A DNA stretch of 64,000 nt from Dehalococcoidia bacterium (GTDB lineage Bacteria; Chloroflexota; Dehalococcoidia; DSTF01; JACRBR01). Position 1 is the stretch's first letter. Each line of letters opens with the position of its first letter. Positions 1 through 64,000 of the stretch are shown in pieces. The stretch spans positions 106,042 through 170,041 of the forward strand of contig JAJTXQ010000014.1 of assembly GCA_021462855.1 (NCBI GenBank), given 5' to 3'. The notes under the pieces are model-generated. The model saw only the letters and a list, made by a program, of their open reading frames with translations. It ran no database searches and was not told the origin of the DNA. Position numbers and translations under genes: made by a program.

Positions 1-259
1 CGGTACGGACCGAGTCGAGCAGCTGCGCGCTCGTCCGGCCCGGCACGGCGAGGTTCGCGCTGTACGCGACGCGATGCAACTCAACCTCGGCAAGGTGCTC
101 GTAGCGCGGATGGATCGTCCATCCGGACGACAGCGAGTCGCCCAGCGCGACGATGTCGATGGGCGTGCCCGCATGCGCGCGCTCCGGCATGGTGAAGCCT
201 GCCCATAGAGCGGCCAGGATCGCGAACGCCCACAGCCAGCGCCGTCCGATTCCGTTCAT
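1..259 (-). CDS. GDSL/SGNH-family hydrolase, N-terminal part
   Basis: The minus strand reads from an ATG at 259 to the window edge without a stop (86 codons), so only the N-terminus is present. Residues 1-29 look like a secretion signal: a basic start (NGIGRR), a hydrophobic core (WLWAFAILAALWAGF), and a likely cleavage near AHA. The mature part opens with IDIVALGDSLSSGW, the block I GDS(L) motif that carries the nucleophile serine of SGNH esterases and lipases. The family hydrolyses ester or acetyl groups on lipids, glycans or small esters; the substrate cannot be told from this fragment. It diverges from the MFS gene at 404. The remaining catalytic blocks (Gly, Asn, Asp-x-x-His) lie outside the window. 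Confidence 0.75.
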   Translation of the reverse strand, partial: MNGIGRRWLWAFAILAALWAGFTMPERAHAGTPIDIVALGDSLSSGWTIHPRYEHLAEVELHRVAYSANLAVPGRTSAQLLDSVRT

Positions 260-403
260 GGCGCCTCAGTTCATATCGCTTCTTAGAACGATGCGGGAAA
301 CGCGAGCGTACCGTTGCCGCCCGCTACGAGCAACCGCGTGCGACCACGCGGTGCGGGATCGGCGGCGCTTGCCCTCGCCCGCGTGTCCGGCACACTTCGC
401 TTC

Positions 404-1570
404 ATGGCGGAATGTCCCCCGGACAGCGAGTATCGCCTGCTGCACGCGGCGGCGATGGCCGCGCTGTTCTGCGTCGGGCTGTACGCCGCGGCGTTCGGAC
501 CCGTGCTCCCCTTCCTCGCCGACGACGCCGGCGTATCGCTCGACACGTCCGGCCTGCTGCTCACGGTGTTCTTCATCGGCTCGATCGCCGCGTCGGCGAC
601 GATCGCGCTCTGGCTCCACGGCCGCGACACCCGCGCGCTGACCATCGGCGGCCTGGCGCTGACGATCGCCGGGTCGCTCGGCGTGGGATTTGCGCCAGAC
701 TGGCCGCTCGTGCTCTGCAGCGGCATCGTCCTCGGCCTCGGCGATGGCCTGATCGTCGCCGCGCTCCACATCCTCATGTCCGCGACGTCGAAGGACGTCG
801 CCGGCGCGATCAACCGGCTCAACCTCTTCTTCGCGTTCGGCGCCGTCGCCGGCCCGCTCTGGGCCGGGGCGATCCTCACGGCAACGGAATCGCGCGGCAT
901 CGTCTTTGCCGGCATCGCCGCCGTAATGGCGCTCTCGATCGCGCTGCTGATGATCGCCGCCGCGCCGCTGCGCGATCCCGCCGCGGACGAAGACAGCGAG
1001 GAGGAGTTCGCGCTCCCCGGCAACCCGACGGCATGGGTCATGGGCGCGGTCCTGTTCCTGTACGTCGGCGCGGAGTTCGGGCTCGGATCGTGGGTGTCGT
1101 CGTACGTCCGCGAGTCGACCGATGCCACGGTGTTTGGCGCGGCGCTGCTCACGGCGGGCTACTGGGCGGCGCTCGTCGCCGGTCGCGTCGCGAGCGGCAT
1201 GTACTTCGCACGCCGCAGCGACGCCACGACGCTGCTCATCGTCAGCGTCGGCGGCGCGGGCATCGCCAGCGCGCTTCTCGCCGCGTTCACCGGCGACATC
1301 GTGCTCAGCGCGTTCGCGGCGTTCGGCGCGGGGCTGTTCCTCGGCCCCGTGTGGCCGGCGACGGTCGCTATCGCGTCCGAGGCCGGCGAGGCGCACGCCA
1401 CCGCAGCTACCGTCACGATGGGCAACTCCGGCGGTATCGCCATCCCCTGGCTGCAGGGGCTGGTGCTCGTCGGCGCCGGACCGCGCGAGGGCGTCATGGT
1501 CACGGCAGCGCTCTGCGCGCTGATGCTGGCGGTCGCCGTGGCGTTCCGCGCGCGGCGGCCCGCGCATTGA
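404..1570 (+). CDS. MFS transporter
   Basis: A 388-residue integral membrane protein with about twelve hydrophobic segments, separated by a hydrophilic central loop near residues 200-215 (DEDSEEEF). This is the usual two-times-six arrangement of the major facilitator superfamily. Glycine-rich helices such as VLGLGDGL and FGAGLFLGP suit MFS packing. I chose the ATG at 404 (MAECPPDSEYR), because the in-frame upstream extension is arginine-rich and not membrane-like. The gene is alone on its strand before the catabolic cassette that starts 64 bases downstream. The substrate is unknown; a sugar or drug exporter role is possible, but no subfamily signature was recognised. Confidence 0.8.
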   Translation: MAECPPDSEYRLLHAAAMAALFCVGLYAAAFGPVLPFLADDAGVSLDTSGLLLTVFFIGSIAASATIALWLHGRDTRALTIGGLALTIAGSLGVGFAPDWPLVLCSGIVLGLGDGLIVAALHILMSATSKDVAGAINRLNLFFAFGAVAGPLWAGAILTATESRGIVFAGIAAVMALSIALLMIAAAPLRDPAADEDSEEEFALPGNPTAWVMGAVLFLYVGAEFGLGSWVSSYVRESTDATVFGAALLTAGYWAALVAGRVASGMYFARRSDATTLLIVSVGGAGIASALLAAFTGDIVLSAFAAFGAGLFLGPVWPATVAIASEAGEAHATAATVTMGNSGGIAIPWLQGLVLVGAGPREGVMVTAALCALMLAVAVAFRARRPAH

Positions 1571-1634
1571 GCGTAGGCCGCCGGTACGGGATCATCCTTC
1601 GGCGAGCGCAGCTGGCGCAGCCACAGGAGCAACG

Positions 1635-2594
1635 ATGACCGAGATCACGCACCGCACGGTCCAGACCAACGGCATCAACATGCATATCGCCGAGGCGGGC
1701 GAGGGCCCGCTCGTGCTGCTCATCCACGGCTTCCCGGAGTCGTGGTACTCGTGGCGGCACCAGCTCCCGGCGCTCGCCAGTGCCGGGTACCACGCCGTCG
1801 CGACCGACGTCCGCGGCTACGGCCGCAGCGACGCGCCAGGGCCCATCGAGGCGTACAGCATGAAGCAGATGACCGCCGACCACGCCGGGGTCATCGACGC
1901 GCTCGGCGAGCGCACCGCGGTCGTCGTCGGCCACGACTGGGGCGCGCCGATCGCATGGCACTGCGCGCTGCTCTACCCCGAGCGCTTCCCCGCGGTCGCG
2001 GCGCTCAGCGTGCCGTACACGCCGCGCCCGCCGATGCCGCCGACGCAGCTGTTCAAGTTGGCCTTCCCCGACACGTTCTTCTACATCCTGTACTTCCAGG
2101 AGCCGGGCGTGGCCGAAGCGGAGCTCGAGGCCGACGTGCGCAAGTCGATGCGCGTATTCCTGCACGCCGCGTCGGGCGACGCCGCCGCCGACCTGTCGTT
2201 CTGGCGCAAGCCGAAGGACGCGACGTTCCTCGACGGCCTGCCCGAGCCGGCGTCGCTGCCGCCGTGGCTCACGCCGGCAGATCTCGACTACTTCGTCGGC
2301 GAGTTCGAACGTACGGGCTTCCGCGGCGGCCTCAACCGCTACCGCAACATGGACCGTGACTGGGAAGAGATGCCCGAACTCGCCGGCGCCACGGTGCGGC
2401 AGCCGGCGCTGTTTATCGCCGGCGACCGCGACGGCGTCATCGCCATGAACCCCGCGGGCATCGACATGATGAAGCAGAGCGTACCGAATCTCCGCGACGC
2501 GTTGCTGCTGCCGGGCTGCGGACACTGGACACAACAAGAGCGCCCGGCTGAAGTCAACGCGGCGCTCATCGCGTTCCTGAAAGGGCTGGCCTGA
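1635..2594 (+). CDS. Epoxide-hydrolase-like alpha/beta hydrolase
   Basis: A 319-residue alpha/beta-hydrolase. The oxyanion motif HGFP is at 31-34 and the nucleophile elbow is GHDWG with Asp101, the aspartate nucleophile typical of epoxide hydrolases and haloalkane dehalogenases rather than serine esterases. The C-terminus has the acid region GDRDGV and the base motif GCGHWTQQERP. A cap-domain tyrosine in NRYRNM fits the ring-opening Tyr of soluble epoxide hydrolases, so epoxide hydrolysis is favoured over dehalogenation. The next gene starts inside the stop codon (TGATG at 2592), so the two are translationally coupled. The natural substrate is unknown. Confidence 0.85.
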   Translation: MTEITHRTVQTNGINMHIAEAGEGPLVLLIHGFPESWYSWRHQLPALASAGYHAVATDVRGYGRSDAPGPIEAYSMKQMTADHAGVIDALGERTAVVVGHDWGAPIAWHCALLYPERFPAVAALSVPYTPRPPMPPTQLFKLAFPDTFFYILYFQEPGVAEAELEADVRKSMRVFLHAASGDAAADLSFWRKPKDATFLDGLPEPASLPPWLTPADLDYFVGEFERTGFRGGLNRYRNMDRDWEEMPELAGATVRQPALFIAGDRDGVIAMNPAGIDMMKQSVPNLRDALLLPGCGHWTQQERPAEVNAALIAFLKGLA

Positions 2595-3514
2595 TGCGCA
2601 TCGGCGTCATGATGGACGAGCACCGCCCGCTCACCGACACGGTGCAGCAGGCGGCCGAGGTCGAGGCGCTCGGCTTCGACTCGGCATGGTTTCTGCAGAT
2701 CTTCGAATGGGACGCGCTGACGATGGCGGCGCTCGCCGGCCCGCGCACGTCGCGCATCGAGCTCGGCACGGGCGTGATCCCCGTGTACACCCGCCACCCG
2801 TTCGCCATGGCGCAGCAAGCGCTGACGGTGCAATCGTCGGCAGGCGGGCGATTCACGCTGGGCGTCGGGCTCTCGCACAAGCCGCTCGTCGAGGGCATGT
2901 GGGGGCTGTCGTACGACAAGCCGGCACGCTATATGCGCGAGTACCTATCGGCGCTGGCGCCGCTCGTCCGCGAGCAGCGCGTGGTCTTCGCCGGCGACGT
3001 CATCCGCACGACCGGGGCGCTGCAGATGCCCGGCGTGAAGCCGGTGCCGCTGCTCATCGCCGCGCTCGCGCCGCTGATGCTGCGCCTCGCCGGAGAAGTT
3101 GCCGACGGCACGATCACGTGGATGACCGGGCTCAACACGCTCGCGTCGCACGTCGTCCCGCGCATCACCAAAGCGGCGCGCGAGGCTGGCCGCGCGCAGC
3201 CGCGGGTCGTCGTCGCGCTGCCCGTCGCCGTTACCGGCGACCCGGCGCGCGCGCGTGAGGACGCCGGAAAGCACTTCGCCATCTACGGCCGGCTGGAGAA
3301 CTACCAGCGCATGCTCCAGAAAGAAGGCGCCGCCGGGCCGCCCGACGTCACGATCGCCGGCGACGAAGCGACGGTCGAGCGGCACATCCGCGAACTCGCC
3401 GAGGCCGGCGCGACGGACTTCGTCGCGGCGATCTTCCCGTTCGGCGACAACCCGGGCGAAGGCCGCCGCCGCACGTTCGATCTCCTCGCGTCGCTCGTAG
3501 GTCGCATCGCATGA
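2594..3514 (+). CDS. LLM-class (F420-dependent-like) oxidoreductase
   Basis: A 306-residue TIM-barrel protein of the luciferase-like monooxygenase superfamily. The N-terminus RIGVMMDEHRPLTD, the strand AEVEALGFDSAWF, and the glycine-rich RFTLGVGLSHKP followed by an arginine-rich turn are typical of the family that reads F420 or FMN. F420-dependent members reduce or oxidise alcohols, enoyl groups and xenobiotics. It overlaps the epoxide-hydrolase gene by one base upstream and the amidohydrolase by four bases downstream (ATGA), so all three are probably made together. Whether the cofactor is F420 or FMN cannot be settled from sequence alone. Confidence 0.8.
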   Translation: MRIGVMMDEHRPLTDTVQQAAEVEALGFDSAWFLQIFEWDALTMAALAGPRTSRIELGTGVIPVYTRHPFAMAQQALTVQSSAGGRFTLGVGLSHKPLVEGMWGLSYDKPARYMREYLSALAPLVREQRVVFAGDVIRTTGALQMPGVKPVPLLIAALAPLMLRLAGEVADGTITWMTGLNTLASHVVPRITKAAREAGRAQPRVVVALPVAVTGDPARAREDAGKHFAIYGRLENYQRMLQKEGAAGPPDVTIAGDEATVERHIRELAEAGATDFVAAIFPFGDNPGEGRRRTFDLLASLVGRIA

Positions 3515-4737
3515 CGATCGCCATCACCAACGCCACGCTGATCGACGGGAACGGCGGCGCGCCGCTGCGCAACGCAACCATCGTCGTCGACGGCGAGCGC
3601 ATCATCAGCGCCGGCGCCGGCGATCCGCCGCGCGACGCCAACGTCATCGACGCCGGCGGCCGCGCGGTCATGCCGGGCATGATCGACTGCCACGTCCACC
3701 TGTTCTTCGAGCCCGCATCGCTGCAGCAAAACATGCTCATCCCGCCGACACTGCGCGCCTTCATGGCGGCGAAGAACGCCGCCGCCACGCTCGACGCGGG
3801 CTTCACCGCCGCGCGCGACGCCGGCGGCACCCCACAGGGCTTCAAGATGGCGATCGAGCGCGGGCTCATCCCCGGCCCGCGGCTGCGCATCTCCGTCACC
3901 ATCCTCTCGCAGACCGGCGGCCACGGCGACCAGACGATGCCGTCCGGCGTGCGCGCGCGCGTCCCCGCCGGACCGGAGTTCCCGCAGAACGTCGTCGACG
4001 GCCCGGGCGAAGTGCGACGCGCGGTCCGCGAGTTGCTGCGCGCCGGCGCCGACTTCATCAAGTTCTGCGCGACCGGCGGCGTGCTCTCGCCGGCCGATGA
4101 GCCCGGCCACACGCAGTTCACACCGGCGGAGATCGACGTGATGGTCGAGGAAGCCGCGGCTGCCGGGAAGACGTGCATGTCGCACGCGCAGGGCACGCAG
4201 GGCATCAAGAACGCCGTCCGGGCCGGCGTCGAATCGATCGAACACGGCATCTGGCTCGACGATGAGGCGATCGACGAGATGAAGCGACGCGGCACGTTCC
4301 TCGTGCCGACGCTCGTCGCGCCGCTCTGGGTGCTGCGCCGCGCCGAAAAGGAGCCGGGCAGCGTGCTCCCCCAGTCGGTGCGAAAGACGAAGGAAGTGAT
4401 CGACGACCACCGCGCGAGCGTCGTCCGCGCGATCGCCGCCGGCGTGCGCGTCGCGATGGGCACGGACAGCGGCGTCGGGCCCCACGGCACCAACGCCGAG
4501 GAGCTGCAGCGCATGGTCGAGTGCGGCATGACGCCGATGCAAGCGATCGTCGCTACGACGAAGACCGCCGCGGAGTGCATGCACATGCCGCGCGACATCG
4601 GCACGATCGAGCCGGGCAAGTACGCCGACCTGCTGATCGTCGATGGCGACCCGCTGGCGGACATCGCGCTTCTGCAAGACCGCGCGAAGCTCGCGCTGAT
4701 CATGCAGGGCGGCCGCATCCACAAGGACGCCCGCTGA
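3511..4737 (+). CDS. Metal-dependent amidohydrolase (imidazolonepropionase/prolidase-like)
   Basis: 408 residues. The N-terminal beta-sandwich NATLIDGNGG and the PGMIDCHVH block (HxH at 61-63) bind the first metal. The other ligands are visible in order: Lys in FIKFCATGG (bridging carboxylysine), His in MSHAQG, His in SIEHGIW, and Asp in MGTDSG. The C-terminus KYADLLIVDGDPL closes the sandwich. This is a complete binuclear amidohydrolase site, expected to hydrolyse a C-N bond in an amide, lactam or dipeptide. It sits between the LLM oxidoreductase (4-base overlap) and a DUF2804 gene (14-base gap) in one cassette. The exact substrate is not predictable. Confidence 0.87.
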   Translation: MTIAITNATLIDGNGGAPLRNATIVVDGERIISAGAGDPPRDANVIDAGGRAVMPGMIDCHVHLFFEPASLQQNMLIPPTLRAFMAAKNAAATLDAGFTAARDAGGTPQGFKMAIERGLIPGPRLRISVTILSQTGGHGDQTMPSGVRARVPAGPEFPQNVVDGPGEVRRAVRELLRAGADFIKFCATGGVLSPADEPGHTQFTPAEIDVMVEEAAAAGKTCMSHAQGTQGIKNAVRAGVESIEHGIWLDDEAIDEMKRRGTFLVPTLVAPLWVLRRAEKEPGSVLPQSVRKTKEVIDDHRASVVRAIAAGVRVAMGTDSGVGPHGTNAEELQRMVECGMTPMQAIVATTKTAAECMHMPRDIGTIEPGKYADLLIVDGDPLADIALLQDRAKLALIMQGGRIHKDAR

Positions 4738-4751
4738 GCGAAGGAGCATCG

Positions 4752-5771
4752 ATGGCGACCGGCATCCGCGTTGAACCCGAGGTCACGACGCCGCACCTGC
4801 TCTGCACGCCCGAGGGCAGGCTCAACCGCACGGCGGTCGGCTGGTCGCGCTCGCCGCTGCACACCTGCAACCTGCCGCCCGGCCTCCCGCGAAAGAAGCG
4901 CTGGAACTACTGGTGCGTCACCAGCGATGATGTGCTGTTCTCCGCGACGATCGCCGATGTCGACATCATCTCGCTCGCGTTCGTGTACATCTACGACCTG
5001 CGCACACAGCGCTTCATCGAGCAGACGGCGGGCGCCGCGCCCGGCATCGCCATGCCCGCGACGCCAGCGGGCGACATCGTCTTTGAGCACGCCGGCGGGC
5101 GTGTCGCGCTTACCGACGAGGGCGCGGGCACGCGCATCCGCGTCGACTGGGCGGACTTCGGCGGCGCATCGCTCGCAGCCGACATCGTCGTCGCCCGCCC
5201 ACCCGGCCATGAGACGCTGAACGTCGTCATCCCCTGGAGCGATGAGCTGTTCCAGTTCACATCGAAGCAGAACACGCTGCCCGCGACCGGCCGCATCACG
5301 CTCGGGGACGATACCTACGATCTGCGCGCTGACGCGTGGGGCTGCCTGGACTACGGCCGCGGCGTGTGGCCGCACGAGACACAGTGGAATTGGGGCGCCG
5401 CTTCCGGAGTGCAGGACGGGCACATCATCGGCCTGAACCTCGGCGGAGGGTGGACCGACGGCACGGGCATGACCGAGAACGGCGTCTGCGTCGACGGGCG
5501 GCTCACGAAGATCGGCGAGGACCTGCGGTTCACGTGGGATCGCGCGGACCGCATGACGCCGTGGCTCATCCGCACCGACGGCAGCGAACGCATCGACCTG
5601 CGGTTCGACCCGGTCTACGAGCGCATCGCCAAGACGGAGACCGACGTCTTCCGGTCGGAAGTGCACCAGATGTTCGGGCACTACTCCGGCCGCATCGTCC
5701 CGGACGGCGGACCGCCGATCGTCATCGACCGCCTGTTCGGCTGGATCGAGGAGCAGGACGCGCGCTGGTAG
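4752..5771 (+). CDS. DUF2804 domain protein
   Basis: 339 residues starting at an ATG preceded by AAGGAG at 4741. The opening PHLLCTPEGRLNRTAVGWSR, then PRKKRWNYWCV and the later DAWGCLDYGRGVWPH block, are recognisable as the DUF2804 family, whose biochemical role is not known to me. The protein is rich in aromatic beta-strand stretches (WNWGAASG, GLNLGGGW, DLRFTW), suggesting a beta-rich lipocalin-like or sandwich fold. No signal peptide or membrane segment is seen. It is the last gene of the cassette running from 1635, so it may act with the epoxide hydrolase and oxidoreductase, for example in binding or modifying a lipid-like substrate. Confidence 0.75.
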   Translation: MATGIRVEPEVTTPHLLCTPEGRLNRTAVGWSRSPLHTCNLPPGLPRKKRWNYWCVTSDDVLFSATIADVDIISLAFVYIYDLRTQRFIEQTAGAAPGIAMPATPAGDIVFEHAGGRVALTDEGAGTRIRVDWADFGGASLAADIVVARPPGHETLNVVIPWSDELFQFTSKQNTLPATGRITLGDDTYDLRADAWGCLDYGRGVWPHETQWNWGAASGVQDGHIIGLNLGGGWTDGTGMTENGVCVDGRLTKIGEDLRFTWDRADRMTPWLIRTDGSERIDLRFDPVYERIAKTETDVFRSEVHQMFGHYSGRIVPDGGPPIVIDRLFGWIEEQDARW

Positions 5772-5780
5772 CCGCCGCGG

Positions 5781-6107
5781 CTACTCCAGGCCGGAGAGCT
5801 CCGACGACGCCTCGGGGTAGAGCGGCACCTGCTCCATGAACTCGCTGCGGACGAGTCGCGCGAACTCGTGCCCCGAGTCGAGTTCGTCGATCTCGAGGCC
5901 CGACTCGCGCAGCCATGCGCGCAGCGTCTCCTCGTCGTCGGCGACGGGCGAGAACGCGACGGCTCCGGTATCGCCCACCTCGCGTTCGTACCACCGCGCG
6001 ACGGCGTAGACGAACGCGCGTCCGTCCCCGGGATGGTCGGCCTCCGTGACGAAGACCCGCGGGTCGGCGTGCTTGAACAGGTCCGGGTGCGTATCTGACC
6101 AGGTCAT
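5781..6107 (-). CDS. Hypothetical small acidic protein
   Basis: 108 residues, preceded by a strong GAGGAGG ribosome site just upstream of the ATG at 6107. The protein is acidic and soluble, with aromatic residues in the N-terminal half (FVYAVARWYEREV) and a helical C-terminal half (EETLRAWLRESGLEIDELDSG). I recognise no family. It converges on the DUF2804 gene with only nine bases between the stop codons and is transcribed alone on its strand. The strong ribosome site and the lack of rare composition make it a likely real gene. Confidence 0.6.
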   Translation of the reverse strand: MTWSDTHPDLFKHADPRVFVTEADHPGDGRAFVYAVARWYEREVGDTGAVAFSPVADDEETLRAWLRESGLEIDELDSGHEFARLVRSEFMEQVPLYPEASSELSGLE

Positions 6108-6271
6108 GCGGCCTCCTCACCACCATACTACGCCCGCCGCCCTGCCGCGGCGACGCCGCCGCGGCCGCCCGCCGTTGCGGTTGCGTGCCATGCCGCCTTC
6201 GGGCCGATCGGCCGTGCGATCGGCAACCATTGGCGTGGCCGCACAGCCGCCCGTTGTGCCACCATGAAGCG

Positions 6272-7069
6272 ATGGCTTCACGGAACACCGCCGCGGGCGG
6301 CGCGCCGCTCCTCAGCATCCGCGACTTGTCGATCAGGTTCGGCGGCATCAGCGCGCTTGAAGGCGTGTCCTTCGACCAGCGCGACGGGGAGATCCTGAGC
6401 CTGATCGGCCCGAACGGCGCCGGAAAGACCACCGTCTTCAACTGCATGACGCGCGTCTACGAACCGGACACCGGCCGCATCACCTTCGACGGCGTCGAGC
6501 TGTTGCGCCTGCGCCCGCACCAGGTCATCGCCAACGGCGTCGCCCGCACGTTCCAGAACATCGAGCTGTTCGGGACGATGTCCGTCCTCGACAACCTGCT
6601 CGTCGGCCTGCACGCCTCGCTCCGCAGCTCGATCGTCGAAGCCGCCTTCCGCCTGCCGCGCGCGCGGCGCGAAGAACGGGAGTCCCTCGATCGCGTCGAA
6701 GCCGTGGTCGAGTTCCTGCGCCTGGAGCCGTATCGCGACGTGCCCGCCGCCGGGCTGCCGTTCGGCGTCAAGAAGCGCGTCGAGCTCGGCCGAGCGCTCG
6801 TCTCACGCCCACGCCTGCTCCTGCTCGACGAGCCGGCAAACGGCCTGAGCAGCGGCGAGGTCGAGCATGTGATGGACCTCATCCGCTCCGTGCGCGACGA
6901 CCTCGGCGTCACGGTGCTGATGGTCGAGCACCACATGGGCCTCGTGATGGGCGTGTCCGACCGCGTCTGCGTGCTGAACTTCGGCCGCAAGATCGCCGAG
7001 GGCACGCCGGCCGAGGTGCAGCGCGATCCCGAAGTGATCGAGGCGTACCTGGGAGAGAGCGTTGCTTAA
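6272..7069 (+). CDS. livG: Branched-chain amino acid-type ABC transporter ATP-binding protein LivG
   Basis: 265 residues. The Walker A motif GPNGAGKT is at 46-53, followed by VARTFQNIELFG (the LivG-type Q-loop). The signature region LPFGVKKRVELGRAL takes the place of the usual LSYGQQR. The Walker B with glutamate is LLLLDEPANGL, and the H-loop is MVEHHM. Together with LivF (overlapping by eight bases) it powers import of branched-chain amino acids or related small organic anions. The permeases and binding proteins lie in the convergent minus-strand run at 9413-13922, so the importer is encoded in two halves. The start at 6272 lacks a clear ribosome site; alternative starts upstream are possible but the extension is arginine-rich. 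Confidence 0.88.
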   Translation: MASRNTAAGGAPLLSIRDLSIRFGGISALEGVSFDQRDGEILSLIGPNGAGKTTVFNCMTRVYEPDTGRITFDGVELLRLRPHQVIANGVARTFQNIELFGTMSVLDNLLVGLHASLRSSIVEAAFRLPRARREERESLDRVEAVVEFLRLEPYRDVPAAGLPFGVKKRVELGRALVSRPRLLLLDEPANGLSSGEVEHVMDLIRSVRDDLGVTVLMVEHHMGLVMGVSDRVCVLNFGRKIAEGTPAEVQRDPEVIEAYLGESVA

Positions 7070-7787
7070 CATCGAGCATGTCCACGCGTCCTACGGCCCC
7101 GTGCGCGCGCTCCAGGGTGTGTCGCTCTCCGTGCCGCGCGGCAAGATCATCGCGCTGCTCGGCGCGAACGGCGCCGGCAAGAGTTCAACACTGCGCGCCG
7201 TCTCGGGTCTGCTCCACCCGTCGCAGGGCACGATCGAGTTCGAGGGCGAGCGCATCGACCGGCGGTCGCCGGAGTCGATCGTGCGCCTCGGGATCTCGCA
7301 GGTGCCGGAGGGGCGTCAGCTGTTCACCGGCCTGTCGGTCATGGACAACCTGCGGCTCGGCGCGTACGTCCGCCGCGACGGCTCGGCCGTCAGGCGCGAC
7401 CTCGAGCGCGTGTATGCGTACTTCCCCATCCTCGAGCAGCGTTCGCGGCAGGCCGCCGGCCTGCTCAGCGGCGGCGAGCAGCAGATGCTCGCCATCGGCC
7501 GCGCGCTGATGGCGAACCCGCGCCTGCTCCTCCTCGACGAGCCGTCGCTCGGGCTCGCGCCCATCGTCGTGCGCGACATCTTCAAGATCATCCGGGCGTT
7601 CAACGAGAGCGAGGGGTTGACGATCCTGCTCGTCGAGCAGAACGCGAACCTCGCGCTCGAGATGGCGCACTACGGCTACTTGCTGGACACCGGCAGCATC
7701 AGCCTGCACGATAGCGCGAAGAACCTCCGCTCGAACGAGTCGGTCCGCCGCGGCTACCTCGGCAAGGCGCCGGCGCCTGCGCCCTGA
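7062..7787 (+). CDS. livF: Branched-chain amino acid-type ABC transporter ATP-binding protein LivF
   Basis: 241 residues, starting with TTG at 7062 inside the end of livG and preceded by GGGAGAGAG at 7051. The Walker A motif is GANGAGKSS, the canonical signature LSGGEQQMLAIGRAL is intact, Walker B is LLLLDEPSLGL, and the switch region LLVEQNANLAL is typical of LivF. It is the second ATPase subunit of the importer. It ends 71 bases before the convergent wax-ester synthase gene; no clear U-tailed terminator is visible in that gap. Confidence 0.9.
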   Translation: MLNIEHVHASYGPVRALQGVSLSVPRGKIIALLGANGAGKSSTLRAVSGLLHPSQGTIEFEGERIDRRSPESIVRLGISQVPEGRQLFTGLSVMDNLRLGAYVRRDGSAVRRDLERVYAYFPILEQRSRQAAGLLSGGEQQMLAIGRALMANPRLLLLDEPSLGLAPIVVRDIFKIIRAFNESEGLTILLVEQNANLALEMAHYGYLLDTGSISLHDSAKNLRSNESVRRGYLGKAPAPAP

Positions 7788-7858
7788 CGGCTCGGCGCGC
7801 CTCGCGCGCGCTCCATCGCGCCGCTTCCTTGCGAATCGACTGGCCCCCGGGCCGCTAG

Positions 7859-9394
7859 CTAGCGCGCCAGTTCCGCGCCGCCGGCGACATGTGGCCCCTC
7901 CGGCGCCGCGCCATCGCCCGCCGACGGCGCGCGGGCGAACTCCGCCGGCACCGGCGACGAGGCGGGCGCTGCCCGCTCCGCTTCCACATCGTCGACCATG
8001 TCGAGGCCGATGCGGTCACACAGCGCGCGGAACGCCTCCTCGGTCCAGCGCCCGAGCGCATCGACATCGCCCGGCACCTTCTTGTCGATCGTGTACGAGA
8101 ACGCCAGGTCGCGGTCGTAGCTCATCACCGCCAGGCTCAGGCCCATGCGCCAGCCGAGCGGCACCCACGGGTAGTGTTCGACCAGGCGGTGGCCCATGCA
8201 GTACAGCGGCACCAGCGGGCCCGGCACGTTCGTGCAGATCAGGTTGGAGATCGTGTTCGGCATCGACAGGTTGTGGCCGACGAACGCCTGGGTCAGCGGC
8301 GGCAGGGCGCCGAGCAGCGACGAAAGCGCGTCGAGCCCCTGCGCCTGCCCCGACGATTTCAGCGACGAGATCTCGCCGTGGATCAGGTCGAACCGCTCGA
8401 GCGGGTCACGCACACCGACGGGCAACGCCGCGAGCATGAACGACACGCGGTTGCCCAGCGTGTCCCCTTCATCCTCCGACCGCACGTTGACCGGCGTCGT
8501 CACGCGCAGGGTCGTGTGCTCGGTGTGCTGGCCCAGCGACTCGAGGTACCGCCCGATCGCGCCCGCCAGCGTCGTCAGCACGACATCGTTGATCGTGCCG
8601 CCGAGCATCTTCGACGCCGCGCGCACATCCTGGAACCGCACGCGTCCCCACGACAGCCGGTCGGGCGATGTCAGCTTGTGGTTCCACGGCGTAGCGGGCG
8701 CAGGCACCGACAGGTACGTCCCTGCCCTGCCGAACGCGCTCACCATGCGCTCCGCACGGCGCAGGGAGCCCAGCGGGTCGAGCCACGCCATCATCACGCG
8801 CTCCGCGAAGCGCATCTGCTCGAGCATCCGCTCGGCGATCGCATCGGTGAACTGCGACGCGGCGTCGGGCGCCGCCGCGGCCTTCTTGCGCGGCTTGCGG
8901 CGCGGCTGCTGCGGCTGCGGCTCGAAGTCCAGCAGCGCGGCGAGCAGCTCGACGCCGCTCACGCCATCGACCATGCAGTGGTGCACCTTGGCGATGTGCG
9001 CCGTCCGCCCTCCTGCCAGCCCGGTGATCAGCTTCATCTCCCACAGCGGCTTGTTCCGCTCGAGCGGCCGCGCGAAGAACTCGCCGGCGGTCGCCCGCAG
9101 CTGCGCGTCATCGCCCGGCTTGTCGAGGTGGATCTGCCCGAGATGATTGTGGATGTCGAACTCCGGGTCATCGATCCACGCGGGGTGCACGAGACCGAGC
9201 GGCGCCGGCATCAGCCGCTGCTTGTATCGCGGCACGAGGTCGATGCGCCGGTCGACGTGCTCCACCCACTTCGCATACGGGATGTGCCCCTCGTAGATCC
9301 CGACCGACGCGACGTTCAGCGGGAACTCCGGCCGCTCGAAGTTGATGAACGCCGCGTCTTCAAAGCTCAGTCTTCGCGCAAGGTCACGTTCCAT
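7859..9394 (-). CDS. Wax ester synthase/diacylglycerol acyltransferase (WS/DGAT)
   Basis: A 511-residue acyltransferase. The catalytic motif HHxxxDG is present as HHCMVDG at 138-144. The second conserved region GGTINDVVLTTLAG and the C-terminal block around SNLICTNVPGP match the bacterial WS/DGAT family, which transfers fatty acyl groups from acyl-CoA to fatty alcohols or diacylglycerol to make storage lipid. Translation starts at an ATG preceded by AGGAGGG, only 18 bases after the stop of the upstream binding-protein gene. It therefore appears to be the last gene of the importer run. Acceptor specificity (alcohol or diacylglycerol) cannot be told. Confidence 0.88.
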   Translation of the reverse strand: MERDLARRLSFEDAAFINFERPEFPLNVASVGIYEGHIPYAKWVEHVDRRIDLVPRYKQRLMPAPLGLVHPAWIDDPEFDIHNHLGQIHLDKPGDDAQLRATAGEFFARPLERNKPLWEMKLITGLAGGRTAHIAKVHHCMVDGVSGVELLAALLDFEPQPQQPRRKPRKKAAAAPDAASQFTDAIAERMLEQMRFAERVMMAWLDPLGSLRRAERMVSAFGRAGTYLSVPAPATPWNHKLTSPDRLSWGRVRFQDVRAASKMLGGTINDVVLTTLAGAIGRYLESLGQHTEHTTLRVTTPVNVRSEDEGDTLGNRVSFMLAALPVGVRDPLERFDLIHGEISSLKSSGQAQGLDALSSLLGALPPLTQAFVGHNLSMPNTISNLICTNVPGPLVPLYCMGHRLVEHYPWVPLGWRMGLSLAVMSYDRDLAFSYTIDKKVPGDVDALGRWTEEAFRALCDRIGLDMVDDVEAERAAPASSPVPAEFARAPSAGDGAAPEGPHVAGGAELAR

Positions 9395-9412
9395 CGCACC
9401 CTCCTGTGACCG

Positions 9413-10651
9413 TCAATCCTTCGTCGTCTCGAAATCCAGCGGTTCGCCGAAGGTCATCCACTTGCCATCCGTCACCCGCACGTACACCTCGATCTCGAAC
9501 GGCCGGTGGTCGTCCTCGCTGAAGCTCACGGGCTGCAGGCACACCGAGCACTGGTACTTCCTGATGCTCTCCAGCGCCTCCACGAACGACTCGCGCGTGA
9601 TGTCCGCCCCCGCGCGCTTCAGCCCCTCGACCGTCAACTCTCCCACGATATACCCGTACAGCGTAAGGTTACTCACGGGCACCTGCGGCGCGTACTGCTT
9701 CAGGTTCGCAAGGTACTCCTGCACGCCCGGGTAATCGGTCTCGTGCGCCTGGTGCCCGAACAGCACGCTGACGATGCCCTCGGAGTTCTCCGCGCCCGCC
9801 AGCTCGAGGAACAGCTCCGTCGCGTCAACGCCCGTCACGATGATCGGCACGTCCCAGTTCAGCACCTCGCGCGCGGTCTTGACCAGGCTCGCGGCCGGCG
9901 GCGGGATGGCATACGTGGCGATCACCTCGGCGCCCGCGTTCTTCAGCCGCTGCGTCTGCGCCGTGACGTCCCATTGCACCGACTCGTACGTCTCGCGCGC
10001 TACGATCTCGACGTCGCTGCCCTCCAGCCCGCGCTTGATGCCCTCCTCGCCCTCGTAGCCGAACTCGTTGTTCTGCAGCAGCAGCCCGAGCTTCTTTCCG
10101 GCGTGCTCCTTCGCGATGTACTGCCCGAGCATCTCGCCTTCCTGCATGTACACCGGGTTGCCGCCAAAGCGTGTCGGCACGACAGGATCCGACCACCGCG
10201 ACAGCCCCGACGAGATGAACAGGTCCGGGATCTTGCGCTCCTCCAGGTACTTCCACACGGACAGGTGCGTCTCCTCGCCGAGCCCGCCGACGATGCCGAA
10301 CACCTTGTCCTGCTCAACGAGCTTGCGCACGACCTCGACCGTGTCCGACGGGTTGTAATGGTCGTCGCCCGAGATCAGCGTCACCTTTCGGCCATGCACG
10401 CCGCCCTCGCTATCGTTGATGTAGTCGAAGTACGCGCGGATGCCGTCGGCGATCGGCGCGTACGCCGCCGCGGGGCTCTGGCTCAGCGGGATGTGGATGC
10501 CGAACTTGATCTCGGTGTCGCTGATGCCGGTGCGGTCGCCGCCTCCGCCGCCACCGTCATCCTCCGTGCTCGCGCACCCGAGCGGGATGAGCAGCGCCGC
10601 GGCAAGGAGCAGCGGCCGGAGCCTGTGCGCAACGAGGCGTGTAGCGTTCAT
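9413..10651 (-). CDS. LivK-type periplasmic-binding lipoprotein, copy 1
   Basis: 412 residues from an ATG at 10651. The signal sequence is LRPLLLAAALLIPLG followed by Cys26, a lipoprotein lipobox of slightly unusual composition (PLGC), with a Gly/Asp-rich linker after it. The rest is a type I periplasmic-binding fold of the Leu/Ile/Val-binding class (DTEIKFGIHIPLSQ, VRKLVEQDKVFGIVGGLGEE). It closely resembles the next gene upstream along its length, so the two arose by tandem duplication. A conserved CSVC pair near residue 370 is shared as CTIC in the second copy. It should capture the importer's ligand outside the membrane. Confidence 0.87.
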   Translation of the reverse strand: MNATRLVAHRLRPLLLAAALLIPLGCASTEDDGGGGGGDRTGISDTEIKFGIHIPLSQSPAAAYAPIADGIRAYFDYINDSEGGVHGRKVTLISGDDHYNPSDTVEVVRKLVEQDKVFGIVGGLGEETHLSVWKYLEERKIPDLFISSGLSRWSDPVVPTRFGGNPVYMQEGEMLGQYIAKEHAGKKLGLLLQNNEFGYEGEEGIKRGLEGSDVEIVARETYESVQWDVTAQTQRLKNAGAEVIATYAIPPPAASLVKTAREVLNWDVPIIVTGVDATELFLELAGAENSEGIVSVLFGHQAHETDYPGVQEYLANLKQYAPQVPVSNLTLYGYIVGELTVEGLKRAGADITRESFVEALESIRKYQCSVCLQPVSFSEDDHRPFEIEVYVRVTDGKWMTFGEPLDFETTKD

Positions 10652-10655
10652 CGCA

Positions 10656-11903
10656 TCACTCCGGCGTCGACTCGAACCCAACGGGCTCGCCGAACTCTAC
10701 CCACTTGCCACCCTCGACCTTCACGTACACCTCGACCTCGAATGGCCGGTGGTCGCTGTCGCTGAAGTTCACCGGCACGAGGCAGATCGTGCACCTGAAC
10801 CCGCGGATCGACTCCGTCGCCTCGATCAGCTTGTCGCGCGTGAGGTCGCGGCCGGCCTTCTGCAGCGCTTCGACCATCAACTCGCCCATCGCCTGGCCGA
10901 GGATCGTCAGGTTGCTGGGCTCGGCGCCGCCGCCATACGTCTTCATGATCTCGGCGTGCTTCTGGATGCCGGGGTCATCGGTCTGGTACGCCTGCTTGCC
11001 GAACACCACGCTGATCACGCCCTCGGCGTTCTCCGCGCCGGCGAGGGAGATGAAGATATCCGTCGCGTCGACACCCGTCACGACGATCGGCACATCCCAG
11101 TTCAACACCTCGCGGGCCACCTTCGCAACGTTAGCGCCCTGGGGCGGAAGCGTGTACGCAACGAGCAGGTCGGCGCCCTCGTTCCTGGCGCGCTGGACGT
11201 GCGACGTGAGGTCCGTTTCGAGCGACTCGTACGCCTCCCGCGCGACGATCTCGACGCCGCTTCCCTCGATCCCCTCCCTGATGCCGCGCTCGCCGTCGGC
11301 GCCGAAATCGTCGTTCTGCAGGATCAGCGCCACCTTCGCGTCCGGGTGCTCCTTCGCGATGTACTGGCCCAGGATCTTGCCCTCCGTGATGTAGTCCGGG
11401 TTGCCGCCGAACCGCGTCTTGACCACCGGATCCGTGAACTTCGCCGCGCCCGACAGCACGAACATGTCCGGCACGCCGCGCTCGACGAGGAAGTTGGCCG
11501 CCGCGCTGTGCGTCGCCGTGCCGAGCCCGCCGATGACCGCAAACACCTTGTCCTGCTCGACGAGTTTGCGCACCACCTCCGCCGTATCGGACGGCGTGTA
11601 GTGGTCGTCCTCGACGATCAGGCGGATCTTCCGGCCGTGCACGCCGCCCTGCGCGTTGATGTAGTCGAAGTATCCCTTCATGCCGGCGGTGGCGATCGGC
11701 GAGTACGCGGCCGCCAGGTGCTGGCTGAGCGGGAAGTGCGTGCCGAGCACGATCTCCGTGTCGCTGACGCCCGGCGATGCGCCGCCATCGCCGCCATCCT
11801 CCTCGCTCGTGCATGAAACGGCGCCAAGCAGGCCCGCCGCGAACAGCGCGAGCGCCAGCGCCCGGATGAGGAAGTTGCCGCCCGCGCGGCGCGAGATATC
11901 CAT
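10656..11903 (-). CDS. LivK-type periplasmic-binding lipoprotein, copy 2
   Basis: 415 residues from an ATG at 11903 that follows GGAGCAAAT. The signal peptide ALALALFAAGLLGAVS leads to Cys31, so this is also a lipoprotein, followed by SEEDGGDGGAS. The binding domain matches copy 1 block for block (VSDTEIVLGTHFPLSQ, VRKLVEQDKVFAVIGGLG, DVPIVVTGVDAT). The four-base spacing to copy 1 and ten-base spacing to livM make an operon. Differences between the copies cluster in loops near the expected ligand cleft (GAAKF versus GLSRW), so they may recognise different ligands for the same permease. Confidence 0.87.
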   Translation of the reverse strand: MDISRRAGGNFLIRALALALFAAGLLGAVSCTSEEDGGDGGASPGVSDTEIVLGTHFPLSQHLAAAYSPIATAGMKGYFDYINAQGGVHGRKIRLIVEDDHYTPSDTAEVVRKLVEQDKVFAVIGGLGTATHSAAANFLVERGVPDMFVLSGAAKFTDPVVKTRFGGNPDYITEGKILGQYIAKEHPDAKVALILQNDDFGADGERGIREGIEGSGVEIVAREAYESLETDLTSHVQRARNEGADLLVAYTLPPQGANVAKVAREVLNWDVPIVVTGVDATDIFISLAGAENAEGVISVVFGKQAYQTDDPGIQKHAEIMKTYGGGAEPSNLTILGQAMGELMVEALQKAGRDLTRDKLIEATESIRGFRCTICLVPVNFSDSDHRPFEVEVYVKVEGGKWVEFGEPVGFESTPE

Positions 11904-11913
11904 ATTTGCTCCT

Positions 11914-13038
11914 TTACTCGGCGTGGTCACTTGTCGCGTCCAGCGCCGGGTCAGCGTCACCACCACGACCGCGAAGAAACATCCGCGCCGCCCGCCGCCA
12001 CGGCGCACGCCCGCGCAGCTCGTCGACAAAACCGACGAACCCGCGCGGCATGAAGACCATCGTGATGATCAGCAACAGCCCGTACAGCGCGCCGCGCAGC
12101 GTCTCCGACGACTGCTCCTCGCCGGGCACGATCTTCCCCGGCAGCCCGAGCAACCCGAGCGAAGCGCTCAGGTCGACCAGGTCGTTTCGGAACGTCATCA
12201 CCGTCGCGCCGAACACCGTGCCGGCGATCGACGTGAGCCCGCCCAGCACGACCATCACGAGCATCGTGATCGACAGGTTGACGTCGAACGTGTCCGGGCT
12301 CATGAACGCCTCGGTGAACACGAACAGCCCGCCGCCGATGCCCGCGTAGAACGCGCTCAGCGAAAACGCGAGCATCTTGTACAGCGGCACGTTCACGCCC
12401 ATCTGCTGCGCGCCGACCTCGCTGTCGCGCAGGGCGATGAACGCGCGCCCGGTGTGGCTATGCGTGATGTTCCACGCCAGCACCGCCATGATCACCGCCG
12501 GCGTCATGCAGGCGAAGTACAGCCACTGCCGGTCGGTCATGAACCCCTCGACCACCGCTGGCGCCCGCGGCGTGGAGAGCAGGATGCCCGAGACGCCGCC
12601 CGTCCACTCGCGGATGCCGTTGAGTTTCAGGATCTGTGGCAACGCCAGCATCATCGCAAGCGTGGCGATCGCGAGATACGGTCCGGTGAGCCGCAGCGCC
12701 GGCACCCCCAGCACGAAGCCGATCGCGCCGGTGAACAGCCCCGCCGCCAGCACCGCGAAGACCACCGGCACGCCGAACTCGTGCATCAGCACGGCCGTCG
12801 TGTACGCGCCGATCGCCACGAGCGCGCCGTGTCCGAGCGAGATCTGGCCGCTGTAGCCCGTCAACAGGTTCAACCCGAGCAGGATCACCAGCCAGATCGC
12901 AAGCCGCGTCACCTGGAACGTACGGAACGGATCGAGCACCTGGTTGAACGGCTGGATCCGGTACAGGTATGGGAAGGCGACCAGGAACGCCAGCAACGCC
13001 ACGAGCGCGATGTTGCGGCGCGTCAGCACGCTCTCCAT
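11914..13038 (-). CDS. livM: Branched-chain amino acid-type ABC permease LivM
   Basis: 374 residues and many hydrophobic helices. The hallmark LNLLTGYSGQISLGHGALVAIGAY, the segment typical of LivM, lies about residue 57 onward. It starts at an ATG inside the livH stop (TGATG at 13040), so it is coupled to livH; a GTG one codon earlier is also possible. The C-terminal tail after residue 340 is basic and acidic with no membrane segment (RGRAPWRRAARMF), which is longer than needed for the permease and may be cytosolic. It forms the membrane channel with LivH. Confidence 0.88.
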   Translation of the reverse strand: MESVLTRRNIALVALLAFLVAFPYLYRIQPFNQVLDPFRTFQVTRLAIWLVILLGLNLLTGYSGQISLGHGALVAIGAYTTAVLMHEFGVPVVFAVLAAGLFTGAIGFVLGVPALRLTGPYLAIATLAMMLALPQILKLNGIREWTGGVSGILLSTPRAPAVVEGFMTDRQWLYFACMTPAVIMAVLAWNITHSHTGRAFIALRDSEVGAQQMGVNVPLYKMLAFSLSAFYAGIGGGLFVFTEAFMSPDTFDVNLSITMLVMVVLGGLTSIAGTVFGATVMTFRNDLVDLSASLGLLGLPGKIVPGEEQSSETLRGALYGLLLIITMVFMPRGFVGFVDELRGRAPWRRAARMFLRGRGGDADPALDATSDHAE

Positions 13039-13922
13039 CACACTCTCCGCTTCACTTCGCGGCCGAGCAGGCCGGTTGGCCGCACGACGAGCACCACGAC
13101 GATGGCGACGAACGCCACCGTGATGTCGATGCTGCCCGTGTGCGGGCTGACGTACGTGCCCGCCATGTTCTGCGTCACGCCCAGCACGAGACCGCCAATG
13201 ATCGCGCCGGGAAGGCTGTTCAGCCCGCCCAGCACCGCCGCGGCGAACGCAAAGATGATCACGCCGAACATCATGCTCGGCTGCAGCGCCAGGATCGGCG
13301 CCAGCAGCATCCCCGCCACAGCGCCGACCGCGGCCGACAACGCCCAGCCGATGCTCAACATCTGCCCGACGTGGATGCCCACCATGCGCGCCGCCGCCGG
13401 GTTCTCCGCCGCCGCGCGCATCGCCAACCCGACCTTTGTGTAGTTCAGAAACACGAACAGGATCGCCATGATCGCCAGCGACATGCAGAAGATGCCGATG
13501 TTCAGCCGGCTGATCGTCACCGTGCCGACGACCAGCGGCGAACCGTCGAACACCGCCGGCGACGGGAACGGCCGCGGCACGCCGCCCCAGCGCCAGAGCG
13601 CCAGCGAGTTGAACACCGTGAACAGCCCCAGCGTGATGATGACGGAGTTCAGCACCGGCGCGCCCTCGACGGGGCGCAGCACGAACCGCTCGAGCGCCGC
13701 GCCGATCGCAGCGGACACGACCAGCGTCACGAAGAACGCCGGCCAGAACGACATCTGCCCCAGGAACGCCCAGGCGATGAACGTCGAGAACATCGCCATC
13801 TCGCCCTGGGCGAAGTTCACGATCCGCGTCGACTGGTAGATCAGGACGATCGCCAGCGCGAGCACCGCGTAGACGCTGCCGGTGGAAAGCCCCGTGGCCA
13901 CCTGCTGGATGAACTCACCCAT
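13038..13922 (-). CDS. livH: Branched-chain amino acid-type ABC permease LivH
   Basis: 294 residues with about eight hydrophobic helices. The N-terminal block GLSTGSVYAVLALAIVLIYQ and the following STRIVNFAQGEMAMF are the family signature of LivH. It begins the permease part of the run; the CoA-transferase gene ends 145 bases upstream. The start at 13922 has only a modest GAGGGTG upstream. A much better ribosome site (AGGAGAA) lies further up in front of an out-of-frame ATG at 13969. Confidence 0.88.
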   Translation of the reverse strand: MGEFIQQVATGLSTGSVYAVLALAIVLIYQSTRIVNFAQGEMAMFSTFIAWAFLGQMSFWPAFFVTLVVSAAIGAALERFVLRPVEGAPVLNSVIITLGLFTVFNSLALWRWGGVPRPFPSPAVFDGSPLVVGTVTISRLNIGIFCMSLAIMAILFVFLNYTKVGLAMRAAAENPAAARMVGIHVGQMLSIGWALSAAVGAVAGMLLAPILALQPSMMFGVIIFAFAAAVLGGLNSLPGAIIGGLVLGVTQNMAGTYVSPHTGSIDITVAFVAIVVVLVVRPTGLLGREVKRRV

Positions 13923-14067
13923 AGCGCACCCTCGCGCGCCGGCGGCTGCGACGCCCGCGCTTCACTCATGTGTATGTTCTCCTGCGGCGGCGCCCGGGTC
14001 ACGGGCCATTCCGCCCGCCCCGCCCGTCCGATCGGTGGCGCGCGTCATACCTCCCGATACGTTGGCC

Positions 14068-15378
14068 CTACAGGTGCACCAGGCGGGAAGCCTCGGACCG
14101 CAATTCTGCGCGAAAATCCGGGTGCGCCACCGCGATCAACTCCTCCGCGCGCTCCCGCAGCGTCTTCCCGCGCATTGTCGCGATTCCGTGCTCCGTCACG
14201 ATGTAGTCGACGAACGTCCGGGGGGTCGTCACGGCGCTCCCCGGCGGCAGCACCGGCAGGATGCGCGAGCGCCGCACGCCGTCCACCAGCGAGCTCGACG
14301 GAAGGGCGATCACCGACCGGCCGCCCTCGCACACCGACGAGGCGATGGCGAACGTCGTCTGACCGCCCGGGCCGCTATACACGCGCCCGTTCAGCGTCTC
14401 CGACGTGATCTGTCCGGTGATGTCGATCTGCAGCGCGTTGTTGATCGTCACGAAGTTCCGCAGGCGCACGAGCGTCGGCAGGTCATCGGTGTGCGTGAAG
14501 TCCCACAGCTCGAACGCCGGGTTCATGTGCGCGTACGCCAGTTCCTCGGCGGGCAGCGCCGCGAACGCCGAGCCAACCACCTTGCCGCGCGCGACATCCT
14601 TGAACCGCCCGGTGACGACGCCTTTCTTCACCAGGTCGACCCCCCCGCCGGGGATCAGCTCCGTCTGGATCCCCAGGTCGTGCTTGTCGTCGAGGTACAT
14701 CGCCATCGCCGTGGTCACGTCGCCGAGCCCCATCTGGATCGTGTCGCCGTCGTTGATCAGCTCCGAGGCGATCAGCGTGCAGATGACCTCCGCCGCCTCC
14801 ACCACCTCCGGGCTGCGCTCAGGTACGGCGACCGTCGCCGGCGCAGCGGCCGCCCCCTCGCACAGGTAGTCGACGTTCGAGATGTGCAGGTAGTTCTCGC
14901 CGTACGTGCGGATCATCCGCTCGTCGACCTCGCAGATGATGTGCTTCGACAGCTCCGCGGCGGTGCGGCTCAGCCAGATCGCGCTGCCGTAGCTCATGTA
15001 GCCGTTCGCGTCGGGCGGCGACGTCCTGACCAGCATGACGTCGATCTTGCCCATCGTCTCCTTGATCCACGACTGGCGGAAGTTCGCCACCGGCTCGTAG
15101 TCGCCGATGCCGTTGTTCAGGTGCCCGCGGTCGGCGGCGCTGCTGAACACCGTGACGAGCCGAAACGCCTCCGGCGCGGACGACCAGTCGAACGGCGCGA
15201 TGTAGTGAAACAGCGTGACGTCGCGCAACTCCGGCGCACGGCGCAACAGCGCCTCGCACAGCAGCTGCGACGTGCTGTTGAACATGCCGGCGTACACATG
15301 GTGCCCCGGCTCGACGATGCGCACCGCATCGTCGACGGATACCAGCTTGTCGGCGTGCCGCCGCCGCCAGTCGATCAT
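14068..15378 (-). CDS. Acetyl-CoA hydrolase/CoA-transferase family (4-hydroxybutyrate CoA-transferase-like)
   Basis: 436 residues, a normal length for class I CoA-transferases of the AcH1/AbfT type. The N-terminal half carries VEPGHHVYAGMFN. The C-terminal half has the catalytic-glutamate block HDLGIQTELIPGGG with Glu240, and the glycine-rich VYSGPGGQTTFAIAS that binds CoA. The family moves CoA between acetyl-CoA and a short acid such as 4-hydroxybutyrate or butyrate. The gene follows an alpha/beta hydrolase by 24 bases and precedes the liv permeases, so it may activate the acid brought in by the importer. That link is inference. Confidence 0.85.
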   Translation of the reverse strand: MIDWRRRHADKLVSVDDAVRIVEPGHHVYAGMFNSTSQLLCEALLRRAPELRDVTLFHYIAPFDWSSAPEAFRLVTVFSSAADRGHLNNGIGDYEPVANFRQSWIKETMGKIDVMLVRTSPPDANGYMSYGSAIWLSRTAAELSKHIICEVDERMIRTYGENYLHISNVDYLCEGAAAAPATVAVPERSPEVVEAAEVICTLIASELINDGDTIQMGLGDVTTAMAMYLDDKHDLGIQTELIPGGGVDLVKKGVVTGRFKDVARGKVVGSAFAALPAEELAYAHMNPAFELWDFTHTDDLPTLVRLRNFVTINNALQIDITGQITSETLNGRVYSGPGGQTTFAIASSVCEGGRSVIALPSSSLVDGVRRSRILPVLPPGSAVTTPRTFVDYIVTEHGIATMRGKTLRERAEELIAVAHPDFRAELRSEASRLVHL

Positions 15379-15402
15379 GCCAATCCTCCCCTGCCGCCCC
15401 TG

Positions 15403-16209
15403 CTACCAGTCGATGCTGCGCGCGAACGACCGCAGCGCCCGCGTGTACGCCTCCGGCTGCTCGAGGTTCGCGACGTGCCCGGCGCGATGCACGAGCTGCA
15501 GCCGGGCATCCTGCGCCGCGGCGAGGAAGATGAGCTCACCGAGACGGTACAGCGTGTCGCGCTCGCCATTCAGCAGCAACACCGGTCCCGGGTACTCCTT
15601 CAGCTTGCGCCGAAAATCCTTGCCACGCAGGTGCTGCAGCGCGTCGATCATCGCCTGGAAGTAGAAGCCGGCGTCGATCTGCTCCTCGGCGAGCTCGTCG
15701 CCGTAGCGCACGCGGAAGTTCATGCTGTTCACGTAGCTCAGCCACCGATCGCCGAGCGCGCGCGAGAACAGCGCCATCGTCGGCGGCACGACGGCGAGCA
15801 CGCCGCGCGGGTTCGCGCTGCACCCCGTCAGGACGAGGCCCGCCACCTTCTCCGGCACACGCTGCGCGAGCTCGATCGCGACATAGCCGCCGAGCGACAC
15901 GCCGGCGACGAGCGCGCGACCGCCGGCATGCTCCTCGATCACCTGCTCGACGCGCGTCGCCGCGTCCTCGAGCGTGAACCGCGACGCGCTGTCCGACCCG
16001 TGCCCCGGCAGGTCCGGCGCGATGCAGCGGTACGCATCCGACAGGGTGCGCATCTGCGGCAGCCACTGCTTGCGCGTCACACGGATGCCGTGCACGAACA
16101 CGATCGGCGCTCCGCGCGCGGGCCCCGCAACGTCAACCGACGGCGCGGTCTCGCCTCCTGCGCCGGCCGCCTCGGGCTCTGTCCGCACGGGGTGCAATTC
16201 CACGTTCAT
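15403..16209 (-). CDS. Alpha/beta-fold hydrolase
   Basis: 268 residues. The oxyanion strand FVHGI is at 38-42, the nucleophile elbow GVSLGG has Ser105, and the catalytic histidine is in RAGHVANLEQPE near the C-terminus. This is a complete serine-hydrolase triad layout of the type found in carboxylesterases and ring-cleavage-product (meta-cleavage) hydrolases. The N-terminal 30 residues are acidic and probably disordered. It is the first gene of the minus-strand run that includes the CoA-transferase, liv permeases and wax synthase. No specific substrate can be given. Confidence 0.78.
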   Translation of the reverse strand: MNVELHPVRTEPEAAGAGGETAPSVDVAGPARGAPIVFVHGIRVTRKQWLPQMRTLSDAYRCIAPDLPGHGSDSASRFTLEDAATRVEQVIEEHAGGRALVAGVSLGGYVAIELAQRVPEKVAGLVLTGCSANPRGVLAVVPPTMALFSRALGDRWLSYVNSMNFRVRYGDELAEEQIDAGFYFQAMIDALQHLRGKDFRRKLKEYPGPVLLLNGERDTLYRLGELIFLAAAQDARLQLVHRAGHVANLEQPEAYTRALRSFARSIDW

Positions 16210-16335
16210 GCCTGTACGCTACACACGGGCCCGCCCGCCCGGCATGGATGATCGGCGGAACGCGGAGTGCCGGATGGCCCTACGTACGTTCGCCCCTGCT
16301 TGTCACCATGATCGCAGGGGCAGAGGAGGTACACC

Positions 16336-16608
16336 ATGGCGCCGGACACATCCGCGGACGGGGAGCAGGCGCACCACGCGCACCCGGTCGAAGCGCCGCC
16401 CGTCGAGTCGCCGCCGCATGCGAGCGACGTCGGCGGCGCGTTCGTCTCGATGGCCACGCGGCCGGGCACCGGCGGCGGCGGGTCCATCTTCCTCGAACGC
16501 GCGGCGTACCTGCCGTTCGCCCGCCTGCTCTCGCAGCCGTGCATCGAGTTCCTCTCGTGGCCGTTCCTCGTGCTCGACCGAATGCGCGGCCACCGCAAGC
16601 AGGACTGA
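16336..16608 (+). CDS. Hypothetical 90-residue protein
   Basis: Starts at an ATG preceded by AGAGGAGG, a strong ribosome site. The first 30 residues are rich in His, Ala and Pro (EQAHHAHPVEAPPVESPP) and look disordered. The second half holds one moderately hydrophobic stretch (IEFLSWPFLVLDRM) that may touch a membrane. No family is recognised. It runs ahead of aspS with 221 bases between and a GC-rich hairpin in the gap. Confidence 0.55.
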   Translation: MAPDTSADGEQAHHAHPVEAPPVESPPHASDVGGAFVSMATRPGTGGGGSIFLERAAYLPFARLLSQPCIEFLSWPFLVLDRMRGHRKQD

Positions 16609-16627
16609 CCCGCGCCGGATATTGAGC

Positions 16628-16648
16628 CGCGCCGGCGGCGCCGGCGCG
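16628..16648 (+). terminator. GC-rich hairpin after the 90-residue gene
   Basis: A 9-base perfect stem (CGCGCCGGC / GCCGGCGCG) with a GGC loop, 20 bases past the stop codon of the gene ending at 16608. No U run follows, so it is a weak intrinsic terminator at best and could simply be a GC-rich palindrome. Confidence 0.3.
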
Positions 16649-16829
16649 CACGCAGCATCCCGATCCCGGATCGCCGCTCCACGGCGCCCATGCCGTCGCG
16701 CCGGCGACGCGCCCGCACGGCGCCTGGCCGCAACGCCCCCGCCGCGCGCGTCGTTGCATCGCGGCCTACCCGGCGCGGCACGCGCGCCGGTACACTGTGC
16801 CACGCCCGATGCCCAACCCAGGAGGAGAC

Positions 16830-18662
16830 GTGTACAAGACCCACTACTGCGGCGACCTTCGCGCGAGCGACGCCGGCACCGACGTCGTGCTGGCAGGATG
16901 GGTGCACCGCCGCCGCGATCACGGCGGGCTCATCTTCATCGATCTCCGCGATAGCCGTGGCATCGTGCAGGTCGTCGTCAACCCGGAGGACGCCCCCGAA
17001 GCCCACGCCGCCGCCAGCGACGCGCGCGGCGAGTACGTGCTGCGCATCGCCGGCCGCGTCGAGCCGCGCCGCCAGGGCACCGAGAACGACCGCATCCCGA
17101 CCGGCGCCATCGAGGTCCGCGCGACCGGCGTCGAGATCCTGAACCCGGCGAAGACGCCGCCGTTCTACATCAACGAGGACGCGGACATCGATGAGCAGCT
17201 GCGGCTCAAGTATCGCTACCTGGACCTGCGCCGAGAGCGCCTGCACAACAACATCGTGATGCGCCACCGCATCGTCGCGGAGATCCGGCGCTACCTGACG
17301 GACCGCGGGTTCATCGAGATCGAGACACCGGTGCTCGCAAACCCGACGCCGGAGGGCGCCCGGGACTACATCGTCCCGAGCCGCGTGCACCCGGGCGAGT
17401 TCTACGCGCTGCCGCAGTCGCCGCAGCAGTTCAAGCAGCTGCTCATGGTCGCCGGCTTCGAGCGCTACTTCCAGATCGCCCGCTGCTACCGCGACGAGGA
17501 CCTCCGCGCCGACCGCCAGCCCGAGTTCACGCAGCTCGACCTCGAAATGAGCTTCGTCGAGCAGTCCGATATCTGGGACCTGTTCGAGGAGCTGTACCTG
17601 CACCTGGCCCGCACGGTGCGTCCCGACCTCAACGTGCCGTCGCCGTTCCCGCGCATCACCTACGCCGACGCGATGCGCCGCTTCGGCAGCGACAAGCCGG
17701 ACCTTCGCTACGGGCTCGAACTCAACGACTTCACCGACCTCGTGCGCGAGACGGAGTTCGCCGTATTCCGCGGCGCGGCCGACAGCGGCGGCGCCGTCGA
17801 GGGTATCTGCGTCCCCGGCGGCGCCGAGTTCTCGCGCAAAGAGATCGACGCGCTGACCGAGACCGTGAAGCAACTCGGCGCCCGGGGGCTTGTCTCGATC
17901 GCCTACACCGCCGGCATGGAAGCGCTCACCGAGGAGTCGGTGCGATCGCCCGTGCTGAAGTTCATCGGCGTCGACCTCGCACGGCGGCTCGGTGAACGCG
18001 CGGGCGCGAACTCCGGCGACCTGCTGCTGATCGTCGCGGGCGCCGGCGGCATGCCGGCGAAGGAGCCCGGCTCGGCCGGCCGCGTCAAGCCCTCGCTCGA
18101 CGCCCTGCGCCGCGCGCTCGCCCAGAAGCTCGATCTCGCCGACCGCAACACGCTGCAGTTCGCCTTCGTCGTCGACGCCCCGCTCGTCGAGTGGAACGAC
18201 GAGGAGGACCGCTGGGACGCCGTGCACCACCTGTTCACATCGGTCCACAGCGATGACCTGCACTTGCTCGACACCGACCCCGGCAGCGTCCGCAGCAACG
18301 CCTACGACCTCGTCTGCAATGGCTGGGAGCTGAGCAGTGGCAGCATCCGCATCCACCGCCGCGAGGAGCAGGTGCGCATCTTCGAGCTGCTCGGCATCAT
18401 CCCCGAGCAACAGCAGGAGCGCTTCGGTCACATGCTCGAGGCGTTCGAGTACGGCGCGCCCCCGCACGGCGGCTTCGCACCGGGTATCGACCGCACCGTG
18501 GCGATCTTCGCCCAGGAGACGGACATCCGCGAGATGATCGCGTTCCCGAAGACGAAGAGCGCCTCCGACCTCATGACGAACGCGCCGACGCCGGTCGATC
18601 CGTCCGTGCTCGATGTGCTTGGGCTCCAGCTGAAGCCACGGACAGCCCGCGATGGACAATGA
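16830..18662 (+). CDS. aspS: Aspartyl-tRNA synthetase
   Basis: 610 residues from a GTG at 16830 placed four bases after AGGAGG (16820-16825); this start gives the family N-terminus YKTHYCGDLRAS. The OB-fold anticodon-binding domain (VLAGWVHRRRDHGGLIFIDL) is followed by class II catalytic motif 2 (FQIARCYRDEDLRADRQPEF), the bacterial GAD insertion around residues 310-420, and motif 3 (GFAPGIDRTVAIFA). It charges tRNA-Asp in the cytosol. The flexible-loop sequence QSPQQFKQLLM is present. Whether it is the discriminating or the dual Asp/Asn form cannot be judged here. TACACT at 16791 may be its -10 element. Confidence 0.96.
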   Translation: MYKTHYCGDLRASDAGTDVVLAGWVHRRRDHGGLIFIDLRDSRGIVQVVVNPEDAPEAHAAASDARGEYVLRIAGRVEPRRQGTENDRIPTGAIEVRATGVEILNPAKTPPFYINEDADIDEQLRLKYRYLDLRRERLHNNIVMRHRIVAEIRRYLTDRGFIEIETPVLANPTPEGARDYIVPSRVHPGEFYALPQSPQQFKQLLMVAGFERYFQIARCYRDEDLRADRQPEFTQLDLEMSFVEQSDIWDLFEELYLHLARTVRPDLNVPSPFPRITYADAMRRFGSDKPDLRYGLELNDFTDLVRETEFAVFRGAADSGGAVEGICVPGGAEFSRKEIDALTETVKQLGARGLVSIAYTAGMEALTEESVRSPVLKFIGVDLARRLGERAGANSGDLLLIVAGAGGMPAKEPGSAGRVKPSLDALRRALAQKLDLADRNTLQFAFVVDAPLVEWNDEEDRWDAVHHLFTSVHSDDLHLLDTDPGSVRSNAYDLVCNGWELSSGSIRIHRREEQVRIFELLGIIPEQQQERFGHMLEAFEYGAPPHGGFAPGIDRTVAIFAQETDIREMIAFPKTKSASDLMTNAPTPVDPSVLDVLGLQLKPRTARDGQ

Positions 18663-19062
18663 TCTCGAGGTGATCGCGGGGCAACTGCGCCTCCACCTGG
18701 CCGGCGACTTCCGCCCCCAGGTCGCGCTGCTGCGCCAGCCGCACGGCCGCCTGCTGCAGGCGCTTGAAGGCAAGCAGCCGCTCCGCCTCGACCCGCGCGC
18801 GGTGCTCGGCGTGCTCAACGCGTTCAAGTCCGGCGAGGCGATCGCCACGCAGGTGCAGCAGTGGGCATCGTTCGCATGGCGTGGGCACTTCTCCGGCAGC
18901 GCCGCCCCGGTGCAGCCGATCAAGATCGCGATCGAGGACGACCATCACGACGCGATCATCGGCGTCGTCTCGCGGCTCGAGGAATTGTCCGACGTCAGCG
19001 GGAGCTACATCAGCGATGAGGAGATCGACGAGATGATCGCCGCGATGGAGGCGTGCATCTAG
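18652..19062 (+). CDS. Hypothetical 136-residue protein overlapping aspS
   Basis: The ATG at 18652 lies inside the last codons of aspS, an 11-base overlap, so it is probably translated by coupling. The protein is soluble, with a beta-rich first half (LRLHLAGDFRPQVALL), a middle segment WASFAWRGHFSG, and an acidic helical C-terminus (SDEEIDEMIAAME). No family recognised. It converges on the peptide-binding protein gene with four bases between stops. Confidence 0.6.
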   Translation: MDNDLEVIAGQLRLHLAGDFRPQVALLRQPHGRLLQALEGKQPLRLDPRAVLGVLNAFKSGEAIATQVQQWASFAWRGHFSGSAAPVQPIKIAIEDDHHDAIIGVVSRLEELSDVSGSYISDEEIDEMIAAMEACI

Positions 19063-19066
19063 CGCG

Positions 19067-20731
19067 CTACTCCACGCGCGTCCGCAGGTACCACGCATTG
19101 ACGTTCGCGAACCGCGATGCCGGAGTAAACAGCACCGAAGGCTCGAACCCGCGTGTCTGCCCGGCCTGCGCGTAGGTGAGCACCGGCGTGAACAGCGGCA
19201 CCGCCGGCGCGGCCGCGATCAGGTATCCCTGGAACAGCTCGTACCGCTCCCGGCGGCGGTCGACGTCGGTCGTCTGGCGCGCGCGCTCCAGCACGTCATC
19301 CATCGCGGGCTCGCTGTAGCCCGAGAGGTTGCGCCCCGGCGGAGCGATCTGCGTCGAGTGCCAGAACGGGTACGGGTCAGGGTCCGGGCCGGAGTCGATC
19401 TCGACCAGCGCCGCTTCGAACTGGCGCGCCAGCACGTGCTCCTCCAGGTACGTGTCCGCCGCCAGCGCCTGCACTTCGACCGACGCGCCGATCGCGCGCC
19501 ATTGCCGCGCGATGTCCTCGGCCAGCGCGACGCGCCGCGGGTCATTGCTCGTCGAGATCGTAAACGCGAAGCGCACATCGCCCTTGCGGCGGATGCCGTC
19601 GGAGCCGCGCTGCCAGCCGGCGATCTCGAGCGCGCTCGCTGCGGCGCCCGGCGAGAACCCGGGCACCTCCATCTCGCTGTGCGCCCATGACCCCGTTGCG
19701 ATCCCCGTCGCCGCCTCGACGCCACGCCCGCCCGCCTTGTCGTCGATCAGCGAGCGCACGTTGAGCCCGCGCACGAGCGCAAGGCGCACATCGCGGTCGG
19801 CGAACAGCGGCGAGCGCGTGTCGACGTACATCATGAGCATCGACGTCGTCTGCAGGTCGTGGAGCACGAACCGGTCATCGCCCCGCAGCAGCGCGATGTC
19901 CTGCGGTGGCACATTCGGGCCGAGCAGCGCGCCGTCGATCTGGCCCCCGCGGAGCGCCTCGGTCAGCGCGCTGTCATCGTCGTACACGCGGAACTCGAGC
20001 GTGGAGATGTGCGGCGGGCCGAAGTGGTATGTCGGGTTCGCCTTCAGCACCCCCCCGTCGCCCGTGCGCCCGCCGTACATGTACGGGCCCGTGCCGACGG
20101 GCTGCGAATTGAACGGGGCATTGAACAGCGCGTTGGCATCGAGGTCGCGCAGCAGGTGCTCCGGCAGCACGCCCACCGTCAGATACGCGAGAAACGGCGC
20201 ATACGCCTGCTCCAGCCTGAACTCGACCACGGATTCGTCTCGCGCCGTGACGACGACGCCCTGCATCAACTGGGCGAGCACCGGGTCGCCCTTGAATCCC
20301 GGATCGCTGATCGCCCGGAACGTGAACACCACGTCGTCCGACGTCACCGGCGCCGCGTCCTCGCCGTGCCAGGCGACGCCCTTGCGCAGGTGGAACACGT
20401 AGACCGTGCCGTTGCCGCTGATCTCCCACCGTTCGGCAAGGTCCGGCTGTGGAATCCCGTCCGGCGCGAGCCGCACCAGGCCGCTAAACATCAGCGAGGC
20501 GAGATCGCCATCCGTCGGGTTCGCCGATGCGAACAGCGGGTTCATCCGCTCCGGCGGGCGCGTCACGCCCTCGACGTAGCGCCCGCCCGACGCGGGCACC
20601 GCCTCGCCCTTCGGGTCGGACAGCACGATGAACCACAACGAAGCGACGATCGCCACGCCTGCGACGAGCGCGCCGAAGATCGGCCAGCGCGTATGGTGAC
20701 TAGGAGCGGAGGACGGAGCGGCCAACGTCAC
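19067..20731 (-). CDS. Peptide/nickel-type ABC transporter substrate-binding protein (family 5)
   Basis: 554 residues. The N-terminus has an uncleaved-looking membrane segment (FGALVAGVAIVASLWFIVL), so the protein is probably membrane-anchored outside the cell. The family 5 signature PDLAERWEISGNGTVYVFHLR is around residues 95-115, with the expected later blocks (NPTYHFGPPHISTLEFRVY, and NLSGYSEPAMDDVLERAR). The family binds oligopeptides or similar ligands. No permease or ATPase genes are adjacent, so it is an orphan binding protein. Start is GTG at 20731; a TTG at 20725 is possible. It follows secG by nine bases. Confidence 0.83.
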   Translation of the reverse strand: MTLAAPSSAPSHHTRWPIFGALVAGVAIVASLWFIVLSDPKGEAVPASGGRYVEGVTRPPERMNPLFASANPTDGDLASLMFSGLVRLAPDGIPQPDLAERWEISGNGTVYVFHLRKGVAWHGEDAAPVTSDDVVFTFRAISDPGFKGDPVLAQLMQGVVVTARDESVVEFRLEQAYAPFLAYLTVGVLPEHLLRDLDANALFNAPFNSQPVGTGPYMYGGRTGDGGVLKANPTYHFGPPHISTLEFRVYDDDSALTEALRGGQIDGALLGPNVPPQDIALLRGDDRFVLHDLQTTSMLMMYVDTRSPLFADRDVRLALVRGLNVRSLIDDKAGGRGVEAATGIATGSWAHSEMEVPGFSPGAAASALEIAGWQRGSDGIRRKGDVRFAFTISTSNDPRRVALAEDIARQWRAIGASVEVQALAADTYLEEHVLARQFEAALVEIDSGPDPDPYPFWHSTQIAPPGRNLSGYSEPAMDDVLERARQTTDVDRRRERYELFQGYLIAAAPAVPLFTPVLTYAQAGQTRGFEPSVLFTPASRFANVNAWYLRTRVE

Positions 20732-20740
20732 CCGCCGGCG

Positions 20741-20974
20741 CTAGCTGATGGATGCCCGGACGCCCCAGACCGAGACGATGAGGAACACGACCGCGAGCAC
20801 GATCGTCATCTGGAACAGCGTCTTCTCGACGCCGCGCCGCGTGCGGAAGCTGCTCCCCGAACCGCCGCCGAGCGCCGTGCCGATGCCCGACCCCTTCGCC
20901 TGCAGCAGCAGCACCACGGTCAGCAGGACCGAGACGAGGATCTGGGCGATGTTGATGTAGTCTCGAAATTCCAA
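20741..20974 (-). CDS. secG: Preprotein translocase subunit SecG
   Basis: 77 residues, the usual SecG length. It has two hydrophobic helices (IAQILVSVLLTVVLLLQ and TIVLAVVFLIVSVWGV) separated by a glycine/serine-rich loop (GIGTALGGGSGSSF) that is the family hallmark. The start is TTG at 20974, preceded by GAGAGGTG at good spacing. It is part of the SecYEG channel and helps SecA-driven export. The position next to a surface binding protein is probably not functional. Confidence 0.92.
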   Translation of the reverse strand: MEFRDYINIAQILVSVLLTVVLLLQAKGSGIGTALGGGSGSSFRTRRGVEKTLFQMTIVLAVVFLIVSVWGVRASIS

Positions 20975-21068
20975 CGAAGCACCTCTCGGCGAAAAGCCGC
21001 ACCATTAAACCACATCCGCCAGCGCGCCCCAAATCGCGCCGGGGTAGCGAGCGGCGGGCGGGCGGCGC

Positions 21069-21548
21069 TCAGCGGCGGGCGAGCGGCGGCCACCACCGCG
21101 GCACGGCGCGGCGGTACGCCTCCCACTCCTCCCCGAACGTGCGCGCGAGCGTCGGCTCCTCGTACGCCAGCACGCGCAGGTGGAAGGCGAGGAACAGCGC
21201 GACGCACCATGCCAGCAGCCACGGCGAGGCGAAGAGCAGCGCCTCGCCGACGATGATCGTCAGCACGCCGGCGTACATCGGGTTGCGCATCCAGCGGAAC
21301 GGCCCGCGGACCACCAGGCGCTCAGGCGGCCGCGCCGGATCCGGCGTCCCGCGCCCGCGCGCCCCGAAATCCAGCACGCACCACACGAACAGCGCAGACC
21401 CCGCCGCCAGCACCACCGCACCCGCGGTCAACCACGGCGCGCCACCCGGACGCCCGTCGGTCACCCAGACGATCAGCGCCGGCGCGACGGCTACCGCCGC
21501 GCCGGGCGCCACCGCGGTGAACAGGAGCGCGTGCATCACCAACCGCAT
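21069..21548 (-). CDS. Isoprenylcysteine/phospholipid methyltransferase-like membrane protein
   Basis: 159 residues from the ATG at 21548; an in-frame TTG at 21584 would add 12 basic residues. There are four hydrophobic segments and the family motif RWMRNPMYAGVL, followed by the C-terminal FGEEWEAYRRAVPRWWP, both typical of the ICMT/PEMT fold. Bacterial members are thought to be membrane SAM-dependent methyltransferases with mostly unknown acceptors. It lies between secG and a nucleotidyltransferase-fold gene, all on the minus strand. Confidence 0.75.
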   Translation of the reverse strand: MRLVMHALLFTAVAPGAAVAVAPALIVWVTDGRPGGAPWLTAGAVVLAAGSALFVWCVLDFGARGRGTPDPARPPERLVVRGPFRWMRNPMYAGVLTIIVGEALLFASPWLLAWCVALFLAFHLRVLAYEEPTLARTFGEEWEAYRRAVPRWWPPLARR

Positions 21549-21590
21549 CGTGCGCAGCGTCTCACGCCGGCGCCCTGCGCTCAACCCCGG

Positions 21591-22619
21591 TCAGCCGCCG
21601 CGCCGTTCGGCGATCCGTGCCGCCATCGCCTCGACGGCCGGAAGGTGATCGAGCGCCGCCCGCGCGCGCGTCCGCGCGTCCTCTGTCGATGCGATGCCGA
21701 TATCGGCAAGCACGTCGCGGTCAGCGTGCGAGGCGGAGCGCGCTGGAGCGGTTTCACCCGCCGCGGCCGGTCCGGGGCCCGCGCGTGCCGCCAACCGGCA
21801 CCGCGCCCACGTCACGGCGATCCAGTACATCGCCTCGCGGTGCAGCCCGCGCTCAATGAGGTCACGGCTGCCGTCCACCGCCACCGGCCGCGCGTCGGGG
21901 CTGATGCCCGCGCCCATGTCGACGGCGCCCGCCGACACCGCCGCGTCGAACGCGCCCGTCATTGCGTCGAACGCCGCACGCACGGTGTCTCCCGGCAGCG
22001 CCGCGTATCCCGCGACCCGCAGCAGCGCCTCGTACTCCGGCGCCAGCCCGTGCCCGTGCATCACCTCGCGCGCGGCGGCGTACCGCGTGCGCACCGTGGG
22101 GTTGCGCTGCGCCGCCACCAGCACGACATGCGCCAGCACGCCGCAGGCGAACAGCGCGCTGATCGCCGCCTCCTCGCGCGTACGCGTCTCGGCGCACCGC
22201 GCGGCGTGGCGGCGCACGTTCGCGCTCGCGTCGTCGCAGCGGGCGCGCACCCAGCGCGGCTCTGCGAATCGCCGCGCGACCTCCGCCTGCAGCGGCGCGA
22301 GCCAGCCGCCCGGATCGGCGATGATGCCGTCGTTGCGGAAACTCGTCGCGAGCTGGTATCGGCCGAGCACCGCCTCCGCGCTGCCAAACGCCTCCCGCGG
22401 CACATACGCGATGTCCAGCAGCGCGCCACCGCAGGCGCGCTTGCCCGGCGCCCCGTCAGCCGGCGCCTCGCCGACGACGACAACATCGACATCGGACCAC
22501 GGCCACAGCGCGGCGTCGTCGGGCAGTTCCGTCGTCGAGCCGTGGAAGAACGCAGCGGCGTCGGGCGCGTGCTCGGCGACCCACGCGCGTGCGGCCGCCC
22601 TGGCCTCGCCTGCGCGCAT
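21591..22619 (-). CDS. Nucleotidyltransferase-fold protein
   Basis: 342 residues, starting at an ATG just after GGGGAGGAG. The N-terminus has the nucleotidyltransferase pattern: FFHGSTT (Gly27-Ser28) followed 14 residues later by SDVDVVVVG, giving the Asp43-x-Asp45 metal pair. Beyond residue 60 the protein is alpha-helical (AISALFACGVLAHVVLVAAQ). Minimal nucleotidyltransferases of this layout transfer AMP or another nucleotide to small molecules, proteins or antibiotics. A third acidic ligand may be Asp69 in ALLDIAYV. The acceptor is unknown and I do not recognise a named subfamily. Confidence 0.65.
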   Translation of the reverse strand: MRAGEARAAARAWVAEHAPDAAAFFHGSTTELPDDAALWPWSDVDVVVVGEAPADGAPGKRACGGALLDIAYVPREAFGSAEAVLGRYQLATSFRNDGIIADPGGWLAPLQAEVARRFAEPRWVRARCDDASANVRRHAARCAETRTREEAAISALFACGVLAHVVLVAAQRNPTVRTRYAAAREVMHGHGLAPEYEALLRVAGYAALPGDTVRAAFDAMTGAFDAAVSAGAVDMGAGISPDARPVAVDGSRDLIERGLHREAMYWIAVTWARCRLAARAGPGPAAAGETAPARSASHADRDVLADIGIASTEDARTRARAALDHLPAVEAMAARIAERRGG

Positions 22620-22695
22620 CTCTCCTCCCCGCCGGCTGCGCCGAAAAACACATCAGCCGCTGCCGCCTGCCGGACAACGGCTGGAGAAATATCGC

Positions 22696-22771
<76 letters not shown>

Positions 22772-22968
22772 GTGTGCTCACCGAGCGGGTTCATCGTAGC
22801 AAAGCGCGCCGGGCCGACAAAGGCGCGGGCGCCGTCTGGCCATTGCCGCGCGAAGCGGATGAGCGACGCTCTGCCGGTGCGCCTACTGGTGTAGCATGGT
22901 GCGCGAGCCGGGTGTCACACGCCGGGATTCCGTGACGCTGGCGAGAGCCGACCAGGGAGGAGTTCAGC

Positions 22969-24123
22969 ATGGCCACGGAAGTGCGCCTTCTCGTCGGGAC
23001 GAAGAAGGCCGGGTTTGTCTATTCATCGGACGCACGGCGGCGCGATTGGAAGCTTTCGGAGCCGCTGTTCAGCGGGTGGTCGGTGTACCACATGTCCTCC
23101 GACCTGCGCGGCGCTTCGCCGAGGCTCTACGCGGCGGCGAACCACTGGGCGTGGGGCCGCTCCGTCGCCCGCAGTACAGACCTCGGCAAGACGTGGGAGT
23201 CACGCTCGCCCGGGCTCGGTTTCGCGCCCGACGCCGGCGAAACCGTCGGCAACGTGTGGAGCGTCGTGCCCGGGCACGGCAGCGAGCCCGGCGTGGTGTA
23301 CGCCGGCACGCAGCCTGCCGGCCTGTTCCGGTCCGAGGACTGGGGCGAGTCGTGGCAGCCGGTCGATGCCATCAACCGGCACGACCAGCGCGGCGCGTGG
23401 TCCGGCACCGGCGGCGGCGACTCATGCCTGCACTCGATCGAGATCGACCCGCGCGACCCGCGCCACGTGTACCTCGCCATCAGCGCCGGCGGATCGTACG
23501 AGACGAAGGACGGCGGCGCCACGTGGAGCGAGATCTCGCACACCGCCAGGCAGCAGGACCCGCGCGCCATCGAGTTCACCAACATGATCAACGAGCGCTT
23601 CGGTCTGCCAACCTCGCCGGAGATCGACCCGCTCGGCATCAACGAGATGCACAAGATGCGGCTCGACGCCAAGAACCCCGACCGCCTCTGGACGCAGACG
23701 CATGTCGGCGTGTTCCGCTCCGATGACGCCGGCGCCACCTGGGCCGATGTCACGGCCGGCTTGCCTTCGTTCCACGGCTTCCCGGTCGCCGTCACGCGCC
23801 GCCCGCCCGACGCCACGTACGTCGTGCCGCTCGCGTTCGAGGGCGCATACGACAACTTCCGCGTCTGCGACGGCCAGTTCGCCGTCTACCGCACGCGCGA
23901 CGCCGGCGCCACGTGGCAGGCGCTGACGCGCGGCCTGCCCGGCCCGGACGACTACCAGAGCGTCTACCGCGAGGCGCTCGACACCGATGGGCTGGAGGCC
24001 GAGGGCGTGTACGTCGGCACATCAAACGGGCACGTGTACGCCAGCCTCGACGGCGGGGACTCCTGGGACCGGCTGCCCGGCACGCTGCCGCCGATCCTCT
24101 CCGTGACGTGTGCCGCGTGGTAG
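22969..24123 (+). CDS. Asp-box (BNR) beta-propeller protein
   Basis: 384 residues, preceded by GGGAGGAG. Six Asp-box motifs of the form S/T-x-D-x-G-x-x-W are spaced through the protein at 69-76, 122-129, 179-186, 251-258, 309-316 and 359-366. These mark the bends of propeller blades as in sialidases and the sortilin/photosystem assembly factor group. No signal peptide is visible, so it appears cytosolic, and no sialidase arginine triad or FRIP motif is seen; hydrolase activity is not supported. It is transcribed alone between the tRNA-Lys and tRNA-Val genes. Confidence 0.8.
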   Translation: MATEVRLLVGTKKAGFVYSSDARRRDWKLSEPLFSGWSVYHMSSDLRGASPRLYAAANHWAWGRSVARSTDLGKTWESRSPGLGFAPDAGETVGNVWSVVPGHGSEPGVVYAGTQPAGLFRSEDWGESWQPVDAINRHDQRGAWSGTGGGDSCLHSIEIDPRDPRHVYLAISAGGSYETKDGGATWSEISHTARQQDPRAIEFTNMINERFGLPTSPEIDPLGINEMHKMRLDAKNPDRLWTQTHVGVFRSDDAGATWADVTAGLPSFHGFPVAVTRRPPDATYVVPLAFEGAYDNFRVCDGQFAVYRTRDAGATWQALTRGLPGPDDYQSVYREALDTDGLEAEGVYVGTSNGHVYASLDGGDSWDRLPGTLPPILSVTCAAW

Positions 24124-24170
24124 CGCCGCGTTGACTTCGCAGCGCGCCGCTCGATACGATGCGATGCCTC

Positions 24171-24247
<77 letters not shown>

Positions 24248-24264
24248 TCGAGGAACTGCAGCGG

Positions 24265-24290
24265 ACGGCGCCCGTCGAGGCGCCGTTTCG
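24265..24290 (+). terminator. Probable terminator of tRNA-Val
   Basis: An 8-base perfect stem (ACGGCGCC / GGCGCCGT) with a six-base loop begins 18 bases after the tRNA and is followed by a short T run (TTTCG). The tail is short for an intrinsic terminator, but position and symmetry fit. Confidence 0.5.
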
Positions 24291-24308
24291 CATGTCGGGC
24301 GACGTGCG

Positions 24309-27300
24309 CTACACGCGCGGGTGCCGGTCGCGCAGTTCCGACGCCGCGTTCAGCAGGGGCGCCAGGTGCATGCGGCGCGCCGCTTCCACGGCGCTGTCCA
24401 GCATGTCCTGGGCGCGCGGCGCGTCCTCCGGGTTGCCCCGATCGAGCAGGAAGCGCGCATACTCGTGGCGCGTGTGCGCCAGGTACGGCGCCGCGCGCAT
24501 CCGCCGGTTCAACTCCAGCGCCGCGTCGAAGTGGCGGACGGCGTCCTGCTGCCGGCCGAGCATCGCCGCCAGCGAACCGAGGACACGCGAGACAGCGCCC
24601 CAGCACGCCAGCCCGCTTGCCACGACCACGCACCGCCCGGCGTAGGGCGACAGCAGCTCATACACCATCGCGGCACGCCGGTGATCGCCCAACCGCTCAG
24701 CCAGATAGCCCGCACGGATGATCGCCGACATCCACGTCGGGTCGCGCGAAAGGCCGCGAAAGTGGTCGGCCGCCACGCGCTCGAACTCATCCCGCGCACG
24801 TTCAACCTGCCCCAGTTCGAGGTGGATCGCCGCCAGCGTGCCGTGCCACGCAACAAGCGCCGGAAACTGCTCGACGAAGCCGGCAACCGGCGCCTCCAGC
24901 TCGCGCAGGCGGCCCAGCTCGGTGCATATCGACAGCATCTGCACGCCCAGGAACGGGAGCGCGTTCGGCTCGTGCCCGCGGAGACCATGCGTGACCGCCT
25001 CGCGTGCGGTGTGCTCGGCTTCCTCGAAGCGCCCGTCGAGCATCTGGCGCATGGCGCGGCGCGTGCCGTACATCCAGTGGTGATATGGCTGGCGCAGCTC
25101 GCCCGCGAGCCGTGCGGCCGCCTCCAGCTCGTGGTCCACCGCGCCGATGTCGCCCATGTCCAGGAAGTCCACGATGGCCGCCATGTGCCCGGCGAACTCG
25201 CCAGTGGCGTCGTTCGTATCGCGCGTCGTGCGGATGATCTCGATGGCGATGCCCACGCGCTCTTCGAGCCGTTCAATCCCGAGCGAGTAGTGTCGCGCAT
25301 TGAGCGCGCTCGTGAGCGTCGACGGCGAACCGAGACGCCGCGCCATCGCCATCGCTTCGTCGCTGTGGCGCTCGCGCTCCTCGGTCGGCGGCGCCCAGTA
25401 CAGCGCCCGTGAGAGCAATGCGAGCACGCATGCGCGCAGCTCGCCGTCACCTTCCGGAAGCATCGTCAGCGCCTCCCGCAGCAGTCCGACGGCCTTCGGG
25501 TCGACCGCGCCGACCATCGAGACCCCGGTCGGCTCGTACGCGAGCGCCGCGCGCGCGAAGCACTCCCCGTCGCCCGTCGCGCGCGCGATCGAGGCCGCCG
25601 ACTCGAACGTCGCGCGCGCCTCATCGTGCTCGCCGGCGGCACGCTGCGCCGCGCCGAGCCGGAGCATCAGCGCGCAGCGGCGGCGGCCGTCGAGTGGTGC
25701 GATCCGGTTCAGTGCGCGCAGCGCCTGCCCGTACTCCGAAGCGGCCTGTTCAAACGCCAGCGCGTCGGCCGCCCGCTGCCCCGCCCGCTCCGCGTACTCC
25801 ACGGCCTTGAGCGCGACTTCTCCCTCGCCCGCCGCCTCTGCGAAATGATGCGCCAGCTCCGACAGATGCGCATCATCGCTGCCGTACATCTGCTCCAGCG
25901 ACTCGGCGATGCGGCGATGCAACGCCACCCGGCGCGTCACGGGCAGGTCGCTGTAGATCGTCTCCCTCACCAGCGAGTGCGTGAAGTGAAACAGGCTCGA
26001 TCCCGGCGCCGTCTCGTGCACGACACGCGCGCCGCTCGCCTCCTCGACGAGCACCAGCACGTCATCGATCGAATCACTGCCGAGCGCCATGCGGAGCGAG
26101 TCGAGCGTGAACTCACGGCCGAGGACCGCCACCGCATCGAGCGCCAGGCGGCATGCTGCGCTCAAGGGGGCCAGCCGCGACTCGATGAGCGCGCGGACGC
26201 TGTCGTTGACCGGCACCTTGCCGCCGCGCGCGATCTCGTCGAACCGCCCCGCATCCAGCGCCTCGCGCAGTGTCTGGTAGAGGAAGAACGGGTGTCCCTC
26301 GGTCTGGCTGTAGATCGTCGACACGGCCGCATCGGTCGGCTCGACGCCGGAAAGCTCGCGGATGAACGTGCGCACGTCGCCCTCTTCCATCGCGCGGAGG
26401 CTGATCCGATGCGCCACCGGCTCGCGCGCGATCTGCGCAAGGACCGGCGAAAGCGTGTGCTCGGGGCACAGCTCGTCGTCGCGGTAGGTGACGATGACCA
26501 TGATGCGCGCGGAGCGGAGTTCGCTGGCGAGGAACCGCAGCAGCATGAGCGACGAAACATCGGCCGCGTGCGCGTCGTCGAAGACGATGAGCAGTGGCGT
26601 CTCCTCGGACAGGTTGCGCAGGAACATCGCGGTGGTATCGAACAACCGGAAGCGCGATGCCTCCGGGTTGAGCGCCGGCGGCTCCGGGACCCCGGTCACG
26701 AGCGGCGCCACGTCGCCGGCGATCTGCTCCAGCACGTGGCCCGCCGCCCCCAGCGACGAAAGCGCCCGCGCCGCGCCGCCGCCCTCGATCGCGCTGCGGA
26801 GGATCTGCGTCCACGGCCAGTACGCCGGCACGCCCTCATCCTCGATGCAGCTCCCCCAGAGGACGCGGACACCGCGCGGCAGGGCATCCTGCCCGGCGAG
26901 TTCGACCGACATGAACGTCTTGCCGATGCCGGCCTCGCCCGCGAGCAGACGCACCTGCCCCTGCCCCGACAGCGACAGCTCCAGCGCGACGCGCAGGTCC
27001 TCCATCTCGCGCTCGCGGCCCACGAACGTGCGCCGGCGCCGCGCGGGCGTCCCCCCCGCTGGCGCCGCCCGCGGCATCGCGATCCGGATCGCCGGCGCCG
27101 GGATCGCGACGGCGCCGAGCGCCTGTTCGTAGATGGCGCGCGTCTCCGGCGACGGCGCGACGCCGGCGGAACGCTGCAGCGCCTCGCGGCACTCCGCGTA
27201 CTGCCGGATCGCGCGGTCGCGATGCCCCGCGCGGATGTACAGGCGCATCAGGCGCGCGTGCGCGGGCTCCCCCGCCGGGTCCGCTCGCACGAGCAACTCC

Positions 27301-27851
27301 AGCAGCTCGATCGCCCGGTCGAGGTCGGCGAGCGACTCGCTCACCTGCGCCGCCGCCGCCAGCGTCTCGCGCCACAGCGCGTTCGCCGCGGTGCGATGCG
27401 CCGCCGCCCACGGCGCCCGCTCGTCCTCCGGCAGCAATTCGCCCCCGTACGCATCGATGGCGAGCCGGAACAACTCCGGGTCGGCGGAGCCGCGCGCCGC
27501 GCGCGCCAGGCGCTGGAACGTGGCGAGGTCGACTTCGATCGCGCTCGAAAGGTGCACGTTGTGCGCATCGAGCTGCACGAGGTCACGGCCGGCGCCGCGG
27601 CGCTCGAGCTCGCGCCGCAGGTAATGCACGGCCTTGTACAGGTTGTTGGCCGCGTGCTCCGGCGATGCCCCCGGCCACAGAATCGCCGCGATCTCATCGC
27701 GCCCGAGCGTCCGTTCCGGCTGGATCGCGAGCAGCTTGAGCAGCGTCGCCGCGCGGCCGCGGCCCCAGCGCGCGTCGCGGACAAGCGCGCCCTCGAGCGC
27801 GAACCGCCCCAGGACGCTGAGCCTTACGTCGTGCCTGCCGGGCTTCGTCAT
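24309..27851 (-). CDS. SARP/BTAD-type transcriptional regulator with AAA ATPase and TPR domains
   Basis: 1180 residues. The N-terminal 100 residues (VRLSVLGRFALEG, AAILWPGASPEHAANNLYKAVHYLRREL) are a winged-helix OmpR-like DNA-binding domain as in SARP regulators. The bacterial transcriptional activation domain (BTAD, helical repeats) follows to about 245. An ATPase module then has Walker A GEAGIGKT at 305-312 and Walker B LLIVFDD at 420-426, opening with TFVGREREMEDL. The C-terminal half is helical, TPR-like repeats. Such STAND regulators bind a ligand and ATP before activating promoters. A GGAGG site precedes the start. No neighbouring target is obvious. Confidence 0.85.
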   Translation of the reverse strand: MTKPGRHDVRLSVLGRFALEGALVRDARWGRGRAATLLKLLAIQPERTLGRDEIAAILWPGASPEHAANNLYKAVHYLRRELERRGAGRDLVQLDAHNVHLSSAIEVDLATFQRLARAARGSADPELFRLAIDAYGGELLPEDERAPWAAAHRTAANALWRETLAAAAQVSESLADLDRAIELLELLVRADPAGEPAHARLMRLYIRAGHRDRAIRQYAECREALQRSAGVAPSPETRAIYEQALGAVAIPAPAIRIAMPRAAPAGGTPARRRRTFVGREREMEDLRVALELSLSGQGQVRLLAGEAGIGKTFMSVELAGQDALPRGVRVLWGSCIEDEGVPAYWPWTQILRSAIEGGGAARALSSLGAAGHVLEQIAGDVAPLVTGVPEPPALNPEASRFRLFDTTAMFLRNLSEETPLLIVFDDAHAADVSSLMLLRFLASELRSARIMVIVTYRDDELCPEHTLSPVLAQIAREPVAHRISLRAMEEGDVRTFIRELSGVEPTDAAVSTIYSQTEGHPFFLYQTLREALDAGRFDEIARGGKVPVNDSVRALIESRLAPLSAACRLALDAVAVLGREFTLDSLRMALGSDSIDDVLVLVEEASGARVVHETAPGSSLFHFTHSLVRETIYSDLPVTRRVALHRRIAESLEQMYGSDDAHLSELAHHFAEAAGEGEVALKAVEYAERAGQRAADALAFEQAASEYGQALRALNRIAPLDGRRRCALMLRLGAAQRAAGEHDEARATFESAASIARATGDGECFARAALAYEPTGVSMVGAVDPKAVGLLREALTMLPEGDGELRACVLALLSRALYWAPPTEERERHSDEAMAMARRLGSPSTLTSALNARHYSLGIERLEERVGIAIEIIRTTRDTNDATGEFAGHMAAIVDFLDMGDIGAVDHELEAAARLAGELRQPYHHWMYGTRRAMRQMLDGRFEEAEHTAREAVTHGLRGHEPNALPFLGVQMLSICTELGRLRELEAPVAGFVEQFPALVAWHGTLAAIHLELGQVERARDEFERVAADHFRGLSRDPTWMSAIIRAGYLAERLGDHRRAAMVYELLSPYAGRCVVVASGLACWGAVSRVLGSLAAMLGRQQDAVRHFDAALELNRRMRAAPYLAHTRHEYARFLLDRGNPEDAPRAQDMLDSAVEAARRMHLAPLLNAASELRDRHPRV

Positions 27852-27909
27852 CGACCTCCGCTGCCGGGTCCGCCAGGCAACGCGAGGCGAACACCCGGTT
27901 GTGACGCCG

Positions 27910-27938
27910 ATTGTAGTACGCCCGTCACACGGATGTAA
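27910..27938 (-). promoter_or_regulatory. Possible promoter of the SARP regulator gene
   Basis: On the minus strand TACAAT (27915-27910) is a good -10 match about 60 bases before the start codon. Seventeen bases upstream lies TTACAT, a poor -35. The region sits in the A+T-rich part of the gap. Confidence 0.35.
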
Positions 27939-28042
27939 TTATCCGCAAGGGAATATTTTCGTAGATTTCACGGGAAACGGCGGGCGCAGGCGGTTTCGGT
28001 CGTGCGCCAGGAAGAAATCTGGAAGATCGACAGAAGAACCTA

Positions 28043-28071
28043 TTGACGATGCGCTCTCATCGGCATAAGCT
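28043..28071 (+). promoter_or_regulatory. Promoter of a short transcription unit
   Basis: TTGACG (28043-28048) is separated by exactly 17 bases from TAAGCT (28066-28071). The -35 is a five-of-six match and the -10 a weaker one. Transcription would begin near 28078 and meet a strong terminator about 60 bases later. Confidence 0.45.
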
Positions 28072-28077
28072 ACGCGC

Positions 28078-28138
28078 CAAGAGCACGCCAGTGTTCGTGA
28101 GAAGGCTCCGGATGCCCTCCCGGAGCCTTGTCATTTTT
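28078..28138 (+). ncRNA. Candidate small RNA of about 60 nt
   Basis: The stretch between the promoter at 28043 and the U-tailed terminator at 28102-28138 has no start codon with a ribosome site and no gene, yet carries its own promoter and terminator. It could be a small regulatory RNA or a terminated leader. The aldolase start lies a further 145 bases downstream, so the terminator could also stop read-through. The exact ends are inferred, not seen. Confidence 0.35.
28102..28138 (+). terminator. Strong Rho-independent terminator
   Basis: A 10-base perfect stem AAGGCTCCGG (28102-28111) / CCGGAGCCTT (28120-28129) with an eight-base loop, followed by GTCATTTTT with five T at 28134-28138. It is the clearest intrinsic terminator in the window and it lies where no plus-strand gene ends. 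Confidence 0.8.
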
Positions 28139-28283
28139 CCGAGGCGGGGATGCCGCCGCGAGGCGCCCGATCGCCCGGCCCGCAATGTCGCTGCGCCGCC
28201 GGCGCAGGCATCGTCTGCCGCATCTGCGAACGCACGAGCCTCAGCGGGTATCCTGCGCGCGTCGCACGGATGGAGGCGGGACG

Positions 28284-29063
28284 ATGCGGGCGAACAGGAT
28301 GAAGGCCACGTGGCGGGCCGGCGGCATCGCGTATGGCGCCTGGCTGTGCATCCCCAGCTCGATCTCGGCAGAGGCCGTCGCACACCAGGGGTTCGACTAC
28401 GTGTGCGTCGATATGCAGCACGGCGTCATCGGCTACGAGGCCGCGGTGTCGATGCTCCAGGGCATCAGCACATCCGACGCGACGCCGATCGTGCGCGTGC
28501 CGTGGAACGAGTTCAGCATCATCAACCGCATGCTCGACGCGGGCGCGATGGGGATCATCGTGCCGATGGTGAACAGCGCCGACGAGGCGCGCGCGGCCGT
28601 CGCGCCATGCCGGTATTTCCCGCAGGGGGCGCGGAGCTACGGCGCGACGCGCGCGACCATTTGGTCCGGCGCCGACTACTTCGGCCACGCGAACGACGAA
28701 GTGGCCTGCATCGTCATGTGCGAGACGCAGCAGGCGGTCGAGCAGATCGAGGGCATCGTGCGCGTCCCGGGCGTCGACGCCGTGTACGTCGGCCCATCCG
28801 ACCTGAGCATCACGCTCGGGCTGCCACCCGCGCCGGACAACGGCGGCGCGTACGAGGACGCGCGCCTGCGCATCGCGCGCGCGTGCGCTGATGCGGGCGT
28901 GATCGCCGGCATGCACGCGAACGCGTCGCTGGCCGCGAAGCACGTCGCCGCCGGGTACCGCATGGTGACCGTGACGAGCGACATCGGCGCGCTGACGGGC
29001 GCGACCGGCGCCGACCTGCGCGCCGTCCGCGGCGCCGCCGTCCGCCCCGCTCCCGGGACGTGA
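28284..29063 (+). CDS. HpcH/HpaI-family aldolase
   Basis: 259 residues from an ATG preceded by GGAGG. It matches class II pyruvate aldolases such as 4-hydroxy-2-oxoheptanedioate aldolase: FDYVCVDMQHG, IVRVPWNE, the metal-binding Glu in MCETQQAVEQIEGI, and the metal-binding Asp in YVGPSDLSITLG. The reaction is reversible aldol cleavage giving pyruvate (or glyoxylate) and an aldehyde. It lies alone downstream of the terminator at 28102 and upstream of the TPP-riboswitch permease, with no evident pathway partner. Confidence 0.87.
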   Translation: MRANRMKATWRAGGIAYGAWLCIPSSISAEAVAHQGFDYVCVDMQHGVIGYEAAVSMLQGISTSDATPIVRVPWNEFSIINRMLDAGAMGIIVPMVNSADEARAAVAPCRYFPQGARSYGATRATIWSGADYFGHANDEVACIVMCETQQAVEQIEGIVRVPGVDAVYVGPSDLSITLGLPPAPDNGGAYEDARLRIARACADAGVIAGMHANASLAAKHVAAGYRMVTVTSDIGALTGATGADLRAVRGAAVRPAPGT

Positions 29064-29109
29064 GGCTTGCAGCGCGCGCTCCGTTCGCTGTACGGTGCGG
29101 TCACAACTT

Positions 29110-29196
29110 CATAGGGACGGGAGCCCGCGCGGCGGGCTGAGAGGGCCTTCGGGCCGACCGTTTGAACCTGTCCGGGTCATGCCGGCGTAGGGACAC
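29110..29196 (+). promoter_or_regulatory. TPP (thiamin pyrophosphate) riboswitch
   Basis: All THI-box landmarks are in order: the P3 arm GGGAGCCC...GGGCTGAGAGGG with CTGAGA at 29137-29142, the core GACCGTTTGAACCTGTCCGG with TTTGAACCTG at 29161-29170, the P4/P5 arm CCGG-GTCATG-CCGG, and the closing CGTAGGGA at 29186-29193. The aptamer senses thiamin pyrophosphate and lies about 55 bases before the start of an NCS1 permease. It therefore predicts that the permease carries thiamin or a pyrimidine precursor. Confidence 0.95.
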
Positions 29197-29213
29197 CGAT
29201 GTTCGCCTCCACG

Positions 29214-29250
29214 CGCCGCCGTGCACCGGCGGCGTCTTCGCGAGGTGCAC
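29214..29250 (+). promoter_or_regulatory. Riboswitch expression platform masking the ribosome site
   Basis: GTGCACC (29221-29227) can pair with GGTGCAC (29244-29250), which contains the GAGG ribosome site and abuts the ATG. The same 5' strand also overlaps an alternative hairpin (CGCCGCC 29214-29220 with GGCGGCG 29228-29234). The two are mutually exclusive, as expected for translational control. No U-tailed terminator is present. Confidence 0.55.
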
Positions 29251-30651
29251 ATGACCACCGACGTCTTCTCCGCGCACGAAGAGATCGCGCCGATCCCGCC
29301 ATCGCGGCGGTCGCTCGACGCGTTCGGGTTCGCCGTCCTCTGGAGCGACCTGGGCGTGGGGCTGCTCGTGCTCGTCGCGGGCGCGCTGCTGGTGCCGGCG
29401 CTCGGGCTCTGGGCCGCGCTCGCCGCGATGGCGATCGGCAGCGTGCTCGGGTCCGCGCTGCTCGCCATTACCGGGCGCGTCGGCAGCGACCTCGGCGTGC
29501 CGACGATGGTCGCGCTGCGGCCGGCCCTCGGCATGCGCGGCTCCTGGCTCGCGTCGCTGCTGAACATCGCCCAGCTGGTCGGCTGGGCGGGACTCGAGAT
29601 CATCATCATGGCGCAGGCCGCCCGCGCGATCAGCGACGAGTTCCTCGGCTTCCGCGGCTATTACTTCTGGCTCACCCTGTTCGCGGTCGCCGGCACGGCG
29701 TTCGCGGTCGTCGGGCCGCATCTCGTCGTGCGGCAGTTCCTGCAGCGCTTCGGGTTCTGGATCGTGCTCGCCGCGACGATCTGGCTCACTTGGCGCCTCT
29801 TCACCACGTACGACCTGCACGCGTACTTCAACGACGGCGGGGCCGGCGGCTTCCCCAACTTCTGGCAGGGCGTCGACGTCGCGGTGTCGCTGCCCGTCTC
29901 GTGGCTGCCGCTCGTCGCTGACTACAGCCGGTTCGCGCGCCGCTCGAGCAGCGCGGCCTGGGCGACGTTCGCGAGCTACGCCGTCGCCAACACGTGGTTC
30001 TTCCTCCTCGGCGCGGGATACGTGCTGGTGCTGCAGGCGAACCCCGGCACGGTGATCGGCGCGCTCGTCGACACCATGCTGCCGCTCGCGCTCGGCTGGA
30101 TCTTCCTCGTCGTCATCCTGGTCGACGAGACGGATAACGCCTTCGCCAACATCTACTCGACCGCCGTCTCGCTGCAGAACCTCGTGCGCATCGGGCACCG
30201 GACGCTCGCCGTGCTCGTCGGCGTGGCCGCGCTCGTGCTCGCCATCAGCGTCGACCTGCTCGGGTACGAGAACTTCCTGCTGCTGATCGGCGGCGTGTTC
30301 GTCTCGCTGTTCGGCGTGCTCGTCGCCGATTACTTCGTCGTCCACGGGCGGCGATACGACACGGCGGCGCTGTACCAGCGGGGCGGCCGCTACTGGTACA
30401 CCGGCGGCATCAACATCGCCGGCGTGCTGGCGTGGGCGGCGGGATTCATCGTGTACACAGCGTGCGCGCAGCCGCCGGCGCTCGTCGACCACTTCTCCTG
30501 GATCGCCGATGTGCCGTCAGAGCTTACGAAGGCCGGCGGCACGGTGCCGTCATTCATCGTCACGTTCGTCCTGTACCTGCTGCTGCAGCGGTTGCAGGGC
30601 CGCCCGGTGGAGGACGCCGCAACCGGGGCGCAATTGTCAACCGCGCGGTAG
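29251..30651 (+). CDS. NCS1-family permease under TPP-riboswitch control (CytX-like)
   Basis: 466 residues with about twelve membrane helices. The NCS1 family (nucleobase:cation symporter) is indicated by the N-terminal IPPSRRSLDAFGFAVLWSDLGVG and by DYSRFARRSSSAAWATFASY. A TPP riboswitch directly upstream supports a role in hydroxymethylpyrimidine or thiamin-precursor uptake, as in CytX/ThiU-type transporters. The ATG at 29251 is chosen because it follows GAGGTGCAC at the masked ribosome site; a further ATG at 29221 is within the leader. The transporter acts in the cell membrane. Confidence 0.87.
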   Translation: MTTDVFSAHEEIAPIPPSRRSLDAFGFAVLWSDLGVGLLVLVAGALLVPALGLWAALAAMAIGSVLGSALLAITGRVGSDLGVPTMVALRPALGMRGSWLASLLNIAQLVGWAGLEIIIMAQAARAISDEFLGFRGYYFWLTLFAVAGTAFAVVGPHLVVRQFLQRFGFWIVLAATIWLTWRLFTTYDLHAYFNDGGAGGFPNFWQGVDVAVSLPVSWLPLVADYSRFARRSSSAAWATFASYAVANTWFFLLGAGYVLVLQANPGTVIGALVDTMLPLALGWIFLVVILVDETDNAFANIYSTAVSLQNLVRIGHRTLAVLVGVAALVLAISVDLLGYENFLLLIGGVFVSLFGVLVADYFVVHGRRYDTAALYQRGGRYWYTGGINIAGVLAWAAGFIVYTACAQPPALVDHFSWIADVPSELTKAGGTVPSFIVTFVLYLLLQRLQGRPVEDAATGAQLSTAR

Positions 30652-30669
30652 CCCGACGTACGGCTGACC

Positions 30670-30678
30670 TGCTAATAT
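30670..30678 (+). promoter_or_regulatory. Extended -10 element upstream of rmuC
   Basis: TGCTAATAT is an extended -10 (TG-N-TAATAT) lying about 43 bases before the rmuC start codon. No good -35 precedes it, which is common for extended -10 promoters. Confidence 0.45.
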
Positions 30679-30720
30679 CCTTTAGCCATTGGCGCGAGAC
30701 AGCGGCAGGGAGGCGGACGC

Positions 30721-32214
30721 ATGCTCGGTGCCCTGACGATCGGAGTGGCGCTCGGCGTCGCAGCGGGAGTCGCCGTGACCTGGGCGCTGATGCGTTCGGC
30801 GATCGCTGCCGCGCGCAGTCAGGCGAACGAGCAGCGCCTGGCGACGCAAGCCGAGCTGATCGTCGCGCAGGGTGCGCTGACCGCGGCCCGGGCGCATCTC
30901 GAGGATCGCGACGCGCGGCTCTCCGAGCAGCGCGCGCACATCGAACAGCTCACGGCCGCCCTCAGCGCGGCGCGCGATGCGCACGCCGCGCTCGCGGCCG
31001 AGCACGCCGCTGCGCGCTCCCGCGCCGACGAGGAGCGCCGCGCCACGGGCGAGAAGCTGGCGCTGCTGCAGCAGGCCGAAGCCAAGCTCCGTGAGGCCTT
31101 CGCGTCGCTCTCGTCTGAGGCGCTCGCCCGCAACAACCGCTCGTTCCTCGACCTCGCGCGGGAAACGCTGGGCCAGTTCCAGAAGGAGGCGGCCGGCGAC
31201 CTCGAACGCCGCCAGCAGGCGATCGGCGAGGTCGTGCGCCCGATCCGCGAATCGCTCGACAAGGTCGATGAGAAGATCCGCGACATCGAGAAGGCGCGCG
31301 TCGAGGCGTACGGCGCGCTCAACGAGCAGGTGCGCTCACTCGGGGAGACGCAGCGCAGCCTGTACGCCGAGACCTCGAACCTGGTCAAGGCGCTGCGGAC
31401 GCCGCACGTGCGCGGCCGCTGGGGAGAGATCCAGCTCCGCCGCGTCGTCGAGATGGCCGGCATGGTCGAGCACTGCGACTTCTTCGAGCAGCAGACGGCA
31501 TCGAACGAGGACGGGCGCTTCCGGCCGGACATGGTCGTCCGCCTGCCCGGCGGCAAGTGCGTCGTCGTCGATGCGAAGGCCCCCCTCGATGCCTACCTCG
31601 GCGCGATGGAAGCGCCCGACGACGCTACGCGCGCGGCGCTGCTCGGCCAGCACGCGCAGCAGGTGCGCGACCACATCGCGCGGCTCAGCGGCAAGCAGTA
31701 CTGGGCGCAGTTCCCGAGCGCGCCCGAGTTCGTCTTCATGTTCCTCCCCGGAGAGACGTTCTTTAGCGCCGCCCTTCAGCACGACGCGTCGCTCATCGAG
31801 TACGGCGTGGAACAGCGCGTGATCCCCGCGAGCCCCACGACGCTGATCGCGCTGCTGCGCGCCGTCGCCTACGGCTGGCGGCAGGAGCAGATCGCCGAGA
31901 ACGCGCAGCAGATCAGCGCCCTCGGCCGCCAGCTCTACGAGCGGCTGCAGACGATGGCCGGCCACTTCGACGAGGTGCGCCGGAACCTCGACCGCACGGT
32001 CGACGCCTACAACCGCACCGCCGGGTCGTTCGAGGGGCGCGTCCTTGTGGCCGCGCGCCGGTTCACGGAGCTCGGCGTCTCGGCAACCGGCGAACTCGGA
32101 GAAGCAACGACGGTTGACCGCGCGCCGCGCATGCTGCAGGCCGCGCCCGTCGATGCCGACGCACGCGGCGGCGACGCGCCACCCGAGTTCCTCGCGGCGG
32201 AAGCGCGCGGCTAG
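30721..32214 (+). CDS. rmuC: DNA recombination protein RmuC homologue
   Basis: 497 residues. A membrane-anchor-like N-terminus ([20 protein letters not shown]) is followed by a long coiled coil (about 30-130, rich in Glu, Arg and Ala). The conserved RmuC domain then begins with [24 protein letters not shown] and continues with [16 protein letters not shown] and the block [12 protein letters not shown]. RmuC limits inversions at short inverted repeats and is thought to be a nuclease-fold protein. It ends by sharing the palindromic CTAG with the convergent HD-domain gene. Confidence 0.9.
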
Positions 32215-32774
32215 CCGGCCCCGCGCAGGCCGAGCGCGTCGGCGTTCGACTGCAGCGCGGCGATCACCTCCGCGATCACCGCATCGAGCTCTACGCCGAG
32301 CTGCTCCGCGCCATTGATGATGTCCTCGCGGTTGACCTGGCGTGCGAACGCCTTGTCCTTCATCTTCTTCCGCACCGAAGGCGGCTCGACCTCGAAGATG
32401 CTCTTGTTCGGCCGGACCAGCGCGACGGCCGTCACAAACCCGGTCAGTTCATCGACGGCGAACAGCGTCTTCGCCATCAGCGTCTCGCGCGCGACGCCGG
32501 TGTAGTCGGCGTGCCCCATGATCGCCGTACGGATGTCCTCCGGACAGCCGCGTTCGGCCAGGATGCGGTTTCCCTCGAACGGGTGCCCTTCCGCCGTCGG
32601 CCAGCGCTCGTAGTCGAAGTCGTGCAACAGGCCGGTGACGCCCCAGCGGTCCTCGTCTTCGCCATGCTTGCGCGCGAAGTGGCGCATCACCGTCTCCACG
32701 CCGAGACCGTGCTTGCGCAGCCCGTCCGTCTCGGTGTACTCGCAGAGCAGCGCCCACGCGGCGTCGCGGTCCAT
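32211..32774 (-). CDS. HD-domain phosphohydrolase-like protein
   Basis: 187 residues; the ATG at 32774 is preceded by AAGGAG. The HD motif [10 protein letters not shown] has His51-Asp52; upstream His32 (MRHF) and a later His are candidates for the remaining metal ligands. HD proteins of this size are often phosphohydrolases acting on nucleotides or phosphorylated messengers, but no specific subtype is recognised. The stop codon overlaps the stop of rmuC in a shared CTAG. Confidence 0.8.
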
Positions 32775-32818
32775 GTCGTTCTCCTTCATGCGCCGTCGCC
32801 GCTGGCTATGATATCGCG

Positions 32819-33079
32819 ATGGGCTACTACTACGAGCGCGAACCACAGCGTGAGGACAGACCGCCCGGCTGCCTCGAGGCGCTGCTCATCATCCGCGTGA
32901 CGCTCGGCATCATCGCCATCCCCGTCGCCGCGATGCTCCTTCTGCTCGTCGGCATCATGGTGACGCTCGCGCTGTTCGTCATCCACCCGGCGCTCGCGCT
33001 CGTCCCGCTCGCCGTCAGCATCGGCGGGATCTGGCTGTTCGCGCGATGGGAGCGCCGGCGGATGCTTCCGCCGGAATAG
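32819..33079 (+). CDS. Small membrane protein, 86 residues
   Basis: Two adjacent hydrophobic stretches (ALLIIRVTLGIIAIPVAAML and VSIGGIWLFARW) make a small integral membrane protein with a hydrophilic N-terminus (YYYEREPQREDRPPG). No family is recognised. The start at 32819 is the first codon of its frame in this gap, and no ribosome site stands out. It converges on the HAD hydrolase gene with one base between stops. Confidence 0.6.
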   Translation: MGYYYEREPQREDRPPGCLEALLIIRVTLGIIAIPVAAMLLLLVGIMVTLALFVIHPALALVPLAVSIGGIWLFARWERRRMLPPE

Positions 33080-33080
33080 C

Positions 33081-33824
33081 TCAGCCGAGCAGCCCGAGGC
33101 CGCGCAACGCCGCGACCAGCTGCGGCAGCGCGCCGATGCGCGCGTCCGGCTCGATGCCGTCTTCGGCCAGGTCGCCTACCTGCACGCTCCAGATGCCGGC
33201 GCTCTGCGGGCCGAGCACGTCGAGCACCGGCTGGTCGCCGACGAACGCCGCGTCCTGCGGCTCGACGCCGAGAGCCTCGAGCGCATGCTCGAAGATGCCG
33301 GGCGCCGGCTTCGCCAGCTCGACTTCGTCGGAGAAGATCGGCACGTGCAGGTAGTCGAGCATGCCGAATCCTTCGAGCAGGTCCCGCAGGACGAAGCCCG
33401 GCGTCAGGCCCGCGTTCGACACCAGCGCGGTCGGCAGACCGAGCGCCGCCGCCGCACGCAGCCCGTCGAGCGCGCCATCGAGCGGCGCCGGCGGCACCTC
33501 GAGCGCCGGCGTGAGGATCGCCGCGTGCATGCGGCGCCAGCCATCCTCATCCAGCGCCGGCGCGATGCCTGGATCGAGGTGCCGCAGGTAGAGGATCGTC
33601 CGCCCCTCGGCCGACAGGTCGAGGCCCCGCGCATGGATCGCCGAGTGCTCGTCTCCCGCCGTCTCGAACGCGCGCTCGATCACCGCGACATCGGCCGGGC
33701 GCCCCAGCGCGTCCAGCTCGCCGGCGACGCGTTGCGCTCGGAGCCGCGCGCGGGCGGCGCTCGCGCCCGGCGGATCGGCGATCAGCGTGCCCCAGAGGTC
33801 GAAGAGCAGGGCGCGGACGGTCAT
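33081..33824 (-). CDS. HAD-superfamily hydrolase
   Basis: 247 residues. HAD motif I is FDLWGTLI with the nucleophile Asp9; the second Asp of the usual DxD is replaced by Trp, as in haloacid-dehalogenase and related HAD-IA members (F/Y/W at that place). Motif II is LVSNAG and motif III AKPAPGIFEHAL, followed by the acidic GDQPVLDV loop. The Trp variant makes classical phosphatase action less certain. The gene follows a terminator hairpin at 33842-33864. Confidence 0.8.
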   Translation of the reverse strand: MTVRALLFDLWGTLIADPPGASAARARLRAQRVAGELDALGRPADVAVIERAFETAGDEHSAIHARGLDLSAEGRTILYLRHLDPGIAPALDEDGWRRMHAAILTPALEVPPAPLDGALDGLRAAAALGLPTALVSNAGLTPGFVLRDLLEGFGMLDYLHVPIFSDEVELAKPAPGIFEHALEALGVEPQDAAFVGDQPVLDVLGPQSAGIWSVQVGDLAEDGIEPDARIGALPQLVAALRGLGLLG

Positions 33825-33830
33825 GGCTCT

Positions 33831-33864
33831 CTCAAACGAAAGCCGCCGGTCTTCGACCGGCGGC
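33831..33864 (-). terminator. Terminator after tatA
   Basis: On the minus strand a 10-base perfect stem (GCCGCCGGTC / GACCGGCGGC) closed by a three-base loop is followed by TTTCGTTTG. It lies between the tatA stop (33891) and the HAD start (33824), so the HAD gene may need its own promoter or depend on read-through. Confidence 0.6.
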
Positions 33865-33890
33865 GCCTCGTGGTTGCAGCTGTCGAATCG

Positions 33891-34205
33891 CTAGCCGACC
33901 TTCGCCTCGAGCGCATGGCCGCAGCTGGCGCAGAACTTCGCGTGGCGCGCGTTCCCCGCGCCGCACTCGGTGCAGAACACGACGTCCGATCCGCTCGCCG
34001 ACGGCACATCGCTCGTCGCCACGCTCGCGCCGGGCGCGTCGTCGGCGTCCTCGCTGGTGCTCTTGCGGAACTCGCGGATGCTCTTGCCGATCGCGCCGCC
34101 GACCTCGGGCAGGCGCCCCACGCCGAAGATCAGCACGACGATGACGAGCAGGATGATGAGCTCAGGGAACCCGAGCGGGCCGATGCCAGGTGCGAGAAGC
34201 GGCAT
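33891..34205 (-). CDS. tatA: TatA/TatE-like protein with C-terminal zinc ribbon
   Basis: 104 residues from the ATG at 34205. The N-terminus has a short hydrophobic helix ([18 protein letters not shown], about 13-30) followed by the amphipathic [18 protein letters not shown], the hallmark of TatA/TatE twin-arginine translocase subunits. After an acidic linker comes a zinc ribbon with Cys78, Cys81, Cys92 and Cys95 (CTEC-x10-CASC). TatA oligomers form the translocation pore for folded proteins; the extra ribbon is unusual for canonical TatA. A terminator follows. Confidence 0.85.
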
Positions 34206-34342
34206 GACAAGCGCCCTCCAGGGACGCGGACTGTGATTCAGCGTATCACCGCCTCGCAAAGCGGGGCAAGGCAATGCGGGCTTCTCCCGCGAAGCGACTC
34301 CGGTTGGTCGGCCGTCACCGCCCGTGTTACGAGCCCCCCGTT

Positions 34343-34419
34343 CGGGGCGTGGCGCAGCCCGGTAGCGCACCTGACTGGGGGTCAGGAGGTCGCTGGTTCA
34401 AATCCAGTCGCCCCGACCA
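34343..34419 (+). tRNA. tRNA-Pro (GGG)
   Basis: A full cloverleaf: acceptor CGGGGCG/CGCCCCG, D-arm TGGCGCAGCCCGGTAGCGCA, anticodon stem CCTGA/TCAGG with loop CTGGGGG giving anticodon GGG, T-arm CTGGTTCAAATCCAG, discriminator A and encoded CCA. It reads the Pro codon CCC. Confidence 0.97.
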
Positions 34420-34583
34420 TCGCTGCATTCGCACGCGTCTCCTCGCCGGCGCGCACGACATCGACGCAGGCGCCGCTGTCAGAGGCCATTCGGCACTTGC
34501 CGCGGCCGGACGAGCGCGCAAATCGTCTGGCTGTACGCGGTCGCTCCGCGCCGGGCGGGCGACGCACAGCGATGGGGGACGAC

Positions 34584-36062
34584 ATGACGACGTGGCCGCG
34601 CGCGGTCTGCATCGGCCTCGCTGTGCTCTGCGGGATTGCCGCCATGGCATGCGGCGACGAGGACCGCAAGCCCGATCCGGTCGCGCTCATCGTCGCGCTT
34701 ATCGAGCAGCCGCCGGAAGACCTGCCCGATGGCGTTTCGGTGAGCGAGGTGGCGAATGCGGCGCTTCCCTTCGGGCACGAAGTCGCGCAGGTCAGAATCA
34801 CCCTCACTGAGGACGACGTCACGCACGATGCGTGGATCTCGGTCTTTACTACCGAGGATGCGCCACGCACCGTGCTCGCCGACGAGGCCGAGGACTACGA
34901 CCTGGCGCTGCCCGAGGAGGGCGAGGCGAGCTGCGGCTGGTTCGATGACCTTGAAGGATCATCGTGCATCGGGCGGCAGGGGCTGACCTACATCAGCCTT
35001 GACTCATACTCCGAACGGGCCGACAGCGCGGACCCGGATGCGATTACCGAGGCCGCGGCCGAGTCCTTCGAGGCGATCGCCCGTCATATCGCCGCGCTCG
35101 AACGAAAGGCGACGAAGAAGATCACGCCGGTGACGGGAGCGGGTCTTGGCGCGCTGGTGACCAATGTCGCCCCGCCGGAGGCGCCCGATGGTACGGAGTT
35201 CGCCGAATCGGTCACGCCCGGCGGCGACGACCTGCTCGACGAGTTCGAGGGACATATCAGCATCGGCTGGAATGCCGGCACCGAATGGACGGTGTGGTAC
35301 AGCGTGTTCGAAAACAAGAGCCAGGCACGCTCGTATCTCAACCGCTACATCGACGACCGCGACGTGGACCACCCGGATGACAGCGATGCCGAATGTCTCC
35401 CCGGCATCGGCACCAAGGACCAGGACGACGTCTGGCGCTGCCTCGAGGTGGTCGAGGAATCGGTCGTGTTCTCGGAGCACGACGGCGACGGCGACGATCT
35501 CGACGACGGCACGGTCGAGTTGCTCAACGCAGCCACGGAGCACCTGCGGACGCTCCGTTCCGGTGTGTTGCCCGACTACGCGCTCGAAGAAGCGTCCGCC
35601 GAACGCACGCGGGAGCCCTCGAGGACGGGCACGCCCGCCGAGACCGACACGCCCGCCGCCACGCTAACCCCTGAACCGACGGCGCCGGCCGGGCCCTCGG
35701 TGATCAACGCCGGGCCGTGGACATTCGTCGTGACGGTGACGTCGAACAACTGTCCCGGCAACGACCCGGCCATCGGCTCGGAACTTTCCCTGGAGTACAA
35801 CTTCACCGAATTCGGCAACGACGGCATGATCGGCAACGGCGAGTTGATGCGCGTTGAACAGACGCTGCCCGGCGCCACGGACATCGGCACCGTCCCGCTC
35901 AGGCTCCCGACGTTCGAACTGGAGGCGCCGATCACCGCCGGCGAGTTCAGCGGCACCGGCCACCTGCGCCTCGGATTCACCGCGGTTGACTGGGCCGAGC
36001 TCGATTACGTGGAGGACTGGGGCTTCTGCACCATCGCGGCTGATACGTGGATCACGCCGTAG
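34584..36062 (+). CDS. Lipoprotein with an internally duplicated domain, function unknown
   Basis: 492 residues from the ATG at 34584, which follows GGGGGACG. The signal IGLAVLCGIAAMAC ends in a lipobox (AMAC), so it should be lipid-anchored outside the membrane. Two similar acidic domains follow, each with a WxSVF-type strand (DAWISVFTTEDAPRT; WTVWYSVFENKSQAR), a cysteine pair and a closing amphipathic helix (ARHIAALERK; ATEHLRTLRSG). A Thr/Pro-rich linker leads to a C-terminal beta-strand domain with another Cys pair (NNCPG, WGFCTI). I recognise no named family. It may be a sensing or structural surface protein. Confidence 0.6.
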   Translation: MTTWPRAVCIGLAVLCGIAAMACGDEDRKPDPVALIVALIEQPPEDLPDGVSVSEVANAALPFGHEVAQVRITLTEDDVTHDAWISVFTTEDAPRTVLADEAEDYDLALPEEGEASCGWFDDLEGSSCIGRQGLTYISLDSYSERADSADPDAITEAAAESFEAIARHIAALERKATKKITPVTGAGLGALVTNVAPPEAPDGTEFAESVTPGGDDLLDEFEGHISIGWNAGTEWTVWYSVFENKSQARSYLNRYIDDRDVDHPDDSDAECLPGIGTKDQDDVWRCLEVVEESVVFSEHDGDGDDLDDGTVELLNAATEHLRTLRSGVLPDYALEEASAERTREPSRTGTPAETDTPAATLTPEPTAPAGPSVINAGPWTFVVTVTSNNCPGNDPAIGSELSLEYNFTEFGNDGMIGNGELMRVEQTLPGATDIGTVPLRLPTFELEAPITAGEFSGTGHLRLGFTAVDWAELDYVEDWGFCTIAADTWITP

Positions 36063-36092
36063 CGAGCCCAATGCTCGATTGTGCGCCGGCAC

Positions 36093-36171
36093 GGCACGCC
36101 GGGGCGGCGCGCTGCGCGCGCTCCGGCGTGCCGCTCCGGCCGCCCACATCACGGTGTGGTGAACACCACAC
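36093..36171. terminator. Hairpins between convergent genes
   Basis: Two inverted repeats sit between the convergent lipoprotein (ends 36062) and the small gene (ends 36180): a 10-base stem GGCACGCCGG/CCGGCGTGCC (36093-36102 with 36123-36132) and GTGTGGT-GAAC-ACCACAC (36154-36171). Neither has a U run; both may act bidirectionally or not at all. Confidence 0.35.
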
Positions 36172-36179
36172 TTACACGA

Positions 36180-36467
36180 TCACGCACGGAACTCGGAGAT
36201 CGAGCCGTCGTGCCACTCGGGGTCGGCGTCGAGCAGCGCACGGAACTTCTGGTACTCCGCGTCCTGCGACGGGTCCGACGCGTTCGCCCGGTACGTCTTC
36301 TCATCCTCGAACACGGCGATGCCCCAGATGTCGCCGCCGCTGTCCTCCCTGAGCAGCATGGCGCTGATCATGCCCTTCGGCGTCCGTTCGTTGGACATCA
36401 TCACTTCCTCGACCTGCCGGGCCGAGACGCCGGCTTTGGGCTTCATCCTGAATACGCTTCCGTACAT
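36180..36467 (-). CDS. Small dimeric alpha+beta barrel-like protein
   Basis: 95 residues from an ATG preceded by GGGGAGG. The pattern of short strands and helices (MYGSVFRMKPKAGV, AMLLREDSGGDIWGIAVFEDEKTYRANA) fits an antibiotic-biosynthesis-monooxygenase-like (ABM) ferredoxin fold. Family members bind or oxidise small aromatics, but many are of unknown role. No catalytic residues could be identified. It is a single-gene unit. Confidence 0.55.
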   Translation of the reverse strand: MYGSVFRMKPKAGVSARQVEEVMMSNERTPKGMISAMLLREDSGGDIWGIAVFEDEKTYRANASDPSQDAEYQKFRALLDADPEWHDGSISEFRA

Positions 36468-36578
36468 GTTCCTCCCCTTTCGAAGAACGCTGACGGCGCG
36501 AGCGCGCCGCACGCACCGATTATCCGCCGTTCCACGGCCGAGATCGATGCGGGTATGGTGCGCCAGCGCCCGGGGATG

Positions 36579-37517
36579 TTACATCGCCCGAAGCAGGCGG
36601 ATGCGCTCCAGCACCGGCGGGTGCGTGCTGAACGCGTTGTTCAGCAGCGATTTGTGGTCGGCGAGCGGGTTGGAGAAGTAGAGGTGCGCCGTCGCCTTGT
36701 TCGCCGCCTCGAGCGGGTCGGGGTCGGCGGCGATCTTCTCCAGCGCGTCGGCAAGGGCGTCGGGGTTGCGGCAGAGCAGCGCTCCCGAGGCGTCGGCCAG
36801 ATACTCCCGTTGCCGTGAGATCGCAAGCTGGATCATCCGCGCGATGATGGGCGACAGGATCGCGAACAGGATCGCGACGATGGCGATGATCGCGACCGCG
36901 CCGCCGCCCCGGTCGCGGTTGCTGCTGCGGCGGCCGGCGCCCCACCAGGTCCAGCGCAGGAAGAGGTCAGCGAGCAGCGCGATGATCCCGACGAGCACCA
37001 CGGTGATCGTCATCAGCCGGATGTCGTAGTTGCCGATGTGCGACATCTCGTGCGCCATGACGCCTTCGAGCTCCGCCTTGTCGAGCTTGTTGAGCAGGCC
37101 GCGCGTCGCCGTCACGGCGGCGTGCTTCGGGTCGCGCCCGGTTGCGAACGCGTTCGGCGCGCCGTCCTCGATGACGTATACCTTCGGCATCGGAAGCCCG
37201 GAGCCGATCGACAGGTTCTCGACGACGCGGTACAGCTCGGGCTCCTGCTCCTTCGTCACCTCGTGCGCGCCACTGACGGCGAGGGCGACGTTCGCGCTCG
37301 CGTAGTAGCTGAACCCGGCGTACGCGCCCAAGCCCGCGAATGCGAACGGCGCGAACGCGATTGGCATCCCCATCGCGTAGCCGATCACCGTCACGAACAC
37401 GCCGGTGATGGCGACGAACAGGGCCATCATCAGCCACGTCGAGCGCTTGTTCGCGCCGATGCGGTCGTAGATCAGCACCGGCTCGCCGGGGCTACCGGTC
37501 ACGGGGTTAACCGCCAT
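36579..37517 (-). CDS. htpX: HtpX-like membrane metalloprotease (M48)
   Basis: 312 residues. Two hydrophobic helices in residues 28-75, then the zinc motif HEMSH at 156-160 and the third ligand Glu238 in RQREYLADASG. Two more helices lie around 166-185 and 208-228. This is the M48B layout of HtpX, which degrades misfolded membrane proteins with its active site facing the cytosol. It follows the lemA homologue by three bases and belongs to the same transcription unit, a pairing common in bacteria. Confidence 0.92.
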   Translation of the reverse strand: MAVNPVTGSPGEPVLIYDRIGANKRSTWLMMALFVAITGVFVTVIGYAMGMPIAFAPFAFAGLGAYAGFSYYASANVALAVSGAHEVTKEQEPELYRVVENLSIGSGLPMPKVYVIEDGAPNAFATGRDPKHAAVTATRGLLNKLDKAELEGVMAHEMSHIGNYDIRLMTITVVLVGIIALLADLFLRWTWWGAGRRSSNRDRGGGAVAIIAIVAILFAILSPIIARMIQLAISRQREYLADASGALLCRNPDALADALEKIAADPDPLEAANKATAHLYFSNPLADHKSLLNNAFSTHPPVLERIRLLRAM

Positions 37518-37520
37518 CGA

Positions 37521-38096
37521 CTACGCGCTCGGCGTCGAGAAGCTCACCCGCACGTCCTGGCGCGCCTCCTCCTCGGCCTCGAAGAACTCGGAGGCTTCGA
37601 AGTTGAACATGTTGGCGAAGATCACGCTTGGGAACGTCTCGAGCTTCGTGTTGTAGGACAGGACGTTCGTGTTGTAGAACTGCCGCGCGTACGCGATCTT
37701 GTCCTCGGTGTCGGCGAGCTCACGCTGGAGTTCCAGGAAGTTCTGGTTCGCCTTCAGGTCCGGGTACGCCTCGGCGACGGCGAACAGCGACCGCAGCGTC
37801 TGCGTCAGCATGTTGTTCGCCTCGGCCGCCTGCGCGGGCGTGCCCGCCTGCTGCAGCGCGGCGCGCGCCCGCGTCACGTTCTCCAGCACCTCGCGCTCGT
37901 GCGCGGCGTAGCCCTTCACCGTCTCGACGAGGTTCGGGATGAGCGACGCTCTGCGCTTCAATTGCACATCGATGCCGGACCACGCCTCGCGCACCCGCAG
38001 GCGCGAGCGCACGAGGCCGTTGTAGATTCCCACCACGACCAGCCCGAGCACCACGACGATCGCGACGATGACGATGACCGTAATGAGGACGCCCAT
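37521..38096 (-). CDS. lemA: LemA-family membrane protein
   Basis: 191 residues from an ATG that follows AAGGAGCC. A single N-terminal helix ([19 protein letters not shown]) is followed by [31 protein letters not shown], the defining block of LemA, and a helical rod with the end-of-family NxxF-type motif ([13 protein letters not shown]). LemA proteins are anchored in the membrane with an outside helical domain; function is unclear. The gene is directly upstream of the M48 protease. Confidence 0.92.
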
Positions 38097-38308
38097 CTTG
38101 GCTCCTTCCACTCCTCCGCCGAGATCCTGCTTCCGAGTGTATCACGGTGATGAGCGCCCGCCCGCGCCTTCGACTGCCGTGCTGCTGCCCTGCTGCCCTG
38201 CGCCAGCTACAGACGTTGCGATCGGGTGACCAGGGCCGCCTGTGCGCGCCTGCCAGCGTGTCCGCGGGGGCCTAACCCGCGAGATCGCGGTACTCTGTGG
38301 CTTCAACG

Positions 38309-39400
38309 ATGCGTATGACCCGTCTGCTGCTGCCGCCGCTCATCGTGCTGTCTCTGCTCGCCGCCGCGTGCGATGACGACGGCTCGAAGGACGGCGCGCC
38401 TGCGCCATCCGTCACCACGCCGGCCGGCGCGCCACCGCAGATCCGCGAGGAAGATGGCCTCACCGTCGTCGAGATCGCGCAGAAGCTGGCGCCGTCGATC
38501 GTGCGCGTACAGACCGAGACCGCGACGCTCGACTTCCTCGGCCGCACCGTGCCGAGCCAGGGCGTCGGCACCGGCGTGATCATCGATGACGACGGCCATA
38601 TCGTCACAAACAACCACGTCGTCACGGTGGGCGACGGGTCGCGGCCGGCCGACCGCATCACCGTGACGCTCGCGAACCAGCGCACGGCGCGCGGGACGAT
38701 CGTCGGGCGCGACCAGGCGACGGACCTCGCCGTGATCAAGATCGACGCCGACGGCGTCACGGCGGCATCGTGGGGCGAGCCGGCCGAGCTGCAGGTCGGA
38801 CAGGGCGTCGTCGCGATCGGCTTCGCGCTCGGGCTGGAGGGGGATCCCAGCGTGACGCGCGGTGTGATCAGCGCGAAGAACCGCACCATCCAGGAGCAGC
38901 CCTACACTATCCCGGACGCTATCCAGACGGACGCCGGGATTAACCCGGGGAACTCCGGCGGACCGCTCGTCAACGCGCGCGGCGAGATCATCGGCATCAA
39001 CACGGCGATCGCGCGCGGCGCTCAGAACATCGGCTTCGCGATCTCCGTCGGGCTGGTGCGGCCGACCGTCGAAGCGCTGATCCGCGACGGCAAGGTGCAG
39101 CGCGCATACCTGGGCGTGGGCACGGTGGATGTCACCGACGCCGTCGCACGCGCCTTCAGCCTGCCGGTCGACTTCGGCGTCGCCGTGACGATGGTCGCCG
39201 AAGGTTCGCCCGCCGATGCCGCCGGACTCACTGTGAACGACGTCATCGTCAACATCGGCGGCGAAGACATCCGCAACAACGGCGAGTTCCTGGCAATCCT
39301 CGCGCGGCACAGGCCGGGCGATGACGTGACAATCGAGTACTACCGCGGCAACGAACGACGCAGCGCTCCTGCCGCGCTCGCCGAGCGCCCGGATGCCTGA
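38309..39400 (+). CDS. HtrA/DegP-like trypsin-fold protease with PDZ domain
   Basis: 363 residues from the ATG at 38309. The signal LLLPPLIVLSLLAAAC predicts a lipoprotein anchored at Cys21. The protease core has the triad His103 (TNNHVV), Asp139 (QATDLAVIKI) and Ser216 (INPGNSGGPL), the standard trypsin-fold HtrA motifs. A PDZ domain follows (RAYLGVGTVDV, GLTVNDVIVNIGGEDI). It degrades or refolds misfolded exported proteins outside the cell membrane. A promoter was not identified. Confidence 0.92.
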   Translation: MRMTRLLLPPLIVLSLLAAACDDDGSKDGAPAPSVTTPAGAPPQIREEDGLTVVEIAQKLAPSIVRVQTETATLDFLGRTVPSQGVGTGVIIDDDGHIVTNNHVVTVGDGSRPADRITVTLANQRTARGTIVGRDQATDLAVIKIDADGVTAASWGEPAELQVGQGVVAIGFALGLEGDPSVTRGVISAKNRTIQEQPYTIPDAIQTDAGINPGNSGGPLVNARGEIIGINTAIARGAQNIGFAISVGLVRPTVEALIRDGKVQRAYLGVGTVDVTDAVARAFSLPVDFGVAVTMVAEGSPADAAGLTVNDVIVNIGGEDIRNNGEFLAILARHRPGDDVTIEYYRGNERRSAPAALAERPDA

Positions 39401-39457
39401 CCGCCCCGCGCGCGAAGGACACCTGCGTACCGGCCAAGCTCCAAGGGAGGCGCATCG

Positions 39458-40387
39458 ATGATCAAGCGCGTGCTGCTGGCAATCGTGGGCTTCATCGGCG
39501 GAGTGCTGCTCCTTCGCCGCTTCGGGCTCAAAGAGACCATCGATTGGCGCGACGCCGGGAAACCCGGCCGCGTCATCGACATCGACGGGTACGGCGTGCA
39601 CATCGTCGAGCGGGGCGGCGGCCCGCGCACGATGCTGCTGATCCACGGATTCGGTGCGAGCACGTTCTCATGGCGTGAACTCATCCCGCACTTCGAGCGA
39701 GAGTTCCGCATCATCGCCGTCGACCTCAAGGGCTTCGGCTACAGCGAACGCGACCGAAACGCGACGCTCTCGTCCACCTGCCAGGTGGCGATGCTCAAGG
39801 CGCTGCTCGACCGGCTCGGTATCGAGCGCGCGGTGATCGCCGGGCACTCGATGGGCGGCGGCGCCGCCCAGCGGTTCGCCGCGACATACCCGGAGATGGT
39901 CGATGCGCTGATCCTCGCGGCGTCGGTGACGGGCGAGGAGCCCGTCGCAGGGCTGTCCGTGCCGCCGTGGCTCATCCGGCCGTTCGCACCGCTAATCGGC
40001 GCGCTCACCGCGGAGTGGCTGCTGCAGCTCTGCTACTACGACAAGTCGTACCTGACGCCCGAAGTGCGCGAGGGCTACATGCGCCCGCTGCGCATCCGCG
40101 GCTCGCTCGATGCGGTGCTGGCGATGATGAGCCAGACCGCCGGCGACCCGCCGATCGACGCGACGCGGATCAAGGCGCCCGTGCTGGTGCTGTGCGGTGC
40201 GCAAGATCGCGTGGTGCCGCTGAAGTCGGGCCGGCGCATCTGCGAGCGCGTGCCGCAGGCGCGGCTCGTCGTGGTGGACCGCGCCGCGCACAACTTCATC
40301 GAGGAGCGGCACGAGGAGTGCGCCGCCGCCATCGCCGAGTTCCTCGCCGAAGTCGCGCCCTGCAGCGAAGCGCCGGCAGGCGTGTAG
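39458..40387 (+). CDS. Alpha/beta-fold hydrolase, membrane-associated
   Basis: 309 residues. An N-terminal hydrophobic segment (RVLLAIVGFIGGVLLL) suggests a signal anchor. The fold has LIHGFGAS, the nucleophile Ser131 in GHSMGG, the acid Asp250 in GAQDRV and the base His278 in RAAHNF, a complete serine-hydrolase triad. Substrate class (ester, lactone or peroxide) cannot be assigned. It follows the HtrA-like gene on the same strand and starts 57 bases after it. Confidence 0.8.
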   Translation: MIKRVLLAIVGFIGGVLLLRRFGLKETIDWRDAGKPGRVIDIDGYGVHIVERGGGPRTMLLIHGFGASTFSWRELIPHFEREFRIIAVDLKGFGYSERDRNATLSSTCQVAMLKALLDRLGIERAVIAGHSMGGGAAQRFAATYPEMVDALILAASVTGEEPVAGLSVPPWLIRPFAPLIGALTAEWLLQLCYYDKSYLTPEVREGYMRPLRIRGSLDAVLAMMSQTAGDPPIDATRIKAPVLVLCGAQDRVVPLKSGRRICERVPQARLVVVDRAAHNFIEERHEECAAAIAEFLAEVAPCSEAPAGV

Positions 40388-40482
40388 CGGTCCCGGCTGG
40401 CGGGGACGCGCGCGCCGCCAGACCCAAATGAGGCCGTCACCCGGCGTTTCGGGAGGTCGACCTCCGAGGCAGGCGGTGTGCG

Positions 40483-41736
40483 CTACGCGCCCGCCAGCGC
40501 CATCAGGCCGCGTGCGAGCGTGCCGCGCCAGCACACGAAGTCGTGGCCCCCGGAAAACTCGTGGTAGGAGACGCTGTACCCCCGCGCCCGCAGGACATCG
40601 CGCAGGTGCCTGTTCACCGTGACCATGCTCGGCCCCGCGCCGAACGTCGGCCCGCGTTCCAGCAGCCCGACGTCGAGATAGAACTTCACGGGATGTCGCG
40701 GGCAATCCACGTACTGGCGCGTGAGCCACTCGTGCTCGGGATCCCCTTCGGGTCTCCACCAGTACGAGCCCGACTGCGACAGCACGTTGCCGAACACATC
40801 CGGCCGGGACAGCGTCATGAAGCTCGCGGCGAGGCCGCCCGCGCTCATCCCCGCAACGATCGTCCTCTCCGGGCTGGACGCCACATGAAAGCGACCCCGC
40901 ATCCACGGGACGAGCTCTTCCGCAATGAAGCGCGCGTACGCCGGGTTGCACAGCAGTTCAGCCAACCGGTCCTGGCCCTGGACAAACGCGACAACCAGCG
41001 GGCGAATGCGCGATTCCGAGAGCAGGTTGTCGAGGATCGCCGGCATGTCGATCGTCCGCGTGTATGCGTAGCCGTCGAACACGACCATCAGTCCGTACGG
41101 CTCGGCTTCCGCCGAGTACCCCGGGGGCGTGTACGTCCAGACGATGTGGGCGTTCCCCATGACGGCGCTGTCGAGCCGCTGCGATGTCACTTCGCCCCGG
41201 GGGATGTCCGGGCGAGCGGCGATCCACGGCTGCGGCGGCGCGTCGGCGAGCTCCAGCAGCGATGCCGGCGGGCGAGCCGTCCCGTCGGGAAGCGGCGGGA
41301 AGCGAAAGTCGAAGACGCCCGGGTTGAGCGCATCCGGCACCATGAAGGCGGTCCGCGCGTTCATCGCCGCCTGCCCTTCCTCGAGCGGAAGCTGGAGCCA
41401 ATCGACCGGCGCGTGGTTCGGGAGAAAGTTGTACACCGTACGAAGATCGCGGCGCAGGCGGTACGTCCGGTACCAGCTGTCTGTGCCCGGCAGTCGCGCC
41501 ATCTCGTCCTGCCCTGACTCGCCGAGCGACGACAGCACAAGCACGTGTTCGCATGGCCCCGATGACCTGTACAGGAGCGTCACCAGCGCGCTCGCCGGGT
41601 CATCCGGAATCGGTTCAACCAGCGGCGTACCGGATTCCTCGACGCGCCGCCAGAATGCATCGAGGGCGGCGCGGTCTCCAGCCGCTACCTGTTGTGCCAG
41701 TGCCGCGAGCTGCGGGCTTTCCGGCAGTCGTTGCAT
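40483..41736 (-). CDS. Enterochelin esterase-like (Fes/IroE-type) hydrolase
   Basis: 417 residues from an ATG that follows AGGAGAC. An N-terminal domain (residues 40-180, with LLYRSSGPCEHVLVLSSL) resembles the Fes immunoglobulin-like cap. The catalytic domain has GMSAGG with Ser298 and a C-terminal SGGHDF histidine (about residue 398). The family hydrolyses the ester backbone of siderophores such as enterobactin, but many relatives act on other esters. No siderophore genes are nearby. It ends the minus-strand group that starts with the serine hydrolase. Confidence 0.8.
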   Translation of the reverse strand: MQRLPESPQLAALAQQVAAGDRAALDAFWRRVEESGTPLVEPIPDDPASALVTLLYRSSGPCEHVLVLSSLGESGQDEMARLPGTDSWYRTYRLRRDLRTVYNFLPNHAPVDWLQLPLEEGQAAMNARTAFMVPDALNPGVFDFRFPPLPDGTARPPASLLELADAPPQPWIAARPDIPRGEVTSQRLDSAVMGNAHIVWTYTPPGYSAEAEPYGLMVVFDGYAYTRTIDMPAILDNLLSESRIRPLVVAFVQGQDRLAELLCNPAYARFIAEELVPWMRGRFHVASSPERTIVAGMSAGGLAASFMTLSRPDVFGNVLSQSGSYWWRPEGDPEHEWLTRQYVDCPRHPVKFYLDVGLLERGPTFGAGPSMVTVNRHLRDVLRARGYSVSYHEFSGGHDFVCWRGTLARGLMALAGA

Positions 41737-41815
41737 GTCAGCCGTCTCCTGGCTCCTGCGGATCACGCACGCGGCGGTGCGGCGAGCGCGCGGACTCCGA
41801 CGCTCGCCCGGCGCC

Positions 41816-43276
41816 TCATGCCCAGGGAGCGACCTGCTCCGTGCGCACCATTTCCACGAGCCGGTCGCATCGCAGCCCCGTGACGCGGCCGCCGCCGTCC
41901 CGAACGAGCACGAGCCGGCTCGGCTCCCAAGCATCATCCTCGATCACGAGGAGGCCATCGCCACCTCCAGTTGAGCGGATACGCGCACCGCGCTTCCACG
42001 GGCCGCGCCGCGCGTACAGCGTGAGCCCGCCATCCTCCTCCTTGATCTGCAACCGCCCCATCGCCGAGACGATGCGGAAGTTCGTGAGCATGCCGGGAAG
42101 CGCTTCATAGACGCCGGGCGCCACGGCGGCAACGTCGGCGGCCACTTCGCCACCGGGTGGCACGCGTGTCACCCCCAGCATGGCCGCCAGCAGCCGGCTG
42201 ACGACCTTGCCGACTTCATCGAACGCGCAGTTCGCATGGATGATCAGCGCGCGACGCACGTCGGGGACGACAAGCAGCATGCTCGACCAGCCGCCGACAA
42301 CGCCGCCGCCATGGCCGAATACCCGATGCCCGAATCGCTCGAAGCGCTGAAACGAATAGCCCCAGCTCTCCAGCCGGTCATCCGGGCACCACTGCGGCGC
42401 CACCATCGCGTCGAATGTCTCCGGGCGCACGATGCCGGCGCCGCGGTTCATAAGCGCCACCGCGTATCGTGCCATGTCCGGTACCGTCGACTGCACAGCG
42501 CCGGCAGCGCCGCCACCGCGGATGTACATGTACCGGCCGCGGATGTTGTGGCCGTCGACCGTGTCCTCGGGCTCGGACGTGGCGCCCATCCGGGCGGCCA
42601 GTTCCCGCGCATCCTCGTTCGGCGCGTGATGATAGCCGGTGGTCAGCGCCGGATGCGGAAGGTCAAGCAGGTCCGAGTCCTTCATTGCAAGCGGCTCGAA
42701 GACGCGGCGGTTGAGCACCGACCCGATCGGTGCCTTCTCGATCCGCGCGATGATCTCGCCGAGCAACGCGTAGCCGAGGTTCGCGTATGACCATTTGTCT
42801 CCCGGCGTGACTTCGAGCCGGATGCCTCGCGGAAAGAGGCCCAGCACGTCGTGGTCGGGTTCTTCGGACCACAGCGTCTTGCCGACATCGCGCACATCCT
42901 CGGGCACCGGCACCTCGCCGATGCCCGACGTGTGCGTCAGCAGGTGGCGCACACGGATCGCATCACCCTCGCCGTCGATGACGACTTCAGGGACGTAGTC
43001 AAAGAGGCGGTCTTCGAGCGACAGCCGCCCTTCATCGACGAGCGCCATCGCGCAGTGGCCGACCATCGTCTTCGTGATCGAGCCGATGCGCTGGCGAAGT
43101 TCGGGCGCCTGCCTCCGGCCGCTTTCGATGTCGGCAAAGCCGAATCCTTCAGCGCACGCAAGCTCATCGCCCGCGACGACGCCGACCGCCATGCCGGCGA
43201 CGTGGAACTCCTCCAGCGCGGTCGACGCGACGTCTCGCACGCGCGCCGTGTCTTCTGCCGTCCATCGCTGTCCCAT
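41816..43276 (-). CDS. Beta-lactamase-fold serine hydrolase (class C/PBP4*-like)
   Basis: 486 residues. The SxxK motif is GSITK with Ser66 and Lys69, and the second element is the Tyr-x-Asn motif WSYANLGYALLG. The C-terminal 130 residues form an additional beta-rich lipocalin-like region seen in family EstB/PBP4*-type proteins. No N-terminal signal peptide is clear. The family includes D-alanyl-D-alanine peptidases, esterases and D-amino acid amidases. It is the last gene of the operon starting at 45491 and may release D-amino acids from peptides, an inference from the neighbours. An ATG with GAGGCAAC upstream is the start. Confidence 0.8.
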   Translation of the reverse strand: MGQRWTAEDTARVRDVASTALEEFHVAGMAVGVVAGDELACAEGFGFADIESGRRQAPELRQRIGSITKTMVGHCAMALVDEGRLSLEDRLFDYVPEVVIDGEGDAIRVRHLLTHTSGIGEVPVPEDVRDVGKTLWSEEPDHDVLGLFPRGIRLEVTPGDKWSYANLGYALLGEIIARIEKAPIGSVLNRRVFEPLAMKDSDLLDLPHPALTTGYHHAPNEDARELAARMGATSEPEDTVDGHNIRGRYMYIRGGGAAGAVQSTVPDMARYAVALMNRGAGIVRPETFDAMVAPQWCPDDRLESWGYSFQRFERFGHRVFGHGGGVVGGWSSMLLVVPDVRRALIIHANCAFDEVGKVVSRLLAAMLGVTRVPPGGEVAADVAAVAPGVYEALPGMLTNFRIVSAMGRLQIKEEDGGLTLYARRGPWKRGARIRSTGGGDGLLVIEDDAWEPSRLVLVRDGGGRVTGLRCDRLVEMVRTEQVAPWA

Positions 43277-43347
43277 GTTGCCTCACAATCGTCCTGCCAC
43301 GCCCGGCCGGCCGGGAAGGGCGCACTCCCGCGTTCACGCGCTCCCGG

Positions 43348-44409
43348 TCAACTCGCCCGGACAACCCCTAACCCCGGCTGTGCCTGCAGCAGCCAACGGC
43401 AATCCTCACCGAGCTTCGTGCCCGTGAACGGGTCGTCGGCCAGCAGCAGGCAGCCGTCGAGGTCGACCCAGTCGGCGAGCGAGGCGACCGCGGCCGAAGC
43501 GGTGATCCCGACCAGCGTCTCCTCCATGCAGCCGAGAAAGCGCCTGAACCCCAGTTCGCGCGCGCGTTGCAGCATCCGCAACGCGGGCCCGACGCCGCCG
43601 CACTTCGCCAGCTTGACGTTCACGCCGGCGACCACGCCGACAAGCCTGTCGAGGTCGTTGACCGTCACCGCGCTTTCGTCGGCGACGATTGGAAGCGGCG
43701 ACCGCTCCTGCAGCCACGCGAGCTGGTCGAGGCGGTGCGCCGGAAACGGCTGTTCGACGAGTTCGACGCCCAGCTCGACGAGCGCCGGAAGCAGGCGCAA
43801 CGCCTCCTCCGGCTGCCAGGCTGTGTTCGCGTCGACCCTGATCGGGCCATCGAACCGGCGTCGCACGGCCTGGACCGTCGCCAGGTCGTGCGGCCCGCCG
43901 ACCTTCACTTTCAGCGCCGGGAAGTGCGCGGCCGCCGCGGCGCGGTCCGCAACGACGGATGGTTCATCCAGCCCCAGCGTGAAGTCCGTCGGCGGCACAT
44001 CGCGCGACGTCCCAAGCAACTCGTACAGCGGCACGCCAAGTTGCTTCGCCGCCAGGTCGTGGAGCGCGATATCGAGCGCGCATTTCGCGGCGCCGTTGTG
44101 GCCGAGCCTCACGTCGAACGCGGCGGCGGCAGCGCGCAGCGAGCGCCGGGCGCTGGCGATGTCACGCACGACGAAGGCAACGCCCTCCAGGGCCTCGATC
44201 AGCAGCGGAAACACGGCGACCATGGTGTCCGGCGTCTCCCCGTAATAGGTATCCGGGAAGCCCTCGCCGAGTCCGCAGTGTCCCGGCCAGTTCGTGTTGG
44301 TCAGCTCGACAACGACCGTGCGCGCCTGGTGCGCATCGAAGTCCCGCGCGATGCGAAACGGGTTCCGCAACCGCAGGGAAAGCGTCTCGTGACGCAGCGA
44401 CCACGTCAT
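43348..44409 (-). CDS. dgcA: Dipeptide epimerase/N-acyl amino acid racemase-like enolase-superfamily protein (DgcA-like)
   Basis: 353 residues from an ATG overlapping the DUF1611 stop by four bases. It is an enolase-superfamily barrel: catalytic lysine pair ALKVKVG (Lys167, Lys169), metal ligands Asp193 (RVDANTAW), Glu219 (LVEQPF) and Asp244 (VADES), and the second catalytic lysine in NVKLAKCGG. This is the L-Ala-D/L-Glu epimerase subgroup layout, which also contains DgcA, an N-acetyl-D-glutamate racemase. A DUF1611 gene directly upstream supports DgcA. The gene symbol is by homology and context. Confidence 0.8.
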   Translation of the reverse strand: MTWSLRHETLSLRLRNPFRIARDFDAHQARTVVVELTNTNWPGHCGLGEGFPDTYYGETPDTMVAVFPLLIEALEGVAFVVRDIASARRSLRAAAAAFDVRLGHNGAAKCALDIALHDLAAKQLGVPLYELLGTSRDVPPTDFTLGLDEPSVVADRAAAAAHFPALKVKVGGPHDLATVQAVRRRFDGPIRVDANTAWQPEEALRLLPALVELGVELVEQPFPAHRLDQLAWLQERSPLPIVADESAVTVNDLDRLVGVVAGVNVKLAKCGGVGPALRMLQRARELGFRRFLGCMEETLVGITASAAVASLADWVDLDGCLLLADDPFTGTKLGEDCRWLLQAQPGLGVVRAS

Positions 44410-45491
44410 GCGGGTTGACCCCCGAGCTGCTGCCGGATGGCGGCAAAGAGATCGTCTCCGCCAAACCGGAACGGGTCGGCCGCGGGTAACCCCACTTCGT
44501 CGGATACGGCGGCGATGATCTCTCGCGCCTCGGAATCGTCGGCGTACAACGACGTGTTGAGCGCGATCGCCACCACCTTCGATGGCGCAACGAGATTGGC
44601 GACCGTCTCGTGCGCACGAATGAACGCCGGCAGCGGCTTCAGCGGGTCCTCGTAGGCCGGCCAGTGGCTGCGATACAGCCTGCCGGGTTGGTGCACCATC
44701 ACCATCGCCTGCGGCGTCGCGCCGTGGATGAGGCCAACGGTGACGGAGGAATAGGCCGGGTGGTCGAGCGACCCCTGCCCCTCCACGAAGATCCAGTCGC
44801 CGCGCGCCTCCGCCTGCTCGACGAGCCACTCCACCGTGCCCTGGACGAAGTCCGCGGCGACGCGGTCAATCGTCACCCCCCACCCGGCGATCATCATGCC
44901 CGTCTGGCCGGTCGGGACGAACACCGATTGCACCCCTTGCCGCCGCGCCGCGTCCGTCAGTTCGAGCGCGACGCTCATCTTTCCGAGCGCGCAGTCGGTC
45001 CCGACGGTCAGGATCACCTGCTTGCCCGGCAGGTGCCGCCTGCCGGAGGAGATCTCCATGCGTTCCGGCGGGCGCCGCAGATCGACCAGGCGCCCCCCGC
45101 TCGCTCCGGCCAGCGCCGCGAACTCGGGGTCGTCGGCCAGGAACAGGTGCAACCCGCTCACCACATCGAGGCCACAGCGCAGCGCCTGCGAAACGATGCC
45201 TCGCCACGATGCGGGCAGCTTGCCGCCGGCTGGAGCGATACCGACGAGCAGCGTGTCCGGCGGCTCCGCGAGCGCCAGCGCATCGTCGAGTGACCCCACG
45301 AACGGGACATCGCGATATCGCGGATCGTCGCCCATGAACTCGCCGACGCGGCGGCCGGCGAGCGTCGAATCAATCACAGCGCGCACCGGATCGGGGCCGT
45401 AGCGCAATACCCCGCGCGCCGTCTTCGACGTCTCGCCCGCGAACTCGCCCTCCGCAAGGATCACGAGGCGTCGCGCCCCCGGTTCAGTCAT
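44406..45491 (-). CDS. dgcN: DUF1611 protein (DgcN-like N-acyltransferase)
   Basis: 361 residues. The N-terminal half has a Rossmann-like start (LVILAEGEFAG, KTARGVLRYGPD). The C-terminal half has a P-loop GTDCALGKM at 164-172, followed by VALELTDAARRQGV, which is characteristic of DUF1611. A member of this family, DgcN, has been described as a D-glutamate N-acetyltransferase acting with the racemase DgcA. The ATG at 45491 lies about 38 bases after a plausible promoter start. With the next gene it should convert D-Glu to N-acetyl-L-Glu. Confidence 0.8.
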   Translation of the reverse strand: MTEPGARRLVILAEGEFAGETSKTARGVLRYGPDPVRAVIDSTLAGRRVGEFMGDDPRYRDVPFVGSLDDALALAEPPDTLLVGIAPAGGKLPASWRGIVSQALRCGLDVVSGLHLFLADDPEFAALAGASGGRLVDLRRPPERMEISSGRRHLPGKQVILTVGTDCALGKMSVALELTDAARRQGVQSVFVPTGQTGMMIAGWGVTIDRVAADFVQGTVEWLVEQAEARGDWIFVEGQGSLDHPAYSSVTVGLIHGATPQAMVMVHQPGRLYRSHWPAYEDPLKPLPAFIRAHETVANLVAPSKVVAIALNTSLYADDSEAREIIAAVSDEVGLPAADPFRFGGDDLFAAIRQQLGGQPA

Positions 45492-45535
45492 GCCGTGTCA
45501 CCCGCTGTTCAGCGCATCCCACTGCCAGAGACGGC

Positions 45536-45564
45536 ATTCTAGGGTGCCACCCCGGCAGCCTCAA
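45536..45564 (-). promoter_or_regulatory. Promoter of the DUF1611/epimerase/serine hydrolase operon
   Basis: On the minus strand TTGAGG (45564-45559) and TAGAAT (45541-45536) are separated by exactly 17 bases, giving a transcription start near 45529. The DUF1611 ATG follows at 45491. The three downstream genes overlap or are close, so they probably form one transcript. Confidence 0.55.
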
Positions 45565-45781
45565 CCGACCTGCGATGGCGGCGCGGAAGGCGGCGAGCAG
45601 CGTGCGGGCAACCGGGCGACGCATGCCGGCGCCGAGTTGCGAGCACGCCGTGGTCCGGTGGTCCGCTTGTCAGCGCGGCCGGGAGAACGCACGCGGCAGC
45701 GCACGCAAAGCCGGGCCGTCGCACCTGGTCGCGATTCCGCCGCGGGCATTCACGCGCTCGCGGCCGGGTCACCGGCCAAAC

Positions 45782-46219
45782 CTACGCCGGCTGCGGGACG
45801 ACGAACTTCGTCTCGATCTCCGCCGAAGCGTTGAAGAACTGCTGGAACGTCTGGCCGTAGCGGTAGAACTTGTCCTTCTTGGTCTGGTCGTCCGACCGCG
45901 CGAACCCGTCCGGATCGACGAAGTCGATGCTGTTGAGCGTGTGCTGGCGGTCGGGCGCGCCGTTCTTCTTGATGTTCTCGATCATGTCGCGCCAGGTTTC
46001 GTACGGCGCCTCGAGGTAGAAGTCGGTGCTCGCGAGGTCGGCGACCGCGATGTTTCTCGCGCCGGTGCACTCGAAGGCATCAAAAGTGATCTCGAACGCC
46101 TTGTCGCGCACCTTCACGCCCATGACGGCGTCACACGTGCCGAACCGGTGGAGGCGGCCGTCGCGATTGACGACCTGCCGGACCGCCTCGAACCACTCGA
46201 GCGAAGGAAACTCAGCCAC
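45782..46219 (-). CDS. SCP2-like small protein (tentative)
   Basis: 145 residues, starting at GTG 46219 after AAAGGA. The pattern LEWFEAVRQVVNRDG followed by strands VMGVKVRDKAFEITFDAF and a helix ETWRDMIENIKK looks like a sterol-carrier-protein-2 fold, which binds fatty acids or sterols, but identity is tentative. The C-terminus has a distinctive FYRYGQTFQQFFN. It follows the ferritin-like gene with only 16 bases between and is likely co-transcribed. It may present or hold the lipid substrate of the ferritin-like proteins. Confidence 0.5.
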   Translation of the reverse strand: MAEFPSLEWFEAVRQVVNRDGRLHRFGTCDAVMGVKVRDKAFEITFDAFECTGARNIAVADLASTDFYLEAPYETWRDMIENIKKNGAPDRQHTLNSIDFVDPDGFARSDDQTKKDKFYRYGQTFQQFFNASAEIETKFVVPQPA

Positions 46220-46235
46220 GATTCGTTCCTTTCAA

Positions 46236-47450
46236 CTAGACGGACTGGTGCGCGGCCAGCGCGGGCCAGATCGTGCCACGGTGGTCCAGGCCCGCCGCCT
46301 CGACGCGGTCGAGGTAGCTCTGGATCTGGCGCGCGCGGAACGTCTTCAACTTCTGGAAGCCCTCGCCGATGTGCTCGAGGCCGCCGCCGAGGAGGATCGC
46401 GAGCGCTTCGCGCGACGACGGGTCATCGGCGAAGTCCTTCGCCAGGTACTCCTCGCCCTTCTGCAGGTAGCGGCGCACCTCTTCGCGCCGCTCCGGCTGG
46501 TGTTCGAGGAGGTAGCGCATGTGCTCGACGCCGTACGAAAGGTGACGCGCCTTGTCCTGCGCGGCGAGCGTGAACAGGCGCGCCTCCGCCTCGTTGTGTC
46601 CCAGCGCGCCGCCCAGTTGGTACAGCGACTGCACGAAGCTGTCGTTCAGGACGAACACGAGCGCCGCCATCTCCGAATAGCAGAGCGCATCGCGGATCGG
46701 CGCGAGCTGCCAGCCGACGCCCTGGACGCCGAGCCGGCCACCGTTGCACAGGGCGCGCTTGCGGAACGCCTCGAAGTGCCGCGCCGCGTCGAAGAGGACG
46801 GTCGAGAGGTACAGCTTCACCTCGTGGTATCCGAAGCTCACCTCACGGATCCACTTGCCGAGCGCGAGGATCACCATGTAGTTGTACTCGCACAGCGCGG
46901 TGCAGAGCTGGCCCATGGCCCGCTCCCGGTCCTCGGACAGCGGAGCGATGGTCTCCCACGGGATGTCGGTCGCCGGCGCCCAGCGCCGCTGGATCGCTTC
47001 TTCGTACAGCGACCCCACGTTATCCGCCCACACCTCGGCTTTGGCGTAGATCGTGTACCCCATGCTCACGGTGCCGGGCTTCACGTAGGAACCGCGCGGG
47101 CGCATCGTCTGGTCGGGCCACACATCGGGCACATCCGCGTATGACCCGACGTTGATGTCGTCGATCGTCAGGCCCTTCTTGCCGGGCCGTGCGCGGATGC
47201 CACGCTCGGTGTCGACGCGTGCCCACTTCATGCTGAGCTTCTCAACACCCGAGAGCCGCTTGAGGATCACCTGTCGTGCCTCCGCGGGTGTCAGGCCCGC
47301 GTCGAGCGCTTCGTGGATGAGCGCCTCGTCGACGCCTGCCTGCAGAGCGGCGGCGACGACCGGCAACGGCCAGTCCCTGGATTCAGCCTTGCGCCTGAGC
47401 TCGTCGGAGATACTGGCGGTCGCGCGTTCTTCGGCGGTCGTGTCGGCCAT
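46236..47450 (-). CDS. Ferritin-like protein with degenerate metal site
   Basis: 404 residues from the ATG at 47450 (AAGGAGG six bases upstream). It aligns with the next upstream gene over the whole ferritin-like bundle (GLTIDDINVGSYAD, WADNVGSLYEEAIQRRW, ATDIPWETI). At the two ExxH positions it reads FDAARH (222-225) and QDKARH (300-303), so Glu is replaced by Ala and Lys. Helix 3 has Asp270 where the paralogue has Glu219, and one helix 1 position is Asn190. An extra N-terminal helical stretch of about 70 residues (residues 11-68) is absent from the paralogue. It probably cannot hold a diiron centre. Confidence 0.7.
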   Translation of the reverse strand: MADTTAEERATASISDELRRKAESRDWPLPVVAAALQAGVDEALIHEALDAGLTPAEARQVILKRLSGVEKLSMKWARVDTERGIRARPGKKGLTIDDINVGSYADVPDVWPDQTMRPRGSYVKPGTVSMGYTIYAKAEVWADNVGSLYEEAIQRRWAPATDIPWETIAPLSEDRERAMGQLCTALCEYNYMVILALGKWIREVSFGYHEVKLYLSTVLFDAARHFEAFRKRALCNGGRLGVQGVGWQLAPIRDALCYSEMAALVFVLNDSFVQSLYQLGGALGHNEAEARLFTLAAQDKARHLSYGVEHMRYLLEHQPERREEVRRYLQKGEEYLAKDFADDPSSREALAILLGGGLEHIGEGFQKLKTFRARQIQSYLDRVEAAGLDHRGTIWPALAAHQSV

Positions 47451-47497
47451 GTGCATCCTCCTTCGGTCTTCCGGGTTTGTTGGCCTGAACGCCTTCG

Positions 47498-48574
47498 CTA
47501 TCGCTTCTTTGGCGGGTCGAGGAGCATCATGAAGCCCGGGTTCATGCGGTATCGCCGGTCGGCGAGCCCCGCGACTTCCAGGCGGTGCATGTACTCGTTC
47601 GCTTGCTTCTTGGTGAGCGCGAGCGCCATCTCGGCGCCCTTGTCGATGTTGTCCTTGCCGCCACCCATCGTGATCAGGAGCGCTTCCTGCAGGCCCGAGT
47701 TCGCGTCGGACGGGTGGCCGAAGAGCTGCTCGGCGCGGTCGAGGTAGTGGTGGATCTCCTCACGGCGCTCTGGCGCGTGCTGGAGGACGTACCGCAGGTG
47801 CATGACGCCGAAGCCGACGTGCCGCGACTCATCCTGGGCGCAGAGGCGGAAGATCATCTTTTCGGCCTCGTTCTGGGCGATGAACTCGCCGGTGCGGAAC
47901 ATCGTCTGGACGAAGCCCTCCGCCAGCACGTGCATCAGCGCCGACATCTCGGTGAAGTCCTTCGCATCGAGGATGTTGCGGAGCCCGCGCGTCGCGCCCG
48001 TTGCCTCGAGCAGGCCGCAGCCGTTCGCCAGCGCGCGCTTGCGGAACACATCGAGATGGCGCGCCTCGTCCATCACCTGCGTCACGAGGTACAGGGCGAC
48101 CTCGAAGTGGTCGGGGCTGATCTGCTTCAGCCACTGCCCGGGCGCGTCGCCGGCGATGAACTCGACCTCGGTGAGGAAGGTGCAGATCTGGCAGATCGCC
48201 TCCTCCACCTCATCCGGCAGCGGCTCGATCGACTCCCACGGGATGTCCGTGGCCGAGCTCCACTGCCGCTGCAGCGCTTCTTCGTAAATGAGGGTCGCGT
48301 TGTCGGCCCAGATGTCGCTCTTCTCCGGCACGTAGTACCCGGTGCGGATCACGCCGGGCCGGGCAATGGAGCCGCGCACGCGCGTCGTGCCGTGTCGGGC
48401 GACCTCCGGCGCATCTCCGTACACGCCGATGTTGATGTCATCCAGCGTGAGCCCGTGCCTGCCCGGCTTTGCGTTGACCGCCGGAGGCCCCTCGGTGGTG
48501 AGCCAGCTCAGGTCCAGCTCAGGCATGTCAGGCTGCTTGCGCAGCGTCTCGATGACTGCGGGATCGATTGCCAT
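47498..48574 (-). CDS. Ferritin-like diiron protein, intact metal motifs
   Basis: 358 residues from the ATG at 48574, after AGGAGAC. Both ferritin ExxH motifs are present: MDEARH (Glu170-x-x-His173) and QDESRH (Glu249-x-x-His252). Candidate helix 1 and helix 3 ligands are Glu136/Glu138 (TEVEF) and Glu219 (LAEGF). The ligand spacing recalls AurF-type N-oxygenases. The probable role is an oxygen-activating diiron enzyme on an unknown substrate. It precedes the degenerate paralogue by 47 bases, and an inverted repeat lies about 90 bases upstream of its start. Confidence 0.72.
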   Translation of the reverse strand: MAIDPAVIETLRKQPDMPELDLSWLTTEGPPAVNAKPGRHGLTLDDINIGVYGDAPEVARHGTTRVRGSIARPGVIRTGYYVPEKSDIWADNATLIYEEALQRQWSSATDIPWESIEPLPDEVEEAICQICTFLTEVEFIAGDAPGQWLKQISPDHFEVALYLVTQVMDEARHLDVFRKRALANGCGLLEATGATRGLRNILDAKDFTEMSALMHVLAEGFVQTMFRTGEFIAQNEAEKMIFRLCAQDESRHVGFGVMHLRYVLQHAPERREEIHHYLDRAEQLFGHPSDANSGLQEALLITMGGGKDNIDKGAEMALALTKKQANEYMHRLEVAGLADRRYRMNPGFMMLLDPPKKR

Positions 48575-48659
48575 GGCGCGTCTCCTGTTGCTTGCGGCGC
48601 GAGTCCGGATCATGGCCGGATAGTGCGTAGACGTTGCTCCGCCGGGCACCTTTCGGGAA

Positions 48660-48675
48660 AGGGCCAATAGGCCCT
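48660..48675. promoter_or_regulatory. Inverted repeat upstream of ferritin-like genes
   Basis: AGGGCC-AATA-GGCCCT is a perfect 6-base inverted repeat with an A/T-only spacer, about 90 bases upstream of the ferritin-like start at 48574. It could be an operator. The 196-base gap to the GH32 gene contains nothing else I can support. Confidence 0.25.
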
Positions 48676-48770
48676 ATGAGCCGCAGATGGACCGAAGCGG
48701 CGACTGCCATCGCGATGCCGTGACCGGCGCATTCGCAATGCGACACAGTGCGCTGGCTGCGCGCGGGCCC

Positions 48771-50201
48771 TCAGGGTGCAACGGGGAGCACGCGGTCGCC
48801 TCGCCAGATCGGACGCATCTCCCACGCGTGCAGCGCTCGAAGCGCCGCGGGCCCGCCGACCGCGAACGGGCGCACGCCGCGGCTCTCGGGCAGCGTCGGG
48901 TACACGCGGCTGCTGAGGACGACGCGGTCATTGGCAAAGACCTCGATGACGGAGCCGTCGAGAAAGACGCGGAGCGTGAGCGCTTCACCCGGTGCGAGCC
49001 CCATCGGCGCTGCCCGGACATCGCGCGCCGCGCCGGGGTCCAGGCTCGATGCGCTGCGGTCGAGCACCAGCGCCTGCCGAGCGCCGTCAAAGAAGAGGCG
49101 CGTCCGCTCCGCGCCATCGGGCGACTCGAACAGATGCAGCCCGAACTGGCGTGCGCCGCCCGCGGCGAACACCGCCTCGAGCTCGAGCCGCGTGCCGGCG
49201 ATGGCGATCTCGCCGCCTCCGTCGCCCGGGCGCACCGGCACGTCGCGGTAATGCGAATGCGCGCCGCGAAGAGACGTGATCTCGTGGACGGGGCGTACGC
49301 GCAGCGTCCCGTCGCGGTTCATCGAAAGCTCGGTGGGCAGTGACAGCGCGCCCGACCCCCCTGCGGCGACCTGCGCGTCCGCGCCCCGGTTCTCGCGGAG
49401 CCAGCCCCACATCAGCCGGCGTCCCCGGTCGTCCAGCATCACCTGCGGCGCGTAGAACGAGCCGCCCTCGTCCAGCACGGTCGTCTCTTCGGGCACAAAA
49501 CGGTGCGCGCGGTACTCGCCGGTCATGCACAACACGCTGCCCGGGGGGATCGACGATACCAGCAGGACGTGCCGGTCACCGGCCGGGAAGAAGTTCGGGC
49601 ACTCCCACATGTCCCCGGTGTCCTCGCGGTCGCTGATGCACAGCTCGTGCAGGTACTCCCAGCGCACGAGGTCCGGCGACCGGTACAGCAGCACCGCGCC
49701 GCCACGGCCCTTGATGCCCGACCCGATCGCGCAGTACCAGCCATCGTCCTCACGCCAGACGAACGGGTCGCGGAAGCCGCGCACGGCGAGCGACGGCGGT
49801 GGCGCGGCAATCACCGGGTTGTCGCGGCGCCTGGTCCACGCCGCGAGGTCGGGGTCGCCGGGATCGGCGGCCTCTGCCACGCACTGCACCTCGGGGCCGA
49901 TGCCCGTGTAGACCAGCGTCGGTGTCCCGTCGCGGTCGACGGCGCAGCCGGAGAACACGCCGTCCTTGTCGGGCCCTCCGGGGACGGGCGCGAGCGCCAC
50001 CGGCAAATCGTGCCAGTAGACGAGGTCGTCGGAGACCGCGTGCCCCCAGTGAATCGTGCCGTGGAACGCGCCGTTCGGGTTGTACTGGTAAAAGAGGTGG
50101 TAGCGGTCCCGCCAATGAATGAGGCCGTTCGGGTCGTTGATCCAGTTCGCCGGCGGCAGGAAGTGAAACGCCGGACGATGCGGGTCCTCCGGCCGGCTCA
50201 A
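48771..50201 (-). CDS. Glycoside hydrolase family 32 (invertase/fructan hydrolase type)
   Basis: 476 residues. The GH32 motifs are intact: WINDPNG at 20-26 with the nucleophile Asp23, FRDPFVW (Arg144-Asp145-Pro146) with the transition-state Asp, and WEC (Glu200-Cys201) with the acid/base Glu. A C-terminal beta-sandwich follows (from about residue 330). There is no signal peptide, so it acts in the cytosol on sucrose, sucrose phosphate or fructo-oligosaccharide. Start is TTG at 50201 with a weak ribosome site, so the true start is uncertain. The gap 50202-50478 upstream shows no gene. Confidence 0.88.
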   Translation of the reverse strand: MSRPEDPHRPAFHFLPPANWINDPNGLIHWRDRYHLFYQYNPNGAFHGTIHWGHAVSDDLVYWHDLPVALAPVPGGPDKDGVFSGCAVDRDGTPTLVYTGIGPEVQCVAEAADPGDPDLAAWTRRRDNPVIAAPPPSLAVRGFRDPFVWREDDGWYCAIGSGIKGRGGAVLLYRSPDLVRWEYLHELCISDREDTGDMWECPNFFPAGDRHVLLVSSIPPGSVLCMTGEYRAHRFVPEETTVLDEGGSFYAPQVMLDDRGRRLMWGWLRENRGADAQVAAGGSGALSLPTELSMNRDGTLRVRPVHEITSLRGAHSHYRDVPVRPGDGGGEIAIAGTRLELEAVFAAGGARQFGLHLFESPDGAERTRLFFDGARQALVLDRSASSLDPGAARDVRAAPMGLAPGEALTLRVFLDGSVIEVFANDRVVLSSRVYPTLPESRGVRPFAVGGPAALRALHAWEMRPIWRGDRVLPVAP

Positions 50202-50478
50202 CGGCGTGCCCGCCGCCGGAGGTTAGAGGATCGCGCGGATGCCAGGCCCGCGATGGCGCGCCCGCAGGTCGACACCCGCCACCGTCCCGTGTGTCGAAGC
50301 TTCATTCGATTGCGCCTCCGCCTTCGGCGCGCCGGCCACGCGGCCACGGGCTGCCCGACCTACCGATCGTCCGCCCGAGGGAAGCGCCCGGCAAGCCGGG
50401 TTCGGCCACGATTTGTGACCATCGCCGCCACAACCCGTCAACGGCGGTCGCGGTGTTCGTCTGTTCGTATCCCGGCCG

Positions 50479-51252
50479 TCACTTGCGGGCGGCGATGACG
50501 ACGCTCGCGCCCAGAAGGTGCGCAAAGAGCGCCTCCGGCAGCGGCGCGGTGAGGAGGAAGTACCACCGGCGCCCGCTCTCGCTGCGCTTGAGGCGCCAGT
50601 CCCGGTTCAGGCGGACCGTGGCCTCGGAGAATCCGCAGCCGGCGACCTGGCGTCGCCATTCGCGTAGCGTGTAGACGGCTTCCTTCACGCCGAGCTCGCC
50701 GTGGCGCCGCGCGAACGGGCTGAGTCGCGAGTCCCGCCAGAAACCACGCAGAGCGGGCGCGGCGGCGAACTCGTCCATCCCGAAGTACCGGCCGCCGGGC
50801 TTGAGCACGCGTTTCACCTCGCGCATCACCGCGCTCACATCGCCCGCGTGATGAAGCACCGCGATCCCGAACACCAGGTCGAAGGTCTCGTCGGCGAACG
50901 GGAGGTTCGCCATGTCGCAGGCGCCGGCGTGATCCGGGCGAGCGCCAATATCGGCATACGTGGCCGTTGCCAGGCGAAAGACCGAAGGCGAGACGTCGGT
51001 GGCCGTGACGGTCGCCGCCGGCTTGTGTTGCTTGAGGATGGCGCTCGCCCAGCCCAGGCCGGCGCCTATCTCGAGCACGTTGCCTTCGACGGGACCGCTG
51101 AGCAACAGGCGCTGGAGCCCGCGCACGAGGTGTGACTTCGTCTCGCGCCAGTCTCGCTCGTGTGCCGGCGCCGTGTCACGCCAGTAGCGCTCCTCTTCGG
51201 CGAGGTGGTTGTGGCCGGCGTGATCGCTGTGCTCGTGGGCCGGCGAGCTCAT
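50479..51252 (-). CDS. Class I SAM-dependent methyltransferase
   Basis: 257 residues. Motif I is LEIGAGLGWAS (about 60-70); motif II-like GACDMANLPFADETFDLVFGIAVLHH follows, as in the Methyltransf_11 group. The N-terminal 20 residues are His- and Glu-rich (AHEHSDHAGHNHLAEEE). The start overlaps the upstream GH99-like gene (ATGA). It is the last gene of the polysaccharide operon, so it may methylate a sugar residue or lipid carrier; that is inference. Confidence 0.8.
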   Translation of the reverse strand: MSSPAHEHSDHAGHNHLAEEERYWRDTAPAHERDWRETKSHLVRGLQRLLLSGPVEGNVLEIGAGLGWASAILKQHKPAATVTATDVSPSVFRLATATYADIGARPDHAGACDMANLPFADETFDLVFGIAVLHHAGDVSAVMREVKRVLKPGGRYFGMDEFAAAPALRGFWRDSRLSPFARRHGELGVKEAVYTLREWRRQVAGCGFSEATVRLNRDWRLKRSESGRRWYFLLTAPLPEALFAHLLGASVVIAARK

Positions 51253-52346
51253 CGCCCGTCCTTGAAGCGCGAGGCGGCATCTCGCGTGATATCGAGGTAG
51301 CGCCGGCCATACTCCATCGAGTCGGCGATGCCTGAGGCCTCGTGAAACTCGTTCCACGTCTCGATCGCGACGAACCGCTTGCCGGAAGCGATCGCTTCAT
51401 CCCAGCTCCGCTGATAGAACCGCCCGTCCGCTCGGTCCGTGAACCGTCCGGTCCGGTCGCTGCTCTTGAGCTGGCGTTCGTCGTACCCCGGTCCAATCTG
51501 GGCGATGTTGCCGCCCTCCTCGCGGTAGCCCGTCAGGGAGGCGCCCCAGGAGTACCAGTCGTCCACGGTGATCGGCCGGGACTTGTCCTGCTCGGTCCCG
51601 CCAAACAGCTTTCCCTTGATCGCGAAGCGCCAGCTGTTGTCCGCGACGATGTACGGTCTGACACCCCAGTCGGCAGTGAAGCGTGCGTACAGGTAGTCGA
51701 AGAACCCCTGGTTGAAGCGTATGCCCAGCCACGATCCCCAGAGCCAGATCACCGGCCTCCCCTCCACCGATGCCCATTGATCCCGCGGCACGATGCCGTA
51801 GAAGCGATTGACCAGCGCGTACACGCGCTCGCGGTTCTCATCGTCCGTCAGGTCTCTCTGCCCCATCGGCCAGCGCCCGATCAGGCCGGTATCGAAGAAC
51901 AGGCCGATGCTCGGCGGGTGCTTCCCTTCTCCGCGCAACTCGGACGCCGCGCGCGCCATGTTCTCCAGCCCGACATCGCTCGATGGCTCTTCGTCGCCCC
52001 AGTACACTGCCAGCGCGACGTCGATGCCCGCGTACTCCATGTCCTCGAGCTGTTTCCTCAGCCAGCCCGCATTCGCGTAACTCGCATCCGGCTCCGCCGG
52101 CCTGTTGGTCAACGCGGTGCTGTGCGGTCCGTTGGGCAGGTCGTACCAGTAGTACAGGTATGTGAAGACGAGCCGGGACTGGGCGTCGCTCAGACCGGTT
52201 GGCGCGGGAGTGAACGCGGCGGGCTTCTCCTCGCCCTTGCAGGCACTTGCCACCAGCGCGAGCACTATGGCAGCGATACCGAGACCGGCAGCGGCGACCA
52301 GCCACCATGTGTTGCGGTCACTACGCGATTGGCGCGCCGCCGTCAC
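51249..52346 (-). CDS. GH99/WbsX-like TIM-barrel lipoprotein
   Basis: 365 residues from GTG 52346, which overlaps the stop of the upstream glycosyltransferase (GTGA). A hydrophobic segment (TWWLVAAAGLGIAAIVLALVAS) ends in a lipobox-like VASAC (Cys36). The barrel then starts with LVFTYLYYWYDLPNG, continues with YAGIDVALAVYWG and IGLFFDTG, and closes with ETWNEFHEASGI. This pattern recalls the GH99/WbsX-like and DUF5010 group. These proteins cut or make mannose-type linkages, so it may trim or modify the polymer outside the cell. The substrate is unknown. Confidence 0.65.
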   Translation of the reverse strand: MTAARQSRSDRNTWWLVAAAGLGIAAIVLALVASACKGEEKPAAFTPAPTGLSDAQSRLVFTYLYYWYDLPNGPHSTALTNRPAEPDASYANAGWLRKQLEDMEYAGIDVALAVYWGDEEPSSDVGLENMARAASELRGEGKHPPSIGLFFDTGLIGRWPMGQRDLTDDENRERVYALVNRFYGIVPRDQWASVEGRPVIWLWGSWLGIRFNQGFFDYLYARFTADWGVRPYIVADNSWRFAIKGKLFGGTEQDKSRPITVDDWYSWGASLTGYREEGGNIAQIGPGYDERQLKSSDRTGRFTDRADGRFYQRSWDEAIASGKRFVAIETWNEFHEASGIADSMEYGRRYLDITRDAASRFKDGR

Positions 52347-53503
52347 GCCGCTTCCCGCCCCGCGGCCCCCTGCCGGTACACCGCCAGCGTAGACTGCGCC
52401 GCGGCGGCCCACGTGTACCGGCGAGCCACCCGAATCCCGTTCTCGCGCAGGTGCTCTCTTAACACGGTGTCGGTGGCGCATCGCCGGATGCCGTCGGCGA
52501 GCGCCTGCACATCGAGCGGATCGACGTAGTACGCGCCATCCCCGAGCACTTCGGCGAGGGCCGGGATCTGCGAGGCGACGACGGGCGTTCCAGCGCGCAT
52601 CGCCTCGACCGGCGGAAGCCCGAACCCCTCGGCCAGCGACGGGAACGCGAAGACATCGGCGGCGCGGTACAGCGCCGCGAGCCGCGAGTCGTCCACGCCC
52701 CGGAGGAGGTGGACGTGTTCGGGGTGGTCGATCCGTGCAACCGCGTCACGGACGAGCGCAGCATGCCGGTCGCCGCCATCCGCCACCAGCACCAGATGAT
52801 GCGAGAGACCGCCGGAGGCTGCCCTGTCGAATGCTTCGACTAATCGCACGAGGTTCTTTCGTGGCTCCACCGAACCCACGCAGAGGACGAATGGGCGCGG
52901 GACACCGGGCAAGCCGGGATCGGGGGGTGCATCCGCGGGTTCGATCGAATCGATCCCGTTGTAGACCACATCGATGCTCCGGGCGTCCGCGCCGGTGCGG
53001 GCGATGATGTCCTCCCTGGAGGCATGCGAAACCGTGACGATCCTGTCGGCCGCCAGCGCGCGCTTCAGGTTCCACCGATAGAACCAGACCATCTTCCTGG
53101 GCATCGATCGGTCCCCCGAGTACAAGGTCAGCGGGATCACATCGTGCACGGTGACGACGAGCGGGCACGGCAGCGCGGAGGGCACGGGCGGCAGCGACGG
53201 GCGCGTATGCACGAACGGCGCGTGGAACAGGTCGATGCCTTGCTCGCCGACCAGGCGCGGCAACCGCAACAGGTAGGTGGCGATCGTCGATAGCTTGCCC
53301 AGGCGCAACGGGCTGAGCTCGCGCGCCGTGAGCCGCGGGTGCGACGGGAGCGCCTCCGTGGCTCCGGGAAGGCAGAACGCAACGATCGAATCGCCTTCCG
53401 GAGCCTCCTCCAGGAGGCCACGGAGCAGGCCATGCGCGTACCGCCCACCGCCGGTGCGCAGTGTGTCCGGCCGCAGGATACTCGCGTCGAAGCCGACCCT
53501 CAT
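52343..53503 (-). CDS. Family 4 glycosyltransferase
   Basis: 386 residues, GT-B fold. The C-terminal retaining motif is EGFGLPPVEAMRAGTPVVAS, containing the E-x7-E pair, and the nucleotide-binding strand FVLCVGSVEPRKNLVRLVEAF precedes it. The N-terminal GGGRYAHGLLRGL is typical of GT4 enzymes that add a sugar from NDP-sugar to a lipid-linked oligosaccharide. It overlaps both neighbours by four bases. Donor and acceptor are unknown. Confidence 0.85.
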   Translation of the reverse strand: MRVGFDASILRPDTLRTGGGRYAHGLLRGLLEEAPEGDSIVAFCLPGATEALPSHPRLTARELSPLRLGKLSTIATYLLRLPRLVGEQGIDLFHAPFVHTRPSLPPVPSALPCPLVVTVHDVIPLTLYSGDRSMPRKMVWFYRWNLKRALAADRIVTVSHASREDIIARTGADARSIDVVYNGIDSIEPADAPPDPGLPGVPRPFVLCVGSVEPRKNLVRLVEAFDRAASGGLSHHLVLVADGGDRHAALVRDAVARIDHPEHVHLLRGVDDSRLAALYRAADVFAFPSLAEGFGLPPVEAMRAGTPVVASQIPALAEVLGDGAYYVDPLDVQALADGIRRCATDTVLREHLRENGIRVARRYTWAAAAQSTLAVYRQGAAGREAA

Positions 53504-54681
53504 CGCGCCGCGAGGCTCACGGCGACGCGGTGCTCCGGCTCTCCGGCCAGCTCTTCGATGTACGAATCCATCCGTCCGACGAACTGGCTCCAGTCGTAGC
53601 GCGGCGCACGCTCCAGGCTCGCCCGGGACATCGCCGCAGCCAGCGCGCCATCCGTCCAGAGCGCGCCCATCGCCCGCGCGAACTCATCGACCTCGGGCCG
53701 GCAGCGGAGCCCGGTCTCGCCGTGGAGCACGCTCTCGCACGGCCCGCCTTGATCGACGGCGATCACCGGCTTACCGAAGGCCATCGCCTCGAGAGGGACG
53801 AGGCCCCAGTCCTCGTTGAGCGGCGTGAAAAGCACGGCGAAGCAGCGGTCATACAGGTCCAGGAGTTCATCGTCGGTCGGAGAGAGCACGAACTGAATGT
53901 CCTCCCGGTCACCCGCCAGGCGCCTGAGGTCGGCGAGATAGCCCCTGCTCTTCTCGTCGACCGCCCCCGCGATGACGAGCCTCGGAGCGCCCGCGCGCGC
54001 GTCACCCTTCATGCGCATGAACGCGCGAATGCCCAATTCTACATTCTTGGTCCACATGATCCGCCCCGGCAGCAGGAAGTACGGCTCGCTCTTTCCCGTA
54101 GGCGAGAACCGCTGGACGTCGACGCCTGTGTGCAGCACCTCCACGCGCTCCGGAGCGATGAGCTGTCGGGAGAGGAGCCTGCGTCGCACCTCGCCGCTCA
54201 CGCAGAAGACCCGCTCGTATCGCCGCCACGTGAACCGGTCGGCGAACGCGAACATGCGCACGCCGAGGCGCGTCGCCAGGCCCGGTCGCATCATCTCACG
54301 CCACCGCGCGGCGGTGTGCTCGTCGTAGGCGACCTTCAGCGGCGTGTGGCAGAGGCAGATGAGTGGCGCGCCGCGTGCGCGCAACGTGAGCAGGTTGCCG
54401 ATGCCATCACAACTGACGACCAGCGCGTCGTACGCGCTCCAGTCCTCGCTGTGCGTCAGGAGTCTGAAGCAGGCCTTCGCCATCGGCCCCACGCGGCGCA
54501 CCACTGATAGAGGCGCCGACTCGACGACGCGCAGGTCACGGAATCCGTCGAACGTGTCCTCCGGAAGGTACGTGCCGGTGAAGATCGTCCAGTCGTGGCG
54601 GCTCCTCGTCACGAGCTCCAGGATCGTCCGCTCGATGCCGCCCTTCAGGTAGATCCATGGATGGAAGATCGCGACCTTCAT
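53500..54681 (-). CDS. Family 4 glycosyltransferase
   Basis: 393 residues. GT-B motifs are EDWGLVPLEAMAFGKPVIAVDQGG (E-x7-E), the linker LPGRIMWTKNVELGIRAF, and the N-terminal HPWIYLKGGIERT. The start at 54681 overlaps the stop of the gene upstream (ATGA). It is one of four GT4 genes in a row, likely acting in sequence on the same lipid-linked glycan. Confidence 0.87.
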   Translation of the reverse strand: MKVAIFHPWIYLKGGIERTILELVTRSRHDWTIFTGTYLPEDTFDGFRDLRVVESAPLSVVRRVGPMAKACFRLLTHSEDWSAYDALVVSCDGIGNLLTLRARGAPLICLCHTPLKVAYDEHTAARWREMMRPGLATRLGVRMFAFADRFTWRRYERVFCVSGEVRRRLLSRQLIAPERVEVLHTGVDVQRFSPTGKSEPYFLLPGRIMWTKNVELGIRAFMRMKGDARAGAPRLVIAGAVDEKSRGYLADLRRLAGDREDIQFVLSPTDDELLDLYDRCFAVLFTPLNEDWGLVPLEAMAFGKPVIAVDQGGPCESVLHGETGLRCRPEVDEFARAMGALWTDGALAAAMSRASLERAPRYDWSQFVGRMDSYIEELAGEPEHRVAVSLAAR

Positions 54682-55808
54682 GCCGCAGCCGGCGCCTCCG
54701 CGGCGAGCCTGTATACCTCGAGCGTCTCACGCGTCGCCTGTGCCCAGGTGAAGCGACGAGACCGCTCGTACCCCTTCGCCGTCAGCGCGTCTGCGATGCC
54801 CGGATCGGTCAGCACCGTCTCCATCGCATCCGCGAGCGCCGCAACGTCCGTTGGCGGCACCATGATCGCGGCATCGCCGACAATCTCCGGCAGCGAGCTC
54901 GTATCGCTCGTGACCACGGGCGTGCCCATCGCCATCGCCTCGAGCGGCGGAAAGCCGAAACCCTCCTGCAGCGACGGATAGGCAAGGAGATCGGCGCCGG
55001 CGTATAACAGCGGGAGTTGCGACCCCGGCAGATACCCCAGCACGCGGATCCGCTCCCGGAACGGCGAGGTCTCGATCGCCTCCCGGGACGCCCCGCAACG
55101 CCAGCCCCACGGCCCGCAGATCACGAGGTCGTGCGGTATCGCGCTCCGTCTGACGACGCGTTCGAATGCGGCAACGAGCGCCGGGATATTCTTGCGCGGC
55201 TCGATCGAGCCGACCGACAACACGTATGGCCGTGCCTGGCCGATTTCATCCAGAAACGACCGTACCTCGCGCGCGCCCGGCTGCCGCTCGAAGATCGGGT
55301 CCAGCCCGGAGCGGACGACGGAGACTTTGCATGCGGCGCCCGGATATCGTGCGATGATCTCACTTTTCGTGAAGGCGGACACCGAGATCACACGGCTCGC
55401 CCTTCGCACGGAGAAATCGGTGAACAGGCGCAGGTAGATCCGCAGGCGCTGGCGGTGAAACCGCGGGTCGAGGTACGCGAGGTCGTGGATGGTAAGGACA
55501 CTCGGGCAGGGCAACCTGAGCGGGATGGCGTAGTTCGGCGAGTGGTAGAGGTCGGCGCCGGTCCTGCTCACGTCGCGCGCGACCAGCGTCTGCTCCCAGA
55601 TACCCCGCACCACCTCGTGAGGCGTCGGGAACGACGCCCGCACGACGCGGCAGCTGTCGAGACCCAGCAAAGGAGTCTCACGGGTGACGTACAGGCTGAC
55701 GTCGTGCGTCCGGGATTCGCCGGTGAGGCCGCGCGCGAGATTCAGCGTGTACCGGCCGATTCCGGTCAAGGGCGGCCGTAACGACCGGCCCATCAGGGCG
55801 ATTTTCAA
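54678..55808 (-). CDS. Family 4 glycosyltransferase
   Basis: 376 residues, starting at TTG 55808 after GGGAGCAA. The motif EGFGFPPLEAMAMGTPVVTSD carries the retaining E-x7-E pair and VLSVGSIEPRKNIPAL the donor site. The N-terminal LTGIGRYTLNLARGL and the middle ISVSAFTKSEIIARYP match mannosyltransferase-like GT4 enzymes. It overlaps the next gene downstream by four bases; donor sugar unknown. Confidence 0.85.
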   Translation of the reverse strand: MKIALMGRSLRPPLTGIGRYTLNLARGLTGESRTHDVSLYVTRETPLLGLDSCRVVRASFPTPHEVVRGIWEQTLVARDVSRTGADLYHSPNYAIPLRLPCPSVLTIHDLAYLDPRFHRQRLRIYLRLFTDFSVRRASRVISVSAFTKSEIIARYPGAACKVSVVRSGLDPIFERQPGAREVRSFLDEIGQARPYVLSVGSIEPRKNIPALVAAFERVVRRSAIPHDLVICGPWGWRCGASREAIETSPFRERIRVLGYLPGSQLPLLYAGADLLAYPSLQEGFGFPPLEAMAMGTPVVTSDTSSLPEIVGDAAIMVPPTDVAALADAMETVLTDPGIADALTAKGYERSRRFTWAQATRETLEVYRLAAEAPAAA

Positions 55809-55854
55809 CAGATTGCTCCCGGCGCTCCGCCGGGTCGAAGGTACGCGGTATCGG

Positions 55855-57123
55855 TTAAGGGGCGGTTAACGGCGCCTGGCTCCCGAAGCGTGCGCCACTG
55901 CGTGCGTTCGACTGGCGGACCCGGTCGAGTTCAACCTCGATGCGGCCGGCAGCGGCTTCCCACGTCCACGCGTCGCGCACGCGCTGGCGTGCCGCGCTGC
56001 CCAGCCTGGTGGCTTCATCGGTGTCGGCGAGCACCCGTCCGAGCGCCTCCGCGAACGCATCCTCGTCCCGCTGCACGAGGATCCCTGTCTCGCCGGAGTC
56101 GATCGATTCAAGCACACCGCCCTCCGCCACGGCCACCACCGGCAACGCCGATGCCATCGCCTCGAGCACGACCAGCCCGAACGGTTCCAGCCGGGGGCTG
56201 TAGACAAACGCCCGGGCCCCTCGGTACGCCTCGACCAGTTCGCGCTCGCTCAATCGCAGCCGTACGGTCAGGTCGACGCCGCGCGCAGACGCCGACGCTT
56301 CGAGCCCGCGCAGCACCGATGCGTTTGCCGAACCGCCGGCGATCACGAGGGGTGGCCTGCGGCTCGCGGGCAGCCGAGACAGCGCACGGACCAGGAAGTC
56401 GTAGCCCTTGTGGTTCTCGATTGCGCCGACAGAAAGCACATAGTCACCGGCGCGCGTGGCCTCCTCGAATCGCACGCTGTCGACGCCGAGATACGTCACC
56501 TTCGCATCCACGCCGTAGTAGTCGCGAATGCGCCCCTGGGTGAACCGCGAGTTGGTGAGCACGGCGGTTGCGGACAGGCCCGCCCGCCGATCGGTCCGTT
56601 GCCAGGCCTTCTCCACGACGGCGTGCGCGGGTTGGTGGAGCAGGCGGCGGAAGCGCCTGTACGCACCCGTCTCAAACGCGGCAGGCCGGCAGAATGGGTC
56701 GATGAACCGGCGCGGCGGCTCGTGGCAGAAATACGCGCTTGGCGTCTGAAGCCGGGTGAGCATCGGCGGCGCCTGGGCAAAGCGGCACGCGCTGACGAGG
56801 ACGACGTCGTATCGCCCCCCGTCGATCTCCTCCGCCGCCCGCGCGTTGACCCGGTCGAGCCGGCCGATGTCGCGGAGGGCGTGCAACTCGTTCAGGTAGA
56901 ACCCGAACCGCGCCGGAGGATGCAACTCGAATGGAAAGCGACGCACGAGGCGACCGAACGGCGCCACGTCCTCGTCCGACGAGCTGAGCGTAAACACGTC
57001 GAGTTCATGCCGCGCGGCGAGGATCGCACCGGCATGGGCGATGGCGTGCGCCGCGCCCCCCGGCGGGTGGTTGTGGAACAACGCGATCCTCAGGATGGCC
57101 GGCCTTCCCCGGAATCGGACCAC
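55855..57123 (-). CDS. Family 4 glycosyltransferase
   Basis: 422 residues with the donor strand YVLSVGAIENHKGYDFLVRAL and the E-x7-E motif EPFGLVVLEAMASALPVVAVAEGG. The annotated GTG start at 57123 gives an N-terminal extension (VRFRGRPAI) before the family start LRIALFHNHPPGGAAH. An in-frame CTG at 57093, which overlaps the stop of the O-antigen-polymerase gene as CTGA, may be the true start. A GGGGAAGG lies just ahead of it. The family adds sugars to growing lipid-linked oligosaccharides. Confidence 0.82.
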   Translation of the reverse strand: MVRFRGRPAILRIALFHNHPPGGAAHAIAHAGAILAARHELDVFTLSSSDEDVAPFGRLVRRFPFELHPPARFGFYLNELHALRDIGRLDRVNARAAEEIDGGRYDVVLVSACRFAQAPPMLTRLQTPSAYFCHEPPRRFIDPFCRPAAFETGAYRRFRRLLHQPAHAVVEKAWQRTDRRAGLSATAVLTNSRFTQGRIRDYYGVDAKVTYLGVDSVRFEEATRAGDYVLSVGAIENHKGYDFLVRALSRLPASRRPPLVIAGGSANASVLRGLEASASARGVDLTVRLRLSERELVEAYRGARAFVYSPRLEPFGLVVLEAMASALPVVAVAEGGVLESIDSGETGILVQRDEDAFAEALGRVLADTDEATRLGSAARQRVRDAWTWEAAAGRIEVELDRVRQSNARSGARFGSQAPLTAP

Positions 57124-58616
57124 TCCCGCTCGAGATCCGGCGCTCTCATCGCAATGCCCGCAAAGAGCCAGAAGAGGTAGGCCACATGCACCGCCGCCCA
57201 GACAGGGTGGATCGCACTCAGGACTATGAGGCTCCCCCCCGCGCCGGCAACCGACACGGTAACGAGGCGCAGGAGCGGGTCACGCACGCGAAAGCTGTTC
57301 GTCGCGGCGCCAATGGTTGCTGTCGCGACGACGGCAACGAAGAACAGAGCCGCCAGTACGCCCATCTCCAGCGAGATTTGCAGGTACCAGCTCTCGACGG
57401 CGCCCACCTCGTACCCACCAACAGCATTCGCGACGTGGCTGCCGTTGCCGAGGCCGAGCCCCAGCGGGTACGCGCGTATCAAGTCGAGCGCCTTGTCGGT
57501 CAGCGCGATGTGGCCGAGGACCGACCCTTCTTGCGTCGAAGTCAGCGCCGACAGCGTCACCGCATCGAACCCCTTGTACGCAACCACCGCCAGGCCGGCG
57601 ACCGACGCAATGCCAAGCACCACCGCCGCGCGCGCATACGAGGACGTGCGCAGCAGGACGAACGCCAGTCCCAGGACGCCGACAACGACGGCCGTCCGCG
57701 TAATGGTCATCCCGAGCGCCGCGATCATCAGCAGCAAAAACGCGCCATAGCCAATCACTGCCGCCCGCCTCCTCGCGTAGAAGTACAGCGCCGCCGCGAA
57801 CGGGATGATCAACACCTGGTAAAACGCCAGGCCCATGTCGGCGAGGAACAGCGATGACGACCTGGGGAGGTCAGCGCCGGCGATGCCCCGGGAGCGCACG
57901 GCAAGATCTTCGTGCCCTGCGCCGACAGCCTCCATGAAGGCGTCAAAGTTGAGAAACGCGAAGACACGGTTGCTGAACGACGGGAACACCCACTGGAATC
58001 CCGCGACCAGCCCGAGCACCGTGCTCAGGGCGACAAGGACCGCAAGCATCTGTCCCAGTGTCTTGCGGCTGAGCGGCATGCCGCGGCCGACGAAGAACGC
58101 CAGGAGCCACAGCACGTCCTGGCGCAGCGCCAGCACCTTGCCGATCACCGTGGTGCCCCCGCTACCATCCGCGCCCGGGTACGCGACGTAGAGCAACGCA
58201 ACCGCCACGTAGACGCCGATCAGCAGGTCCAGGTAGCGCAGGCGGGGCGCCGTGCGGCGCCGGAACGCCAGGTTGGCAACGGCGAGCAGCAGCACCAGCA
58301 GCACTTCGTCCTTGACCAGCTGGCTCGCGCGCAACGCCATCGACGAACCCGTCGCGGCGAACACGACGAGTGAGATGAACCGGCTCAACGGGATGATGAC
58401 CAGCGTCACGAGCACGGCCTGTACAGGCCAGGCCATGACTGCGAGCGCGATCCCGCCGGCAACGAACAGCGCGAGCACCGGGACGAACGCCGACGTGACT
58501 CCCAAGGCCAGCAGCGAAAGCGACGCGAGCAGCAAGAGCGCCGCGGCGAGCGCCGCCTGCAACGGACGCAGCGGCAGCGGGCGCCGGCCGCGCAGATCGA
58601 AGGTGGTCATCGCCAT
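57090..58616 (-). CDS. Wzy/WaaL-like O-antigen polymerase or ligase
   Basis: 508 residues with about twelve hydrophobic segments and a large periplasmic-type loop (roughly residues 235-405, containing the segment KGFDAVTLSALTSTQEGS). This is the usual topology of the Wzy_C / WaaL superfamily, which polymerises repeat units or ligates glycan onto an anchor. A loop with the family-like signature ALDLIRAYPLGLGLGNGSHVA is present. It starts two bases after the stop of the GT2 gene upstream. Whether it is polymerase or ligase cannot be told by sequence. Confidence 0.8.
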   Translation of the reverse strand: MAMTTFDLRGRRPLPLRPLQAALAAALLLLASLSLLALGVTSAFVPVLALFVAGGIALAVMAWPVQAVLVTLVIIPLSRFISLVVFAATGSSMALRASQLVKDEVLLVLLLAVANLAFRRRTAPRLRYLDLLIGVYVAVALLYVAYPGADGSGGTTVIGKVLALRQDVLWLLAFFVGRGMPLSRKTLGQMLAVLVALSTVLGLVAGFQWVFPSFSNRVFAFLNFDAFMEAVGAGHEDLAVRSRGIAGADLPRSSSLFLADMGLAFYQVLIIPFAAALYFYARRRAAVIGYGAFLLLMIAALGMTITRTAVVVGVLGLAFVLLRTSSYARAAVVLGIASVAGLAVVAYKGFDAVTLSALTSTQEGSVLGHIALTDKALDLIRAYPLGLGLGNGSHVANAVGGYEVGAVESWYLQISLEMGVLAALFFVAVVATATIGAATNSFRVRDPLLRLVTVSVAGAGGSLIVLSAIHPVWAAVHVAYLFWLFAGIAMRAPDLEREWSDSGEGRPS

Positions 58617-58618
58617 CG

Positions 58619-59554
58619 TTACACCGACACCGGCGGCGCTTCGAGCCGGTGTTCGTACGGCGCCTTGCCGCGCCGTCCCGCCACCACGTCAAGGAGCGCT
58701 CTCGTGCGCGCGTTGTACACGGCATCAGCCCGGTACCTGGCTGAAAGCAGGTTGCGCAGCCCGGCCTTGGCGAGCGTGAAACACAGGTGCGCCGAGAACC
58801 ACGCCTTCCAGAGCGGGCTGGAATGCCGGAACCCGAGGAGATAGTAGTTCCGGTAGGCGTAGTAGCGGCTGATCCTCGGGTCGATCCGGCCGATGGTCTT
58901 CGTCACGCCATGCCAGATCCTGGCCTCGGGCACGTAGTGAATGACGACGCCGCGGCGGCGCGCCCTCAGGCACCACTCGACGTCTTCGAGATACAGGAAG
59001 AACCGCTCGTCCAGCGGCCCGGCTTGTGCGAACGTCGACGCAGACGCGAACAGCGCGCACCCCGACGCCCAGTCGACGATCCGCCTCTCCCGGAAGTCGT
59101 CCGGGTCGCCGCCGATTCCCACGTGCTCGCCGGCGACCTTCGGCCAATCGAGCCTGCCACCCGCAGACCAGACACGGCCGTCCGGACGCAGGATCAGCGG
59201 CGTCAGGACGGCATGCCTGCCCAGCTCTTCGGACGCGCGCACAAGCACATCCAGGAAGTCGGGCTCGACCGTCGTATCATTGTTGAGCATGCAAATGTAG
59301 TCGGCGCCTGCTGCTCGCGCCCAGCGGACGCCCGCGTTCCCGGCGCCGGCGTAGCCGATGTTATCGGGCAGGCGCAGCGTGTCCAGGCCCGGGAACTCGC
59401 GCGCCAGGATTGCTGATTCGTCGAGCCCCGAACCGTTGTCGACCACGCAGATCCGCTTGCGTGCGTACGAGGTCGCGAGGAGCGCCGAAACGCAGGCGCG
59501 CGTCTCTTCCGCGCCATTCCAGTTGATCACGAGCACCGCGACCATCGGGAGCAT
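58619..59554 (-). CDS. Family 2 glycosyltransferase
   Basis: 311 residues. The GT-A start VLVINWNGAEETRACVSAL and the DXD-like MLNNDTTVEPDFLDVL are clear, followed by LEDVEWCLRARRRG, typical of rhamnosyl/galactosyl GT2 enzymes. The ATG at 59554 follows GAGG. The C-terminal 60 residues are more hydrophobic (RHSSPLWKAWFSAHLCFTLAK), possibly membrane-associated. It lies between the Wzy-like and kinase-like genes. Confidence 0.85.
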   Translation of the reverse strand: MLPMVAVLVINWNGAEETRACVSALLATSYARKRICVVDNGSGLDESAILAREFPGLDTLRLPDNIGYAGAGNAGVRWARAAGADYICMLNNDTTVEPDFLDVLVRASEELGRHAVLTPLILRPDGRVWSAGGRLDWPKVAGEHVGIGGDPDDFRERRIVDWASGCALFASASTFAQAGPLDERFFLYLEDVEWCLRARRRGVVIHYVPEARIWHGVTKTIGRIDPRISRYYAYRNYYLLGFRHSSPLWKAWFSAHLCFTLAKAGLRNLLSARYRADAVYNARTRALLDVVAGRRGKAPYEHRLEAPPVSV

Positions 59555-59562
59555 GCCGATCC

Positions 59563-60261
59563 TCAGTTGTCGTTGACGACGATGCCCACGACGCGCGCGT
59601 TCAGTCGCCCGAGCTGCTCGATCGCCCGCTTGTGCGGTTCCATGTCCAGCGCGCCCTTGCGCATCACGTACAGGACGTTGTTGCACTTCTGCGCGAGCAG
59701 GAACGCATCCGACGAGCTCTCGGCAGCGGGTGTATCCACGATCAGGAACTGACCTTCCTGCTTCGCATCCGCCGTCATCGACGCGAGCCGTTCGGCGCGG
59801 GCGCCGACGGAGTCCGCCCACGGGAGCAGCCACAAGCGGTGCAGGTCGTGCGATGCGGCGCTCTTCGGCGCGAGCGCGCGATCGTCCTCCACCAGCTCGA
59901 ATGGCTCCAGGAGCTGCTTGTGCACACCCGACAGGCTCGTGTTGCCGACCAGCACGACATCGCTATGGGCGGTGAGCGCAAGACTGAGATTCTTCGCCAC
60001 CAGCGATCGGCCGTCACCTGAATTGATGCTGAACACCGCGAGCGACCTGTCCGGCGAATCCCCGATCAAAGAAATGACATTGAGCGCCAGGAGACGGAAC
60101 TGCTCCGCGAACCCGGAGCGCGCGTACATCGGCGGGATGGCCAGGTCCGTCTCGCTCGTCTTGCGGGCGAAGCGGTCCGTGCGCGAGTATCGCTCGGGGT
60201 GAGGGAATCGATCCCGAAATGACGACTCGCAGGTGAATTGCTCGACCATCTTGAACGCCAT
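59563..60261 (-). CDS. BY-kinase/Wzc-CapB-like P-loop protein with degenerate Walker motifs
   Basis: 232 residues. The fold and switch region match bacterial tyrosine kinases of the CapB/CpsD type (FRLLALNVISLI, LIVDTPAAESSSDAFLLA). But the Walker A is SGDGRS, with Arg in place of the lysine, and the Walker A' block is VLVGNTSLSG instead of the usual LIDADLRRP. The C-terminal tyrosine cluster is also missing. It is probably unable to phosphorylate. It is next to the Wzz-like protein, so it may act as a structural partner. The ATG at 60261 follows the TGA of that gene by four bases. Confidence 0.7.
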   Translation of the reverse strand: MAFKMVEQFTCESSFRDRFPHPERYSRTDRFARKTSETDLAIPPMYARSGFAEQFRLLALNVISLIGDSPDRSLAVFSINSGDGRSLVAKNLSLALTAHSDVVLVGNTSLSGVHKQLLEPFELVEDDRALAPKSAASHDLHRLWLLPWADSVGARAERLASMTADAKQEGQFLIVDTPAAESSSDAFLLAQKCNNVLYVMRKGALDMEPHKRAIEQLGRLNARVVGIVVNDN

Positions 60262-60265
60262 CGCC

Positions 60266-61654
60266 TCAGACCTCCTCCTTGCTAGCCTGCGGGACCTCCG
60301 CAAGCACGGGGAGGCCGAGCATAGACTCGATCTCGCGGATCGTGAGCGGGACGCGGTCAAAGACGGCGAGCAGGTAGATGATCGTCAGGCCCGTGAAGAG
60401 CGCAACGATCACGGCGAGTCCGTAGGTGATGATCTGCCACATGAGGTTCGAGTCCAGGTCGGCCTGGTTCAGGACCAGGACCTGTGCCTCAATAGGCAGC
60501 GTCTGACCGCCGATGATGTCGAGAACCCGCTGTTGCAGAGCCGACAGCTGGGCTTCGGCGCGCTGCAGGTCGAGGGCCAGCACGTCGTAGGTGGGCTCCA
60601 GGCTCTCGAGGCGCTGCAGTTCGGCTTCCTCGCGCGAGAGCGTGGCGCCGATCGACGAAAGTCCCGAACGAGCCGATGTCTCGCCAAGCATGAGTTGGTT
60701 CACCAGCGTAAGCTGGGCGGCGCGGCTCCCGGTAACGTCCGAGACGCCGTTCTGCTGGCGAAAGCCCGTGAGCGCTTCCTGCGCCGTGGTGAAGCGTTGC
60801 CTGGCGCTCGTCAACTGGCGCTGGGCCTCCTGCAAGTATGGCGTGACCGCGGCGCCCGCCGGCGACGCCGTTTCGAGTTCCATCACTCGGCTCTCGAGCC
60901 GGTACACGTCGGCCTGCGCGAGGTCGGACTCCGTCTTCAGGCGCGAGTACTCCCCCTCCAGCCCGGTGAGGCGGTCGAGTTCGCGGCGCGCCGCCTCCAG
61001 CACCGGCCCGTCCTCCAGGCCCGATGCGCTGACCCGGCCCGTGTCGAGCTGCAGGCGCAACAGCCGAAGTTGGTTGACGAAGCCGCGCGTCTGGTCGCGT
61101 TTGGCGGGCAGGTTGTAGGCATCGTTCTCGACCTCGTAGGCGGTGAGCGCTGTTCGCGCGGTCGACACCAGCCCCTCGAGGCGCGTCACCTCGGGCGCGA
61201 ACGCGGCGCGCACGTCCCGCGCCTCCGGGTGATTGATCTCCAGGTACAGCGCCTTCGCCTCTTCGACGACGATGTTGGCGACCAGCAGCGCGCGCTGTGA
61301 GTCGGGATCCTCGAAGCTGACTTCATAGAGCGGGGTCAATGTGGGCTTCGTCGAGATCTTGATGTCGATCGTCGTCTTGCCCTTGATCTCCTTCGCCGTG
61401 GTGCCGTCGCCCAGGCGCGTCGCGACCCGCGACGCGAGCTCGCTGCTCTCGTCAAGCGCCTCGAACGTAAGCTGGGCGGGCGTGTACTCGCCGGGCGCCG
61501 GAGCGTACGGGCGCAGCACGGTGACAAGCGCCGTCGCCTTCGACTCCTCCGTCTCACGGTGATACAGCCAAGTCCCGAACACCGCAGCAGCTACCAGCAC
61601 GGGCACGACGTACCAGCGTCGGACTACCTGGCGTATGAACGCGTCCAGTTCCAT
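60266..61654 (-). CDS. Wzz/chain-length determinant-like protein
   Basis: 462 residues starting after AGGAGGG. An N-terminal helix (YVVPVLVAAAVFGTWLY) and a C-terminal helix (IITYGLAVIVALFTGLTIIYLL) flank a long coiled-coil region (about 165-400), the Wzz/GNVR topology. The tail LGLPVLAEVPQASKEEV resembles the Pro-rich end of Wzc-type proteins. It should set the length of the polymer in the membrane and would normally be paired with a BY-kinase, here the degenerate one downstream. Confidence 0.85.
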   Translation of the reverse strand: MELDAFIRQVVRRWYVVPVLVAAAVFGTWLYHRETEESKATALVTVLRPYAPAPGEYTPAQLTFEALDESSELASRVATRLGDGTTAKEIKGKTTIDIKISTKPTLTPLYEVSFEDPDSQRALLVANIVVEEAKALYLEINHPEARDVRAAFAPEVTRLEGLVSTARTALTAYEVENDAYNLPAKRDQTRGFVNQLRLLRLQLDTGRVSASGLEDGPVLEAARRELDRLTGLEGEYSRLKTESDLAQADVYRLESRVMELETASPAGAAVTPYLQEAQRQLTSARQRFTTAQEALTGFRQQNGVSDVTGSRAAQLTLVNQLMLGETSARSGLSSIGATLSREEAELQRLESLEPTYDVLALDLQRAEAQLSALQQRVLDIIGGQTLPIEAQVLVLNQADLDSNLMWQIITYGLAVIVALFTGLTIIYLLAVFDRVPLTIREIESMLGLPVLAEVPQASKEEV

Positions 61655-61663
61655 GAGACCCTC

Positions 61664-62701
61664 CTACAAGACGGGGCTCTTATAGCGGAGGCTGCCCCAC
61701 AGCAGCGCCGCAAAGCCGAGGAAGTCGCGACTGAGATGAGCAGCGGCCTTCAGCACTGGCCAGCGACCACGCAGCCCATGCCGAAATGGGAACATCATCA
61801 CGTACGGGACCGCCAGGAGCGCAAAGCGACGCCTGATGCGGGCGAGCACGAGGCCTGCGACCGCGAGCGTCATGACAGCGTGAAAGGCGTCGACCCACAC
61901 GCCGAGGAACAGGTGCCGGCGAAACTCCGGGTAGCGGGATGCAATCAGCGGCCAGTTCGAAAAGCGCAGTACGTGTCTCAGCCAGACGTGCGGACGCTGC
62001 ACGATCACCTGGTGCCACACGAGCGCATCGGGCGCGAAGCCGTATCGCGCGTTCGCCCGCACGGCCCGCCAACCCAGGTCCACATCCTCCCAGTAGTCGC
62101 ACGCGGGGTTGAAGCCACCGGCGGCGAGGGCAACGCTGCGACGGTACGCCGCGTTCGCCGTGGTGAACAGCCCGTCGGCGGACGCGGTCTCGATGTAATG
62201 ACTGAGAAGTGGCTTGCGGTGCCACGGCGGCGCCTCGGTGCGCCCCTGGACGGCGTCGAATCCCGAGCTCAACGCGCGTTCGAACGCGGACAACCAGCCG
62301 GGCGCGGGAATGCAGTCGCTATCGGTGAACGAGACGAACTCGCCGCGGGCGAGCGTCAGGCCGACGTTTCGGGCGAACGCCGGGCCACGGTTCTCCTTCA
62401 TACGCACGCCGGTGAACCCGCACGATGCCCGCGGCGCGATATCCACCAGCATGGCCGCCGTGCCATCGTGCGACGCATTGTCGACGACCACGACCTCAAA
62501 GCCCTGGTCGAAGTCCTGGGAGAACAGGGCCGCGATCGTCTCCATGACCATTGCGCGGCGTTCGAACGTAGGCACGATGACGGATATCCGGGGCGATGGC
62601 GCCCGGTTGACAGCCACCACCACGTCGTAGTTCGACGTCGAGACATTCGACACGTGATCGGTCTCTGGCGCCGTGCTCGCCGCCGTCTTCAACATCAACA
62701 T
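61664..62701 (-). CDS. Family 2 glycosyltransferase
   Basis: 345 residues. GT-A domain: ISVIVPTFERRAMVMETI, DXD-like FTDSDCIPAPGW, and DYWEDVDLGWRAVRANARYG. Two C-terminal hydrophobic segments (FHAVMTLAVAGLVLARI; RFALLAVPYVMMFPF) suggest membrane attachment. The ATG at 62701 overlaps the stop of the next gene upstream (TGATG). Acts on a lipid-linked acceptor at the inner membrane. Confidence 0.87.
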   Translation of the reverse strand: MLMLKTAASTAPETDHVSNVSTSNYDVVVAVNRAPSPRISVIVPTFERRAMVMETIAALFSQDFDQGFEVVVVDNASHDGTAAMLVDIAPRASCGFTGVRMKENRGPAFARNVGLTLARGEFVSFTDSDCIPAPGWLSAFERALSSGFDAVQGRTEAPPWHRKPLLSHYIETASADGLFTTANAAYRRSVALAAGGFNPACDYWEDVDLGWRAVRANARYGFAPDALVWHQVIVQRPHVWLRHVLRFSNWPLIASRYPEFRRHLFLGVWVDAFHAVMTLAVAGLVLARIRRRFALLAVPYVMMFPFRHGLRGRWPVLKAAAHLSRDFLGFAALLWGSLRYKSPVL

Positions 62702-63783
62702 CAGACCACCAACGACCGATTCTTGATGCTGCTTCGCAGCAACGCCAGTTCGAGAAGGATGGCGCTCTCGAAGCGCAACACGATGCGTGCCGCTGCACGC
62801 CCCCAGTACTTCGGCGGCCACAGATCCTGCTTCACGAGCGGGTGCAGTGTCGTCAGCCACGGGATCCCCAACACGAGCGACCAGCGTGAGACGCTGCTGA
62901 GCAGCAGTCCCACGAGCAAGAGGTCGAAGCCCGCGCTATCTCTGTGGACGAAGTAGTTTCGGTACAGGCTCATCCGCCGCAGTTCGGGGTGCGACGACAC
63001 AAGGCGCGGGATCACCTGCGCCTGCACCGCGCTGAGCAGGTACTCCGTCGGCCGGACCGGCGTCGCCTGGTGGAGGACCGCGGCCCCCCGCGCGAACGCC
63101 GACGCGTACCCTGCCCGTTTCACGCGCCAGGCGAACTCCGTGTCGTCGCCGCCGACGGGCTGTCCCCACGAGTAGGTGCGCGACGTCTCGTCGAACCCGC
63201 CGCACTCGAGGAACACATCGCGCCGGTAGAACGCGTTCGCGGTGGGGTACAGCCCTTCTTCCTGCTCAATCGCCCGCACCTGGTGGATGAAGAAGGGGTG
63301 GTCGCGCGTGATCGGAGTGGGCCGCACGGGCCCGCACACCACGCCGACTCCCGGCTGCAGGTGCGATACCGCGCTGGCGATCCACCCCGGCAAGGGAAGG
63401 CAGTCGCTGTCGGTGAAGGCGAGCACGTCCCCCCGCGCGATCTCCGCGCCGCGGTTCCGCGACGCCGCCGGGCCGTCATTCTTCTTGCGGTGGTAGCGGA
63501 CGGGGAAGTCAAACCGGGCAGCAGCGTCGGCGACGACCTCCTCGGTGCTATCGGCGGAGGAGTTGTCGACGACCACGATCTCCATGCGGTCGGACGGATA
63601 GACCTGGTACGACAGGGCGTTCAGCAACTGCCGGACGAACGGCGCACGATTCCACGTGGGCACGATCACGGAGACGAACGGCAGCTCATCCGTCCGGGCG
63701 TCGTGACGGACGTCCGTGGGCATCTCCTCGGCCACGCTTGCGCGGACGGCCTGGAGCGGCGTGCTCGAATTAGTACTCGACAA
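62701..63783 (-). CDS. Family 2 glycosyltransferase
   Basis: 360 residues. GT-A motifs VSVIVPTWNRAPFVRQLLNAL and FTDSDCLPLPGW are strongly similar to the GT2 gene just downstream, so the two may be related by duplication. The start is taken as TTG 63783, five bases after AGGAAGG, which overlaps the ABC-2 permease gene by 14 bases; an ATG at 63723 has no spacing to its ribosome site. The C-terminus has a hydrophobic segment (FDLLLVGLLLSSVSRW). Confidence 0.82.
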   Translation of the reverse strand: MSSTNSSTPLQAVRASVAEEMPTDVRHDARTDELPFVSVIVPTWNRAPFVRQLLNALSYQVYPSDRMEIVVVDNSSADSTEEVVADAAARFDFPVRYHRKKNDGPAASRNRGAEIARGDVLAFTDSDCLPLPGWIASAVSHLQPGVGVVCGPVRPTPITRDHPFFIHQVRAIEQEEGLYPTANAFYRRDVFLECGGFDETSRTYSWGQPVGGDDTEFAWRVKRAGYASAFARGAAVLHQATPVRPTEYLLSAVQAQVIPRLVSSHPELRRMSLYRNYFVHRDSAGFDLLLVGLLLSSVSRWSLVLGIPWLTTLHPLVKQDLWPPKYWGRAAARIVLRFESAILLELALLRSSIKNRSLVV

Positions 63784-64000
63784 GTGAACCTTCCTGCTTC
63801 GCCCTTCGCACTGCCCATCGGAACGCCAGGAGACCGGCCGGGAGGCATACCACGGCCAGCGCGGTGAGCACCGCCACCTGCGGCGCCACGTCGACGAGTG
63901 AGCCGCCATCAAGACCCTCGCGGATGCCGGAGAGCGCGTGCGTCAGCGGCAGAAGCAGCGCCAGCTGCTGGAGCCAGCCGGGCATCGCGTCCACGGGAAA
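63770..64000 (-). CDS. ABC-2-type transporter permease, C-terminal part
   Basis: Only the last 76 codons are inside the window; the frame stays open to its right edge. The sequence PVDAMPGWLQQLALLLPLTHALSGIREGL is the C-terminal PW-x5-LNPLTH-type block of ABC-2 permeases for polysaccharide or drug export, followed by one membrane helix (APQVAVLTALAVVCLPAGLLAF) and a basic tail. Its stop overlaps the GT2 start. The remainder and its ATPase lie upstream of the window. Confidence 0.75.
   Translation of the reverse strand, partial: FPVDAMPGWLQQLALLLPLTHALSGIREGLDGGSLVDVAPQVAVLTALAVVCLPAGLLAFRWAVRRAKQEGSLVEY

Follow-up and report, generated by a model that had tools for sequence, protein, structure and literature searches.

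The pairing of a catalytic subunit with a dead twin of the same fold is an established principle among diiron oxygenases. In soluble methane monooxygenase (sMMO) and the bacterial multicomponent monooxygenases, the catalytic and metal-free subunits of the hydroxylase (MMOH alpha and beta) share one fold. No dead paralogue or SCP2 partner is known for R2lox or VlmB, which act without such a paralogue. In phenylacetyl-CoA epoxidase (PaaABCE), the catalytic ferritin-like subunit PaaA is paired with PaaC, a structural subunit sharing its fold, and PaaB acts as a bridge (PMC4498308). UbiJ shows that an SCP2-fold protein can present substrates to oxygenases: it binds ubiquinone intermediates, which are hydrophobic, and brings O2-dependent hydroxylases together in a complex (PMC6747719).

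A locus of three genes, here termed A, B and C, was examined within a 64-kb stretch of DNA from a Dehalococcoidia genome (the window), together with homologues drawn from two sources: 301 genomes belonging to the phylum, and a scan of genomes in GTDB that yielded 80 loci, spread over Chloroflexota (Dehalococcoidia, Tepidiforma and SAR202 among them) and gammaproteobacterial MAGs. The genes form a compact unit with all three frames open, and inspection of the sequence placed a purine-rich ribosome-binding site ahead of each (Table 1). A preliminary description of this DNA had noted two adjacent same-strand genes with aligning bundles, followed after 16 bases by a third small gene; both statements were borne out, and the alignment of A with B spans 330 residues (42% identity, E=9e-99). 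An operon-signal search of the window found no sigma-70-like promoter 5' of A on its own strand and no terminator-like site on the minus strand. Flanking genes, judged by eye, occupy 48771-50201 and 43348-45491 of the window, both on the minus strand; the upstream flank (48771-50201) has the look of a GH32-type glycosidase, and the downstream flank (43348-45491) that of a DUF1611-type protein and a dipeptide-epimerase-like enzyme.

We propose that A, B and C, with a fourth component D, probably constitute a heteromeric O2-activating diiron enzyme resembling PaaA/PaaC, for which we infer the complex, the O2 chemistry, the class of substrate, the role of D and the electron donor. The open-access literature searched contained no description of the A-B-C(-D) set and no paper joining ferritin-like, SCP2, diiron and oxygenase; ferritin-like, SAR202 and diiron; or FmdB, zinc ribbon and oxygenase. 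As far as that literature shows, neither the family nor its distribution has been described, and the same goes for its partners, the SCP2-like and the zinc-ribbon protein.

Table 1. Positions of the components of the locus (window coordinates) and of related genes elsewhere in the same genome
Feature	Position	Strand	Description and basis
A	47498..48574	-	Predicted catalytic diiron subunit, 358 aa; open frame, six invariant ligands, fold of the R2/R2lox/VlmB/MMOH superfamily
A-B spacer	47457..47497	-	41 bases, holds the B ribosome-binding site GAAGGAGG; sequence
B	46236..47456	-	Metal-dead paralogue of A, 406 aa, N-terminal helical extension; identity to A, ligand loss, dN/dS, one clade
B-C spacer	46220..46235	-	16 bases, holds the C ribosome-binding site AAAGGA; sequence
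C	45782..46219	-	Small SCP2-like protein, 145 aa, GTG start; predicted fold, genome co-occurrence with A
D of the same genome	C6:74281-74544		Outside the window
A' (L002/L054)	G000:C64:35109-36197		Lone, adjoins hisB; 59% identical to A
B'-C' (L004/L053)	G000:C36:87868-89349		Together, unlinked to A'

Relationship to known diiron proteins

No curated Pfam or NCBIfam family was reached by A, B or C. The nearest models were those of R2lox, at 29-30 bits for A and B against a cut-off of 194 (29.4 bits for A, with a weak match in 62/62 A homologues), and A scored 11.5 bits against the RNR small chain (PF00268, cut-off 33.6); matches of the 62 A homologues to R2lox, the RNR small chain and AurF were weak only. 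A profile search with A retrieved a VlmB homologue first (6d9f/8wvr, E 1.3e-6) and then R2lox entries, so that R2lox and VlmB/aldehyde-deformylating protein 60 (8wvr, 6d9f) are its nearest relatives by profile, with the same six-ligand layout. The structural model of A (pLDDT 89.7) contains long helices at 121-149, 154-185, 207-232 and 236-266 that carry the ligands, and among solved structures it most resembles RNR R2, VlmB, R2lox and methane monooxygenase hydroxylase (Foldseek, probability 1.00). The model places A in the ferritin-like diiron carboxylate superfamily, with a predicted metal site of the form E/ExxH/E/ExxH on four helices; B would share this fold given its 42% identity to A. 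An assignment of A to R2lox itself was rejected, as the score is far under the cut-off and column 214 is L in 59, M in 29, T in 1 and V in 1 of the A proteins; by R2lox numbering and the ligand spacing, this column (E219 minus 5) is where the Tyr of the Val-Tyr cross-link would be expected.

The preliminary description had taken sMMO as its model. The principle of catalytic and metal-free subunits of one fold stands, and MMOH is among the Foldseek matches of A, but neither A nor B matches that family in Pfam, nothing resembling MmoB or MmoC was seen among the genes beside the annotated loci, and PaaA/PaaC is the closer working analogue. PaaABCE, which acts on a CoA thioester, likewise has a catalytic subunit paired with a ligand-less subunit of the same fold, a small third protein and ligands of the form E/E-H/carboxylate/E-H; it differs in that the small partner here is SCP2-like rather than PaaB, in that a PaaE-type reductase is not linked here, and in the identity within the pair (17% for PaaA/PaaC versus 42% for A/B). 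PF05138 (PaaA_PaaC) gave no match to A or B at E≤1, nor at E≤0.001 to any of their homologues (62 for A, 15 for B), and the genome under study has no member of it. The A-B pair would work like PaaA/PaaC or MMOH alpha/beta while being, by sequence, a member of neither. Among plasmids, one carried by Xenorhabdus (NZ_CP147735.1:62322-62975) encodes a ferritin-like protein distantly related to A (28% identity over 60%), which adjoins an MFS transporter, perhaps in a natural-product cluster; this lone plasmid match is not the A-B-C system.

Linkage, co-occurrence and partner proteins

Of the 76 loci with room for it, 58 have B immediately downstream of A, and of the 51 loci with room after B, 22 contain C. 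Among 294 genomes of the class, A-type genes (found with a profile that at this threshold catches A and B alike, B not being counted separately) occurred in 97 and C in 96, with both in 93, A only in 4, C only in 3 and neither in 194; most of the exceptions are incomplete assemblies. The corresponding Fisher value (2e-67) ignores relatedness and is no true probability; the genomes are largely MAGs and the counts are not independent. Co-occurrence, a check suggested in the preliminary description, was seen for A and B as neighbours in most loci and for A and C across genomes, and the idea put forward there survived its own refuting conditions. Where A and C occur in one genome they are often unlinked, and their presence varies within families (f85, f82, f17 and f10). 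A haem-copper oxidase (COX1) was found in 93 of the 100 genomes with A or C versus 77 of the 194 without, an enrichment that fits O2 dependence, though it would be expected of any aerobic trait. At two loci (L112 and L115, CAMAVY01) a set of gammaproteobacterial type lies on contigs titled Klebsiella pneumoniae, which looks like a mislabelled MAG.

Adjacent B is absent at 18 of the 76 A loci, lone A genes occur in several families, and the second set of the genome under study is split across two contigs, with A' alone on one and B'-C' on the other. These observations, together with the action of R2lox and VlmB without a dead paralogue, would suit a homodimeric R2lox- or VlmB-like oxidase made of A alone, with B and C serving otherwise, for example as chaperone or regulator of A; the unlinked A' and B'-C' and the genomes with a lone A count likewise against a heteromeric enzyme. 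We nevertheless consider it unlikely that A acts alone, given that A-B pairs duplicate and diverge as units. Distances among A and among B proteins correlate (Mantel rho 0.76, with 0 of 2000 permutations as high), and the G226 pair in L036 is nearer, in both genes, to the G218 pairs (L039 and L040) than to the second pair present in that genome. Moreover, A and C stay together in the same genomes whether linked or not, and the column of the R2lox cross-link Tyr is Leu/Met in A.

The identity of C was resolved by the fold search alone. Its model (pLDDT 93.7) found UbiJ-SCP2 as the best solved fold (6h6o; E 0.01, probability 0.99, TM 0.50/0.60), followed by an archaeal SCP2 amid actin-like chance matches; the solved SCP2 proteins matched include 3bn8, and no match reached E≤0.001. 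By sequence, C had no Pfam match and no similarity to SCP2 or UbiJ models, neither C nor any of 33 homologues matched PF02036 (SCP2), and comparison with the PDB returned noise only. The predicted fold gives moderate support for C as an SCP2-fold protein, in agreement with the preliminary description of the small gene as SCP2-like. Compared with UbiJ, its top fold match, C has as partners diiron proteins of another family. A second SCP2-like protein, C', stands in tandem with C and is much more divergent; tandem C and C' genes follow B at L089, L093, L094, L097, L101, L109, L115, L118, L122, L134 and L143. The two resemble a paralogue pair like A and B, and there might be one C-type protein per bundle subunit.

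The preliminary description spoke of a three-gene unit, and in this it overlooked a fourth part, D, whose gene adjoins that of C in 15 loci. The D proteins measure about 91-100 aa and are zinc ribbons of the FmdB type, with two CxxC knuckles and a conserved tail around LDPKYDKMVD; two of them matched PF09723 above its cut-off (8e-11 and 3e-10), and the cysteines are conserved or nearly so in 16. Gammaproteobacteria and SAR202 have the genes arranged as A-B-C-C'-D; in L126, L128 and L144 the arrangement is A-B-D-C. At E≤2.1e-18, D including its tail was found in 45 of the 100 genomes with A or C versus 1 of the 194 without, a count that depends on the threshold, picked after seeing the list, because weaker zinc-ribbon matches occur in most genomes.

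Ligand loss and selection in B

At the columns of the six A ligands (E138, E170, H173, E219, E249 and H252 in A numbering), B has N138, A170, H173, D219, K249 and H252. The earlier reading of this stretch, that both ExxH glutamates of B are gone, a helix-3 Glu is Asp and a helix-1 position is Asn, is exact in every detail. All six ligands are kept in 90/90 distinct A proteins in the alignment, versus a loss of E138 and E249 in 68/68 distinct B proteins; position 138 of B is A, G, N or Q and never E, position 219 is never E, and the helix-2 Glu (E170) survives in 1/68. The glutamate losses are therefore near-universal among B homologues, as the preliminary description had suggested checking, and ligand loss in B is a family property, far beyond chance. 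D169, D248, R251 and W105 are retained in both A and B. B' of the second set (FEGARA) has an acidic residue near helix 2 but lacks the first His.

That B keeps some other metal or cofactor site, or serves as a substrate or sacrificial donor rather than as a scaffold, appears improbable. His173 and His252 are often kept (37/68 and 53/68), and B has conserved residues of its own, such as Tyr255 in 63/68; however, about 30 different ligand strings occur among the 68 proteins, with no common alternative set, and so no single alternative metal site is indicated.

In a tree built with the six ligand columns taken out, one clade unites 32 B rows (SH-aLRT 97) and a second one 19 A rows (SH-aLRT 95); a divergent G122 pair falls outside both, and a topology that puts every B in a single clade is not rejected (p-AU 0.485). 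As a paralogue B is of long standing, with members in both Chloroflexota and Gammaproteobacteria. Its dN/dS against three close relatives (0.20-0.23, compared with 0.09-0.11 for A and 0.15-0.20 for C) indicates that B is under purifying selection and not decaying, and both the tree and dN/dS show it evolving faster than A. Ahead of its ferritin-like core, B has one short helical repeat at its N-terminus (window 47250-47456, minus strand), and B' has two (L053 6518-6900). The sole Pfam match among 15 B homologues was SinI, found in three at these N-terminal repeats, and the match to this dimerisation motif suggests a putative added oligomerisation element.

A reading of A and B as beta and beta-prime RNR small subunits like yeast Rnr2/Rnr4, in which the dead paralogue only helps cofactor assembly, is very improbable. 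RNR R2 is among the nearest folds of A and 5/62 A homologues match the RNR small chain weakly (best E 1e-4), but all such matches are far below the curated cut-off, the genomes carrying A/B-type genes have two to six copies, the genes keep company with an SCP2-like protein, and the neighbourhoods annotated showed no gene for a large subunit. Decay of B as a duplicate of A, its arrangement a local accident, might be read from the many different ways in which the metal site was lost and from the faster evolution of B, but is ruled out by the age of a lineage shared by Chloroflexota and Gammaproteobacteria, a dN/dS of about 0.2 and many invariant residues.

Proposed mechanism and linked genes

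In the heteromeric enzyme that we favour, A would carry the diiron site and do the chemistry. B would be a structural partner with a dead metal site, retained, we propose, for its pairing with A, in the manner of PaaC with PaaA. C would most likely bind and present a hydrophobic substrate or a lipid or acyl moiety, as UbiJ does for quinone hydroxylases, and D, encoded elsewhere in the genome under study, probably aids assembly or electron delivery. The interpretation offered in the preliminary description is supported in part, namely by the ligand loss, the co-occurrence and the fold of C, but not in its limit of three genes or its choice of sMMO as analogue.

More tentatively, the set may represent a new class of multicomponent diiron oxygenase, composed of a catalytic R2-type subunit, a dead paralogue, one or two SCP2-like presenters and a zinc ribbon, that oxidises a hydrophobic substrate delivered by a carrier; in Dehalococcoidia, SAR202 and marine Gammaproteobacteria it would support the aerobic use of carbon or the tailoring of lipids or quinones. 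We consider this possible, with the case for it falling a little short of even. The set recurs in many uncultured bacteria of aerobic habit: about one in three genomes sampled from the class carries it, often in several copies, it is present in SAR202 and Pseudomonadales MAGs too, and it belongs to no curated family. If the proposal is true, it would add an architecture in which an SCP2-fold protein hands the substrate to the diiron pair, and would supply a concrete candidate oxygenase in lineages for which the consumption of recalcitrant organic matter lacks a good explanation.

Clustering of neighbouring genes revealed no constant substrate pathway, and no reductase or constant electron donor was seen linked to the loci. 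A CoA-transferase III occurs at 12 loci and a luciferase-like monooxygenase at 6, with acyl-CoA enzymes, P450 and Rieske ferredoxin beside others; as the linked metabolic genes vary between lineages, no substrate is implied. In a close relative (L067:9075-10677), genes for a cytochrome P450 and a Rieske ferredoxin come next after A-B-C, a possible source of electrons. An A-B pair is also carried by a cultured organism, Tepidiforma flava (L104).
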